The position numbers and the translations under genes were made by a program. From contig JAFLDQ010000008.1 in NCBI GenBank assembly GCA_017302355.1, positions 1 to 44,988 on the forward strand: 44,988 bases of DNA, given 5' to 3'. Source of the DNA: Dechloromonas sp. (GTDB lineage: Bacteria > Pseudomonadota > Gammaproteobacteria > Burkholderiales > Rhodocyclaceae). Under the pieces are notes generated by a model. The model saw nothing but the letters and a program-made list of their open reading frames with translations, had not been told where the DNA came from and made no database searches. Every line of letters starts with the position of its first letter. The first letter of the stretch is position 1. Positions 1-44,988 of the stretch are shown here, in pieces.

Positions 1-692
1 GTGTCTTCGCAATAATTGAAGATCCCGGCCTGATCGCCGGCCGAGTCCAGCCGTACATGGGCAATGCGGTGTCCGTTTGGCATCCGCGCTTCGCACGCCT
101 GGATGAATTCGAGATTGTCGGTCGCCGGCGCGATATTGCCTTCACGGAATTCCTCGTGAATGACCACGCCGGCCTCGGCCAGGTGGCCGATCATGGGCAT
201 GTAGCCTTGTTCGCCCTTGTAGGTGAAGTGGGCGGCTTGCTTCTCGGCAACGATCTGGCTGGCATCGCCGTCCAGCGTATGCGCGGTGATCCCGCTCTGC
301 CGAATCCGCGTGGCGGCAATGCGCTGGTTGATGCGGCCCAGGCCCGCCAGTCCGGCTTCCTCTCCCGTGCGGCGCAGCCAGTCGCCAACGGCGTCCGTGC
401 TGGGCGCCGCCTGCTGGTTGAGCACCGTCGCCAGCGCCGTATCGCCCTTGAGCGTGCGCAGGTCTTCCAGCGAGCGACCGCCGCCGGCGAGCATCAGCAC
501 CAGCGGCGTCACATAGACGCCAGACTCATAGCCGCGCCCGCTGCCCGGCTTGGGCATCTCTTGCGCCAGCCACCGGGAAAGCCCCAGGCCGCGCATAAAT
601 TCGCCGAACAACGCCAGCCCCGCATTCGCCGTCAGCAGTTCTTCCGTCGCCTCGAGCTTGAACGGAAGCACCGTCTGTGCCAAAGTTCCCAT
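1..692 (-). CDS. IS1380-type transposase, cut off by the window edge
   Basis: The reverse strand reads open from an ATG at 692 to the window edge, giving about 230 residues of a DDE transposase. An AGGAGG ribosome binding site lies at 700-705, seven bases before the ATG. The segments LDGDASQIVAEKQAAHFTYKGE-like and GYMPMIGHLAE are characteristic of IS1380-family (IS4-like fold) transposases, and the first Asp of LDGD is the likely first catalytic acidic residue. The C-terminal half with the remaining catalytic residues lies outside the window, so intactness cannot be judged. I could not identify the terminal inverted repeat with confidence in the bases upstream of the start. Confidence 0.85.
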   Translation of the reverse strand, partial: MGTLAQTVLPFKLEATEELLTANAGLALFGEFMRGLGLSRWLAQEMPKPGSGRGYESGVYVTPLVLMLAGGGRSLEDLRTLKGDTALATVLNQQAAPSTDAVGDWLRRTGEEAGLAGLGRINQRIAATRIRQSGITAHTLDGDASQIVAEKQAAHFTYKGEQGYMPMIGHLAEAGVVIHEEFREGNIAPATDNLEFIQACEARMPNGHRIAHVRLDSAGDQAGIFNYCED

Positions 693-998
693 CGCCCCGC
701 CTCCTTTCGTCACCCGATAGGTGAGTGTCTTTACAACCTCAACTCTACCGGATCGTCCGCGTGGCGGGGTTCTTCAGCTTCTATGCAATTTCAATCGCGG
801 AACTCGGGGTGGGACACGGGCATTGGTGGCGACGAAGCCAGGCGGGTCGGCGAAGCGACCGTTGGCCAGTCGCGCGCCGACCGACCCGCCGGCAAGCGCG
901 ACGCACGAGGTATCGGTGTCGCTGTGTTGGGCGTAAACTCGGGGCTCCACCCGGGGCCGGGTCCGGCCCCTCGTCAAGACCACCTTCGGAGAGACATC
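693..998. other. Gene-free stretch between the transposase and the VOC gene
   Basis: About 300 bases without a supported gene. It must contain the end of the IS1380-type element, since the transposase starts at 692, but without the other end of the element the terminal repeat cannot be matched. It also holds the ribosome binding site of the next gene (GGAGAG at 988-993). Nothing else is recognised. Confidence 0.5.
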
Positions 999-1367
999 AT
1001 GATCGGCTACGTTACCTTGGGCACCAACGATCTGGCTCGCGCCACGTCGTTCTACGACCAGCTTTTTGCCGCGATGGGCGGCAAGCGCGTTTGGGAAACC
1101 GAACGCGGCCTCGGCTGGGGCGCCAGCCTGCAGGCGCCTTCGCTCGGGGTGATGAAGCCCTTTGACGGGCGGCCCGCGACCGTGGGCAACGGAACCATGG
1201 TGGCGCTCGCCGTTGCCAGCCGGGAAGAAGTCGACCGGCTCCATGCGCTGGCGCTCGGACTCGGGGCCACCGATGAAGGCAAGCCGGGCGAGCGCTTCGC
1301 CGGTTTCTATGCCGCGTATTTTCGCGACCTGGACGGCAACAAGCTGAACTTCTTCCATATGGGTTAG
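999..1367 (+). CDS. VOC-family (glyoxalase/bleomycin-resistance-like) protein
   Basis: A 122-residue single-domain protein beginning MIGYVTLGTNDLARA, with the typical vicinal-oxygen-chelate opening in which a strand leads into an FYDQLF helix, and ending in the usual RDLDGNKLNFF strand. The family includes glyoxalases, dioxygenases and antibiotic-binding proteins that use a metal held by His and Glu residues; a substrate cannot be assigned from sequence. The ATG at 999 is chosen because GGAGAG lies just upstream and the VOC fold begins there. The same frame is open far upstream, but that part is antisense to the transposase and is not coding. It stands alone before the SGNH hydrolase, with a 23-base gap. 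Confidence 0.88.
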   Translation: MIGYVTLGTNDLARATSFYDQLFAAMGGKRVWETERGLGWGASLQAPSLGVMKPFDGRPATVGNGTMVALAVASREEVDRLHALALGLGATDEGKPGERFAGFYAAYFRDLDGNKLNFFHMG

Positions 1368-1390
1368 CCCCGGCGTCGGGATCCGCCGGC

Positions 1391-2182
1391 ATGGCGCATG
1401 AACCGGCGCCCATCGACGGCCTGCTGAGCTGGCTGCCCGCCCTGGCGCTCTCGCCGCTGCTCCTGGCGCAGGGCGTGTATGTCCGCCGCGTGACGCCCCG
1501 GTTGCCGGAAGCGCCGGGCAGCCGGTCTGGCGTCGCCGGTGGCGGACCGTCGCTCAAGCTGCTGATCCTTGGCGATTCCGCCGCCGCGGGGGTGGGCGCC
1601 GCATCGCAGGCGACCGCCCTGGCGGGGCGCCTCGTCGACGAACTGATGGCGGATTTCACGGTGAACTGGCGGCTTTGCGCGGAGTCGGGCGTCACGACCC
1701 GCGACCTCATCGCCCGGCTCGCGGGAGTCGCCGGCGGGCGCTTCGACGTGGCGATCGTCTCGATCGGCGTCAATGACGTCATTACCGGCGGGCGAACCCG
1801 GCAATGGACATCTGCCCTGGCCAGCTTGCTCGACCTGCTGGAATCGGCCTTCGGCGTCCGCCACGCCCTGCTCTCGGCGTTGCCGCCGATGCACCGCTTC
1901 ACCGCCTTGCCGCAGCCATTGCGCTGGTGCGTCGGCCTGCGCGCCCGGCGTTTCAACGATGAACTCCTGCGCTTTGCCGGCCGCGACGGGCGCTGCGCCG
2001 TCGTTGCGCTGGACTACCCGCGCGATCCGTCCTACCTGGCGCCGGACGGATTCCATCCGGGCGAGCCGGCCTACCGCCACTGGGCCGCCGCGGTCGCCGC
2101 CAGCATCCGGCAATTGCCGTCAGGCCAGGCCGGCGAGGATCGCCCGGCCCGATCATCCGCCAACGGTCGACGCTGGGATTGA
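1391..2182 (+). CDS. SGNH/GDSL-family hydrolase
   Basis: A 263-residue protein with an N-terminal hydrophobic segment (about residues 11-28) followed by an SGNH hydrolase domain. Block I is GDSAAAG (residues 61-67, nucleophile Ser63), block III is the GVND motif, and block V is DGFHPG, carrying the Asp and His of the triad. These enzymes are esterases or lipases of broad specificity; the N-terminal hydrophobic stretch suggests a membrane-anchored or exported enzyme. It follows the VOC gene on the same strand, and the sirtuin gene begins 80 bases later. The physiological substrate is unknown. Confidence 0.9.
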   Translation: MAHEPAPIDGLLSWLPALALSPLLLAQGVYVRRVTPRLPEAPGSRSGVAGGGPSLKLLILGDSAAAGVGAASQATALAGRLVDELMADFTVNWRLCAESGVTTRDLIARLAGVAGGRFDVAIVSIGVNDVITGGRTRQWTSALASLLDLLESAFGVRHALLSALPPMHRFTALPQPLRWCVGLRARRFNDELLRFAGRDGRCAVVALDYPRDPSYLAPDGFHPGEPAYRHWAAAVAASIRQLPSGQAGEDRPARSSANGRRWD

Positions 2183-2261
2183 CATCCGGGGCTGGCAGGA
2201 GGCTGTTCATGCGCTTGCCAAGTGTTCATAATCGGCGCATCGCCAATGGACTTCGCACGCC

Positions 2262-3053
2262 GTGGATACGCTCACCGCCATCGATCGCATCTCCCGTCGC
2301 CTTGCCGCGGCGCGCCGGGTGCTGTTCATCACCGGCGCCGGGATCTCGGCGGATTCCGGGTTGCCCACCTATCGCGGGGTCGGCGGGTTGTACAACGATG
2401 AAGCGACCGAGGACGGGCTGCCGATCGAGACGGCGCTGTCCGGCGACGTGTTCGCAGTCCGGCCGGACATCACCTGGAAATATCTGGCCCAGATCGAGCG
2501 GAACTGTCGCGGGGCGATGCCCAATTCCGCCCATCGCGCCATCGCGGCTCTCGAACAGGTCATGGCGAAGGTCGTCGTGTTCACCCAGAACGTCGATGGT
2601 CTGCACCGCAAGGCCGGCAGTTCCGACCTCATCGAGATTCACGGGAATCTCCAGGAACTGGTCTGCACCGCGTGCGACCATGACGAGACTGTCGACGACC
2701 TGGCGGGGCGCGCGCTGCCGCCGCGTTGCCCGGCCTGCGGCGGCGTCCTGCGGCCGAACGTCGTGCTCTTCGGGGAGGCCTTGCCGATGGAAGCGATGGC
2801 GCGTTTCTCGGATGCCCTGGAGGAGGGCGTCGACATGGTGTTCACCATCGGCACCTCGGGCGTCTTCCCCTACATTGCCGAGCCGGTGGTCTGGGCGGCG
2901 CGCGCCGGGATACCGACGGTCGAGATCAATCCCGTGCAGACACGGCTGACGCGCTTCGTCGAACATCACCTGGCGCTTGGCGCCGCCGAGGCCATGACGG
3001 CGATCATGGCCTCCCTCGACCGCCACGGTCTCCCCGGCGTTCCCCGTTTCTAG
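2262..3053 (+). CDS. NAD-dependent protein deacylase, SIR2 family
   Basis: A 263-residue sirtuin that removes acyl groups from protein lysines using NAD+. The GTG at 2262 is the best start (MDTLTAIDRISRRL). Visible motifs are the NAD-binding GAGISADSGLPTYRG (from residue 25), TQNVDGLHRKAG (108-119), the catalytic His127 in HGN, two zinc Cys pairs (Cys135/138 and Cys156/159), and the C-terminal GTSG and EINP motifs. All key residues are present, so the enzyme is predicted active. A palindromic repeat element lies shortly downstream. Confidence 0.95.
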   Translation: MDTLTAIDRISRRLAAARRVLFITGAGISADSGLPTYRGVGGLYNDEATEDGLPIETALSGDVFAVRPDITWKYLAQIERNCRGAMPNSAHRAIAALEQVMAKVVVFTQNVDGLHRKAGSSDLIEIHGNLQELVCTACDHDETVDDLAGRALPPRCPACGGVLRPNVVLFGEALPMEAMARFSDALEEGVDMVFTIGTSGVFPYIAEPVVWAARAGIPTVEINPVQTRLTRFVEHHLALGAAEAMTAIMASLDRHGLPGVPRF

Positions 3054-3112
3054 AGGCGCGGCGCGGGATCGTCGCGAACGCTGGCGGTGCGGCCAGTGCT
3101 TCCAGGGAGGCG

Positions 3113-3208
3113 CTGATTTATTCCCGATTTGTCATTCCGGCGAAGGCCGGAATCCAGAAAAATCAAGGTGCTGGACACCTGCTTTCGCCGGTGTGACGAA
3201 TAAATCAG
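3113..3208. repeat. Short palindromic intergenic repeat (MITE/REP-like)
   Basis: A 96-base element between convergent genes. Its ends are perfect 11-bp inverted repeats, CTGATTTATTC (3113-3123) and GAATAAATCAG (3198-3208). Inside is a strong hairpin, ATTCCGGC-GAAG-GCCGGAAT (3134-3153), and a second partly complementary arm near the right end. The inner part reads as the familiar IPAKAGIQ-type repeat found in many copies between genes of proteobacteria. It could serve as a transcription terminator for both flanking genes. Confidence 0.7.
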
Positions 3209-3215
3209 TGTTTCC

Positions 3216-4559
3216 TCAGTGCGAACGCGCGCGATCGAGGTCGGCGCGGTTCTTCTCGTCGCTGTAGATGGCGGTGGGCGCGGGCTGGCTGCTGGCGAAG
3301 CAGGTGACGACGACGTTGGCCAGCGTTTCCGCCTTGTGCAGGACGTCGACCGCGCAACGCCCGAAGACGCTGTCGATGGTGGCCAGCAGGTTGCGCGCAT
3401 AGGGTGTTTCGAGCTTGCCGTCGAGGATCAGGTTGGCCAGCAGGACGCCGTCGGGTTTCAGCACGCGGCGCGTGTCTTCCCAGAATTCGCGGGTGACCAG
3501 GTGGCCGGGGATCGAGGTGTGCGAGCTATAGACATCGACGACGACGGCGTCGAAGCGGCTCTCGGTGACGGCGATGAAGCGGCGGGCGTCGTCGGCGATG
3601 AACTCGCCACGCGCCGCTTCGTGCAGGAAGTGTTTCTCGGCGATGTCACGGATTGCCGGATCGATGTCGACATAGGTGTAATGGTTGACCGGCTCGCGGT
3701 GCGAGAGCGTGAAACCGCCGGCGCCGAGGACCAGGATGGCGCGGTCGCGGAATTCAAGTTCTTCCAGAAGAATACGTCGCAAGTGATTGATATAACGTGT
3801 GTAGTTAGGCGGTTCGGAATCGTCGATCAGCGAGGCGGTGGATTTGTTGACCCAGAAGGCGCGCGGGTTTTCCTGGCCGGGCAGGGCTACCGGGCCGACG
3901 ATGTATTCGGCGTAGGCAGTGTCGGCCGTGACCTCGTGATGGAGGTTGAAGGCGGCGGCGATCGCTGCGGTCGACGCGCAAAGAAAGGCGGTTTTCAGGT
4001 TGCGCCCGGCGAGCAGCAGCGTTCCGGCGACCAGCAGCGCGGAGCACGCGAATACCGCCGCGGAAACCCCCAGCCACTGCATCACCAGCAACGACAGGCT
4101 GAGCGACCCGAGGAACGAACCGAGCGTCGACCAGTAGAGCGCCATGCCGCTCGCCTCGCCGGTGCGCGCGTGCTGCATCAGGTTGGTCAGGATCGGCACC
4201 GTCTGGCCGAGCAGCCAGGCGAGCGGGCAGAGGACGCCGCCGATGAAGAACAGATATGCCAGCAGCGCCGGCGGCAGGTGGGCGAATATCCAGTCGACGC
4301 TGACGCCGGCCAGCCCGACCCCGGCGAGCGCCGCCGCAATCAGGAAGTTGCGGGCGACGACCGCCGTGTAGTCGCTGGCGACCCGGGCGCCGGCGGCATA
4401 ACCGAGGGCCAGCGCGAGCAGGAAGAAGCCGATGGTCGGCGCGGTGACGACGATGGAACTGCCGACATGCGGCACCAGCCGGCGCAGCGCGATGATCTCG
4501 GCGCCGAGCGAGGAGAAGCCCTCGATGAAGACGATGATGTAGATCAGCGTGCGCGACAT
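3216..4559 (-). CDS. Membrane-anchored spermidine synthase-like protein
   Basis: About 447 residues. The N-terminal half holds roughly seven hydrophobic membrane segments (LIYIIVFIEGFSSLGAEI onwards). The C-terminal half is a spermidine-synthase-type Rossmann domain with a nucleotide-binding GAGGFTLS, an acidic YVDIDP strand and VVVDVYSS. Such fused proteins are annotated as polyamine aminopropyltransferases, but the true substrate of the membrane-bound group is not established. The start at 4559 is preferred because it lies just past the rarD stop (TAA at 4567-4569), with a GGGGAT ribosome binding site inside the end of rarD. A start at 4580 would overlap rarD. It is probably cotranscribed with rarD. 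Confidence 0.85.
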   Translation of the reverse strand: MSRTLIYIIVFIEGFSSLGAEIIALRRLVPHVGSSIVVTAPTIGFFLLALALGYAAGARVASDYTAVVARNFLIAAALAGVGLAGVSVDWIFAHLPPALLAYLFFIGGVLCPLAWLLGQTVPILTNLMQHARTGEASGMALYWSTLGSFLGSLSLSLLVMQWLGVSAAVFACSALLVAGTLLLAGRNLKTAFLCASTAAIAAAFNLHHEVTADTAYAEYIVGPVALPGQENPRAFWVNKSTASLIDDSEPPNYTRYINHLRRILLEELEFRDRAILVLGAGGFTLSHREPVNHYTYVDIDPAIRDIAEKHFLHEAARGEFIADDARRFIAVTESRFDAVVVDVYSSHTSIPGHLVTREFWEDTRRVLKPDGVLLANLILDGKLETPYARNLLATIDSVFGRCAVDVLHKAETLANVVVTCFASSQPAPTAIYSDEKNRADLDRARSH

Positions 4560-4566
4560 CGACGGG

Positions 4567-5454
4567 TTATCCCCGATCACGGTACTTGCCCCACATGCTC
4601 CAGCTGAACGCGAAGAGTCCGATCCAGATCAGCGCGAAGCTGACCAGCCGTGCCGTCTGCAGCGGTTCGCTGAAGAGCCAGACGGCGGTCACGAACTGCA
4701 GGGTCGGGTTGATGTACATCAGCATGCCGACGGTGGCGAGGTCGAGGCGGTGGGTGGCGGCGGCGAAGGCCATCAGCGGCAGGGCGGTGACGATGCCGGC
4801 GCCGGCCAGCAGGGTTGCCGTCGCCAGGTCGTGGCCGGCAAAGACGGCGTGCCCGCTGCGCGCCTGCCACAGCGCCCAGAGGCCGCAGACCGGCAGCATG
4901 GCCAGCGTTTCCAGCCACAGGCCGGACAGCGCATCGACCGGCACCTGCTTGCGTACCAGCCCGTAGGTGCCGAAGGTGGCGGCGAGAAACAGCGAAACCC
5001 AGGGCAGGCTGCCGAGCGCGACGACCTCGTTGGCGATGGCGGCGATGGCCAGGCCGACGGCGATCCATTCGAGCCGGTTCAGGCGCTCCTTGAGCACGGC
5101 CAGACCGAGCAGTACGTTGACCAGCGGCGTCAGGAAATAGCCGAGGCTGGAGGCGACCACCTGCCGGTTGGCGACCGCCCACAGGAAGACCAGCCAGTTG
5201 CTGCCGACCAGCAGCGCGGCCAGCGCCAGCATGGCCAGATGGCGCGGAGAACGGAAGGCCGCGCCGACCTTGCTCCAGGCGCCGCGCAAGGTCAGCAGCA
5301 GGGCGACGAACAGGCAGGCCCAGACGGCGCGGTTGGCCAACACGTCCATCGGTGAAACGTGCGCCAGCTGGCGGAAATAAAGGGGAAAGAAGCCCCAGAT
5401 GCCGTAGGCCAGCAGGCCGAAGCCGACGCCGGCAAGGTGGGGGTTCGCTTTCAT
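4567..5454 (-). CDS. rarD: EamA-family transporter RarD
   Basis: A 295-residue inner-membrane protein of the drug/metabolite transporter superfamily with about ten hydrophobic segments. The opening GLLAYGIWGFFPLYFRQL and the NRAVWACLF and LGYFLTPLVNVLLG segments are typical of RarD. The ATG at 5454 (MKANPHLAG) is chosen because the family begins there. A start at 5496 would add a non-conserved, non-hydrophobic leader. The substrate is not known. It is the first gene of a two-gene reverse-strand operon with the spermidine-synthase-like gene. Confidence 0.92.
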   Translation of the reverse strand: MKANPHLAGVGFGLLAYGIWGFFPLYFRQLAHVSPMDVLANRAVWACLFVALLLTLRGAWSKVGAAFRSPRHLAMLALAALLVGSNWLVFLWAVANRQVVASSLGYFLTPLVNVLLGLAVLKERLNRLEWIAVGLAIAAIANEVVALGSLPWVSLFLAATFGTYGLVRKQVPVDALSGLWLETLAMLPVCGLWALWQARSGHAVFAGHDLATATLLAGAGIVTALPLMAFAAATHRLDLATVGMLMYINPTLQFVTAVWLFSEPLQTARLVSFALIWIGLFAFSWSMWGKYRDRG

Positions 5455-5863
5455 GGCCGCATCTTGCCACATCCTGCCGGCCGGCGCCGGCGGCATGGCG
5501 TCCGGCGGGCGGCTGGCCGGCAGCGCGAAACTTTCGCGCGCAATGCCCGACTAAAGGGAAAGGGCGAAGTCGACCGCCGCGGATGGCAGCGCCAGCGTTG
5601 GGACGACGCGAAGCAGGCGGCGGCCGTTCGCTCGACGGGGCCGTGGGGTGCCGCGAGGGAATGGCCCCGTGCTGCCCAGGCGAGCGTTCCTGCCCGCTTC
5701 CTGCCCTGGTCCCCCGCAGCGACGGGCGGGAGCCTGATGTTCCACCTGTCGCGGTCGACCGGAACTTCGGGCAGGTTTTCGCTGGTCCTGCCGTGAATGG
5801 GCGCGGCGCACGGGAAGAGAGGGCGTTCACATTCGTTGCCATTTGGTGAATCATGCGACTCCG
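5455..5863. other. Divergent intergenic region with a perfect palindrome
   Basis: About 400 bases between rarD (reverse) and the GGDEF gene (forward), with no gene I can support; the small open frames here have no recognisable protein. It holds a near-perfect palindrome, GCGCGAAA-C-TTTCGCGC (5523-5539), about 70 bases upstream of the rarD start. This could be an operator or a structured RNA end. No clear sigma-70 promoter was recognised. Confidence 0.45.
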
Positions 5864-7039
5864 ATGAAAGCGAGTTTCCCGACGATGACCAAGCCGATTC
5901 CGGCGCAGCTCCATCCGTTGACGCTGCGCTTTCGCGACCCCGAGGTCGAGCGCGCCTTTGCCGGCCAGCTGGTGCCGCGCCTGCGCGTGCAGGGGCGAGT
6001 GGCGATTCTGGTCGGCATGCTGATCTATCTGATGTCCGGGTTTCTCGACGGCCTGCTGGTGCCGCCGGAACATCGGTTGACCACATGGGTGTTTCGCATG
6101 TCGGCCCTGGCCTATGTCGGCCTTGTCTTCCTGCTGACCTTCCGGCCGGCGTTCGAACGCTTCAACCAGTTGCCGCTCGGGTCCACCGGGCTGGTCGTCG
6201 CCGCCAGCCTGATCGGGATTCTCTATTACCTGCCGCTGGAGGCCACGCCGTACTTCTACCCCTGTCTGATGCTGTCGACCTTCTACACCTACAACTTCAT
6301 CGGCACCCGCTTCATCTACGCGCTGGTCATCGATATCGTCGTGGTGATCTCGTACAACCTGATTCTCGGCGGGCTGCGCGAATTTCCGTTGCCCACGCTG
6401 CTGAGCCACAATTTCTTCATCATTTCGGCCAACCTGATCGGCGGCGGCGCCGGCTATCTGGCCGAATACCACCGCCGGGAGCTTTTCGTCCGCGAGGCCG
6501 AGCTCGAGCGCGAGCGCCAGCACCACCTCGAGCGATCGCTGCACGACCGCCTGACCGGCCTGCCCAACCGCGAATTGCTCGAGGACCGCCTGGCCCAGCT
6601 GCTGGCCCGGGCGCGCCGCGACAGTGGAACGCATGCCGGCCTGTTCATCGACCTCGATGGCTTCAAACCGATCAACGACCAGTTCGGGCATGACCGGGGC
6701 GACGCCGTGCTGCGTCTGATCGCGCGCCGCCTGGAGGCTGCGGTTCGCCAGACGGACACGGTTTCCCGGCTCGGCGGCGACGAGTTCTTCGTGCTGGCGC
6801 ATGACCTGGATACACCGGCGCGCGCCGGCCAGCTCGCGGAGAAGCTGCTTGCGTGCATTGCCGAACCGATTGCCGATGCGCCCGAGGCCGGCGGCCTCGG
6901 GGCCAGCATCGGCATCTGCGTCTTTTCCGGGGGCGTCCGCTCGCCGGAGAATCCACAAGAGATCATCCGCGCGGCGGACCAGGCGATGTATGAGGCCAAG
7001 GGCGATGGCAAGCATCGCTACGCCATCGCCACCGGCTGA
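5864..7039 (+). CDS. Membrane-bound diguanylate cyclase (GGDEF)
   Basis: About 391 residues. The N-terminal half has around six hydrophobic segments, followed by a short charged helix (EAELERERQHHLERSL) and a GGDEF domain. Visible motifs are DRLTGLPNRELLEDRL, DLDGFKPINDQFGHDRGD and an intact RLGGDEF signature. An RxxD inhibitory site (RQTD) lies five residues before GGDEF, so product feedback inhibition is likely. It should make cyclic di-GMP at the inner membrane in response to an unknown signal. The start is uncertain: TTG at 5843, ATG at 5864 and ATG at 5885 are in frame and none has a strong ribosome binding site. There is no EAL domain. Confidence 0.93.
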   Translation: MKASFPTMTKPIPAQLHPLTLRFRDPEVERAFAGQLVPRLRVQGRVAILVGMLIYLMSGFLDGLLVPPEHRLTTWVFRMSALAYVGLVFLLTFRPAFERFNQLPLGSTGLVVAASLIGILYYLPLEATPYFYPCLMLSTFYTYNFIGTRFIYALVIDIVVVISYNLILGGLREFPLPTLLSHNFFIISANLIGGGAGYLAEYHRRELFVREAELERERQHHLERSLHDRLTGLPNRELLEDRLAQLLARARRDSGTHAGLFIDLDGFKPINDQFGHDRGDAVLRLIARRLEAAVRQTDTVSRLGGDEFFVLAHDLDTPARAGQLAEKLLACIAEPIADAPEAGGLGASIGICVFSGGVRSPENPQEIIRAADQAMYEAKGDGKHRYAIATG

Positions 7040-7097
7040 CGGGCGGCAGGCGCGCACGGCCTTGCGGCGCGCTTTTTGCAGACGAAGGGGGATCAGG

Positions 7098-7412
7098 ATG
7101 GGACAAGCCAGACGGCGCGGTGACCTGGAACAGCGCATCGCGCAGGCGCAGGCAAGAATCGAGGCGACACGGCCGGAGAAACTGGTGTGCAACGGCTGCG
7201 GCGCCGACGTGACGACGATCCACCCGGTCAGCGCGCGCGGCCTTTCGGGGATCGACGCGATCTGGCTCGGTCAGTGCGACTGCGGGCAGACGACCTTTGC
7301 CGCTACGGGCGATGCCAAGGCGGTTCAGGCGTTCTTCGATGCGCTCGGTTCGGACGCCGAACTGACACTGGGCAGCCAGAGCCGCGACGGCAGCGGCCAC
7401 GAGACCGCGTAG
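7098..7412 (+). CDS. Small hypothetical protein with Cys-rich zinc-ribbon-like core
   Basis: A 104-residue protein starting MGQARRRGDLEQRIAQAQ, preceded by a purine-rich AAGGGGGATCAGG leader. A basic N-terminal helix leads to CNGCGADVTTI and, about 35 residues later, a CDCG motif, so the four Cys could hold one zinc ion. The C-terminus is acidic and then polar. I do not recognise the family. It follows the GGDEF gene on the same strand and is convergent with the DUF4124 gene. Function unknown. Confidence 0.65.
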   Translation: MGQARRRGDLEQRIAQAQARIEATRPEKLVCNGCGADVTTIHPVSARGLSGIDAIWLGQCDCGQTTFAATGDAKAVQAFFDALGSDAELTLGSQSRDGSGHETA

Positions 7413-7418
7413 GCCGGG

Positions 7419-8000
7419 TCAGCGCGTGCTGCCGCGCGGCGCGCCCGGAACCTTGTAGAGGTCGACCGGCTTCGCCGCCGGTCTGTCCGCCGGAGGCGGA
7501 TGCGGCGGACGGGGCGGGCGCGGCGGGTAGGGGTAAGCCGGGTAGTAGCCGCCATAGTAGGGCTGCTGGTAGGTCTCGGTGTAGACCGGCTCGATCTTGC
7601 CGGTGGCGTAGCAGCCGTTCTCCATTTCGCCGCGGCGCGACGAGTCGAGATTCATGCGGCCGAGCGTGTTCAGGCACTGCTGGATCGCCGCTTCCGAGGG
7701 CAAACCGCTTTCCTTGCGCTGGCGCTCGCGTTCCTTGCGCTCTGCCGCCTCGTCGGCGCGGCGCTCGCCTTCGAGCCGGTCCACACGTTGTCGCGCCCGC
7801 TCGGCGTCGCGCTCGGCGCGGACGCGCGCTTCCGGCGACACCACATCCTCGTCGACTTCCCTGAGCGTGCGGGCGCCGCCGGCGCACGGCTCGCTGGAAA
7901 TCTGCGTGCTGCCGTCCGGCTGCCGACACTTGTAAGCCTGGCCGTGCGCGGGCAGGGCGACGGCGAGGAAGGTCAGCAGGAGGTATGGGGTCGTCTTCAT
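7419..8000 (-). CDS. DUF4124 domain-containing exported protein
   Basis: A 193-residue protein with a Sec signal peptide (MKTTPYLLLTFLAVALPAHG, cleavage near residue 20). A DUF4124 motif follows (AYKCRQPDGSTQISSEPC), in which two Cys probably form a disulphide. The middle is a highly charged Arg/Glu helix (about residues 55-100). The C-terminal third is rich in Tyr and Pro (YYGGYYPAYPYPP, then PRPP repeats), resembling a flexible envelope segment. Function is unknown; DUF4124 proteins are periplasmic. The ATG at 8000 is chosen for its signal peptide. Confidence 0.8.
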   Translation of the reverse strand: MKTTPYLLLTFLAVALPAHGQAYKCRQPDGSTQISSEPCAGGARTLREVDEDVVSPEARVRAERDAERARQRVDRLEGERRADEAAERKERERQRKESGLPSEAAIQQCLNTLGRMNLDSSRRGEMENGCYATGKIEPVYTETYQQPYYGGYYPAYPYPPRPPRPPHPPPADRPAAKPVDLYKVPGAPRGSTR

Positions 8001-8205
8001 GCTTGCTTTATAGCGCAACCCAGGACAAATGGGGAGCGGAACGCGACGCGCATCGTTCTTGCGGTTCGGCACGGTGGCTTTGCGGTCGCCGGCGGCGCCT
8101 TTCCGGAACTCGTGGCCGGGGTGCTGTCCAATCAATGAAACCTGCCATCGCCGTCGGCGTTCCTCCGTTGCTTCCGGCGTTACCGGCGGGTAAAGGAGGT
8201 CGATC

Positions 8206-8814
8206 ATGATGATGTCCCACATTCCCCACATGCTGGTTTCCGAAAAGGACGGCTGGGAAGAAATCGATCGCTCGCATTTCTCCGCCCGCTGGTTCTTCAA
8301 GAGCCTGGTGCTACCGATGTCGCTGTTGCCGCCGGTGCTCTACGCCTTCGCCGAGCTGGTCCATCCAGGCGCCATCTTTCCGCTTTCGGTGCCGGCGCTG
8401 ACGCCGATGCAGTTGGCGGTTTCGGGCGTCGTGTTCTACGTCGTACAACTGCTGATGGTCGGCTACATGGCAATGCTGATCCAGCGCATGTCGCTGGCCC
8501 GCGACCATGACCCCGGCTACGACAGCGCCTACGCGCTGGCCGCCATCGCGCCGGTGCCGCTGTGGCTGGCTTCGCTGTCGCTGCTGGTGCCCAGCCTCGG
8601 CTTCGTCCTCGCCGTCGGGGCAGTCGCCTGGGTGGCGTCGATCCTGCTGATCCGGCATGGCGTTCGCCCGCTGCTCCATATCGGCGACGAGAAGACCGCG
8701 CACCATGTCGCCAACGTGGTGACCGGCGCGGGCATCGTCGCGTGGATCGGCCTGCTGGTGGTCAGCGCGATGATCCTCAGCATCCTGCTCGGCGTCTGGT
8801 CGGCGATGCTGTAA
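8206..8814 (+). CDS. Yip1-family integral membrane protein
   Basis: A 202-residue protein with about five hydrophobic segments, beginning near residue 30 (FFKSLVLPMSLLPPVLYAF) and ending LLVVSAMILSILLGVW. The arrangement and the N-terminal amphipathic part fit the bacterial Yip1 domain family, whose role is unknown. An unusually strong ribosome binding site, AAAGGAGGT (8192-8200), lies five bases before the ATG. No neighbour suggests a pathway. The following intergenic region ends in a strong terminator hairpin at 9014-9045. Confidence 0.75.
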   Translation: MMMSHIPHMLVSEKDGWEEIDRSHFSARWFFKSLVLPMSLLPPVLYAFAELVHPGAIFPLSVPALTPMQLAVSGVVFYVVQLLMVGYMAMLIQRMSLARDHDPGYDSAYALAAIAPVPLWLASLSLLVPSLGFVLAVGAVAWVASILLIRHGVRPLLHIGDEKTAHHVANVVTGAGIVAWIGLLVVSAMILSILLGVWSAML

Positions 8815-9013
8815 GCGGCGGCGTCCTCCGCCGGAAGCGAGGCGCCTTCCCCAGCCCGCGCGGGCGGCGGACCAGCGCCTCGCCGGTTTCTCCGGGCGCC
8901 TTGCCCGCGCCTGCAGCAGCCGGACGTTAAGAACCAGGTTTTCCAGCACCGGCCTGGCGGCTATCGGCGCCGACTCGCTGAAGTTGTGAGGCGTCCGGGC
9001 GCACCAACGGCAA

Positions 9014-9045
9014 ACGCCTCCGTTGCGGAGGCGTCTTGATTTTTG
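9014..9045 (+). terminator. Intrinsic terminator
   Basis: Perfect 8-bp stem ACGCCTCC (9014-9021) and GGAGGCGT (9027-9034) with a five-base loop, followed by CTTGATTTTT. It most likely ends transcription from the Yip1-like gene, about 200 bases upstream. Confidence 0.8.
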
Positions 9046-9076
9046 GCCTTTGTTGGCGGTCGACCGCAGCAGCCGG

Positions 9077-9289
9077 TCAGAGGATCATCCCGGCTACGCA
9101 GACCTTTCGAATATCGCGCCGGAAATTCAGAAATGCGCGCTTATCGCTGGGGGTGCAGGGCACGCTGATGCTGCGGTGTCCATGGGGCGGCCACAAGCGG
9201 CCATGTTTGCCGCCCCGGGAAAAGCGCCAGTTTTCTTTCAGAAGTTGCCGGACAAGGCAGTCGATTTCCTTCATTGAGCAGTATTTCAT
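9077..9289 (-). CDS. HicA-like small protein (possible mRNA interferase)
   Basis: A 70-residue basic protein (MKYCSMKEIDCLVRQLLKEN...). It has the layout of the HicA/YcfA double-stranded-RNA-binding-like fold: an N-terminal helix, WRFSRGGKHGRLWPPHG with a His in the position of the HicA catalytic His, a strand SISVPCTPSD, and a final basic helix (KRAFLNFRRDIRK). HicA toxins cleave mRNA and are normally paired with HicB; no HicB frame is visible on either side, so this may be a solitary member. An AAAGGA ribosome binding site lies seven bases before the ATG at 9289. The IS701-like element begins 28 bases upstream and has probably replaced its promoter. Confidence 0.6.
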   Translation of the reverse strand: MKYCSMKEIDCLVRQLLKENWRFSRGGKHGRLWPPHGHRSISVPCTPSDKRAFLNFRRDIRKVCVAGMIL

Positions 9290-9292
9290 GCG

Positions 9293-9311
9293 GCAATCCT
9301 TTCGGGATTGC
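9293..9311 (-). promoter_or_regulatory. Hairpin over the ribosome binding site of the HicA-like gene
   Basis: GCAATCC (9293-9299) and GGATTGC (9305-9311) form a perfect 7-bp stem with a five-base loop. In the reverse-strand transcript the loop and one arm contain the AAAGGA ribosome binding site of the 9289 gene. It could limit translation or be a protein-binding site. It also lies five bases from the left end of the insertion element, so it might instead mark a preferred insertion target. Confidence 0.45.
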
Positions 9312-9316
9312 TCGCG

Positions 9317-10826
9317 TAGTTCTACTTTGTCAGATTCGAAAGCAACCATCTGCCGTGTCATTTTATATAATGCAACCTGTTGTTTTAAATAATTCTTTTG
9401 AGGTTTGCCATGGATATGACGGCCTCAATATGTCAACTGCATCGCCACGCTTGTTGCCTCGGTTTGCGAGCGGCTTGAAACCCACTTTTCCCCGTCTTCC
9501 GGATTGTTCCGCTCCTCGACACGCAGTGTCGGGGACAGCGCAAGAGGCTATGTTCGCGGTCTCTACCAGGCCACGCGGCGCAACATGGAGCGCATGGCCG
9601 ACGTCGTCGCCGGCAGCGACTACCAGCGGATGCAGCACATGCTGAGCGTCTCCGACTGGGATCACGCCGGCGTTGTCCGGCAGGTTGCCATCGAAGCGCA
9701 GGCGTACTTTCCCAAGGGCGGCCGGGCCTTGGTCATCGACGAAAGCGGTTTCGCCAAGAAGGGCGAATGCTCCGCCGGTGTGGCCCGGCAATGGAATGAC
9801 CGGCTGGGCAAAGTCGACAACAGTCAGGCCGGGGTCTTCGCCGCGCTCACGCACGGCGAGACGGCCTGCCTCATCGACGCCGAACTCTTTCTGCCCGAGC
9901 ACTGGGCCACGGACAATGCCCGTTGCGCCGAGGCCGGCATCCCGGAAGAGGCGCGGGTCTATCGGAGCAAGACCGAAATGGCCCTTGGCATGATCCGCCG
10001 CGCCCGGCGCCATGGTCTGTCCTTCGACTGGGTGGCCGCCGACGGCGGCTACGGGAAGCAACCCTGGTTTCTCGACGCGCTGGACGATGACGGCGAGCGC
10101 TTTCTGGTCGATGTGCATGCCGACCGGACGATCTACCTTGCCGACCCGGCGCCCCGCATTCCGCAGCGACGCGGCCGGGGCCGAACGCCGACCCGCCGGG
10201 TCGCGGAGGCTGCGCCGACACGTGTCGACCACTGGGCCGCGGCACAGCCGGCGTCGGCCTGGCGCCGGATGAGTTGCGCGACGGCGAGAAGGGGGAGGTT
10301 CTGGCCGAGTTCCTGACCGGTCGCGTCTTTGTCTGGAACGGCAAGGCCGGGCAGGCGCGGCACTGGCATCTGCTGGTACGACGGGACATCGGCGGCGACC
10401 AGCGGAAATTCTGCCTGTCGAACACGAGACCCTCGGCTTCGCTGCGCCAGTTGGTCACGATGCAGGCGTCGCGTCATTTCGTTGAACGGGCGCTGGAGGA
10501 TGCCAAGAGCGCTTGCGGCATGGCGCAGTATCAGGTGCGCGGCTGGCTCGCCTGGCATCGCCACATGGCGCTGGTGCTGATCGCGCATCTCTTCCTCACC
10601 AAGGAGCGCCTGGCGCTGCGCGATACACACCGGCTACTGTCTTGCCTCGATATCGTTGAAATGCTGCGACACAAGCTTCCTTCGAAAATCAACTCGGACG
10701 AAGACCTCATAACCTCCATCCAGCAACGCCACCGACGACGCTTCGAGGCAGCCAAACATCATTACGAAAAACTCGGCCTTACCCCGCCGCCATCATTCGG
10801 CGGGGGAATCTGACAAAGTAGAACTA
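9317..10826 (+). mobile_element. IS701-like insertion sequence with intact ends
   Basis: A 1,510-bp element bounded by perfect 21-bp inverted repeats: left 9317-9337 (beginning TAGTTCTACTTTG) and right 10806-10826 (its exact reverse complement). One DDE transposase reading region fills it. The stop codon lies inside the right repeat, as is common in compact elements. No target-site duplication is obvious: the left flank ends CGCG and the right flank begins ATCA. If the first three bases of the repeats are target-derived (TAG/CTA), the flanks still do not match. Because the transposase is frameshifted, movement would need a helper copy. Confidence 0.88.
9410..10813 (+). pseudogene. Frameshifted IS701-family DDE transposase
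   Basis: The coding path is split over three frames. An ATG at 9410 opens a frame that stops after about 22 codons. Homologous-looking sequence resumes in a second frame (FASGLKPTFPRLPDC), then from about 9500 in a third (SSTRSVGDSARGYVRGLYQATRRNMERMADVV). That third frame holds the body of the protein, including the conserved ALVIDESGFAKKG and VAADGGYGKQPW blocks that carry catalytic Asp residues. Near 10,265-10,275 the frame shifts again to LRDGEKGEVLAEFLTGRVF, which reads to the stop at 10811-10813 and includes the ALEDAKSACGMAQYQVRGW block with the likely catalytic Glu. At least three frame changes argue for a dead gene, or for consensus errors if the reads were error-prone. Confidence 0.85.
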
Positions 10827-10853
10827 ATCAGCTGCCGATCTGTAATCCAGTCA

Positions 10854-10873
10854 GCACCGCTGGTTTGCGGTGC
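10854..10873 (-). terminator. Hairpin downstream of the acyl-CoA-binding protein gene
   Basis: GCACCGC (10854-10860) and GCGGTGC (10867-10873) form a perfect 7-bp stem with a six-base loop, about 30 bases past the stop of the reverse-strand gene. There is no good T-run after it, so it may stabilise the 3' end rather than terminate by itself. Confidence 0.35.
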
Positions 10874-10904
10874 GACAGGAGATGTCGTCAGCAGCCTGTA
10901 AGTG

Positions 10905-11162
10905 CTAGCCCTTCAGCTTCGTGATCAGATCGACGTAATCCCGCATTGCCACCTCCGGCGCGGTGCCCTGCAGGGCCGCCCAGGCGTCATACTTGGCGCG
11001 TCCGACGAGGTCGGTGAAGCCCGGACGTTTTCCCGTGATATCCCCCTCGCTGGCCTGTTTGAACAGGCCGTAGATGCGCAACAGGGTCTGGTTGTCCGGG
11101 CGTTGGGCAAGCATCTTGGAATCGGCGACGGCTGCGTCGAAGGCTGCTTTGAGTTGGCTCAT
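10905..11162 (-). CDS. Acyl-CoA-binding protein (ACBP)
   Basis: An 85-residue protein (MSQLKAAFDAAVADSKML...) of the usual ACBP length and four-helix layout. The signature block reads LLRIYGLFKQASEGDITGKRPGF, followed by GRAKYDAWAAL. These include the Tyr and Lys residues that bind the CoA moiety in eukaryotic ACBPs. It sequesters and delivers long-chain acyl-CoA in the cytoplasm. It is divergent from the WS/DGAT acyltransferase gene at 11237, with 74 bases between the two starts. That pairing suggests it feeds acyl-CoA into storage-lipid synthesis. Confidence 0.92.
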   Translation of the reverse strand: MSQLKAAFDAAVADSKMLAQRPDNQTLLRIYGLFKQASEGDITGKRPGFTDLVGRAKYDAWAALQGTAPEVAMRDYVDLITKLKG

Positions 11163-11236
11163 GGCGTCTGTTCCGAATGGCGTGGGAAAAGCCGGTATTA
11201 TAACGGCCTGAAACCATACGCAGTACGGAGTCCCCG

Positions 11237-12703
11237 ATGTCATCACGCGAGCGCATATCCAGTGTCGATACCGCCTGGCTGCGCATGGATCGCCCGACCA
11301 ACCTGATGCAGATTGTCGGGATCATGCTGTTTGACGGCGATCTCGATTTCGCACGTCTGAGGCTTGCCGTCGAGGAACGCATGCTCGTTCACCGGCGCTT
11401 CACCCAGTGCGTCGTGGCCGACGGGACAGGCTATTGCTGGCGGGATGATCCCGATTTCGATCTCGACAACCACCTGCGTCGGGTGGCGCGCCGAGGCCGG
11501 CTGGGCAAGGCCGGGCTGCAACGCTTCGTCGCCGATCTCGTGACCAGGCCGCTCGATCACGGGCGGCCGCTGTGGGAGCTGCTGGTGGTCGATACGGCGC
11601 TCGGCGGACAGGCGCTCGTGCTGCGGATCCACCACAGCATTGCCGACGGGATCGCGCTGGTCGGCGTCGTCCTCGCGCTGGCGGATGGTGTTTCTGGGAG
11701 TGAGGAAAGGCATCCGCCGCCGGTTGCCAAGGACCATGACGATGAGGACGATCACGAACATGACGTCTTCTGGCGGGCGATCTGGCGGCCCCTTGCCGGT
11801 GCGGTGCGGGGCTCCGCGCGCTTCGCCCTCGATTTGCGCGACCACTATGGCGGCCTGCTGTCGAATCCCGGACAGATCATCGGCTACGCCCGCGCCGGCC
11901 GCGACATTGCCGCGGAGATCGCCAAGCTCGCGATCATGGCGAATGACAGTCCGACACGCTTCAAGGGCAAGCCGGGAACCAGAAAAGAGCTTGCCTGGAC
12001 GGAGCCGATTCCGCTGCCGGAGATCAAGGCCGTCGGCAAGGTGCTCGGCTGTTCGGTCAACGACTTGCTGCTGACGGCGGTCGCCGGTTCGTTGCGCGCC
12101 TACCTGGTCGCTCGTGGCGACGAGGTCGCCGGGATCGAGATTCGCGCCATGGTTCCGGTCAACCTGCGCGGACCGGCCGATATCGGCACGCTGGGCAACC
12201 GCTTCGGACTGGTGGCGCTGGAACTGCCGGTGGGCATCGAGAATCCGCTGGCCCGCCTGTATGAAATCCGCGCGCGGATGGCGAAGCTGAAGGGCTCCTA
12301 TCAGGCGGCATTGACATTGACCATTCTCGGAGTGGTCGGGATGCTGCCGAAGGTCGTGCAGCAATCGGTACTGGATCTCCTGGCCAACAAGGCGACGGCG
12401 GTCATGACCAATGTGCCGGGTCCGCAGACGGCGCTTTATCTGGCGGGCGCCAGGCTGCGCCAGCCGCTGTTCTGGGTGCCGCAGTCGGGTGACATCGGGA
12501 TGGGGGTCTCGATCCTCTCGTACGCCGGCAATGTGCAGTTCGGCCTGATGACCGACCACAAATTCGTTCCCGATCCGCAATCGATCGTCGACCGCTTCGC
12601 CAGCGAGTTTGACAAGCTCCTGATGCTGGTGCTGATGGAGCCCTGGGAGCGGCTCGGCGATCCTGACGCGGTGGCGGCTGCCCTGGCGAACGAGTCGCCG
12701 TAA
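11237..12703 (+). CDS. Wax ester synthase/diacylglycerol acyltransferase (WS/DGAT)
   Basis: A 488-residue bifunctional acyltransferase of the bacterial wax-dgaT family, near the usual family length. It transfers acyl groups from acyl-CoA to fatty alcohols or diacylglycerol to make storage wax esters or triacylglycerols at the membrane. The opening RISSVDTAWLRMDRPTNLMQ matches the family N-terminus. The catalytic HHxxxDG motif is present as HHSIADG (His132, His133, Asp137). The conserved C-terminal NVPGP motif reads TNVPGPQTALYLAGARL. The start ATG follows a short leader shared with the divergent ACBP gene. All key residues are present, so activity is expected. Whether wax or triacylglycerol is made cannot be told from sequence. 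Confidence 0.94.
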   Translation: MSSRERISSVDTAWLRMDRPTNLMQIVGIMLFDGDLDFARLRLAVEERMLVHRRFTQCVVADGTGYCWRDDPDFDLDNHLRRVARRGRLGKAGLQRFVADLVTRPLDHGRPLWELLVVDTALGGQALVLRIHHSIADGIALVGVVLALADGVSGSEERHPPPVAKDHDDEDDHEHDVFWRAIWRPLAGAVRGSARFALDLRDHYGGLLSNPGQIIGYARAGRDIAAEIAKLAIMANDSPTRFKGKPGTRKELAWTEPIPLPEIKAVGKVLGCSVNDLLLTAVAGSLRAYLVARGDEVAGIEIRAMVPVNLRGPADIGTLGNRFGLVALELPVGIENPLARLYEIRARMAKLKGSYQAALTLTILGVVGMLPKVVQQSVLDLLANKATAVMTNVPGPQTALYLAGARLRQPLFWVPQSGDIGMGVSILSYAGNVQFGLMTDHKFVPDPQSIVDRFASEFDKLLMLVLMEPWERLGDPDAVAAALANESP

Positions 12704-12738
12704 GCGGCAGGGCCGACCGTCAGGGCCTGCGGCTGCTT

Positions 12739-12754
12739 GCCACGGTACCGTGGC
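12739..12754. terminator. Perfect 16-base palindrome between convergent genes
   Basis: GCCACGGTACCGTGGC lies 35 bases after the WS/DGAT stop and just before the stop of the convergent TPR gene. It can form a hairpin in both transcripts but has no T-run, so it is a weak bidirectional terminator candidate. Confidence 0.35.
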
Positions 12755-12760
12755 GCCGGC

Positions 12761-13540
12761 TCAGTCCGCCGGTCCGCCGGCTGCCTCGAGGTCGAGCCTT
12801 TCCATGGCGTCGGCCGCGGTGCAGGCAGCCGCTTCCGCGCGGAGCCGGTCGACGTCCTTCGCGCGTGACCGACCGAACAGCAGAACGAGGCCGTTGGCGT
12901 ATTCGGTGCGGGCAATCGACGAGTCCGGGTTGAGTTCGAGCGCGGCGCGAAAATGCCTTTCCGCCGTATCCTTCTTCGCGCCATAGGTCAGTCCGCCGAC
13001 CATGCTTCCTACCTTGCCGATGATTTCGGCATGCCAGGTTCCCAGGGCGATGTTTGCATCGGCATGCCGGGGCTGCAATTCCAGCGCCCGCTCCAGGCTG
13101 TCCCTGACCTTGCCGCCGAGGCCCTGGGCCAGCGCCTTGACGATGGAAATTCCCTGACTGTAGCGGCCCAGCGCGTAGGCGTGGATGTACCAGGCGTTGG
13201 CATTCCCCGGTTCGGCTTCCTGCAATGCCACGCAGCGCTTGCAGATGTCCTGGAAGAGGCGCAGCCGCGCCGCCTCGTCGTCCTCGAGATAATGTGCATA
13301 GATCATCGCTGCCTTGTTGGCCGCGTTGATGCCCGAGGAACCGGCGTGCAGGCCGATGTCCACGGCCCTGGCGAAGTCGCCGGAGTGATAGGCGCGCCAC
13401 GCATCCCGCGCCGCGGCATTGTCGGGAAACGGTTCACGGTCGCCGCGGTGCAGTCTCTCCCAGTTTCTCCTGAGCGCCGCGCCGGCATGGGAGAATGCCT
13501 TGTCGGCGTAGGGAAATTTTTTCCAGGTCTCCTTGTTCAT
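12761..13540 (-). CDS. TPR-type repeat protein
   Basis: About 259 residues built of paired helices. Recognisable tetratricopeptide-like units include ARDAWRAYHSGDFARAVDIGLHA, NAWYIHAYALGRYSQG, LERALELQPRHADANIALG and AERHFRAALELNPDSSIARTEYANGL. No signal peptide or enzyme motif is seen, so a cytoplasmic protein-protein scaffold is likely. It sits directly downstream of the TetR gene: the ATG at 13552 immediately follows the TetR stop, and the next Met at 13540 (MNKETW) is the other candidate start. The two are almost certainly cotranscribed and may be translationally coupled. Function unknown. Confidence 0.75.
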   Translation of the reverse strand: MNKETWKKFPYADKAFSHAGAALRRNWERLHRGDREPFPDNAAARDAWRAYHSGDFARAVDIGLHAGSSGINAANKAAMIYAHYLEDDEAARLRLFQDICKRCVALQEAEPGNANAWYIHAYALGRYSQGISIVKALAQGLGGKVRDSLERALELQPRHADANIALGTWHAEIIGKVGSMVGGLTYGAKKDTAERHFRAALELNPDSSIARTEYANGLVLLFGRSRAKDVDRLRAEAAACTAADAMERLDLEAAGGPAD

Positions 13541-13552
13541 GTCCCGTGACAT

Positions 13553-14194
13553 TCAATGATCGCTGACGTATTCGGCCGAGAGCTTTTCCAGCAGCGTGCG
13601 GGCTTCGCCCTGCAGGTAGGGGGCCGCAAGCGACATCACCTGATAGACGCCGCGTCCGATATCCGGTTCGCCGCGTGGGCGGCGCGCGTGCTCGTAGGAC
13701 AGCCAGAAGGTCGCGACGACGGTCATGTTGGTCGCCAGAGCCCTGATTTCGGCGGGTGTCGCGGTCAACACGCCGGAGGCGGCCAATCCTTCATGGACCC
13801 GCAGGGCGGTTCTCTCCTTGCGTTCGAGAATGCGCTGGAAATGCGTTTCGACGAGGCGGTTGCGGGTCAGCAGATCGTTGATGTCGCGGTAGAAGAAGCG
13901 GAATTTCCAGATCGTCTCGAACAGCAGGTGGAGAAACAGCCAGATGTCTTCGGTGCTCGGCGTCCGTCCGCCGGGAGCCATGAGCAGCGCATCGATCTCC
14001 TTTTCGTAGTCGCCGAACAGCGAGCTGACGATCTCATCCTTGTTGTGGAAGTGATAGTAGAGGTTGCCGGGGCTGATCTCCATCTCGTCGGCGATGACGG
14101 TCGTCGTGACATTCGGCTCGCCGAAATCGTTGAAAAGACGGAGCGCTGTTTCAAGGATGCGTTCCCGGGTGCGGCGTCGCGGCTTCTTCTCCAT
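13553..14194 (-). CDS. TetR-family transcriptional regulator
   Basis: A 213-residue regulator. The N-terminal helix-turn-helix region (TRERILETALRLFNDFGEPN, then TTTVIADEMEISPGNLYYHF) is a classic TetR DNA-binding domain, and the C-terminal part is all-helical and should bind an effector. The ATG at 14194 has a GAGAGGGGA ribosome binding site. A 17-bp near-perfect palindrome 33 bases upstream is a plausible autoregulatory operator. It sits in an operon with the TPR gene and between the WS/DGAT and phasin genes, so control of lipid or PHA storage genes, perhaps sensing acyl-CoA, is an inference from context. Confidence 0.9.
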   Translation of the reverse strand: MEKKPRRRTRERILETALRLFNDFGEPNVTTTVIADEMEISPGNLYYHFHNKDEIVSSLFGDYEKEIDALLMAPGGRTPSTEDIWLFLHLLFETIWKFRFFYRDINDLLTRNRLVETHFQRILERKERTALRVHEGLAASGVLTATPAEIRALATNMTVVATFWLSYEHARRPRGEPDIGRGVYQVMSLAAPYLQGEARTLLEKLSAEYVSDH

Positions 14195-14226
14195 GCGGAT
14201 TCCCCTCTCGTCCTGTCGGAGGGAAA

Positions 14227-14243
14227 GCATACATCATGCATGC
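14227..14243 (-). promoter_or_regulatory. Candidate TetR operator
   Basis: GCATACATCATGCATGC is a palindrome with seven of eight arm positions matched around a central base. It lies 33-49 bases upstream of the TetR start codon. The position and symmetry fit an autoregulatory site of a TetR dimer. A second copy upstream of the phasin or acyltransferase genes was not seen by eye. Confidence 0.45.
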
Positions 14244-14360
14244 CGCGCTGGCGCAAGGAGACGCCTGGGCCCTCTTGTCCGGAGCGTGCAGGAAGCGCCC
14301 GATCCGATGACCATGCGATGCCGGCCAGCGGCGTGGTTTTCTGACCCGGACGTGAAAGAC

Positions 14361-14378
14361 GCCCGGCCATGGCCGGGC
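14361..14378 (-). terminator. Terminator hairpin of the phasin gene
   Basis: GCCCGGCCATGGCCGGGC is a perfect 18-base palindrome 55 bases after the phasin stop. In the reverse-strand transcript it is followed by GTCTTTC, giving a modest intrinsic terminator. Confidence 0.6.
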
Positions 14379-14433
14379 ATCCTTGGGGCTGTTCATCCTT
14401 TCCGGACGCCGGAAGCGCGTCCCGGATGGCTAC

Positions 14434-15060
14434 TTAGGAAGCAGTTGCTGCACCAGCAGCGGCATCAGCAGACTCTGCCGGCTTCGCGGCGGCGACGCTT
14501 TTCGTGGCGGCCGGCTTGCGCACCGGCGCTGCCTTCGGGGCAGCTGTTGGCGTGGCGGCGGGAACTGCGGCAGTCCGGACGGCGGGCTTGGCAACCTTGC
14601 CTTCCTGGGCGTCGCTCATTTTCTGAACCAGCGCCGTCAGCTCGGCAATTCGCTTGCTCAGCTTGTCGATGTCCTTCTTCGAGGGCACGCCGAGGCTGGA
14701 AAGGGCGCGAGCCACGCGATCCTCGAAGACCTTTTCGAGATTATCCCACTTGCCGCTCGCCTTGTCGGTCACCGCCGTCACCTTGCCGGTCACCGCCGCC
14801 ACCTTGGCATCCACCGCCTTGCGCACACCGGCCAGCTTGCCGTCGGCAGCCTTGCGGACATCGGCGATCTTCTCGTCGGCCGTCTTGCGGGTCTTCTTCT
14901 GGATGGCTTCTCCTTCCTTGACCAGTGCATCGAAAACCTTGGTGCCTTCTTCCTGGGTCTTGGAGAATGCGCCGAGGCCCGCCAACCAGATCTGCTGTGC
15001 AGAATCCTTGACGGTCTGAGTCAGTTGCTTCTCGGCAGGGGGGGTGACTTTCTTGACCAT
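14434..15060 (-). CDS. Phasin-like PHA granule-associated protein
   Basis: A 208-residue protein of the PhaF/PhaI-type polyhydroxyalkanoate granule-associated family. Residues about 1-60 (QIWLAGLGAFSKTQEEGTKVFDALVKEGEAIQ) are the conserved phasin core. The middle is a long amphipathic helix with repeated ADxKxAxVRKAVDAKVAAV-like units, probably a coiled coil. The C-terminal 50 residues are a low-complexity Ala/Pro/Lys tail that resembles the nucleoid-binding histone-H1-like tail of PhaF. It coats storage granules and may tether them to DNA. A GGAG ribosome binding site precedes the ATG at 15060. It lies beside the TetR and WS/DGAT genes rather than beside phaC. Confidence 0.9.
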   Translation of the reverse strand: MVKKVTPPAEKQLTQTVKDSAQQIWLAGLGAFSKTQEEGTKVFDALVKEGEAIQKKTRKTADEKIADVRKAADGKLAGVRKAVDAKVAAVTGKVTAVTDKASGKWDNLEKVFEDRVARALSSLGVPSKKDIDKLSKRIAELTALVQKMSDAQEGKVAKPAVRTAAVPAATPTAAPKAAPVRKPAATKSVAAAKPAESADAAAGAATAS

Positions 15061-15209
15061 GTTCAACTCCTTCAAAGTAATAGTTGCGGCAGACTGGTTC
15101 CCTGCCAACGAAGCCAGTGTAGGATATTCGCCTAGAGGAGGCACACTAATAAAATGGGCAAGCGATTCTAGAACGGCGTGGCCGTGCAACAGGCAGCGAG
15201 GGAAAGAGA

Positions 15210-15308
15210 GTGCGGTATTTCATCACTGAAACAACGGGTTTCATCGGCAGACGCCTGGTCGGGAAGCTGTGCGAGCTCGACGGCAGCCGCCCAGACGTCT
15301 TTGCTCGG
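15210..15308 (+). pseudogene. Remnant of an SDR-type (acyl reductase-like) gene
   Basis: The reading starts MRYFITETTGFIGRRLVGKL, which matches the N-terminus of extended short-chain dehydrogenases (typically MRYFVTGATGFIGRRLV), including the large reductases often found beside WS/DGAT genes. The first Gly of the nucleotide-binding GxxGxxG is replaced (TET rather than TGA). After about 30 residues the similarity to any dehydrogenase is lost, although the frame stays open to 15473. A GGGAAAGAGAG ribosome-binding-like stretch precedes the ATG. I read this as the decayed 5' end of a lost gene. Confidence 0.5.
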
Positions 15309-15472
15309 ACATTGCACGCGGCGGTTCCTCGTGGGGCGCAGGTCCTCACGAACCCGACCTTCGGCAGGTCCCCGGTTTTGCATGCGGCAAAGAGGATGCG
15401 GGGAACGCTGACGAGCGAGCCTGCGGCCGGCCGGATGGCCTTGCAGCCGGTCATGCACGGGATCCGCTCCTG

Positions 15473-15940
15473 ATGGGCGTGCATCTTCGACCCGGCGATC
15501 CGGCGCCCGACTTCGCGGCGCCGGCGACCGGCGGCAGTGTCCTGCGCCTGGCGGATTTTCGCGGCCGCAAGCTGGTCCTGTATTTCTACCCGATGGACAA
15601 CACGCCGGGGTGCACCCGGCAGGCGTGCAGCCTGCGCGACGCGAACGCCGCGATTGCCGCCAGGGGCGCGGCGATTCTCGGAGTCTCGGCGCAGGACACG
15701 GAGTCGCACCAGCGCTTCACGGAGAAGTTCGGCCTGACCTTCCCGTTGCTGGCCGATACCGACCTGACGGCGGCCAGGGCCTATGGAGTTGCCGGATCAG
15801 GCCTGGGCGGACTGCTGCGCAGCGTGGTCAAGGTCAGCCAAAGGGTCACCTTCATCATCGATGAAAAAGGTTACATCAGCCACGTGATCGATGACCCGGA
15901 CTGCCCGGATCATGGCGAAGAGGTTCTGGCAGTGCTCTGA
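15473..15940 (+). CDS. bcp: Peroxiredoxin of the BCP/PrxQ type
   Basis: A 155-residue thiol peroxidase that reduces hydrogen peroxide and organic hydroperoxides using thioredoxin. The peroxidatic Cys47 is in NTPGCTRQAC, and Cys52, five residues on, is the resolving Cys of the alpha-2 PrxQ arrangement. The family strand KLVLYFYPMDNTPGCT and the GVSAQDTESHQRF block are intact. The ATG at 15473 overlaps the TGA that ends the upstream remnant frame (TGATG), so translation could once have been coupled. It is convergent with the hydrolase gene across a shared hairpin. Confidence 0.93.
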   Translation: MGVHLRPGDPAPDFAAPATGGSVLRLADFRGRKLVLYFYPMDNTPGCTRQACSLRDANAAIAARGAAILGVSAQDTESHQRFTEKFGLTFPLLADTDLTAARAYGVAGSGLGGLLRSVVKVSQRVTFIIDEKGYISHVIDDPDCPDHGEEVLAVL

Positions 15941-15942
15941 CG

Positions 15943-15962
15943 GCCGCCTAACGGCAGGCGGC
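15943..15962. terminator. Bidirectional hairpin between convergent genes
   Basis: GCCGCCT (15943-15949) and AGGCGGC (15956-15962) form a perfect 7-bp stem with a six-base loop. It starts right after the peroxiredoxin stop and runs into the last codons of the convergent hydrolase gene. Confidence 0.45.
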
Positions 15963-16826
15963 AATCAGTTCGCTTGCCGTCCGCCGGGCGAAGAGGACGG
16001 CCAGATGGCCGATTCCCGCGAGTTCGACATCGGAAGCCCCGGGCAGGCGCTGGTTGTCCTGGGGCATGACGAAGTTGTCGTGCGGCGTGCGGATGGCGAC
16101 GGCGGGAACCGGCAAGCCGGACTGGCCGAGGTCTTTCAGCCATCGCGAGCCGGGTTCCATCTCGCGGGCGTTCTTGCCGATGCCGATGCGTGCCAGTTCG
16201 CTCCCCGAATGCGGCGAGGAGATCGTGATCAGGCGCTCGACCCGGTCGCTGCCGTGGCGCGCCAGATAGGATCGACAGACCAGCCCGCCCATGCTGTGGG
16301 CGACGAGAATGACGCGGTCGGCGCCAGTGGCCTTGCATACCGCTTCGATTCGCTGGCCGAGCTCGGGCACCAGCTTGCCGATATTGGTGTAGGGCGGGGC
16401 AAGACTCACCGTCGCGACGATGTGGCCGGCCGACTCGAGGCGGCGCCGCAACAGCCACCAGACACCGCGGCTGCAGCTGTAGCCGTGCACGAGAAGCAGC
16501 GGTCGCGAGCAGGGCCGCAGCCGGTCGCGCCCCATCCACAGACGCTCGAAGGGGAGGATGAAGACAAAGATCAGCAGGAAGGCCGCATACTCGCCGGCGA
16601 TCATGCGCAGGGACTCGGCGGCCGAGAGGCGGCGCGCCGGCGAAGGGTAGGCCCGGGCGAATCCCCAGGTGACGGCGACGATCGCGGCGCGCAGGCCAAG
16701 AACCGTACCCGCCGCCACGATTGCGGAAATTCCCCACGACGTGCCGAGAAAATGGCGGGCCAGTGTTGCGCAGACCGCAAGTTCGGCCAGGAGCCAGATC
16801 AGAAGGGCCAACGGGACCATGCTCAT
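15948..16826 (-). CDS. Alpha/beta hydrolase, lipase-like
   Basis: A 292-residue protein with two or three N-terminal membrane segments (about residues 3-60 and 75-95) followed by an alpha/beta-hydrolase domain. LLLVHGYSCSRGVW is the oxyanion-hole region and VAHSMGG is the nucleophile elbow (GxSxG-like with Ala at the first position, as in several lipases and PGAP1-like proteins). ISSPHSGSELA and a late GHLAVLF with the probable catalytic His follow. It is probably a membrane-associated esterase or lipase. The ATG at 16826 (MSMVPLALL) is chosen because the upstream in-frame extension is not hydrophobic or conserved. In a neighbourhood with storage-lipid genes, a lipid substrate is possible but unproven. 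Confidence 0.82.
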   Translation of the reverse strand: MSMVPLALLIWLLAELAVCATLARHFLGTSWGISAIVAAGTVLGLRAAIVAVTWGFARAYPSPARRLSAAESLRMIAGEYAAFLLIFVFILPFERLWMGRDRLRPCSRPLLLVHGYSCSRGVWWLLRRRLESAGHIVATVSLAPPYTNIGKLVPELGQRIEAVCKATGADRVILVAHSMGGLVCRSYLARHGSDRVERLITISSPHSGSELARIGIGKNAREMEPGSRWLKDLGQSGLPVPAVAIRTPHDNFVMPQDNQRLPGASDVELAGIGHLAVLFARRTASELIAACR

Positions 16827-17100
16827 GCCTTTCGGAGAAATGCCGGGTGCGGCCGTCCGGAAAGCCCGGCGGCCAGCCGGAAGGGGTTGCGCGCCACCAG
16901 GCGATGGATCGGGGACTGCGGATCGGCGCCGCTGCCGGCTACGCCAGTCCCGGGAAACTCGCGGCGCGTCGTCATGGCGCCAGACCATCGAACATCGTTC
17001 GCTCGCCTGAAATGGACTGGCTCAGTGTAGGTTGCCTCGCCGGACGGACCTAGGCAAACGCTTCTAAACGATCTGCGCCAGTTTTTGCCATAATCCGCTC

Positions 17101-17829
17101 ATGGGGAGCGACGCACATCCGGATCTCGATCGGGCAACCTGTTCGGCCGCCCTTGCCGCCTTCATCGCCGAGGCTCGCGACCTGCGTCTGGCGGCGGCAG
17201 CCGACCCCGTGATCGAGCGGCGGCGGGCGAATCTGCGCGCCTGGCAAGCCGCCCGGCTGGCGCGGACCCATGCCGATCTCCTGGCCAGCGAGCGCTACGG
17301 CGAGGCCGCGGCTTTCTTCCTGTCGGATCTCTATGGCCCGAAGGACTTCGGTGAGCGCGATAGCGAGCTCGAGCGGATCCTGCCGCTGATGACCACGATA
17401 TTGCCTGTCTCGGGTCTTCGCACATTGCTGCTGGCGATCGAGGTCGATGCCCTTTCCGAACGCCTCGACGCGGCGATGGTCGGCGTTCTCGGCGCCCGGC
17501 TCGATGCTCCGGACCTGAGCGACAACGCTTATGCGAGCGCCTACCGGGAGGTGGGCGACCGGCCGGGGCGCGAAACGCAGATTCGCCTGATCGGCGAAAC
17601 CGGCGAGGCGCTTGACGCGTTTGCGCAGAAACCCTTCGTCCGGATGACGCTGAAGATGATGCACGGACCGGCAAGGATGGCGGGTCTCGGTGAGTTGCAT
17701 GCCTTCCTCGAGCGCGGTTTCGACACATTCCGGACCATGCGCGGCGCGTCCGAGTTCCTCGATTTCATCGTCAGCCGCGAGCGCGCGTTCTCCGTTGCGC
17801 TGTTCTCGGGCGGGACTCAGCCGTCCTGA
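17101..17829 (+). CDS. Conserved hypothetical protein, all-helical
   Basis: A 242-residue, mostly helical cytoplasmic protein with a conserved-looking centre FFLSDLYGPKDFGERD, followed by LMTTILPVSGLRTLLLAIEVDALSERLD. I recall this block from uncharacterised proteins of proteobacteria, but no function is assigned. No signal peptide or membrane segment is seen. Its 3' end overlaps the 3' end of the convergent dnaQ gene by 13 bases. Confidence 0.75.
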   Translation: MGSDAHPDLDRATCSAALAAFIAEARDLRLAAAADPVIERRRANLRAWQAARLARTHADLLASERYGEAAAFFLSDLYGPKDFGERDSELERILPLMTTILPVSGLRTLLLAIEVDALSERLDAAMVGVLGARLDAPDLSDNAYASAYREVGDRPGRETQIRLIGETGEALDAFAQKPFVRMTLKMMHGPARMAGLGELHAFLERGFDTFRTMRGASEFLDFIVSRERAFSVALFSGGTQPS

Positions 17830-18530
17830 GCCGCGGCGGCCAGCCACAGGCAGCCGCCTCTGGTTTCCCCGTCGATGGCCGCCAGGACGCGCTCGTGGTC
17901 GGCCAGTTCCGCGGCGCTGGCGCGGACGACCCGCAGCGGCTTGCGCACGATCTGGCGGCCGTCCTTGCCGGCATGGGCGCGCGGCGCGACGGCGGGCTCG
18001 ATCAACAACGCTTCCTGGCCGCGTGTCATCGCCAGAAAGACCTCGGACAGAAGCTCGGTGTCGAGCAGGGCGCCGTGCAGGGTGCGCTGCGAATTGCCGA
18101 TCTCATAACGTTCGCACAGGGCGTCGAGGCTGTTGCGTTTGCCGGGGTGCAGTTCCTTTGCCATTTTCAGGGTGTCCGTGACACCGTTGCACACGGTCTC
18201 GACCGGCACCCGGTCGAGGCGGGCAAGTTCGGCGTTGAGGAAGCCGATATCGAACGGAGCGTTGTGTATGATCAATTCGGCGCCGTTGATGAATTCGAGA
18301 AACTCGTCGGCGATGTCGGCGAATTTCGGTTTGTCGGCCAGGAATTCGAGGGTGATGCCGTGGACCGTCGCCGCGCCCGCGTCGATCTCGCGCTCGGGAT
18401 TGACGTACTTGTGCAGATGGTGGCCGGTCAACCGGCGATTCACCATCTCGATGCCGGCGACTTCGATGATGCGATGGCCGTGCCTCGGGTCGAGACCGGT
18501 GGTTTCCGTGTCGAGGACGATCTGTCTCAT
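17817..18530 (-). CDS. dnaQ: DNA polymerase III epsilon subunit (3'-5' proofreading exonuclease)
   Basis: A 237-residue DEDD-type exonuclease. Exo I is [10 protein letters not shown] (Asp7, Glu9). Exo II is [13 protein letters not shown], and the Exo III region [15 protein letters not shown] supplies the catalytic His and last Asp. The C-terminal tail with its hydrophobic clamp-binding and alpha-subunit-binding parts is present. It proofreads in the replicative polymerase core. Its start overlaps the end of rnhA by four bases (ATGA), and the gene order methyltransferase-rnhA-dnaQ beside gloB is conserved in many proteobacteria. Confidence 0.96.
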
Positions 18531-18979
18531 CCCGTTTCCTCAAGTTCGTCGATCCCGCGGTTGGCGAGGGCGTCGGCGCGTTCGTTTTCGGGGTGGCCGG
18601 CATGACCCCTGACCCAGACCCATTCGAGCCGGTGCGGCCGGCTCAGGGCGTCGAGCTGCTGCCAGAGGTCGGCATTCTTCACCGGCTTGCGATCCGCCGT
18701 CTTCCAGCCGTTGCGCTTCCAGCCATGAATCCACTCGCTGATGCCCTTCAGAACGTACTGCGAGTCGGTATGAACGCAGCCGGCGACCGGGCGCTTCAGC
18801 GCTTCCAGCGCGCGAATCGCCGCGGTCAATTCCATGCGGTTGTTCGTCGTCTGCCGCTCGCCGCCCCACAATTCCTTTTCGTTCGTCGCCTGGCGGAGGA
18901 TCGCCCCCCAGCCGCCGGGGCCGGGGTTGCCGCGACAGGCACCATCGGTGAATATATCGACCCGGATGTCAGTGGCCAT
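18527..18979 (-). CDS. rnhA: Ribonuclease HI
   Basis: A 150-residue enzyme that removes RNA from RNA-DNA hybrids such as primers and R-loops. [17 protein letters not shown] carries Asp12, [10 protein letters not shown] carries Glu50 and [11 protein letters not shown] carries Asp72; the late His and Asp are in the [14 protein letters not shown] block. Length and residues are those of active RNase HI. It lies between the methyltransferase gene, which overlaps its start, and dnaQ, with which it shares ATGA. Confidence 0.97.
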
Positions 18980-19685
18980 GACCTTCCCTTTGCGCCACCG
19001 GCCGCAGAGCCCTGCTGCCGACGGCCTGCGTGCGCCAGTTCGGGGTGATCAGGCGCATGGCCTGGGTGCGCTTGATCGCGTGCAGGAGATAGACGCCGCC
19101 CGGGAATCCCCACCAGCGTTCGCCCGCTTTCTCCATGAAGCGCCAGCGCTTGAGCCAGGCGTCCTGGTCGCAGGGCGGGACATGGCAGCCGGGAACGGGA
19201 CGGTCGACCTCGAAGCCGAGAAGCTGCAACCAGTCCTTGAGCCGCGCCAGCGAGAGATAGGCGCCGTGCCACGGGAAGCCGCCGCTGCGGTCGAACCGGC
19301 TGCGCAGGCCCCACAGGGAGAGCGGATTGAAGCCGAGAATGAGCAGGTGCCCTTCGGGGATCAGGATGCGCTCGACCTCGCGCAGGATCTGATGCGCACC
19401 GGTGCTGAATTCGAGTACATGCGGCAGCACGACGAGATCGGCGCCGTGCGACGCGAAGGGCAGGGCGGTGAGTTCGCAGAGGACATCGACGGCGCCGGAA
19501 TCCCCGGCCTTCTGGCGCAACGGAATGCGGTTGGCGCGCAGGAAATCGGACTGCGGCAGGCCGAGCTGCAGCGCATGGAAGCCGAAGACATCGGCAATGG
19601 CGCCATCCACGGCGGCCGCTTCCCACTCCGCAACGTAGCGCCCCTGCGCCGTTTCCAGCCAGCCGTCGAGGCCGGGAATTGACAT
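18969..19685 (-). CDS. SAM-dependent methyltransferase (YafS-like position)
   Basis: A 238-residue class I methyltransferase-like protein. After an N-terminal helix region ([19 protein letters not shown]), the core shows [22 protein letters not shown] and [26 protein letters not shown], the latter being the typical strand-4/5 region. The first glycine-rich SAM motif is weak. The gene occupies the place of yafS in the conserved gloB-yafS-rnhA-dnaQ cluster. The ATG at 19685 is chosen because the family starts with a Leu/Trp-rich helix; an upstream in-frame Met would run into gloB's leader. Its 3' end overlaps rnhA by 11 bases. Confidence 0.85.
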
Positions 19686-19713
19686 CCGGCGGCCTTCGCT
19701 CGATAGTTCCGGC

Positions 19714-20469
19714 ATGTTCGAAGTTTTGCCCATTCCCGCGTTCAACGATAACTACATCTGGCTGCTGGTCCGTGACGGACGGGCCGCCGTGGTCGATCCC
19801 GGCGACGCAGCACCGGTGATCGCCCGGCTCCAGGCGCTGCAACTGCAACTCGAGACCGTCCTGGTCACGCACCATCATGCCGACCACCAGGGGGGCGTAG
19901 CCGAACTCGTCGAGCGCTGGCATCCCCGGGTGTTCGGACCGGAGCAAGAGTCTATCACAGGCTGCAGCGACCCCCTGAGCGGCGGCGAGACGATCGGCGT
20001 GCTCGGCCAGACGGTCGCGGTGATGCCGGTTGGCGGCCATACGCGCGGTCATCTCGCCTATCATGTCGCGGACGCAGTGTTCTGCGGGGATACCTTGTTC
20101 GGCGCCGGTTGCGGTCGCCTCTTCGAGGGCACGCCGGCACAGATGTGCGCCTCGCTGGCCCGCCTGGCGGCGCTGCCCGATGAGACGAAAATCTATTGCG
20201 CGCACGAGTATACGCAGACCAACCTGCGCTTCGCCCTCGCCGTCGAGCCTGAAAACACCGCACTGCGCGAGCGCGCGGAGCGTGTCGCCCGGGTCCGGGC
20301 GGCCGGGTTGCCGTCGGTTCCCAGCACGCTGCGCGAAGAAAAGGAATCCAACCCTTTCCTGCGCTGTGGCGAGCCGGCCGTGATCGCGGCTGCGCGGGCG
20401 CATGGTGCGGTCGACGCGTCCCGGGAGGCTGTTTTCACGGCCATTCGCGGCTGGCGGAATACCTTTTAG
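19714..20469 (+). CDS. gloB: Hydroxyacylglutathione hydrolase (glyoxalase II)
   Basis: A 251-residue metallo-beta-lactamase-fold enzyme that hydrolyses S-lactoylglutathione to lactate and glutathione in methylglyoxal detoxification. The metal motif THHHADH is at residues 52-58. GHTRGH and a bridging Asp in VFCGDTLFGAGCGRLFEG follow, then the AHEYTQTNLRFA and TLREEKESNPFLR glutathione-binding blocks. It is divergent from the methyltransferase-rnhA-dnaQ operon with only 28 bases between start codons. Confidence 0.96.
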   Translation: MFEVLPIPAFNDNYIWLLVRDGRAAVVDPGDAAPVIARLQALQLQLETVLVTHHHADHQGGVAELVERWHPRVFGPEQESITGCSDPLSGGETIGVLGQTVAVMPVGGHTRGHLAYHVADAVFCGDTLFGAGCGRLFEGTPAQMCASLARLAALPDETKIYCAHEYTQTNLRFALAVEPENTALRERAERVARVRAAGLPSVPSTLREEKESNPFLRCGEPAVIAAARAHGAVDASREAVFTAIRGWRNTF

Positions 20470-20576
20470 TGGTCTGCTTCGTCGCTGGCCGCGGCGGTGA
20501 TGGCCGTCGCCGGGCCGAGGGACCGGGGTTCGATGTGCTAAATTAGGCCCCAACAGCGAAACAGCGGCAGACCATC

Positions 20577-23500
20577 ATGACAGAACAGCCTTCCGGGAAC
20601 TCATCCACCCCATCCGCCGCGCCCGCCATCGCCGCACTCAAGGGGCCGCGGGCGCGCCGCATCGCGCTCTGGCTGGCGGGGCTGATCCTGGGGTTCGGAG
20701 TGGTCGGCTATCTCGCCGGGCCGCCGCTGATGAAGTGGCTGCTGGTCAGGCAGCTGTCGACCGAACTGCATCGTCAGGTCAGCATCGGGCAGATCGACAT
20801 CAATCCCTATGCCCTGTCGGCGCGGGTCGCCGGCGTTTCGGTCAAGGCCGACGACGGCAAGGAGGTTGCCGGCTTCGACGAACTGCTCGTCAATCTGTCG
20901 AGCTTTTCTCTCTTCCAGCTTGGCGTGGTGATAGACGAAATCCGCCTGCAGGGACCGCGGGTGGCCGTTGCGCGGGTGGCGGAAGGCAGGTACGACATCT
21001 CGGATCTGCTCGACGAGTGGATGAAACCCAAGGAGCCGTCGCCGACGCCGCGTTTCTCGATCAACAACATTCAGGTCAGCGGCGGCAAGGTGGTCTTCGA
21101 CGACCAGCCGATGGGCCGGGTGCATACCGTCAGCGACCTCAATTTCGCGCTGCCCTTCATCTCGAGTCTGCCCTATCAGGCGAAGATCGTTGTCGAACCC
21201 AGTTTCTCGGCGATCTTCGACGGGGCGCCGCTGGCGCTCAAGGGCAGGAGCACCGAGATCTTCGAAGGCAACCTGGAGAGCGAACTCAACCTCGATCTCG
21301 ACCGCCTCGATCTCGCCGGATTCCAGCCCTACCTGCCCAGTTCGATACCCGTGCGCCTGAAGGGCGGCACGCTCGACAGCGAACTGCGGATCGTCTTCAA
21401 GGAACTGTCGGAAAAGGTATTTTCCTTCACCGTGGTGGGCAGCGCCCATGTCTCCGGCTTTGCCATGGAAGAGGCGACGGGCGCGCCGCTGCTGGCCTGG
21501 AAGCGGCTCGATGTCGATGTCGAGAACGTCGACCTGATCAACCGTCGCTTCGTGGTCAAGCGCGTGTTGCTCGACGGGATGGAGCCATTCGTCGCGGTCA
21601 ACCGCAGCGGGGAGATGAACTGGCTGCGACTGGGCGAAGAGATCGCCGCGGGTTCCGGCGGGGCAGCCAGCGAACCGGCAGCGAAGCCGCCCGAGTGGAG
21701 TGTCGGGGAAATCCGCCTGACCAACGGAAGGATGCACTGGCAGGACGAATCGACGGTTCGCCCGACGGCCGGCGACGTGCTCGACATCCATGCCGTGGTC
21801 GGCAGGATCGGCGGCAAGCTGGCCGAGCCGATCGAGATCAGCGAGGCGACGTACCGGGTCGATCTCGGCGAGCGGCTGCGTATTGGCCGCGTCGCGGTGA
21901 AGGGGATTCGACTCGATGTGCCCGGACGCCGTGTCGAAGTGGCCGAGGCCGGCGTCCAGGAAGCGCGCGGCCTGCTGGTGCGCAACAAGGAGGGCAAGAT
22001 CGAATGGCTCGGTTCGCCGGTCCTGAAGACCGTGCGCAAGGCCCGCGAGGAACTGGCGGATGAACGTCCGTGGATCGCCAATGTCACGAAACTGGGCGTC
22101 GCCGATGTCGCACTCCGTATCGAGGATCGGTCGACCACGCCGGTTGTCGTGCAGACGGTCGACGAACTCACTCTGTCCGTGGAGAACCTGTCGACCGAGC
22201 CGGGCAAGACGGGAACCGTGTCGTTGAAGAGCCGGGTCAACCAGAAAGGCAGCCTCAAGGTCGATGGCAGCGTTGAACTGATGCCGCTGAAGACCGCGCT
22301 CAAGGTCGAGACGCAGGCGATCCCGCTGTTGCCGCTGCAGCCGTACTTCACCAATTTCCTGAACATCGCGCTGACCCGTGGCCAGGTTTCCAACAGCGGT
22401 GATGTGACGGTCCAGATGGGCAAGGAGGGCCTCAACGCGACGTACAAGGGATCGCTGACTCTCGGCGACCTGCTTGCGGTCGACAAGGTCCACAATGCCG
22501 ATTTCCTGAAGTGGAAATCGCTGTATGTGGGCGCTATCGATTTCCGCCTGCAGCCGATGGCGGTCAATGTCGGCGAGGTGGCGCTCAGCGATTTCTATTC
22601 GCGGCTGATCCTCAGCAAGGAGGGCCGGCTCAATCTGCAGGACATCGTGCGCAAGCCCGAGGCTGGTGCCGCGCCGGTCGCCAGCGCTCCGCAACCGGCG
22701 GCGACCGCAGCGGCTGGCGGGAAGCCGGCCACTCCCGCGGCGCCCACGCTGCCGATCCGGATCGCCAAGGTCACGCTGCAGAACGGCACCGTCAATTTCT
22801 CGGATTTCTTCGTCAGGCCCAACTACACGGTCAACGTGACCAGGGTAGCGGGACGGGTCAACGGACTGTCGTCGGCCGCCGATACCGTCGCCGATCTCGA
22901 ACTGCGTGGAAAGTACGCCAATTCGGCGCCGGTACAGGTGACCGGCAAGCTGAATCCGCTGGCGGCGAAATCCTTCCTCGACATCAAGGCCGAGGTGACG
23001 GGCGTCGATCTCGTTCCCTTCTCGCCCTATTCGGGCAGGTACGCCGGCTACAACATCGACAAGGGCAAGCTGTCGCTCAACGTCGCCTACAAGCTGGAGA
23101 ACAACAAGCTGGCGGCGGAAAACCGGCTCTTCATCGATCAGCTGACGTTCGGCGACAAGGTCGACAGTCCGGACGCCACCAAGCTGCCGGTCAACCTGGC
23201 GATCGCCCTGCTCAAGAACAACCGCGGCGAGATCGACCTCAACCTGCCGATCTCCGGTTCGCTCGACGATCCCGACTTCTCGGTGGGCGGGCTGATCGTC
23301 CAGGTGATCGTCAATCTCTTCGTCAAGGCCGTGACTTCGCCCTTCGCGCTGCTCGGCTCGATGTTCGGTGGCGGCGAGGAGTTGTCGAACATCGAATTCG
23401 CTCCTGGCCGCGCCAGTCTTGGCGACGCGGCGACCAAGCGCCTGGAGTCGCTCGCCAAGGCGCTCGTCGAACGCGATTCGCTCAAGCTCGAGGTGACCGG

Positions 23501-23933
23501 CCGTGCCGATCCCGAAGTCGACAGGGAAGGTCTCAAGCGGGTTGCCATGGAGCGCGCGGTCAAGGGCGAGAAGCTCAAGGAGCAGATCAGGAAGGGGACC
23601 GAAGGCGGGTCCCTCGATTCGGTCGAGATTGCCCCGGCGGAATATCCCGAGTACCTGAAACGGGCCTACAAGGAAGCGAAGTTCCCGAAGCCGCGCAACG
23701 TGATCGGGATGCAGAAGGATCTGCCGGTGGAGGAAATGGAGAAGCTGATGCTGACCAACCTGCCGGCCAGCGACGATGATGTCAAGGAACTTGCCCTGCA
23801 GCGGGCGGAGAGTGTTCAGGGCTGGTTGATCGAGCAGGGCAAGGTGCCGGCCGAACGCATCTTTCTCGTACCGCCCAGGCGCGATGCGGACGACAAGGGC
23901 AACGGCAGCCGCGTCGACTTCTCGCTGCGCTAG
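20577..23933 (+). CDS. Large AsmA-like DUF748 envelope protein
   Basis: An 1,118-residue protein. A Pro/Ala-rich cytoplasmic tail is followed by one membrane segment (about residues 26-50) and a very long periplasmic part of repeated beta-strand units (VRLQG/VNLSS-style AsmA repeats; DUF748). A low-complexity Pro/Ala linker lies near residues 700-725. The C-terminus contains an OmpA-like stretch (ELSNIEFAPGRASLGDAA then LEVTGRADPEVDREGL and a last VDFSLR). AsmA-like proteins are thought to bridge the inner and outer membranes and move phospholipids; that role is inferred here. rmuC starts three bases after the stop, so the genes are probably cotranscribed. Confidence 0.9.
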   Translation: MTEQPSGNSSTPSAAPAIAALKGPRARRIALWLAGLILGFGVVGYLAGPPLMKWLLVRQLSTELHRQVSIGQIDINPYALSARVAGVSVKADDGKEVAGFDELLVNLSSFSLFQLGVVIDEIRLQGPRVAVARVAEGRYDISDLLDEWMKPKEPSPTPRFSINNIQVSGGKVVFDDQPMGRVHTVSDLNFALPFISSLPYQAKIVVEPSFSAIFDGAPLALKGRSTEIFEGNLESELNLDLDRLDLAGFQPYLPSSIPVRLKGGTLDSELRIVFKELSEKVFSFTVVGSAHVSGFAMEEATGAPLLAWKRLDVDVENVDLINRRFVVKRVLLDGMEPFVAVNRSGEMNWLRLGEEIAAGSGGAASEPAAKPPEWSVGEIRLTNGRMHWQDESTVRPTAGDVLDIHAVVGRIGGKLAEPIEISEATYRVDLGERLRIGRVAVKGIRLDVPGRRVEVAEAGVQEARGLLVRNKEGKIEWLGSPVLKTVRKAREELADERPWIANVTKLGVADVALRIEDRSTTPVVVQTVDELTLSVENLSTEPGKTGTVSLKSRVNQKGSLKVDGSVELMPLKTALKVETQAIPLLPLQPYFTNFLNIALTRGQVSNSGDVTVQMGKEGLNATYKGSLTLGDLLAVDKVHNADFLKWKSLYVGAIDFRLQPMAVNVGEVALSDFYSRLILSKEGRLNLQDIVRKPEAGAAPVASAPQPAATAAAGGKPATPAAPTLPIRIAKVTLQNGTVNFSDFFVRPNYTVNVTRVAGRVNGLSSAADTVADLELRGKYANSAPVQVTGKLNPLAAKSFLDIKAEVTGVDLVPFSPYSGRYAGYNIDKGKLSLNVAYKLENNKLAAENRLFIDQLTFGDKVDSPDATKLPVNLAIALLKNNRGEIDLNLPISGSLDDPDFSVGGLIVQVIVNLFVKAVTSPFALLGSMFGGGEELSNIEFAPGRASLGDAATKRLESLAKALVERDSLKLEVTGRADPEVDREGLKRVAMERAVKGEKLKEQIRKGTEGGSLDSVEIAPAEYPEYLKRAYKEAKFPKPRNVIGMQKDLPVEEMEKLMLTNLPASDDDVKELALQRAESVQGWLIEQGKVPAERIFLVPPRRDADDKGNGSRVDFSLR

Positions 23934-23936
23934 GGT

Positions 23937-25271
23937 ATGCACGAGGCTCCGTTCCTGGTCCTGCTGGCGGGACTCGTCGCCATCGTCGTGTTGCAGGTCA
24001 TCGCGTTGCTGCGCGGCAGCCGGCGCGGCGCTGACGAAGTTCGCCTGCGCGCCCTGCAGGAGGCGCAGGAGAAGGGCCTCGAGCGGCTCGAGCGGGAGCT
24101 GCGCGAGGAATTGGCGCGCAGCCGGCGCGAGGATGCCGAGGAAGCGTTCCGCGACCGCGAGGAGCGTGCCCAGTCGGCGACGCTGCTCGGGCAGGCGGTG
24201 ACCACGCAGGTCGGCCAGTTCGGGACGGCCCAGTCGGAACGGCTGGAAGCCTTTGCCCGGGAACTGAACCGCTTTTCACTGAGCCTCGACGAACGCTTCG
24301 AGCGGTTGAAAATGACCGTCGAGGGACGGTTGACCGCAATACAGGCCGACAACGCCGGCAAGCTGGAGGAAATGCGCCGCACCGTGGACGAAAAGCTGCA
24401 CGCCACGCTCGAGCAACGCCTCGGCGAATCCTTCAAGCTGGTCAGCGACCGTCTCGAACAGGTGCATCGCGGCCTCGGCGAAATGCAGTCGCTGGCTTCG
24501 GGCGTTGGCGACCTCAAGCGGGTATTGAGCAACGTCAAGACGCGCGGCACCTGGGGCGAGGTCCAGTTGGCGGCTCTCCTTGAGCAACTGCTGACGGCGG
24601 ACCAGTTCGCCGCCAACGTGGCGACGCGGCCGGGAAGCGGCGAACGTGTCGATTTTGCCATCCGGCTGCCGGGCAGGGGGGACGGCGCGGTGGTGTGGCT
24701 GCCGATCGACGCGAAGTTTCCGGTGGAGGATTACCAGCGTCTGATCGACGCCCAGGAGCGCGGCGAACCGGGACTCGTCGAGGAGGCGAGCAAGGCGATC
24801 GAAGTCCGCCTCAAGGCCGAGGCGCGCAGCATCCACGAGAAATATGTCGTGCCGCCGCACACCACCGACTTCGCACTGCTCTATCTGCCGACCGAAGGGC
24901 TGTATGCGGAGGCCTTGCGGCGTCCGGGTCTGGCCGACACACTGCAGCGCGAATGGCGGGTCAGTCTGGCCGGGCCGACGACGCTGGCGGCGCTCCTCAA
25001 CAGCCTGCAGATGGGGTTTCGCACGCTGGCCATCGAGCAGCGCTCGGCGGAGGTCTGGGCCGTGCTGGGCGCCGTCAAGAGCGAATTCGGCAAGTTTGGC
25101 GAGGCGCTGGCGCACACCCGGAAGAAGCTGGACGAGGCCAGCAACAGCATCGGCAAGGCGGAGACGCGGACGCGCCAGTTGTCGCGAAAGCTGAGCGAGG
25201 TCGAGGCGTTGCCGGCGAGCGATGCGGAGAAGCTGATCGGCTTGGTCGAACCGGATGGCGAAGACGAGTGA
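23937..25271 (+). CDS. rmuC: DNA recombination protein RmuC
   Basis: A 444-residue protein with an N-terminal membrane helix (FLVLLAGLVAIVVLQVIALL), a long Arg/Glu-rich coiled coil (residues about 30-180) and the RmuC nuclease-like domain. Visible blocks are NVKTRGTWGEVQLAALLEQLL, LPIDAKFPVEDYQRL with the PD-(D/E)xK-like DAK, and TDFALLYLPTEGLYAEAL. RmuC limits rearrangement at inverted repeats and has recently been tied to defence against foreign DNA in some bacteria. It follows the DUF748 gene by three bases and overlaps the DUF3293 gene by 17. Confidence 0.95.
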   Translation: MHEAPFLVLLAGLVAIVVLQVIALLRGSRRGADEVRLRALQEAQEKGLERLERELREELARSRREDAEEAFRDREERAQSATLLGQAVTTQVGQFGTAQSERLEAFARELNRFSLSLDERFERLKMTVEGRLTAIQADNAGKLEEMRRTVDEKLHATLEQRLGESFKLVSDRLEQVHRGLGEMQSLASGVGDLKRVLSNVKTRGTWGEVQLAALLEQLLTADQFAANVATRPGSGERVDFAIRLPGRGDGAVVWLPIDAKFPVEDYQRLIDAQERGEPGLVEEASKAIEVRLKAEARSIHEKYVVPPHTTDFALLYLPTEGLYAEALRRPGLADTLQREWRVSLAGPTTLAALLNSLQMGFRTLAIEQRSAEVWAVLGAVKSEFGKFGEALAHTRKKLDEASNSIGKAETRTRQLSRKLSEVEALPASDAEKLIGLVEPDGEDE

Positions 25272-25791
25272 ACTGGAGGCCGCCTACCGGGCGACGACTT
25301 ATCGGGTCTACCTGCCCGGGGGACAGTGTGATCTGCGTCCCGGGGTCGCCTCGGAAGCCTTGCGTTGCTGGCTGGAGACGGCCGGGGCCGCCTGCTTTGC
25401 CGTCCTGACGGCGTCCAACCCGGCTTCCGTGCCGCTCGACGACGAAGAGAACAGCCGCCGCCAGTCGCAACTGGAGTGCGAACTCCTCGAGTCCGGATAT
25501 GAAACCTACGCTGGCGAGAACGTCGCCGACGATGCCGCCTGGCCTGCCGAAGAAAGCTGCTTCGTTCCCGGCATCACGCGTGCCGAGGCGATGACCCTGG
25601 GCGGGAAGCACGGGCAGAACGCCGTCGTCTGCGGCGGCGCTGACGGAGTTCCCGAACTGGTGTGGTTGGCAAACGCCGCGGCGACCGAGCCAGGCGGGTC
25701 GCCGGAGCCAATCACCAGAGATGCCACCACTTCTTCTTATCGACCAGGCCGGTCTTGTAGAACTCGCTATCGGGGAAGTTCTTGCGCATGA
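25255..25791 (+). CDS. DUF3293-containing protein
   Basis: A protein of at most 178 residues that matches the DUF3293 layout: an N-terminal YRATTYRVYLPG, a central AVLTASNPASVPLDDEENSRR, and a late EESCFVPGITRAEAMTLGGKHGQNAVV. Function is unknown. Its start overlaps the end of rmuC by 17 bases. The last 30 residues or so do not look conserved and overlap the end of the convergent bamD by 80 bases, so an original stop may have been lost. Confidence 0.8.
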   Translation: MAKTSELEAAYRATTYRVYLPGGQCDLRPGVASEALRCWLETAGAACFAVLTASNPASVPLDDEENSRRQSQLECELLESGYETYAGENVADDAAWPAEESCFVPGITRAEAMTLGGKHGQNAVVCGGADGVPELVWLANAAATEPGGSPEPITRDATTSSYRPGRSCRTRYRGSSCA

Positions 25792-26530
25792 CGCGGTCGG
25801 CGTCATCGCGCAGGTCGGTCATCCCGAGCTTGTCGTAGGCGAGGATCAGGATGAAGGTCGCTTCCTCGACAGCGGGCGCCGTCGGATAGGTCTTGATCGC
25901 ATACTGCGCCCGGTTGGCGGCGGCGATGAAGGCGCCGCGATTGATGTAATAGCGCGCGACATGGACCTCATGCCATGCCAGCGCATTGACCAGGTAATTC
26001 ATCCGCTGGATGGCGTCGGGGGTGTATTTGCTTTCCGGGAAGCGGGTGGCCAGTTCGCGGAAGGCGTCGAATGCTTCGCGTGCCGACTTCGGGTCGCGCT
26101 CGGTCGGATCCTGCGTGCTGATATAGGGCGCATAGCCCAGATCCTCGTTGAAGCTGACCAGGCCCTTCAGGTAGTAGGCATAGTCGACCGCCGGATGATT
26201 GGGGTGCAGCTTGATGAAACGGTCGCTGGCGGCGATCGCCGAGCCCGCCTCGCCCGCCTTCCAGTACACGTAGCCCAGTTCGAGCTGGGCCTGCTGGGCA
26301 TAACGCCCGTACGGATAACGCGCCTCGAGCTTTTCGTAGTACTTGGCCGCCTTGTCCCAGGCGCCGCTGCTTTGCGCATCCTTGGCCTCGGCGTACAGTT
26401 TGTTGGCCGACCAGCCGGCGGTTTCGTCCTTGTCGCCGGAAAGAATGCCGCAACCGGCGATGACGCTGGCGATCAGGAGCGCGGTCGCCAGACGGAGAAA
26501 GGTGGGGAATGCGGGTAAACTTCGCATCAT
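25712..26530 (-). CDS. bamD: Outer membrane assembly lipoprotein BamD
   Basis: A 272-residue lipoprotein of the BAM complex, which inserts beta-barrel proteins into the outer membrane. The signal peptide ends in a lipobox IAGC (Cys27). Five tetratricopeptide units follow, starting AGWSANKLYAEAKDAQSSG and AAKYYEKLEARYPYGRYAQQAQLELGY, with the conserved LVSFNEDLGYAPY region. The double Met start lies at 26525-26530, so its first codon overlaps the rluD start codon head-to-head. This divergent bamD/rluD order is common in beta- and gammaproteobacteria. Essential in most species. Confidence 0.96.
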   Translation of the reverse strand: MMRSLPAFPTFLRLATALLIASVIAGCGILSGDKDETAGWSANKLYAEAKDAQSSGAWDKAAKYYEKLEARYPYGRYAQQAQLELGYVYWKAGEAGSAIAASDRFIKLHPNHPAVDYAYYLKGLVSFNEDLGYAPYISTQDPTERDPKSAREAFDAFRELATRFPESKYTPDAIQRMNYLVNALAWHEVHVARYYINRGAFIAAANRAQYAIKTYPTAPAVEEATFILILAYDKLGMTDLRDDADRVMRKNFPDSEFYKTGLVDKKKWWHLW

Positions 26531-27485
26531 GAACGATCCTTTGGAAGACCCCGCCGATTATAGCCGAACTCCGTCCGATCAATCCCGGGTTCCGGATCGT
26601 TGCGCCGGGTGGCGTCTCGATCAGGTGCTCGCCGAAGTGCTGCCGCAGCATTCGCGCAATCGCCTGCAGACCTGGGTGCGCGAAGGGCGCGTGGCGGTGA
26701 GCGGGCGCATCGAGACGCAGCCGAAGCACAAGCTGCTGGGTGGCGAAATCCTGATCCTCAGCGAGCCGCCGGGGATCAGGGAACTTGCCGGGCAGCCCGA
26801 GGACATCCCGCTCGCCATCGTCTTCGAGGACGAAGCGCTGCTGGTCATCGACAAGCCGCCCGGCCTGGTCGTGCACCCGGGGAGCGGCAACTGGAGCGGC
26901 ACCCTGATGAACGCCCTGCTCCATCATGTGCCGGCGATCGCCGAGGTGCCGCGCGCCGGCATCGTGCATCGCCTGGACAAGGATACCAGCGGGCTGCTGG
27001 TGGTCGCCAAGACGCTCGCCGCCCAGACCGGCCTGGTGCGCCAGTTGCAGGCGCGCAGCGTGAAGCGCCAGTATCTGGCGGTCGTCTGTGGCGTCGTGCG
27101 CCGCGATGCGACGATCGCGGCGCCAGTGGGGCGGCATCCGGTGCACCGGACGAAAATGGCGGTGGTTCCGGAAACCCGCGGCGGGAAGGCGGCGACAACC
27201 CACTTCCGCGTCCTCGAGCAGTTCGCCCGCTGCGCGCTGGTCGAATGCTCGCTGGAAACCGGGCGCACCCACCAGATCCGCGTGCACATGGCGTCGATCA
27301 GGCATCCGCTGCTCGGCGATCCAGTCTATGGCAAGCCCGATCCACGTCTGCCGGCGTTTTCCCGGCAGGCCCTGCATGCGACCCGCCTGGCCCTGCTGCA
27401 TCCGGTCAGCGGGCGGATGCGGCAGTGGGAGGCGCCGCCGCCAGCGGACATGAGCGCATTGCTGGAAGTGCTGCGCGGTGGGTGA
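26529..27485 (+). CDS. rluD: 23S rRNA pseudouridine synthase RluD
   Basis: A 318-residue pseudouridine synthase that modifies helix 69 of 23S rRNA. An N-terminal S4 RNA-binding domain (RLDQVLAEVLPQHSRNRLQTWVREGRV) is followed by the catalytic domain with HRLDKDTSGLLVVAK (catalytic Asp150) and the RTHQIRVHMASI block. The ATG at 26529 overlaps the divergent bamD start, so each promoter must lie inside the other gene. pgeF begins at 27478, overlapping the rluD end by eight bases; that pair is a conserved operon. Confidence 0.95.
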   Translation: MNDPLEDPADYSRTPSDQSRVPDRCAGWRLDQVLAEVLPQHSRNRLQTWVREGRVAVSGRIETQPKHKLLGGEILILSEPPGIRELAGQPEDIPLAIVFEDEALLVIDKPPGLVVHPGSGNWSGTLMNALLHHVPAIAEVPRAGIVHRLDKDTSGLLVVAKTLAAQTGLVRQLQARSVKRQYLAVVCGVVRRDATIAAPVGRHPVHRTKMAVVPETRGGKAATTHFRVLEQFARCALVECSLETGRTHQIRVHMASIRHPLLGDPVYGKPDPRLPAFSRQALHATRLALLHPVSGRMRQWEAPPPADMSALLEVLRGG

Positions 27486-28209
27486 AGCCTTCGTTCCCGA
27501 CTGGGCGGCGCCGGCCAATGTCAAGGCCCTGCAGACGACGCGCAACGGGGGCGTCAGCAAGATGCCATGGGCGAGTTTCAACCTTGGCGATCATGTCGGC
27601 GACGATCCGGCCGCCGTTGCGGCGAATCGCCGGGCGCTGCGCGAGGCATTGCCCGGCGAACCGCGCTGGCTCACGCAGGTGCACGGCATCGTTGCGGTCG
27701 ACGCCGACAGGAAGCCGAAAACCGGCGAGGCCGACGCGGCGTTTGCACGCCGGCCGGGAACGGTGTGCGCGGTGATGACTGCCGATTGCCTGCCGGTGCT
27801 GCTGTGCGATCGCCGGGGCTCGGTGGTCGCTGCCGCGCATGCCGGCTGGCGTGGGCTGCTGGACGGTGTCCTGGAGAGCGTGGTGGCGGCGATGGCGGCG
27901 GCTCCCGGGGAACTGCTGGCGTGGCTGGGCCCGGCAATCGGCCCGCGCTGTTTCGAGGTTGGGAGCGAAGTGCGCGCCGCCTTTGTCGCGCGGAATCCTT
28001 CGGCCGGAGCCGCGTTTGTGGCGACCGGACAGGACAAATGGCTGTGCGACATCTACCTGCTGGCGCGGCAGCGTCTGGAGCAGGCGGGGATCGGCGCGAT
28101 CAGCGGCGGCGGCGCGTGCACCTTCAGCGAGTCCGAGCGCTACTTTTCCTATCGCCGCGAGCGCACGACCGGAAGGATGGCGAGTCTGATCTGGCTGGAC
28201 AGTGTATGA
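27478..28209 (+). CDS. pgeF: Purine nucleoside phosphorylase / laccase-domain protein (YfiH family)
   Basis: A 243-residue protein of the YfiH/DUF152 family, characterised as purine nucleoside phosphorylases and as PgeF peptidoglycan-editing factor; older names call them polyphenol oxidases. Zinc ligands fit QVHG, TADCLPVLL and HAGWRG, with a further Cys in GPRCFEVG. The start is a GTG at 27478 inside the end of rluD. All metal-binding residues are present. Confidence 0.92.
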   Translation: MGEAFVPDWAAPANVKALQTTRNGGVSKMPWASFNLGDHVGDDPAAVAANRRALREALPGEPRWLTQVHGIVAVDADRKPKTGEADAAFARRPGTVCAVMTADCLPVLLCDRRGSVVAAAHAGWRGLLDGVLESVVAAMAAAPGELLAWLGPAIGPRCFEVGSEVRAAFVARNPSAGAAFVATGQDKWLCDIYLLARQRLEQAGIGAISGGGACTFSESERYFSYRRERTTGRMASLIWLDSV

Positions 28210-28243
28210 TCCGCGCCTTTCTCAGGATCGGATCTGGTTGCCC

Positions 28244-29011
28244 GTGAGCACTCTTGCCTGGATCATCGCCGTTGCACTGGCCGGTGGCGTGTTGAGCGTC
28301 GTGGTGGCGGCGGCAGTGACTCTCGCGGCCGGCACGCAGCGGGTCCATGTGCTGATTTCCTACGCCATCGGCGCGCTGCTGGGCGCGGCATTCCTGGAAA
28401 TCCTGCCGCATGCGTTCGAGCACGGCGACCCGCAGCGCATGGCGGCAACCGTCCTGTTCGGGATTCTCGCCTTCTTCCTGCTGGAAAAGCTGGTCCTGTG
28501 GCGGCACTGCCATCACGATCATTGCGAGGCGCACGATGCCCGCGCCCCCGTCCATGATCACGGGCGCTCGGGAATGCTGATCCTGGTCGGCGACACCTTC
28601 CACAACTTCGTCGACGGCATCCTGATCGCCGCCGCATTTCTGGAAAGCAGGGAACTCGGGATCGTCACCGCGCTGGCCATCATCGCCCACGAGATTCCCC
28701 AGGAGGTCGGCGACTTCCTCATCCTGCTGCATTCCGGCTACAGCCGCGCCCGCGCGCTCGCCTTCAACCTGCTGTCGAGCCTGGCGACGCTGGTCGGTGC
28801 GATGCTCGCCTACTTCGCCCTGTCGCAACTGACCGCGTGGATCCCCTCGCTGCTGGGTCTGGCGGCGGCGAGCATGATCTACGTCGCCGTGGCCGACCTG
28901 ATTCCCGGACTGCACAAGCGGACCGAACTGAAGGCGACGGTGCAGCAGATCCTACTGATCGGGCTTGGCATCGCCTCGATCGTTGTCGCCCGCCTGGTCG
29001 CCGGCGACTAG
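28244..29011 (+). CDS. ZIP-family divalent metal transporter
   Basis: About 255 residues with eight hydrophobic segments. A His-rich cytoplasmic loop (WRHCHHDHCEAHDARAPVHDHG) lies between segments 3 and 4. The family metal-site motifs are HNFVDGILIAAAF in segment 4 and HEIPQEVGDFLILLHSG in segment 5. It probably imports zinc or iron across the inner membrane. The GTG at 28244 is preferred; an ATG at 28202 would overlap the end of pgeF. Its 3' end overlaps a small reverse-strand gene by 60 bases. Confidence 0.9.
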   Translation: MSTLAWIIAVALAGGVLSVVVAAAVTLAAGTQRVHVLISYAIGALLGAAFLEILPHAFEHGDPQRMAATVLFGILAFFLLEKLVLWRHCHHDHCEAHDARAPVHDHGRSGMLILVGDTFHNFVDGILIAAAFLESRELGIVTALAIIAHEIPQEVGDFLILLHSGYSRARALAFNLLSSLATLVGAMLAYFALSQLTAWIPSLLGLAAASMIYVAVADLIPGLHKRTELKATVQQILLIGLGIASIVVARLVAGD

Positions 29012-29182
29012 CTCCTGCTGGCGCCGGCGCTGGCGGCGACCCTTGCTGCCAGCGATCCAGAGCAGCAACCCGCAGGGCAGCAGGCCATAGAACAGGAAGG
29101 AGACGATTGCGGAGAAGACCGTCGGCTCGTTCACCGCGACGAGGACGGTCACGTAAAGCCAGCCGATGGCGACGATGTACAT
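28952..29182 (-). CDS. Small conserved two-helix membrane protein
   Basis: A 76-residue protein beginning MYIVAIGWLYVTVLVAV, with a second hydrophobic segment (FSAIVSFLFYGLLPCGLLLWIAG) and a positively charged tail (KGRRQRRRQQ). Similar short proteins with an NEPTV or TEPTV loop between the helices are found in betaproteobacteria, and this one has NEPTV. Function unknown. It is divergent from phaC and its last 60 bases overlap the end of the convergent ZIP gene. Confidence 0.7.
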   Translation of the reverse strand: MYIVAIGWLYVTVLVAVNEPTVFSAIVSFLFYGLLPCGLLLWIAGSKGRRQRRRQQELVAGDQAGDNDRGDAKPDQ

Positions 29183-29207
29183 GCGGACGATTATGCATGC
29201 AAATCCA

Positions 29208-29236
29208 TTGACAGCGCTCTGGCTGGTATGGAGAAT
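29208..29236 (+). promoter_or_regulatory. Sigma-70 promoter of phaC
   Basis: A consensus -35 TTGACA (29208-29213) and a -10 GAGAAT (29231-29236) are separated by 17 bases. Transcription would start near 29243, leaving a leader of about 37 bases before the ATG at 29280. Confidence 0.6.
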
Positions 29237-29279
29237 CCAAACGCTGGACCCCGATCAATCTACAGGGAAAAAACTGACC

Positions 29280-31010
29280 ATGGCGCAAGAGGGATCTGAC
29301 ACCAGCGACGCTTTCACGGGTTCGCCCCTGCGGTTCATGCAGGCCGGTCAGGATATGGCGCAGCAGTTCATGGCCTTCATCGGCCAGGCCGGAAATCCGG
29401 GGGCAGGCGTTCCGCCGGTTGTCGACCCGCAGGCGTTGATCGCGCTGCAGAAGCAGTTCATGGACCAGCAGATCTCCCTGTGGCGGTCGCTGCTGACCCG
29501 CCAGCCAGGCGAGCCGGAGACGTTCAAGGTCGCGGCCGATGCCGGCGACCGCCGCTTTGCGGCGCCCGAATGGCGCGCAAGTCCGGTCTTCGACTACCTG
29601 CATCAGGCCTACCTGCTCAACTCGAAATTCCTGAAGGATCTGGTCGAGTTGATCCCGGCGAGCGACGACAAGGCGCGCAACCGCATGCGTTTCCTGGCGC
29701 GCCAGATCGTCGACGCCATGGCGCCCTCCAATTACGCCGCGACCAATCCGGAATTCATCAAGGTGGCGCTGGAAAGCGAGGGCCGGAGCATCACCGACGG
29801 AATCAACAATCTGATCGGGGATTTCGGGAAAGGCCGCATTTCGATGACCGACGAATCGGTCTTCGAAATCGGTCGCAACATCGCGACGACCGAAGGCGCC
29901 GTGGTGTACGAGAACGACGTGATGCAGTTGATCCAGTACGCGCCGCTGACGCCGGAAGCCGGCGCGTTGCCGCTGGTGGTCGTGCCGCCGTGCATCAACA
30001 AGTTCTACATCATGGATCTGCAGCCCGACAACTCGCTGATCCGCTTCATGGTCGACCAGGGCAACACGGTCTTTCTGGTTTCCTGGCGCAATCCCCAGGA
30101 AGAGCATGGCCACCTGACCTGGGACGATTACCTCGAACGAGGGCCGATTGCCGCACTGCGCGTGGCGCGGGAGATCTGCCAGGCAGGGCAGGTCAATACG
30201 CTGGGATTCTGCGTCGGCGGGACGATCCTGACTTCGGCCCTGTCAGTGCTCAAGGGCCGGGGTGAAGACGTCGCCGCATCGCTGACCCTGATGACGACGC
30301 TCCTCGATTTTTCCGACACCGGCGAGATCGGCCTGTTCATCGACGCCAATGCCCTGGCCGCGCGCGAGTCGGCCATCGGTAAGGGCGGCCTGCTGCCGGC
30401 GCGCGACCTGCAGAGCACTTTCTCCTTCCTGCGGGCCAACGACCTGGTCTGGAACTATGTCGCCGGCAACTACCTGAAAGGGCAGAAGCCGCAGGCCTTC
30501 GATCTGCTCTACTGGAATTCGGATTCGACCAATCTGCCGGGGCCGTTCGCCTGCTGGTACATGCGCAACCTCTACCTCGACAACAGCCTGCGCGTCCCCG
30601 GCAAGCTGGAGATGTGCGGTCAGCGCATCGATCTGGGTGCACTGGCGATGCCGGTCTACGTGCTGGCAACGCGTGAGGACCATATCGTTCCGTGGAAGTC
30701 GGCGTACGAGACGACGCGGATTCTCGGGGGCGAGGCGCGCTTCGTCCTGGGCGCTTCCGGCCATATCGCCGGCGCCATCAATCCGGCGAGCAAGAACAAG
30801 CGCAACTACTGGGTCAATGACGACGTGAAAATCGATGCCGAAGGCTGGTTGACCGCGGCAGAGGAGCGGCCGGGCAGCTGGTGGACCGACTGGGCCGCCT
30901 GGCTCAAACCGCATGCCGGCGAGTCACGGGCGGCGCGTCGGCCAGGGAATGCCAAGTACAAGCCGATCGAGCCGGCGCCCGGCCGCTACGTGCGTCAACG
31001 GGCGGTGTGA
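29280..31010 (+). CDS. phaC: Class I polyhydroxyalkanoate synthase
   Basis: A 576-residue polymerase that builds PHA from (R)-3-hydroxyacyl-CoA at the granule surface. The length and the absence of PhaE/PhaR-type subunits fit class I. The lipase-like box GFCVGG holds the catalytic Cys311. Asp467 (REDHIVPW) and His495 (ASGHIAG) complete the triad. The ATG at 29280 (MAQEGSDTSDAF) is chosen because a strong promoter and leader lie just upstream, although the frame stays open further up. It heads a forward cluster with a phaB remnant, phaB and phaR. Confidence 0.97.
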   Translation: MAQEGSDTSDAFTGSPLRFMQAGQDMAQQFMAFIGQAGNPGAGVPPVVDPQALIALQKQFMDQQISLWRSLLTRQPGEPETFKVAADAGDRRFAAPEWRASPVFDYLHQAYLLNSKFLKDLVELIPASDDKARNRMRFLARQIVDAMAPSNYAATNPEFIKVALESEGRSITDGINNLIGDFGKGRISMTDESVFEIGRNIATTEGAVVYENDVMQLIQYAPLTPEAGALPLVVVPPCINKFYIMDLQPDNSLIRFMVDQGNTVFLVSWRNPQEEHGHLTWDDYLERGPIAALRVAREICQAGQVNTLGFCVGGTILTSALSVLKGRGEDVAASLTLMTTLLDFSDTGEIGLFIDANALAARESAIGKGGLLPARDLQSTFSFLRANDLVWNYVAGNYLKGQKPQAFDLLYWNSDSTNLPGPFACWYMRNLYLDNSLRVPGKLEMCGQRIDLGALAMPVYVLATREDHIVPWKSAYETTRILGGEARFVLGASGHIAGAINPASKNKRNYWVNDDVKIDAEGWLTAAEERPGSWWTDWAAWLKPHAGESRAARRPGNAKYKPIEPAPGRYVRQRAV

Positions 31011-31037
31011 AAGGATGCTTCCGAGGAGGGGGAGACA

Positions 31038-31157
31038 ATGTCAGGATCTGCGCTGGTGACCGGGGGCATGCGCGCCCAGGGCTTCGCTTTCGAGGCCCAT
31101 GCCCGTGACCTCACCGGTGCCAAGATTTCCATCAACGGCGGCCAGCACATGGACTGA
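31038..31157 (+). pseudogene. Internally deleted phaB remnant, 39 codons
   Basis: A short open frame with a strong ribosome binding site (GGAGGGGGAGA) reads MSGSALVTGGMRAQG and then HARDLTGAKISINGGQHMD before a TGA. The first ten residues match the N-terminus of acetoacetyl-CoA reductases (ALVTGGMGG). The last fifteen match their C-terminus (TGATLSINGGQHM). About 200 residues in between are missing, yet the frame is kept. I read it as a second phaB copy that lost its middle by an in-frame deletion. It lies 27 bases after phaC and 51 before the intact phaB. Confidence 0.75.
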
Positions 31158-31208
31158 CCGGCGTGTTTTTTTACCCGCTGTAAACATCAACAACAGGAAG
31201 GAAGAACT

Positions 31209-31952
31209 ATGACACAACGTGTTGCACTCGTTACAGGCGCCATGGGCGGTCTGGGAACCGCGATCTGTCAGGAACTGACCAAGGCCGGTCACAAGGTGGT
31301 TGCCTCGTATCACCCGCAGTTCGACAACAAGGAAGAGTGGCTGAAGGAAATGGCCGCCGCGGGCTTCAACGACTTCGTCTGCGTCGCCGGTGACATTTCC
31401 TCCTGGGACGACTGCGTGAGGATGGTGGCGGAAGCCGAAGCATCAGCCGGCCCGGTCGATATTCTGGTCAACAACGCGGGCATCACCCGTGACCGCATGT
31501 TCGCCAAGATGGAACGCGATGGCTGGGATGCCGTCATCGGCACCAACCTGACCTCGCTGTTCAACATGACCAAGCAGGTCTCGGCCAAGATGGCCGAGCG
31601 CGGCTGGGGCCGCATCATCAACATCTCCTCGGTCAACGGCCTCAAGGGCCAGGCCGGCCAGACCAACTACTCGGCCGCCAAGGCGGGCGTCATCGGCTTC
31701 AGCAAGGCGCTGGCTGCCGAACTGGCGTCCAAGGGCGTCACCGTCAATGCCATCTGCCCGGGCTACGTCGCCACCAAGATGGTCATGGCGATCAAGCCGG
31801 AAATCCTGCAGACCATCATCGATGGCGTGCCGATGAAGCGTCTGGCCAAGCCGGAAGAGATCGGCGGCGCCTGCGTCTATCTGGCCTCCGAACTCGCCGG
31901 CTTCATGACCGGCGCCACGATGAACCTGAACGGCGGCCTGTACTACCAGTAA
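31209..31952 (+). CDS. phaB: Acetoacetyl-CoA reductase
   Basis: A 247-residue NADPH-dependent short-chain dehydrogenase that makes (R)-3-hydroxybutyryl-CoA for PhaC. The cofactor motif is TGAMGGLG (residues 9-16). INISSVNG with catalytic Ser, NYSAAKAG with catalytic Tyr and Lys, and a C-terminal TGATMNLNGGLYYQ follow. An AAGGAAG ribosome binding site precedes the ATG. A strong terminator follows at 31979-32007. Codon choice here looks especially optimal (many CTG, GGC and AAG codons), as expected for a highly expressed gene. Confidence 0.96.
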   Translation: MTQRVALVTGAMGGLGTAICQELTKAGHKVVASYHPQFDNKEEWLKEMAAAGFNDFVCVAGDISSWDDCVRMVAEAEASAGPVDILVNNAGITRDRMFAKMERDGWDAVIGTNLTSLFNMTKQVSAKMAERGWGRIINISSVNGLKGQAGQTNYSAAKAGVIGFSKALAAELASKGVTVNAICPGYVATKMVMAIKPEILQTIIDGVPMKRLAKPEEIGGACVYLASELAGFMTGATMNLNGGLYYQ

Positions 31953-31978
31953 TTGCGGAAATTTTGCGCTGCATCAAG

Positions 31979-32007
31979 AACAGGCGCCTGCGGGCGCCTG
32001 TTTTTTT
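31979..32007 (+). terminator. Strong intrinsic terminator after phaB
   Basis: CAGGCGCC (31981-31988) and GGCGCCTG (31993-32000) form a perfect 8-bp stem with a four-base loop, extended by A/T pairs and followed by seven T. It ends the phaC-phaB transcript before phaR. Confidence 0.92.
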
Positions 32008-32053
32008 GTTCTATAATGTTGCAGTGCACAGGGATTCGTTCGAGGGATGCCGG

Positions 32054-32605
32054 ATGTCCGAGGAAGTACGTCTCATCAAGAAATACCCCAATCGCCGTCT
32101 CTACGACACCAGGACGAGCGCCTACATCACGCTGGGAGACGTCAAGGATCTCGTCCTCAAGTTCGAACCGTTCAAGGTGCTCGACGCCAAGAGCGGCGAC
32201 GACCTGACGCGGAGCATCCTGCTGCAGATCATCCTCGAGGAGGAGAGCGGCGGCGTTCCCCTGTTCTCCTGCGAATTGCTGTCCGGTTTCGTCCGCTTCT
32301 ACGGCAGCGCGATGCAGGGGATGCTGGGCAAGTACCTCGAGAACAACATGCGCACCTTCGTCGATTTCCAGCACAGGCTGCAGGAGCAGTCGCGCTCGAT
32401 GTACGGCGACAGCAGCCATCTCCAGGCGGATTTCTGGGCGCAGTTCCTCAATTTCCAGCAACCCGCGATGCAGAGCATGATGACGGCCTACATGGATCAG
32501 TCGAAGAAGATGTTCCAGCAGATGCAGGATCAGCTGCAGAGTCAGACGCGCAACATGTTTACCGGCTTCAAGGCGGGCGCCGTCGCGGACAAGGTCGAGA
32601 AGTAG
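32054..32605 (+). CDS. phaR: PHA synthesis repressor PhaR
   Basis: A 183-residue regulator that binds both DNA and PHA and represses phasin genes until polymer appears. The N-terminal PHB_acc DNA-binding domain (RLIKKYPNRRLYDTRTSAYITLGDV) and the following accumulation-regulatory domain (SILLQIILEEESGGVPLFSCELL) are complete. The C-terminal part is Met/Gln-rich and helical (QQPAMQSMMTAYMDQSKKMFQQMQDQL). The ATG at 32054 lies about 45 bases after the phaB terminator, so it has its own promoter; TATAAT at 32012-32017 is a likely -10 although its -35 is poor. Confidence 0.95.
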   Translation: MSEEVRLIKKYPNRRLYDTRTSAYITLGDVKDLVLKFEPFKVLDAKSGDDLTRSILLQIILEEESGGVPLFSCELLSGFVRFYGSAMQGMLGKYLENNMRTFVDFQHRLQEQSRSMYGDSSHLQADFWAQFLNFQQPAMQSMMTAYMDQSKKMFQQMQDQLQSQTRNMFTGFKAGAVADKVEK

Positions 32606-32656
32606 TTCCCTGTCTCGGTCCGGGGATTGCCGACCGGGCCTGCTTCCGGCCGGCGC

Positions 32657-33469
32657 TCAGGCGGTGACTGACTCCGGCAATCGTTCGCGGATGAGGTTGA
32701 GCAACGGCGCAAACACCTTCGGCGTGCCGGCGATGATGTTGCCGCTGACCAGGTAGCCCGCTTCACCGCGCATGTCGCTGACCAGGCCGCCGGCTTCCGC
32801 GATCAGCAGCGCGCCGGCGGCCATGTCCCACGGGGACAACCCGAATTCCCAGAATCCGTCGTAGCGACCGCAGGCGACATAGGCGAGATCGAGCGCCGCG
32901 GCGCCAGGGCGGCGCAGGCCGGCGGTTTTCCGGGTCAGTTCCTTGAAGATCGCAAGGTAGGTGTCGACGTGGTCGAACATGCGATAGGGGAATCCGGTGC
33001 CGAGCAGCGAATTCTCGAGTCTGGTCCGCCGCGAAACGCGAATCCGGCGGTCGTTCAGGAAGGCGCCTGCTCCCTTGCTGGCGGTAAACAGTTCGTTGCG
33101 GGTGGGATCGAAGACGACCGCCTGTTCGATGCTCGCGCCCCTTGCCAGCGCGATCGAGACGGCGTACTGCGGCAGGCCATGAATGAAGTTGGTGGTGCCG
33201 TCCAGGGGGTCGATGATCCAGCGGTAATCGAGTTCGGCGGAGCCGTTCGCGGCGGTCGCTCCCGACTCCTCTGCTAGAATCCCGTACTGCGGATAAGCGT
33301 CCCGCAACGTTTCGATGATCGCCGCCTCGGCCTTCCGGTCGACCTCGGTCACGAAATCGTGGGTCTGTTTCATTTCCACCTTGAGCAGGTCAAGGTCGTT
33401 GGACGCGCGATTGATGATCTTGCCGGCGCGGAGCGCCGCCTTGACGGCGATGTTCAGGGCTGGATGCAT
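32657..33469 (-). CDS. suhB: Inositol-1-monophosphatase SuhB
   Basis: A 270-residue Mg-dependent phosphatase of the IMPase family, known also as a NusG-like antitermination partner in rRNA transcription. Metal motifs are [19 protein letters not shown] and [15 protein letters not shown]. The ATG at 33469 (MHPALNIAV) matches the family start. It is divergent from trmJ, with 61 bases between, a conserved neighbour pair in proteobacteria. Confidence 0.95.
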
Positions 33470-33530
33470 GGCGTAAAGAGCTGGCGGGTGGCGAGGCCGC
33501 CCGATCCATTGGGAAAGACGCGATTTTACT

Positions 33531-34304
33531 ATGAAGCCCGAACTCCTGCTGTCGCGAATCCGTGTCGTCCTGTGTCGCCCGAGCCATCCTGGAAACATCG
33601 GGGCGGTGGCGCGGGCGATGAAGACCATGGGGCTGTCCGATCTGTGCCTGGTCGAGCCGCGGGCGTTTCCCGATCCGCAAGCCGACGCGCGGGCGACTGG
33701 CGCGGTCGACCTGCTGAAATCGGCAAAAATCACCGGATCGCTTCCCGAAGCGCTGGCCGATGCCTTCTTTGTCGTCGCCCTGTCGGCGCGCCGTCGCGAT
33801 CTGGGCCCGCCCAGCGGGCAGCCGCGCGAGATGGCGGCCCGTCTGCTGGCGCAAGCCGAGCACGGTCAGGTGGCGCTGGTGTTCGGCAATGAAACCGTGG
33901 GCCTGACCAATGACGAGATCCGGCAGTGCCATGCGGCGGTGACGATTCCGGCCAACCCGGAGTTCAGTTCGCTGAATCTCGGCGCGGCGGTGCAGGTGAT
34001 GAGTTACGAGATCCGCTTGGCCGCCTTCGCCGGGATGCCGGCAGTGGCTGATGCACCGGCCGCTCCCACGCCGGCGCGACTGGCGACCCACGATGAAGTC
34101 GAGGGCCTCTATGCGCATTTCGAGACGGTGATGACCGAAACGGGGTTTCTCAACCCGGCTGCTCCGGGGCGGCTGCTGCCAAAACTGCGCCGTCTCTTCT
34201 CGCGAACCCGCCTCGAACGCGACGAGATCAACATCCTGCGCGGCATTCTGGCCGCCACCCGGAACCCGACCGGGCATGCCCGGGGAAAGCCGCCCGCGGC
34301 CTGA
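33531..34304 (+). CDS. trmJ: tRNA (cytidine/uridine-2'-O-)-methyltransferase TrmJ
   Basis: A 257-residue SPOUT-class enzyme that 2'-O-methylates position 32 of several tRNAs. The opening [23 protein letters not shown], the knot motifs [14 protein letters not shown] and [22 protein letters not shown], and the C-terminal helical tail with [22 protein letters not shown] are typical. It is divergent from suhB. A GC hairpin (34290-34313) spans its stop codon but lacks a T-run. Confidence 0.95.
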
Positions 34305-34411
34305 GGCGGGCGGTGAACGGGCATGCGGTTGCCGCGCGGCGTTGCCCATGACTGTCGTGTGCGGGATGCTCGCACGCCATGGCTGCCTTTGCCGGGGTGT
34401 TGGCGATCAAC

Positions 34412-34435
34412 AAAAACCCCGCTGCGCGAGCGGGG
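34412..34435 (-). terminator. Intrinsic terminator of the hupB-tRNA-Val transcript
   Basis: In the reverse direction CCCCGCT and AGCGGGG form a perfect 7-bp stem with a five-base loop (34417-34435) followed by TTTTT (34416-34412). It lies 26 bases past the tRNA-Val 3' end. Confidence 0.9.
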
Positions 34436-34461
34436 CCGGTGGAAAAGTGGGCCGGATGTCC

Positions 34462-34537
34462 TGGTGGGTGCTGAGGGGTTCGAACCCCCGACATCCAGCT
34501 TGTAAGGCTAGCGCTCTACCAACTGAGCTAAGCACCC
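34462..34537 (-). tRNA. tRNA-Val (anticodon TAC)
   Basis: A complete 76-nt cloverleaf on the reverse strand. The acceptor arm begins GGGTGCT and ends AGCACCC with discriminator A and an encoded CCA (34464-34462). The D arm reads TTAGCTCAGTTGGTAGAGC, the anticodon loop is CTTACAA and the T arm contains GGTTCGAACC. It lies nine bases after the hupB stop and shares its transcript. Confidence 0.97.
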
Positions 34538-34546
34538 GGGGTTCGA

Positions 34547-34819
34547 TTACTGGACAGCGTCCTTGAGACTCTTGCCGGGACGGAACTTGGGAACCTTGGC
34601 GCCCTTGATGGTCAGGGTCGTCCCGGTACGCGGGTTGCGGCCAGTGCGGGGGGCGCGCTCGCCGACGGAAAAGGTTCCGAAGCCGATCAGGCTCACGCTG
34701 TCGCCAGCCTTGAGCGCGTCCGTGACGGCGGCAACGGTTGCATCCAGTGCGCGACCGGCGGCAGCCCGGGAGATATCGGCTTGCGCAGCGATAACGTCGA
34801 TCAGTTCAGATTTGTTCAT
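34547..34819 (-). CDS. hupB: DNA-binding protein HU-beta
   Basis: A 90-residue nucleoid protein of the HU family. [17 protein letters not shown], the [21 protein letters not shown] arm that wraps the minor groove, and the C-terminal [16 protein letters not shown] are typical. It has its own strong promoter upstream and is followed directly by tRNA-Val. Confidence 0.97.
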
Positions 34820-34868
34820 GGGATCCCCTTTGGTGGAAAAACGACATCGAAATATGTCCGCGGAACGA

Positions 34869-34898
34869 TTTATATCTCTGCGGAAATCCTTGTGTCAA
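34869..34898 (-). promoter_or_regulatory. Sigma-70 promoter of hupB
   Basis: On the reverse strand a consensus TTGACA (34898-34893) and TATAAA (34874-34869) are separated by 18 bases. The predicted start near 34862 leaves a leader of about 42 bases, with an AAAGGGGAT ribosome binding site before the ATG. Confidence 0.85.
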
Positions 34899-34949
34899 GC
34901 GGATTCTGGGGCACGGCGGGTTCCCGGAGAAGCCTGTCGCGCCAAGTCG

Positions 34950-36347
34950 TCACGTCCGCAGGGCGGCCAGTTTTTCGAGGACCCTGCGGCGACCGATCAG
35001 CGCGATGACGGCATCGACCGACGGGGTCTGCGCCTGGCCGGTGAGGATCACGCGCAGGGGCATCGCCAGCCTGGGCATCTTGAGGCCGTGTCTGGCGACG
35101 GTTTCCTTGATCAGCGCGGCGATGGCGGCGGCGTCCCAGGCAACCCCGGCGAGGGCGGCGGCAAATTCGGCGAGAGCCGGCCGCACATCGTCCGTCAGAT
35201 GCTGCGCCAGCAGGCCGGGCGCGGGCGGGAAATCGACATAGAAGATCTCCACCGCGTCGGCGAGCAGGTTCAGCGTGTTGCTGCGGTCAACGTACAGGGC
35301 GACGGCTTTTTCCAGGTCGGGCCCGGCCCCGGTGTCGACGCCGCGGGCGGCAAGACGGGTCCTGACCTTCTCCGCGACTTCGGCGAGCGGCAGTTGCTTC
35401 ATGTAGTGCTGGTTCAACCACAGGAGTTTCTCGGTGTTGAACTGGGCGGCCGAGGCGGTGATGTGGTCGAGGTCGAACCACTCGACGAACTGCTGACGCG
35501 AAAAGACCTCGGCGTCGCCATGCGACCAGCCGAGGCGGGCCAGGTAGTTGATGACCGCTTCGGGCAGGTAGCCGTCCTCGTCGTATTGCATGACGGACAC
35601 GGCGCCATGCCGTTTCGACAGCTTGGCGCCGTCGTCGCCGAGGATCATCGACAGGTGCGCGTACTGCGGAATGTCGGCGCCCAGCGCCTGCAGGATGTTG
35701 ATCTGGCGCGGCGTGTTGTTGACGTGGTCGTCGCCGCGGATGACGTGGGTGATGCCCATGTCCCAGTCGTCGACGCAGACGCAGAAATTGTAGGTCGGCG
35801 TGCCGTCGGCGCGAGCGATGATCAGGTCGTCGAGCTCGGCGTTGGCAAACTCGATGCGCCCCTTGACCTGGTCGTCCCAGGCGACCACACCGTCCGTCGG
35901 GTTGCGGAAGCGGACCACCGGCGGCAGCCCGGCCGGCGGCGCGGGCAGGATCTTGCCGGGTTCCGGGCGCCAGCGGCCGTCGTAGCGGGGCTTTTCCTTG
36001 CGCGTCTCCTGCTCGGCGCGCAGCGCGTCGAGTTCCTCGCGCGTCGTGTAGCAAGGGTAGGCGGTACCGGCGGCAAGCATCTGGCGGATCACGTCCTTGT
36101 AGCGATCCATGCGCTGCATCTGGTAGAACGGGCCTTCGTCGTGCGCCAGTCCGAGCCACGCCATGCCGTCGAGGATCGCCTGCAGCGCCTCCGGCGTCGA
36201 GCGGGCGACGTCGGTATCCTCGACGCGCAGGATGAAGACACCGCCGTGGCGGCGGGCGAACGCCCAGGAAAAGAGGGCGGTGCGGGCGCCGCCGATGTGG
36301 AGGTAGCCGGTGGGACTGGGGGCGAATCGGGTGCGAACGGGCGTCAT
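34950..36347 (-). CDS. gltX: Glutamyl-tRNA synthetase
   Basis: A 465-residue class I aminoacyl-tRNA synthetase of normal bacterial length. The HIGH motif is in [20 protein letters not shown] and the KMSKS-like motif is [38 protein letters not shown] is the active-site block. The ATG at 36347 ([14 protein letters not shown]) is the family start. It is divergent from tRNA-Val(CAC), and hupB lies downstream with its own promoter. Confidence 0.97.
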
Positions 36348-36399
36348 GGAGTGCGGATCTGGTAAGGAAGGCAAGGGCCGTATTCTATCCGACCGGCGT

Positions 36400-36428
36400 T
36401 TGACCCGTTTCCGGACTTGTGGTTAAAT
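36400..36428 (+). promoter_or_regulatory. Sigma-70 promoter of tRNA-Val(CAC)
   Basis: TTGACC (36400-36405) and TTAAAT (36423-36428) are separated by 17 bases. The predicted start near 36435 lies about eight bases before the tRNA 5' end. Confidence 0.75.
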
Positions 36429-36442
36429 GCGCGGCTCTCGGC

Positions 36443-36517
36443 GGGCGGTTAGCTCAGCGGTAGAGCACTGCCTTCACACGGCAGGGGTCACTGGTTCGAT
36501 CCCAGTACCGCCCACCA
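36443..36517 (+). tRNA. tRNA-Val (anticodon CAC)
   Basis: A complete 75-nt cloverleaf. The acceptor stem pairs GGGCGGT with ACCGCCC, followed by discriminator A and encoded CCA (36515-36517). The D arm reads TTAGCTCAGCGGTAGAGC, the anticodon stem CTGCC/GGCAG encloses TTCACAC, and the T arm is CTGGTTCGATCCCAG. Confidence 0.96.
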
Positions 36518-36532
36518 CGCCAAGAGAGTCCG

Positions 36533-36566
36533 AAACCCGCATGGCACTGCGTCTTGCGGGTTTTTT
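36533..36566 (+). terminator. Intrinsic terminator after tRNA-Val(CAC)
   Basis: AAACCCGCA (36533-36541) pairs with TGCGGGTTT (36555-36563), with a 13-base loop and a run of T to 36566. Confidence 0.88.
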
Positions 36567-36658
36567 GCAGCGCCATGATTGGCAGCGGTTCAGGCGGAGT
36601 AGCGAAACGTCAGTGAAAACCGCCGCCAGCCCGCTTCCGGCGATCTCCGCGACAACGG

Positions 36659-36686
36659 TTGACCAAGCTGAAGCGAGGGTTAGAAT
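36659..36686 (+). promoter_or_regulatory. Sigma-70 promoter of the DUF47-pit operon
   Basis: TTGACC (36659-36664) and TAGAAT (36681-36686) are separated by 16 bases, about 100 bases before the DUF47 start. I see no convincing PHO box, which fits constitutive low-affinity phosphate uptake. Confidence 0.6.
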
Positions 36687-36785
36687 CGTCGCCAGTGATC
36701 GACCTTCGGCAGGTGGGCGGGGAGCCGCGCTTGCGGCGCCGTGCTCGCTGGTCCGTCCACCGGCTGGTTCGTGCGGGAGGAGCCC

Positions 36786-37466
36786 ATGTTATCCACCAAC
36801 TCCGTGGCGGCGTTGTTCGGCAAGTCGCCGTTCAAGCCGCTGCAACAGCACATGCGCGTCGTCATCGAGTGCATTGGCGAAGTGCCGGCTTTGTTCGCCG
36901 CCCTGATCGAGGGGGACGACGCACGGCTCGAGGCGCAGAAGGAGAAGATCTTCGCCAGGGAGAGCGAGGCGGACACCATCAAGAACGAGTTGCGCGGCCA
37001 TCTGCCGAGGAGTCTGCTGCTGGCGGTCGACCGGCGCGACCTGCTTGAATTGCTGGCGATGCAGGATACGATCGCCGGCATCGCGCAGGACATCGCCGGC
37101 CTGCTGGTCCAGCGGAAGATGGAGGTTCCCGCCGGCATGGGCGAACCGCTGACGAGATTCGTCGCCCGCTGCACCGAGACCTGCGGCCAGGCACACAGGA
37201 TCATCGAGGAACTCGACGAACTGCTGGAGTCGGGTTTTCGCGGCCGCGAGGTCGAGCGTGTGGAAGCGATGATCCTTGAACTGGGCTACATGGAGACCGA
37301 CACTGACCTGATGGGCGCTTCCCTGGCGAAGGCGCTTTTCGCTCAGGAGGACAGTCTGAGTCCGGTGTCGGTGATGTTCTGGTACCAGGTGATCCGCTGG
37401 GTGGGCAACCTGGCCGACTATGCCGAGAGGGTGGGTGACCGCCTGCGCCTGATGATCGCCCATTGA
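36786..37466 (+). CDS. DUF47 (PhoU-like) Pit accessory protein
   Basis: A 226-residue all-helical cytoplasmic protein of the DUF47/TIGR00153 family, related to PhoU. The opening LFGKSPFKPLQQHMRVVIECIGEVPALFAAL and the FARESEADTIKNELRGHLPRSL block with its acidic metal-binding residues are typical. In other bacteria the gene is paired with pit and modulates it. A GGAGG ribosome binding site precedes the ATG. pit follows 100 bases later on the same strand with no terminator between. Confidence 0.93.
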   Translation: MLSTNSVAALFGKSPFKPLQQHMRVVIECIGEVPALFAALIEGDDARLEAQKEKIFARESEADTIKNELRGHLPRSLLLAVDRRDLLELLAMQDTIAGIAQDIAGLLVQRKMEVPAGMGEPLTRFVARCTETCGQAHRIIEELDELLESGFRGREVERVEAMILELGYMETDTDLMGASLAKALFAQEDSLSPVSVMFWYQVIRWVGNLADYAERVGDRLRLMIAH

Positions 37467-37565
37467 CGACCGGGGGTTGGGGAGCGCGCATTACGGGTCG
37501 CAGCGGTCGTCGGGGCTCTTGAGACCGTCCCTTCATTTCAGCACTTCACCGCCAGGGGTCGCATC

Positions 37566-38828
37566 GTGGAGATCATTGCGCAGCACTCGACCGTGTTCCA
37601 TGTCATGGCCTTGGCCTTCGGCCTCTGCGTGTGCTGGGGTATGGGCGCCAACAACGTGGCCAATGCCATGGGCACCTCGGTCGGTTCCGGAGCCGTCACC
37701 CTCAAGAGCGCGCTGCTCCTGGCGGCGGTCATGGAGTTCGCCGGCGCCTATCTGGCCGGCGGCGAGGTGGCGGCCACCGTTTCCAAAGGGATCATCGACG
37801 GCAGGCTGTTCGAGCCGGCGCCGCAGTTGCTGCTGTTCGTCATGATCGGGGCGCTGCTGGCGGCCGGAATCTGGCTGACGATCGCCAGCATGCGCGGCTG
37901 GCCGGTGTCCGCGACCCATGCGATCGTCGGCGCCATATGCGGCGCCGGTGTCGCCGCGCTCGGCGCCGGTGCGGTCAACTGGGAAGTGATTGCCGAAATC
38001 GTCGTCAGTTGGTTGCTCTCTCCCGTGCTCGGCGCCATCGTGGCGCTGCTGCTGACGCTGAGCATCCGCAGGCTGATCTTCAATACCGGGAATCCGATCC
38101 GCCAGGCGCGCAGGTGGGGTCCGATGTATGCGTTCCTGGTCGGCTGGATCGTTGCGCTGGTCACCATCACCACGGGGCTCAGGCACGTCGATATCAATCT
38201 CGGCGGCGTCCAGGGGCAGTTCCTGGCGATCGCGATCGGCATCGCCCTGGCGATCCTCGTCAAGGTGCTGATGGGCCGCATCCACCTCGAAGAGAGCGAA
38301 GACCGGATCTTTCACTTTGCCAGTGTCGAGAAGCTGTTCGTCCCGCTGATGGTGTTTACCGGTGCGGCATTGGCCTTCGCGCACGGTTCCAACGATCTCG
38401 CCAACGGGGTCGGGCCGATGGCGACCGCCATTCAGATCATCGAGACCCGGTCGGTGAGTGCGCGGTCGGCGGTGACGCCGTTCATGCTGCTGCTCGGCGC
38501 CATCGCCATCGTCGTTGGTGTGGTGACCTACGGCTACAAGGTGATGGCCACCATCGGCCACAAGATCACCGAGCTGACGCCGACCCGCGGTTATGCGGCC
38601 ACCGTCGCCGCCTCGATCGTCGTCGTGGCGGCGTCCGGGATGGGGATGCCGGTGTCGACCACCCACATCGCCGTCGGTGCGGTGATCGGGGTGGGGATCG
38701 CCCGCGGGATCGGCGCGCTCGACCTGCGGGTGATCGGCGGCATCATCCTCTCCTGGATCATCACCGTGCCCGTTGCCGGCATTCTGGCGGCCATCGTCTT
38801 CCATATCCTGCGCGCCGTTTTCGGCTAG
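37566..38828 (+). CDS. pit: Low-affinity inorganic phosphate transporter Pit
   Basis: A 420-residue membrane protein of the PiT family with about ten helices. The two inverted family signatures are visible as GANNVANAMGTSVGSGAVT near the N-terminus and AHGSNDLANGVGPMA in the second half. It moves metal-phosphate complexes with protons. In polyphosphate-accumulating bacteria Pit is a main phosphate route and can run in reverse during anaerobic release; applying that here is inference. The start is a GTG at 37566. A strong terminator follows. Confidence 0.95.
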   Translation: MEIIAQHSTVFHVMALAFGLCVCWGMGANNVANAMGTSVGSGAVTLKSALLLAAVMEFAGAYLAGGEVAATVSKGIIDGRLFEPAPQLLLFVMIGALLAAGIWLTIASMRGWPVSATHAIVGAICGAGVAALGAGAVNWEVIAEIVVSWLLSPVLGAIVALLLTLSIRRLIFNTGNPIRQARRWGPMYAFLVGWIVALVTITTGLRHVDINLGGVQGQFLAIAIGIALAILVKVLMGRIHLEESEDRIFHFASVEKLFVPLMVFTGAALAFAHGSNDLANGVGPMATAIQIIETRSVSARSAVTPFMLLLGAIAIVVGVVTYGYKVMATIGHKITELTPTRGYAATVAASIVVVAASGMGMPVSTTHIAVGAVIGVGIARGIGALDLRVIGGIILSWIITVPVAGILAAIVFHILRAVFG

Positions 38829-38848
38829 AATTGGCCGCAACTTTGTCC

Positions 38849-38880
38849 AGACGGCGGCCCGGCGGGCCGCCGTCTTTCCT
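38849..38880 (+). terminator. Intrinsic terminator after pit
   Basis: A perfect 12-bp stem, AGACGGCGGCCC (38849-38860) and GGGCCGCCGTCT (38864-38875), with a three-base loop, followed by TTCCTT. It separates pit from the next gene pair, which starts only 19 bases later, so that pair may depend on read-through or on a promoter inside pit. Confidence 0.85.
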
Positions 38881-38898
38881 TCGAGTCAGGCGTCAGCC

Positions 38899-39513
38899 AT
38901 GCCGGATCTGCCAACCGAGCCCATCGAATCCCTGCAGAATATCAAGGGGATCGATTTCCCCGCCGACGTTCGCTTCCGCCAGATTCTGGTGACCGGCCCT
39001 CCCGGCGCCGGCAAGAGCACCCTGATCACGCGCCTCGGCGGCTGGTCGGAGGAGGGCTACCTCGACCTCGCCAGGAACCACTGGTGGCGGTCCGAAATCC
39101 TCTCCGTGCGGCCGCGGGAGATTCACCTCGGCATGCCCCTCGAGGGTCTGGACGACGCGGTGACCGTCTTCGACGCCGAGTTCTACGACCGCGATCCGGC
39201 GCCGGCGATTGATTTTGACCGTATCCAGCTTCCGCCGCGCAAACGTTTCTTTTTCAATGTTGACTGGTATCGCCGCTACGTCTTCGAATTCCTGATACCG
39301 TCGGCGGACCTGGTCTTCGAGCGCCGCGCCGAGCGGGCGCGGCACAGTACGCACGTGGTGGACAGGCAACTCAGCCGGGAAATCTGCATCGTCCAGCACG
39401 CAGCATTCGTGCGCCTTGCCGAGCATCTGCACCGGAAGGGTTTCCAGGTCTATCTGCGCGATCTGATCGAGAATCCGCCGCGGCGATTCGCCGATCCGCC
39501 GGGGCCGCCATGA
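38899..39513 (+). CDS. P-loop kinase-like protein (zeta-toxin/AAA-like)
   Basis: A 204-residue cytoplasmic protein. The Walker A motif GPPGAGKST is at residues 33-41. A later acidic strand, DDAVTVFDAEFYDRD, could supply the Walker B or substrate Asp, and RRAERARHSTHVVDRQLSREI provides basic lid-like residues. The layout resembles small nucleoside or zeta-toxin-type kinases, but I cannot name the substrate. Its TGA overlaps the ATG of the next gene (ATGA at 39510-39513), so it is translationally coupled to the metallophosphatase. A kinase/phosphatase pair acting on the same target is a reasonable guess. It stands directly behind the pit terminator. Confidence 0.75.
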   Translation: MPDLPTEPIESLQNIKGIDFPADVRFRQILVTGPPGAGKSTLITRLGGWSEEGYLDLARNHWWRSEILSVRPREIHLGMPLEGLDDAVTVFDAEFYDRDPAPAIDFDRIQLPPRKRFFFNVDWYRRYVFEFLIPSADLVFERRAERARHSTHVVDRQLSREICIVQHAAFVRLAEHLHRKGFQVYLRDLIENPPRRFADPPGPP

Positions 39514-42500
39514 ACCTGCTTGCCAACCGCCGGCCGATCACGGTCACGAGGCTTCTGGCTCCGCTCAAGCGGATGCTGACGCGGCTGGGGGCCGGCCCGG
39601 GTCATGAGATCCGGCTGCGCAGCAACTACCGGCTGGGCGACATCAAGGTCCGGGTCTCCTTCGACCGTGTACCGATCGAAATCACTCTGGGTCAGGATGA
39701 CAAGAAACTCCATCTCTATCACGAGACCCGCATCGACGAGCGCGGGAAGGCCGCCAGGACGGGCAACTTCGTCATCGTCGATCCCGCCGGAGAAGCCGGC
39801 CGGATCGCCGGCTTCCTGCGCCTGACGCCGAGAAGCTGGGTCTCGCTGGGGTCGGGGGACCGCATCCAGCAGGCGCTGTTCAACTATCCGGAGGCGGTCG
39901 ACGAGGAACACCTGGTCATCATCCAGGGCCCGGAATCGCTGGTCTTCCGCAATCTCGGCGGCGCCGGTTCGACGATCGGCCGCTTCGCCAGCGATGTGCG
40001 CGGCACACGGGAGGGCAGCTACCGCCGCCTGCGCGAGATCTTCGGCGGCCCGATCGAGCCGCTGCCGGCGGACGCGGCGCTGGTATTGATTGAACAGGTC
40101 ATCGGGGTCATGCAGCACGAGGCCTATCGGCCGCGGAGCGACTGGGGCCTGCCCGGCGGACTGGTCGTGCTGCCCGGCAGTCTGACCCCGATCGTGGTCG
40201 CCGACCTGCATGCACAGATCGACAACCTGCTGACGGTGCTCAGTCAGAACGCCTTTCTCGATGCGCTCGAGGATGGCAGCGCCGCCCTGATCATCCTGGG
40301 GGATGCGGTCCACTGCGAGGAGGACGGGAAACTCCGCGAGATGGACGGTTCGATGCTGATGATGGATCTGATCTTCCGGCTCAAGTTGCGCTTTCCGCTG
40401 CAGGTGTTCTACATCCGTGGCAACCATGATTCCTTCACCGAGGACATCGCCAAGGATGGCGTCCCGCAGGGGCTGCTGTGGGCGAGGGAACTGGTAGCCC
40501 GCCGGGGTCAGGCCTATCGCAAGGCGATGGACGATTTCTATCGCCTCCTGCCGTTTGTCGTCGCCTCGACGGATTTTCTCGCCTGCCATGCGGCAGCGCC
40601 GAAAGAGAACGTGACCAGGGACATGCTGGTCAATATCCATCGCCACCCCGATCTCGCCGTCGAACTGGTCAACAACCGGCAGTTTCAGCCGAGCCGGCCC
40701 AACGGCTATGGCCGGGGAGACGTCAAGCGCTTTCGCCGGACGCTGGACCTTCAGAAGCACGCGACCTTCATCGTCGGTCACACGCCGCTGGATGCCGAAA
40801 GCACGATGGTGGCCGTTGCCGAACCCGGCCGCCCGCGGGTCGAGTCCGCCCCCTTCCGGGTTTGGCCCGTCGCGCCGTTGCCCGGGACGCAGACACTCCC
40901 GCAACTGGCCCTGGAAGCGATCGGCGTCGAGTCTGCCACCCGGCGGGAAGCCCAATCCGGGGCATTCGAAGTTCGCGTGTCCAGTCTCACGCCGTTGACC
41001 ACACCGTTGCGGGTGACTTTCAGCACGGATGCCGCGTTGGAAGTCTCCCTGCCGACCGAAGTCGTGTTGCCCGCCACCCCGCCGTATCAGGCCATCGTCA
41101 CTCTCACCAATCTCAACGATCTCGTCGCCGATGGTCACGCGCGCGTCACGGTGCGGGCCGAGGCTCCCGGCTTCCTGTCCGGTTCCTGGACCTTCGTGAA
41201 CGAGGACGACGAAATCCTACCTGTGTTTCTCGTACTGCCCGATTCCGTCGAAGAGGGCAGCGGACGCCAGACCATCGGCCAAGTCGTGCTGGAGGCGCCC
41301 ACGACTCATCCCGTGGAAGTGCGCCTGAACGCTGACGCTCCGTTGCGCGTTCCCGCCACCGTTTTGATTCCGGCGGGTCAATCCGCGGCCGCGTTCGAGT
41401 GGTTTGTGGACGACGATGCCGTGGTGAATCTCGGCCAACCGTCCGCGCGAATCACGGCCTCGACGTCAGCGGGAACGGCGGAAGTCGGGGTGCGAATTCA
41501 GAACGACGACCGGGAGGGACTCTCGGTGGAGTGGCCCACCGAGATTGTCGAAGGACAGACCCACACCGCCTGGCTGGTTCTGCAAAGCGGCTACGACCTG
41601 GAGATGACCTTTCGCCTCCAGAGCAGTTCGGAGCGAATTCAGGTCCCGGCGACCGTGACCGTGCCCGCTGGTGTCGCCCGGGTTCCGATTCCCCTGGTCT
41701 GCCCCAACAACACGCAGGCAGAAGGCCCCTTTTCCAGTGAGATCTGCGTGTCCCTCGCGGACCGGTTGGCGGTCTGCAATTACGTGTATGGAGCGGATGA
41801 TGATGTTCAGCCGTTGGACGAACTCGCTCCGTTCACGCCTTCGGTGATTTGGTCCGGTCAACCCTTCGTCTTCGAAGCTTGGGCCCGGCGAAATCAATCC
41901 GTCCAGAGAACCAATCTGCTGGGACAACTCGCCGTCGAGGCCAGTCCGACCGTGGCCACCTTGATGCCGAACCCGAATCCAGTGGCGTTCACCCTGGGAC
42001 AACTTCGCGAGACAATCACCCTCCAAGGTCAGGGTCTGGGGCTACGCTTGAGCCTGCGCGCGGGTGGCCTCACCAACACCACCGCGCCCTTCGATCTGCT
42101 GCGGGGATTTGAGCGCACCAATGCGTTCCTGGATCTGGCGCTGTTTCCCGGTCGGGGAACGCTGCTGCTCTCGGCCGGCACCGAGACCAATGCCACCGGC
42201 GAACTGCAGGAACTGGATCCCCAAAGCGGAGTGGTGCTCCGTACCCTGACTCTACCGCGACCGGGAAGTCATCTGGCTGTGGCGGCAGATGGCTCCGTGG
42301 CTTGGATCGCCTCATCGTCGGATACCGTTCAGAGAATTGATCTGCTGAACTGGCGCTTCGATCGGGAATGGCCACTCGGGCCGCAGGCGACCAATCGAGC
42401 CGCTCTGTCACTCGCGGTGTTGCCGGGTGGCAGCGAACGCATCGTGACCTTGGAACGTGCCATCGTCCCCGACGGTAGTGAACCGGTTCTGGCGGCGTAC

Positions 42501-44988
42501 GACGCCGGGGTGCGGCGAACCAACACCCCCATCATTCCCTCCGGCTTTGCTCTGAATGACCTAATACCCGGACGCACCTCGACCGAGGCGTATATCTCCA
42601 CTGCCTCCGTTCTGGCCCGACTCCGCGTGACCGAGGCGGGTGTGGAACTGCAGGAACAAGGCTTCGGTTCAGGAAGCGTTTCACAAGCGCCCAATGTCGT
42701 GTTGGCCGGGGACCGTTTGTACACCGGTTATGGCCGGGTCTTTTCGGCCGATACCCTCGCCATCGAACTCGAAGCCCCCATGGACAGCTGGAACTTTTAT
42801 CAGGTCATGCCCCTTCCAGATCGCGGCCTGGTCGGATTCGTCTATGCGAACAGCGAGTTCCGTCTGTTGGAGTCCACTTCGTTCGGACTGCGCAGCCAGC
42901 ATGGCCTGCCCAGCGGCAATTTCCCAGGGGGAGCCGCTCCCGGCCGACTGGTTCGCTGGGGACCTAGTCAATTCGCCCTGCTCACCGGCAACGGACAACG
43001 ACTGCTGGTGTGGGAAACTCCGCAACTCGCCGAAACCACCGCTGACCTCGCCCTCTCGGTGGAGGCCCCGGCGGAACTCCCTTCCAGTGTGCTACCCTCG
43101 CTCGGCTATGGAGTGCCCTGGACCCTTCACGTTACCAACCGTGGTCCCGGCATCGCCTATCGGGTGGCAGTTTCCTCCGAACAGGCACTACCAAGCGAAC
43201 TGGGCTCCCTGGCCCCGGGGGAACACCGGGAAGTCCTCCAGCTGCGCGGATCTGTCCCGGTCGGATTCATTCGGGATCGGCTGACCGTCACGTCCTTCAC
43301 TCCCGATTCGCAGCCGGCCGACAACACTCAGATCGTCGAGACGCGCATTGTCCCCCCAACCTTTGGTGAAACCCGGGGCCTGGTCTTGTACCTCCGCCAT
43401 CTCGTGGGGATGCCTGACAGCAATCGGCTTGCGCTGGCCCTGGGTCGCCTGCCGAACACCGAAGCTCCCGGCCTCGCGGTTCTCCACGCGGCCACCGCGA
43501 CGATCGAGCGAACCCGGGTGCTGGACGCCATACCCACGAAGTTGGCTCCGACCTCGGATGGCCTGGCGATCTGGGCGCTCACCGCCACCAACCGGATCGT
43601 GCGTTGGAATCTCGCCACTGACCAACTGGACGCCGCCCTGGAAGTCACCAACGACGTGGTGCTGGATCTGCTGGCTCTCCCGGGGGAACCCGACGGACTC
43701 GCCCTGGCCACTCAGAGCGGATTCGGCGTGTACCGTCAGGGCGTCCGAGTGGCTGGCGCGACGTTGCCGGTGTCCGAGGTCCGAAATCTCGCTTGGGCAG
43801 GCAACCGGCTCTGGGTCTCTTATCCGGATCAACTGCACGGGTACACCGTGACCGGCAGCGGTCTGACGGCCTACGGATCCCCAATTACTCTTCCCCCCGG
43901 CGCCGGATTTGGTCGCATCAGCGGAGACAACGAGCGGCTTTATTCCTTCAACGCCGTGGTCGAGATCGCGTCCCGACAGGTTCGCGTGGGACTGCCCGGA
44001 AATGAGTTCGTGACCGAGCCGTCCCGGGATGCGATCTACGGGATTCAGTCGTACTCCGTGTTTCGCTTCAACCGGTCCACGCTGCAGCGGGAAGCCGAAG
44101 AGGTTATTCCCGCCGGCTATTCTCCGAGCTACAACGACCTCGTGCGCTGGGGTCGTTCGGGACTCGCCGCTCGTTCGGATCAGCAGTTGATCCTGTGGCA
44201 ATCCAGTTCCGTTCCCGAAGGTCAGACCGACCTGGCCGTGGGATTGCAAATACCGGAGCTTCTGGAGCCGTTCGAACCGATTTCCGTGAGCCTCTCGGTC
44301 ACCAACCTCGGGACCGAAACGGCGGCCCGGGTCAGGCTCCAGCTGCAGGCGCCCAATGGGCAACTTCTGGCCCTGACGCCCCCGACCGCGTTTGCCCGAC
44401 TCGACAGCTACTTCCTGGAAGTTCCAGAACTCCCCGCCGGAGGGGTGACCAATCTGACGGTAATGTTCCAGACCTTCAGCACCTTCTTCGGGGGCAGCGG
44501 CAGTGTCACCTCAGCCGCCCGAGATCCGAATCCCGAGAACAACCAGCGAAGCTTCAACGCTCCGGTCCAATACCCGACGGCTGACTTGTCGATACTCCGA
44601 GTGGAGGCACCTGAGGAGATATCCCTGGGCTCCGAGTTCACCATCCGGCTGACGCTCACCAATCAGGGTCCCAGCACGGTGACGCTGACCTCATTCGAGC
44701 TGACCAAGAACCCGGGCTACGAACTGCTTGGCGTCACCGGCGGCACCCTCAACCCCGACTGTTGTTCGGGAATCCACATCGCCTACACCGAGGCTCCCCT
44801 GGCCGCCGGTGAACAGCGGACCGTCGACCTCCGGTTCCGCGCGCTTCAGGCCGGAGCGTGGGCCTATTCGACTTACGCCAGCGGGCGGGTGACGGATCCC
44901 GCCGGGGATAACAACGGCACGAATGGACTGTTGATCATTCGTCCCCCGGAGGGTTCACCATTCCCCATCCGGGGCGGCACCGCCCAAT
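39510..44988 (+). CDS. Metallophosphatase joined in frame to a Calx-beta/DUF11 giant protein
   Basis: The frame is open from 39510 to the window edge (over 1,820 codons). Residues 1-170 are a beta-rich domain with an FHA-like end (SLGSGD, VDEEHL, NLGGAGSTIG). Residues 225-433 are a PPP/calcineurin-like phosphatase: ADLHAQ (Asp232, His234), GDAVH (264-268), GNHDS (304-308), ACHAAAP (His360) and GHTPL (423-427). Such enzymes should end within about 60 residues of GHTPL. Instead, after residue 433, the style changes abruptly to tandem Calx-beta-like repeats (40983-41815), beta-propeller-like stretches (about 42100-43030 and 43350-44220) and DUF11/CARDB-like domains (43040-43350, 44224-44570, 44577-44950). 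No signal peptide precedes these extracellular domains. A false join of two genomes is the likeliest reading; the true phosphatase gene would then end outside this sequence. Confidence 0.7.
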   Translation, partial: MNLLANRRPITVTRLLAPLKRMLTRLGAGPGHEIRLRSNYRLGDIKVRVSFDRVPIEITLGQDDKKLHLYHETRIDERGKAARTGNFVIVDPAGEAGRIAGFLRLTPRSWVSLGSGDRIQQALFNYPEAVDEEHLVIIQGPESLVFRNLGGAGSTIGRFASDVRGTREGSYRRLREIFGGPIEPLPADAALVLIEQVIGVMQHEAYRPRSDWGLPGGLVVLPGSLTPIVVADLHAQIDNLLTVLSQNAFLDALEDGSAALIILGDAVHCEEDGKLREMDGSMLMMDLIFRLKLRFPLQVFYIRGNHDSFTEDIAKDGVPQGLLWARELVARRGQAYRKAMDDFYRLLPFVVASTDFLACHAAAPKENVTRDMLVNIHRHPDLAVELVNNRQFQPSRPNGYGRGDVKRFRRTLDLQKHATFIVGHTPLDAESTMVAVAEPGRPRVESAPFRVWPVAPLPGTQTLPQLALEAIGVESATRREAQSGAFEVRVSSLTPLTTPLRVTFSTDAALEVSLPTEVVLPATPPYQAIVTLTNLNDLVADGHARVTVRAEAPGFLSGSWTFVNEDDEILPVFLVLPDSVEEGSGRQTIGQVVLEAPTTHPVEVRLNADAPLRVPATVLIPAGQSAAAFEWFVDDDAVVNLGQPSARITASTSAGTAEVGVRIQNDDREGLSVEWPTEIVEGQTHTAWLVLQSGYDLEMTFRLQSSSERIQVPATVTVPAGVARVPIPLVCPNNTQAEGPFSSEICVSLADRLAVCNYVYGADDDVQPLDELAPFTPSVIWSGQPFVFEAWARRNQSVQRTNLLGQLAVEASPTVATLMPNPNPVAFTLGQLRETITLQGQGLGLRLSLRAGGLTNTTAPFDLLRGFERTNAFLDLALFPGRGTLLLSAGTETNATGELQELDPQSGVVLRTLTLPRPGSHLAVAADGSVAWIASSSDTVQRIDLLNWRFDREWPLGPQATNRAALSLAVLPGGSERIVTLERAIVPDGSEPVLAAYDAGVRRTNTPIIPSGFALNDLIPGRTSTEAYISTASVLARLRVTEAGVELQEQGFGSGSVSQAPNVVLAGDRLYTGYGRVFSADTLAIELEAPMDSWNFYQVMPLPDRGLVGFVYANSEFRLLESTSFGLRSQHGLPSGNFPGGAAPGRLVRWGPSQFALLTGNGQRLLVWETPQLAETTADLALSVEAPAELPSSVLPSLGYGVPWTLHVTNRGPGIAYRVAVSSEQALPSELGSLAPGEHREVLQLRGSVPVGFIRDRLTVTSFTPDSQPADNTQIVETRIVPPTFGETRGLVLYLRHLVGMPDSNRLALALGRLPNTEAPGLAVLHAATATIERTRVLDAIPTKLAPTSDGLAIWALTATNRIVRWNLATDQLDAALEVTNDVVLDLLALPGEPDGLALATQSGFGVYRQGVRVAGATLPVSEVRNLAWAGNRLWVSYPDQLHGYTVTGSGLTAYGSPITLPPGAGFGRISGDNERLYSFNAVVEIASRQVRVGLPGNEFVTEPSRDAIYGIQSYSVFRFNRSTLQREAEEVIPAGYSPSYNDLVRWGRSGLAARSDQQLILWQSSSVPEGQTDLAVGLQIPELLEPFEPISVSLSVTNLGTETAARVRLQLQAPNGQLLALTPPTAFARLDSYFLEVPELPAGGVTNLTVMFQTFSTFFGGSGSVTSAARDPNPENNQRSFNAPVQYPTADLSILRVEAPEEISLGSEFTIRLTLTNQGPSTVTLTSFELTKNPGYELLGVTGGTLNPDCCSGIHIAYTEAPLAAGEQRTVDLRFRALQAGAWAYSTYASGRVTDPAGDNNGTNGLLIIRPPEGSPFPIRGGTAQ
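40790..40880 (+). other. Probable chimeric junction
   Basis: Up to about 40,805 the sequence encodes a phosphatase core in the codon style of the rest of the window. From about 40,850 it encodes Thr/Asn/Leu-rich secreted-type repeats with much more use of GGA, CCC, ACT and CGG codons. There is no stop, no start, no signal peptide and no insertion-sequence end at the change. The exact breakpoint cannot be placed by eye. Confidence 0.6.
40983..41815 (+). repeat. Three tandem Calx-beta-like protein repeats
   Basis: Three units of about 95 residues each end in an acidic turn (NEDDE near 41205, NDDRE near 41505, ADDD near 41800). Each contains a P-A-T/I-P-A-G strand pair such as RVPATVLIPAGQSAA and QVPATVTVPAGVARV. 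This is the usual calcium-binding Calx-beta pattern of bacterial extracellular proteins. Similarity is at protein level; the DNA units are diverged. Confidence 0.65.

Follow-up and report, generated by a model that had tools for sequence, protein, structure and literature searches.

A 1826-residue open frame at the end of a 44,988-nucleotide stretch of Dechloromonas sp. contig, with a truncated metallophosphoesterase and a piece of a DUF11-type protein, is very probably the product of a chimeric contig

The window, that is the whole stretch of 44,988 nucleotides of Dechloromonas sp. contig JAFLDQ010000008.1 that was analysed, contains an open frame of 1826 aa that starts at 39510 and reaches the window end with no stop codon. 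Reading of this frame confirmed the original prediction that a metallophosphoesterase passes, without a change of frame, into an unrelated large protein. Protein comparisons on both sides placed the switch in homology at 40808/40809, between codon 433 (ATG) and codon 434 (GTG). This coordinate, uncertain by a few bases, falls inside the interval of 40790–40880 that had been proposed for the change and about 20 bases to the left of position 40,830. The features at the locus are as follows.

38899..39513, forward strand: gene for a P-loop protein, the natural upstream neighbour of the phosphatase gene (67% over 202 residues to the N-terminal part of P0031)
39510..40808, forward strand: 5' part of a metallophosphoesterase gene, residues 1–433 (match to P0002; PF00149; 87% to Dechloromonas sp. 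SSD3)
40808..40809, no strand: join of two source sequences (P0002 homology stops after Met433; P0122 homology runs from Met433/Val434)
40809..44987, forward strand: internal piece of the gene for a large secreted DUF11-type protein (79% over 1394 positions to P0122 residues 268–1660; DUF11)

In the left half of the frame, Pfam recognized a calcineurin-like metallophosphoesterase domain (PF00149) on residues 228–428 with 32.8 bits against a curated cut-off of 21.5. A search with residues 1–440, in which the 7996 candidates sharing most words with the query were scored, found 518 proteins, the best of which was P0002 (486 aa); proteins of approximately 242–770 aa were admitted, a range that on its own cannot exclude a giant fusion. 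P0002 differs from the window protein at only two of 433 residues (positions 94 and 151). Directly after residue 433, P0002 continues with WLNINGIRNH and the family tail up to its stop at 486 aa, whereas the window protein reads VAVAEPGRPR. Among the best 120 of the 518 proteins, 117 carry a VGHT[PT] motif, and in every one of these a Trp is aligned opposite Val434 of the window and 59–103 residues separate the motif from the protein end. The motif is absent from P0103 (a shorter protein of 360 aa), P0116 and P0119, the last of which also has the Trp aligned opposite Val434. The window copy therefore resembles the PF00149 phosphatases of Dechloromonas and Accumulibacter (around 486 aa) throughout residues 1–433, but the complete C-terminal tail starting with the conserved Trp, present in P0002 (WLNINGIRNHHVLYSA...) and characteristic of the subfamily, is missing and is replaced by unrelated sequence. 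None of the 120 phosphatase relatives listed showed a match to the right half of the window frame at E≤1e-3. The left source gene is an ordinary 486-aa metallophosphoesterase gene encoding no secretion signal, and its product is probably cytoplasmic.

The phosphatase gene and the P-loop gene form a natural pair. The stop codon of the P-loop gene overlaps the start of the phosphatase gene at 39510 (ATGA); in Accumulibacter P0031 (733 aa) the P-loop protein and the phosphatase are one polypeptide, and in nine further listed relatives of 752–764 aa the VGHT[PT] motif is preceded by 656–661 residues. The phosphatase gene is also present, at 87% identity, in the MAG chromosome of Dechloromonas sp. 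SSD3, with which positions 10905–40813 of the window are collinear in five blastn blocks of 83–88% identity, the last block stopping at 40813. A further four pieces covering positions 954–8036 matched at 87–88% on another SSD3 stretch some 100 kb away. This collinearity and level of DNA identity indicate that the left part is betaproteobacterial and Dechloromonas-like, in agreement with what had been proposed for it.

Several other observations concern the left part. Positions 8037–10904 have no strong match in SSD3, where the flanking segments 954–8036 and 10905–40813 lie around 100 kb apart; this segment may reflect a rearrangement, genes specific to the strain or a further join. The collinearity also jumps at a tRNA-Val gene (anticodon TAC, 34461–34537), where SSD3 is longer by about 7.4 kb. 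The additional stretch, delimited by a short repeat of one tRNA-gene end, includes a 411-aa ORF that by eye resembles a tyrosine integrase; the stretch looks like an integrated element missing from the window. Two tRNA genes were the only RNA genes detected in the window with Rfam and ARAGORN. Positions 3093–3218 have several scattered partial copies (76–88% identity) in the SSD3 chromosome, like a member of an intergenic repeat family. A plasmid search returned a single record, from Aeromonas caviae, with 7% query coverage; the matched region (query 314–800) lies left of the join and is uninformative on the right part.

The right half of the frame is a piece of a different gene, cut at both ends, its right end being the window end. 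With residues 434–933 as query, 33 proteins were found from the 7990 candidates sharing most words with it. The top match, P0122 (2340 aa), showed 77% identity over 100% of the query, and the second-best 26% over 52%. In a pairwise alignment, P0122 matched the window protein from residue 433 to its last residue, 1826, with 1099 of 1394 residues identical and one gap, and the start of this alignment coincides with the end of the phosphatase homology. Ahead of the aligned part, P0122 has 267 residues that have no counterpart in the window copy; they open with a stretch resembling, by eye, a signal peptide and include a Lamin Tail match below threshold (31.5 bits for a cut-off of 34.3). The window frame begins instead with the phosphatase and, as predicted, has no N-terminal signal peptide.

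The domains named for the frame in the original prediction were borne out in part. Pfam detected the phosphatase (PF00149) and DUF11 (PF01345; 63.4 bits against a cut-off of 24.6, best stretch residues 1692–1803) in the window protein, with CARDB slightly below its cut-off, but no FHA, Calx-beta or propeller domain at E≤0.001. Calx-beta occurs only in the C-terminal part of P0122 (residues 2175–2265), outside the stretch aligned with the window. For residues 434–570 Pfam named no family, and none of three proteins compared with NCBIfam was assigned to a family. Residues 434–570 match each of P0155, P0156, P0157 and P0158 at many places, and therefore correspond to a repeated domain in distant relatives. 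The right source gene is an ordinary gene for a secreted protein of about 2300 aa with DUF11-type domains. We infer that it came from another bacterium, possibly one of the Verrucomicrobiota: just one of the 33 matches carried a lineage name, an M36 peptidase of an Opitutaceae bacterium with 29% identity, and the proposed origin in Verrucomicrobia or Planctomycetes is weakly supported by this distant match.

Separate protein searches with the two halves, as had been suggested, gave phosphatases for the left and, as the top match, P0122 for the right. A search with the junction-spanning residues 300–570, which admitted proteins of approximately 1004–3195 aa and scored 3753 candidates limited by shared words, returned five proteins at E≤0.001. 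When the two sides were compared separately by BLASTP, all five matched residues 434–570 only, and residues 1–433 had no match at E≤1 in any of them. Conversely, E=0.5 was the best value that any of the 33 right-half relatives reached against the phosphatase half: three gave chance-level values (E 0.5–0.96) and 30 no match. No protein with both halves was thus found among the candidates searched.

Codon usage was compared in 100-codon blocks using leave-one-out models of four left genes and of the right part. All four blocks of residues 1–400 were of the left type, the block of residues 400–500 was close to neutral, and of the 14 blocks from residue 500 on, 13 were of the right type (the exception being residues 1700–1800). 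Synonymous codon use therefore changes between residues 400 and 500, as the predicted difference in codon style would have it. GC content is almost unchanged across the join. At third codon positions it falls from 0.84 in the phosphatase half to 0.73 in the other half, but eight other window ORFs, which need not be genes, span 0.50 to 0.85. The tetranucleotide comparison called for in the original prediction was suggestive of a switch, the distance of the right part from the left being equalled by two of 37 left windows measured against the rest of the left part. GC and tetranucleotide composition are weak evidence; the composition measures agree with a switch at the join but would not prove one.

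Taken together, the 1826-residue frame is very probably (about 94%) the product of a chimeric contig from library preparation or metagenome assembly and not a new protein, as the original prediction had favoured. The homology switches at one point and relatives on both sides are intact, the left and right parts each continuing differently in them: the closest relatives of the left half are complete without the right half, P0122 has its own N-terminus, and no two-halved protein was found among the candidates searched, which argues for a mis-join. We infer from this that the join has a technical, not a biological, origin. The sequence left of 40808 would derive from a Dechloromonas-like betaproteobacterium and that to the right from a different bacterium, joined during library preparation or metagenome assembly, and the agreement of the two reading frames would be due to chance (about 1 in 3). 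The window is like inter-species chimeric contigs of metagenome assembly in the abrupt change of homology, codon use and collinearity at one point and in having each side intact elsewhere; it differs in that the two sides show no evident long word in common where they meet. Points against a mis-join are the in-frame join, the continuous GC content and this lack of a shared word: in comparison with the protein relatives and SSD3, no long word common to both parents was apparent, which leaves an assembly error driven by a repeat undemonstrated.

A real event of illegitimate recombination or cross-phylum transfer is improbable. In that case, part of a foreign gene for a secreted protein would have entered a betaproteobacterial phosphatase gene, and the broken phosphatase would by chance read on into a remnant that is not secreted. 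Such an event could give the same abrupt, in-frame junction with no long shared word apparent, but the sequence does not return to betaproteobacterial DNA at any point in the 4.18 kb that follow the join, where homology to P0122 continues to the last residue of the window; moreover, the nearly identical P0002 has an intact gene and the codon style is not ameliorated. Homologous coding sequence extends up to the join on either side and so leaves no space for a mobile element there. The 24 bases spanning the junction had no exact match in viral contigs, which is expected for a cellular contig and carries little weight. Nothing found favours real recombination. A selected fusion protein, combining the phosphatase with Calx-beta/DUF11-type domains in a function of its own, can practically be dismissed: the reading frame is long and includes the catalytic phosphatase region (the PF00149 match), but the extracellular-type part lacks the signal-peptide N-terminus seen in P0122, the phosphatase has lost its tail with the conserved Trp and no candidate searched had both halves, the last two being the grounds on which a new domain architecture was rejected.

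On the preferred reading of a chimeric contig, a sequence that would otherwise suggest both a phosphatase fusion of a new kind and gene transfer across phyla is accounted for by two ordinary genes, and the betaproteobacterial genome should not be credited with the sequence to the right of 40808.
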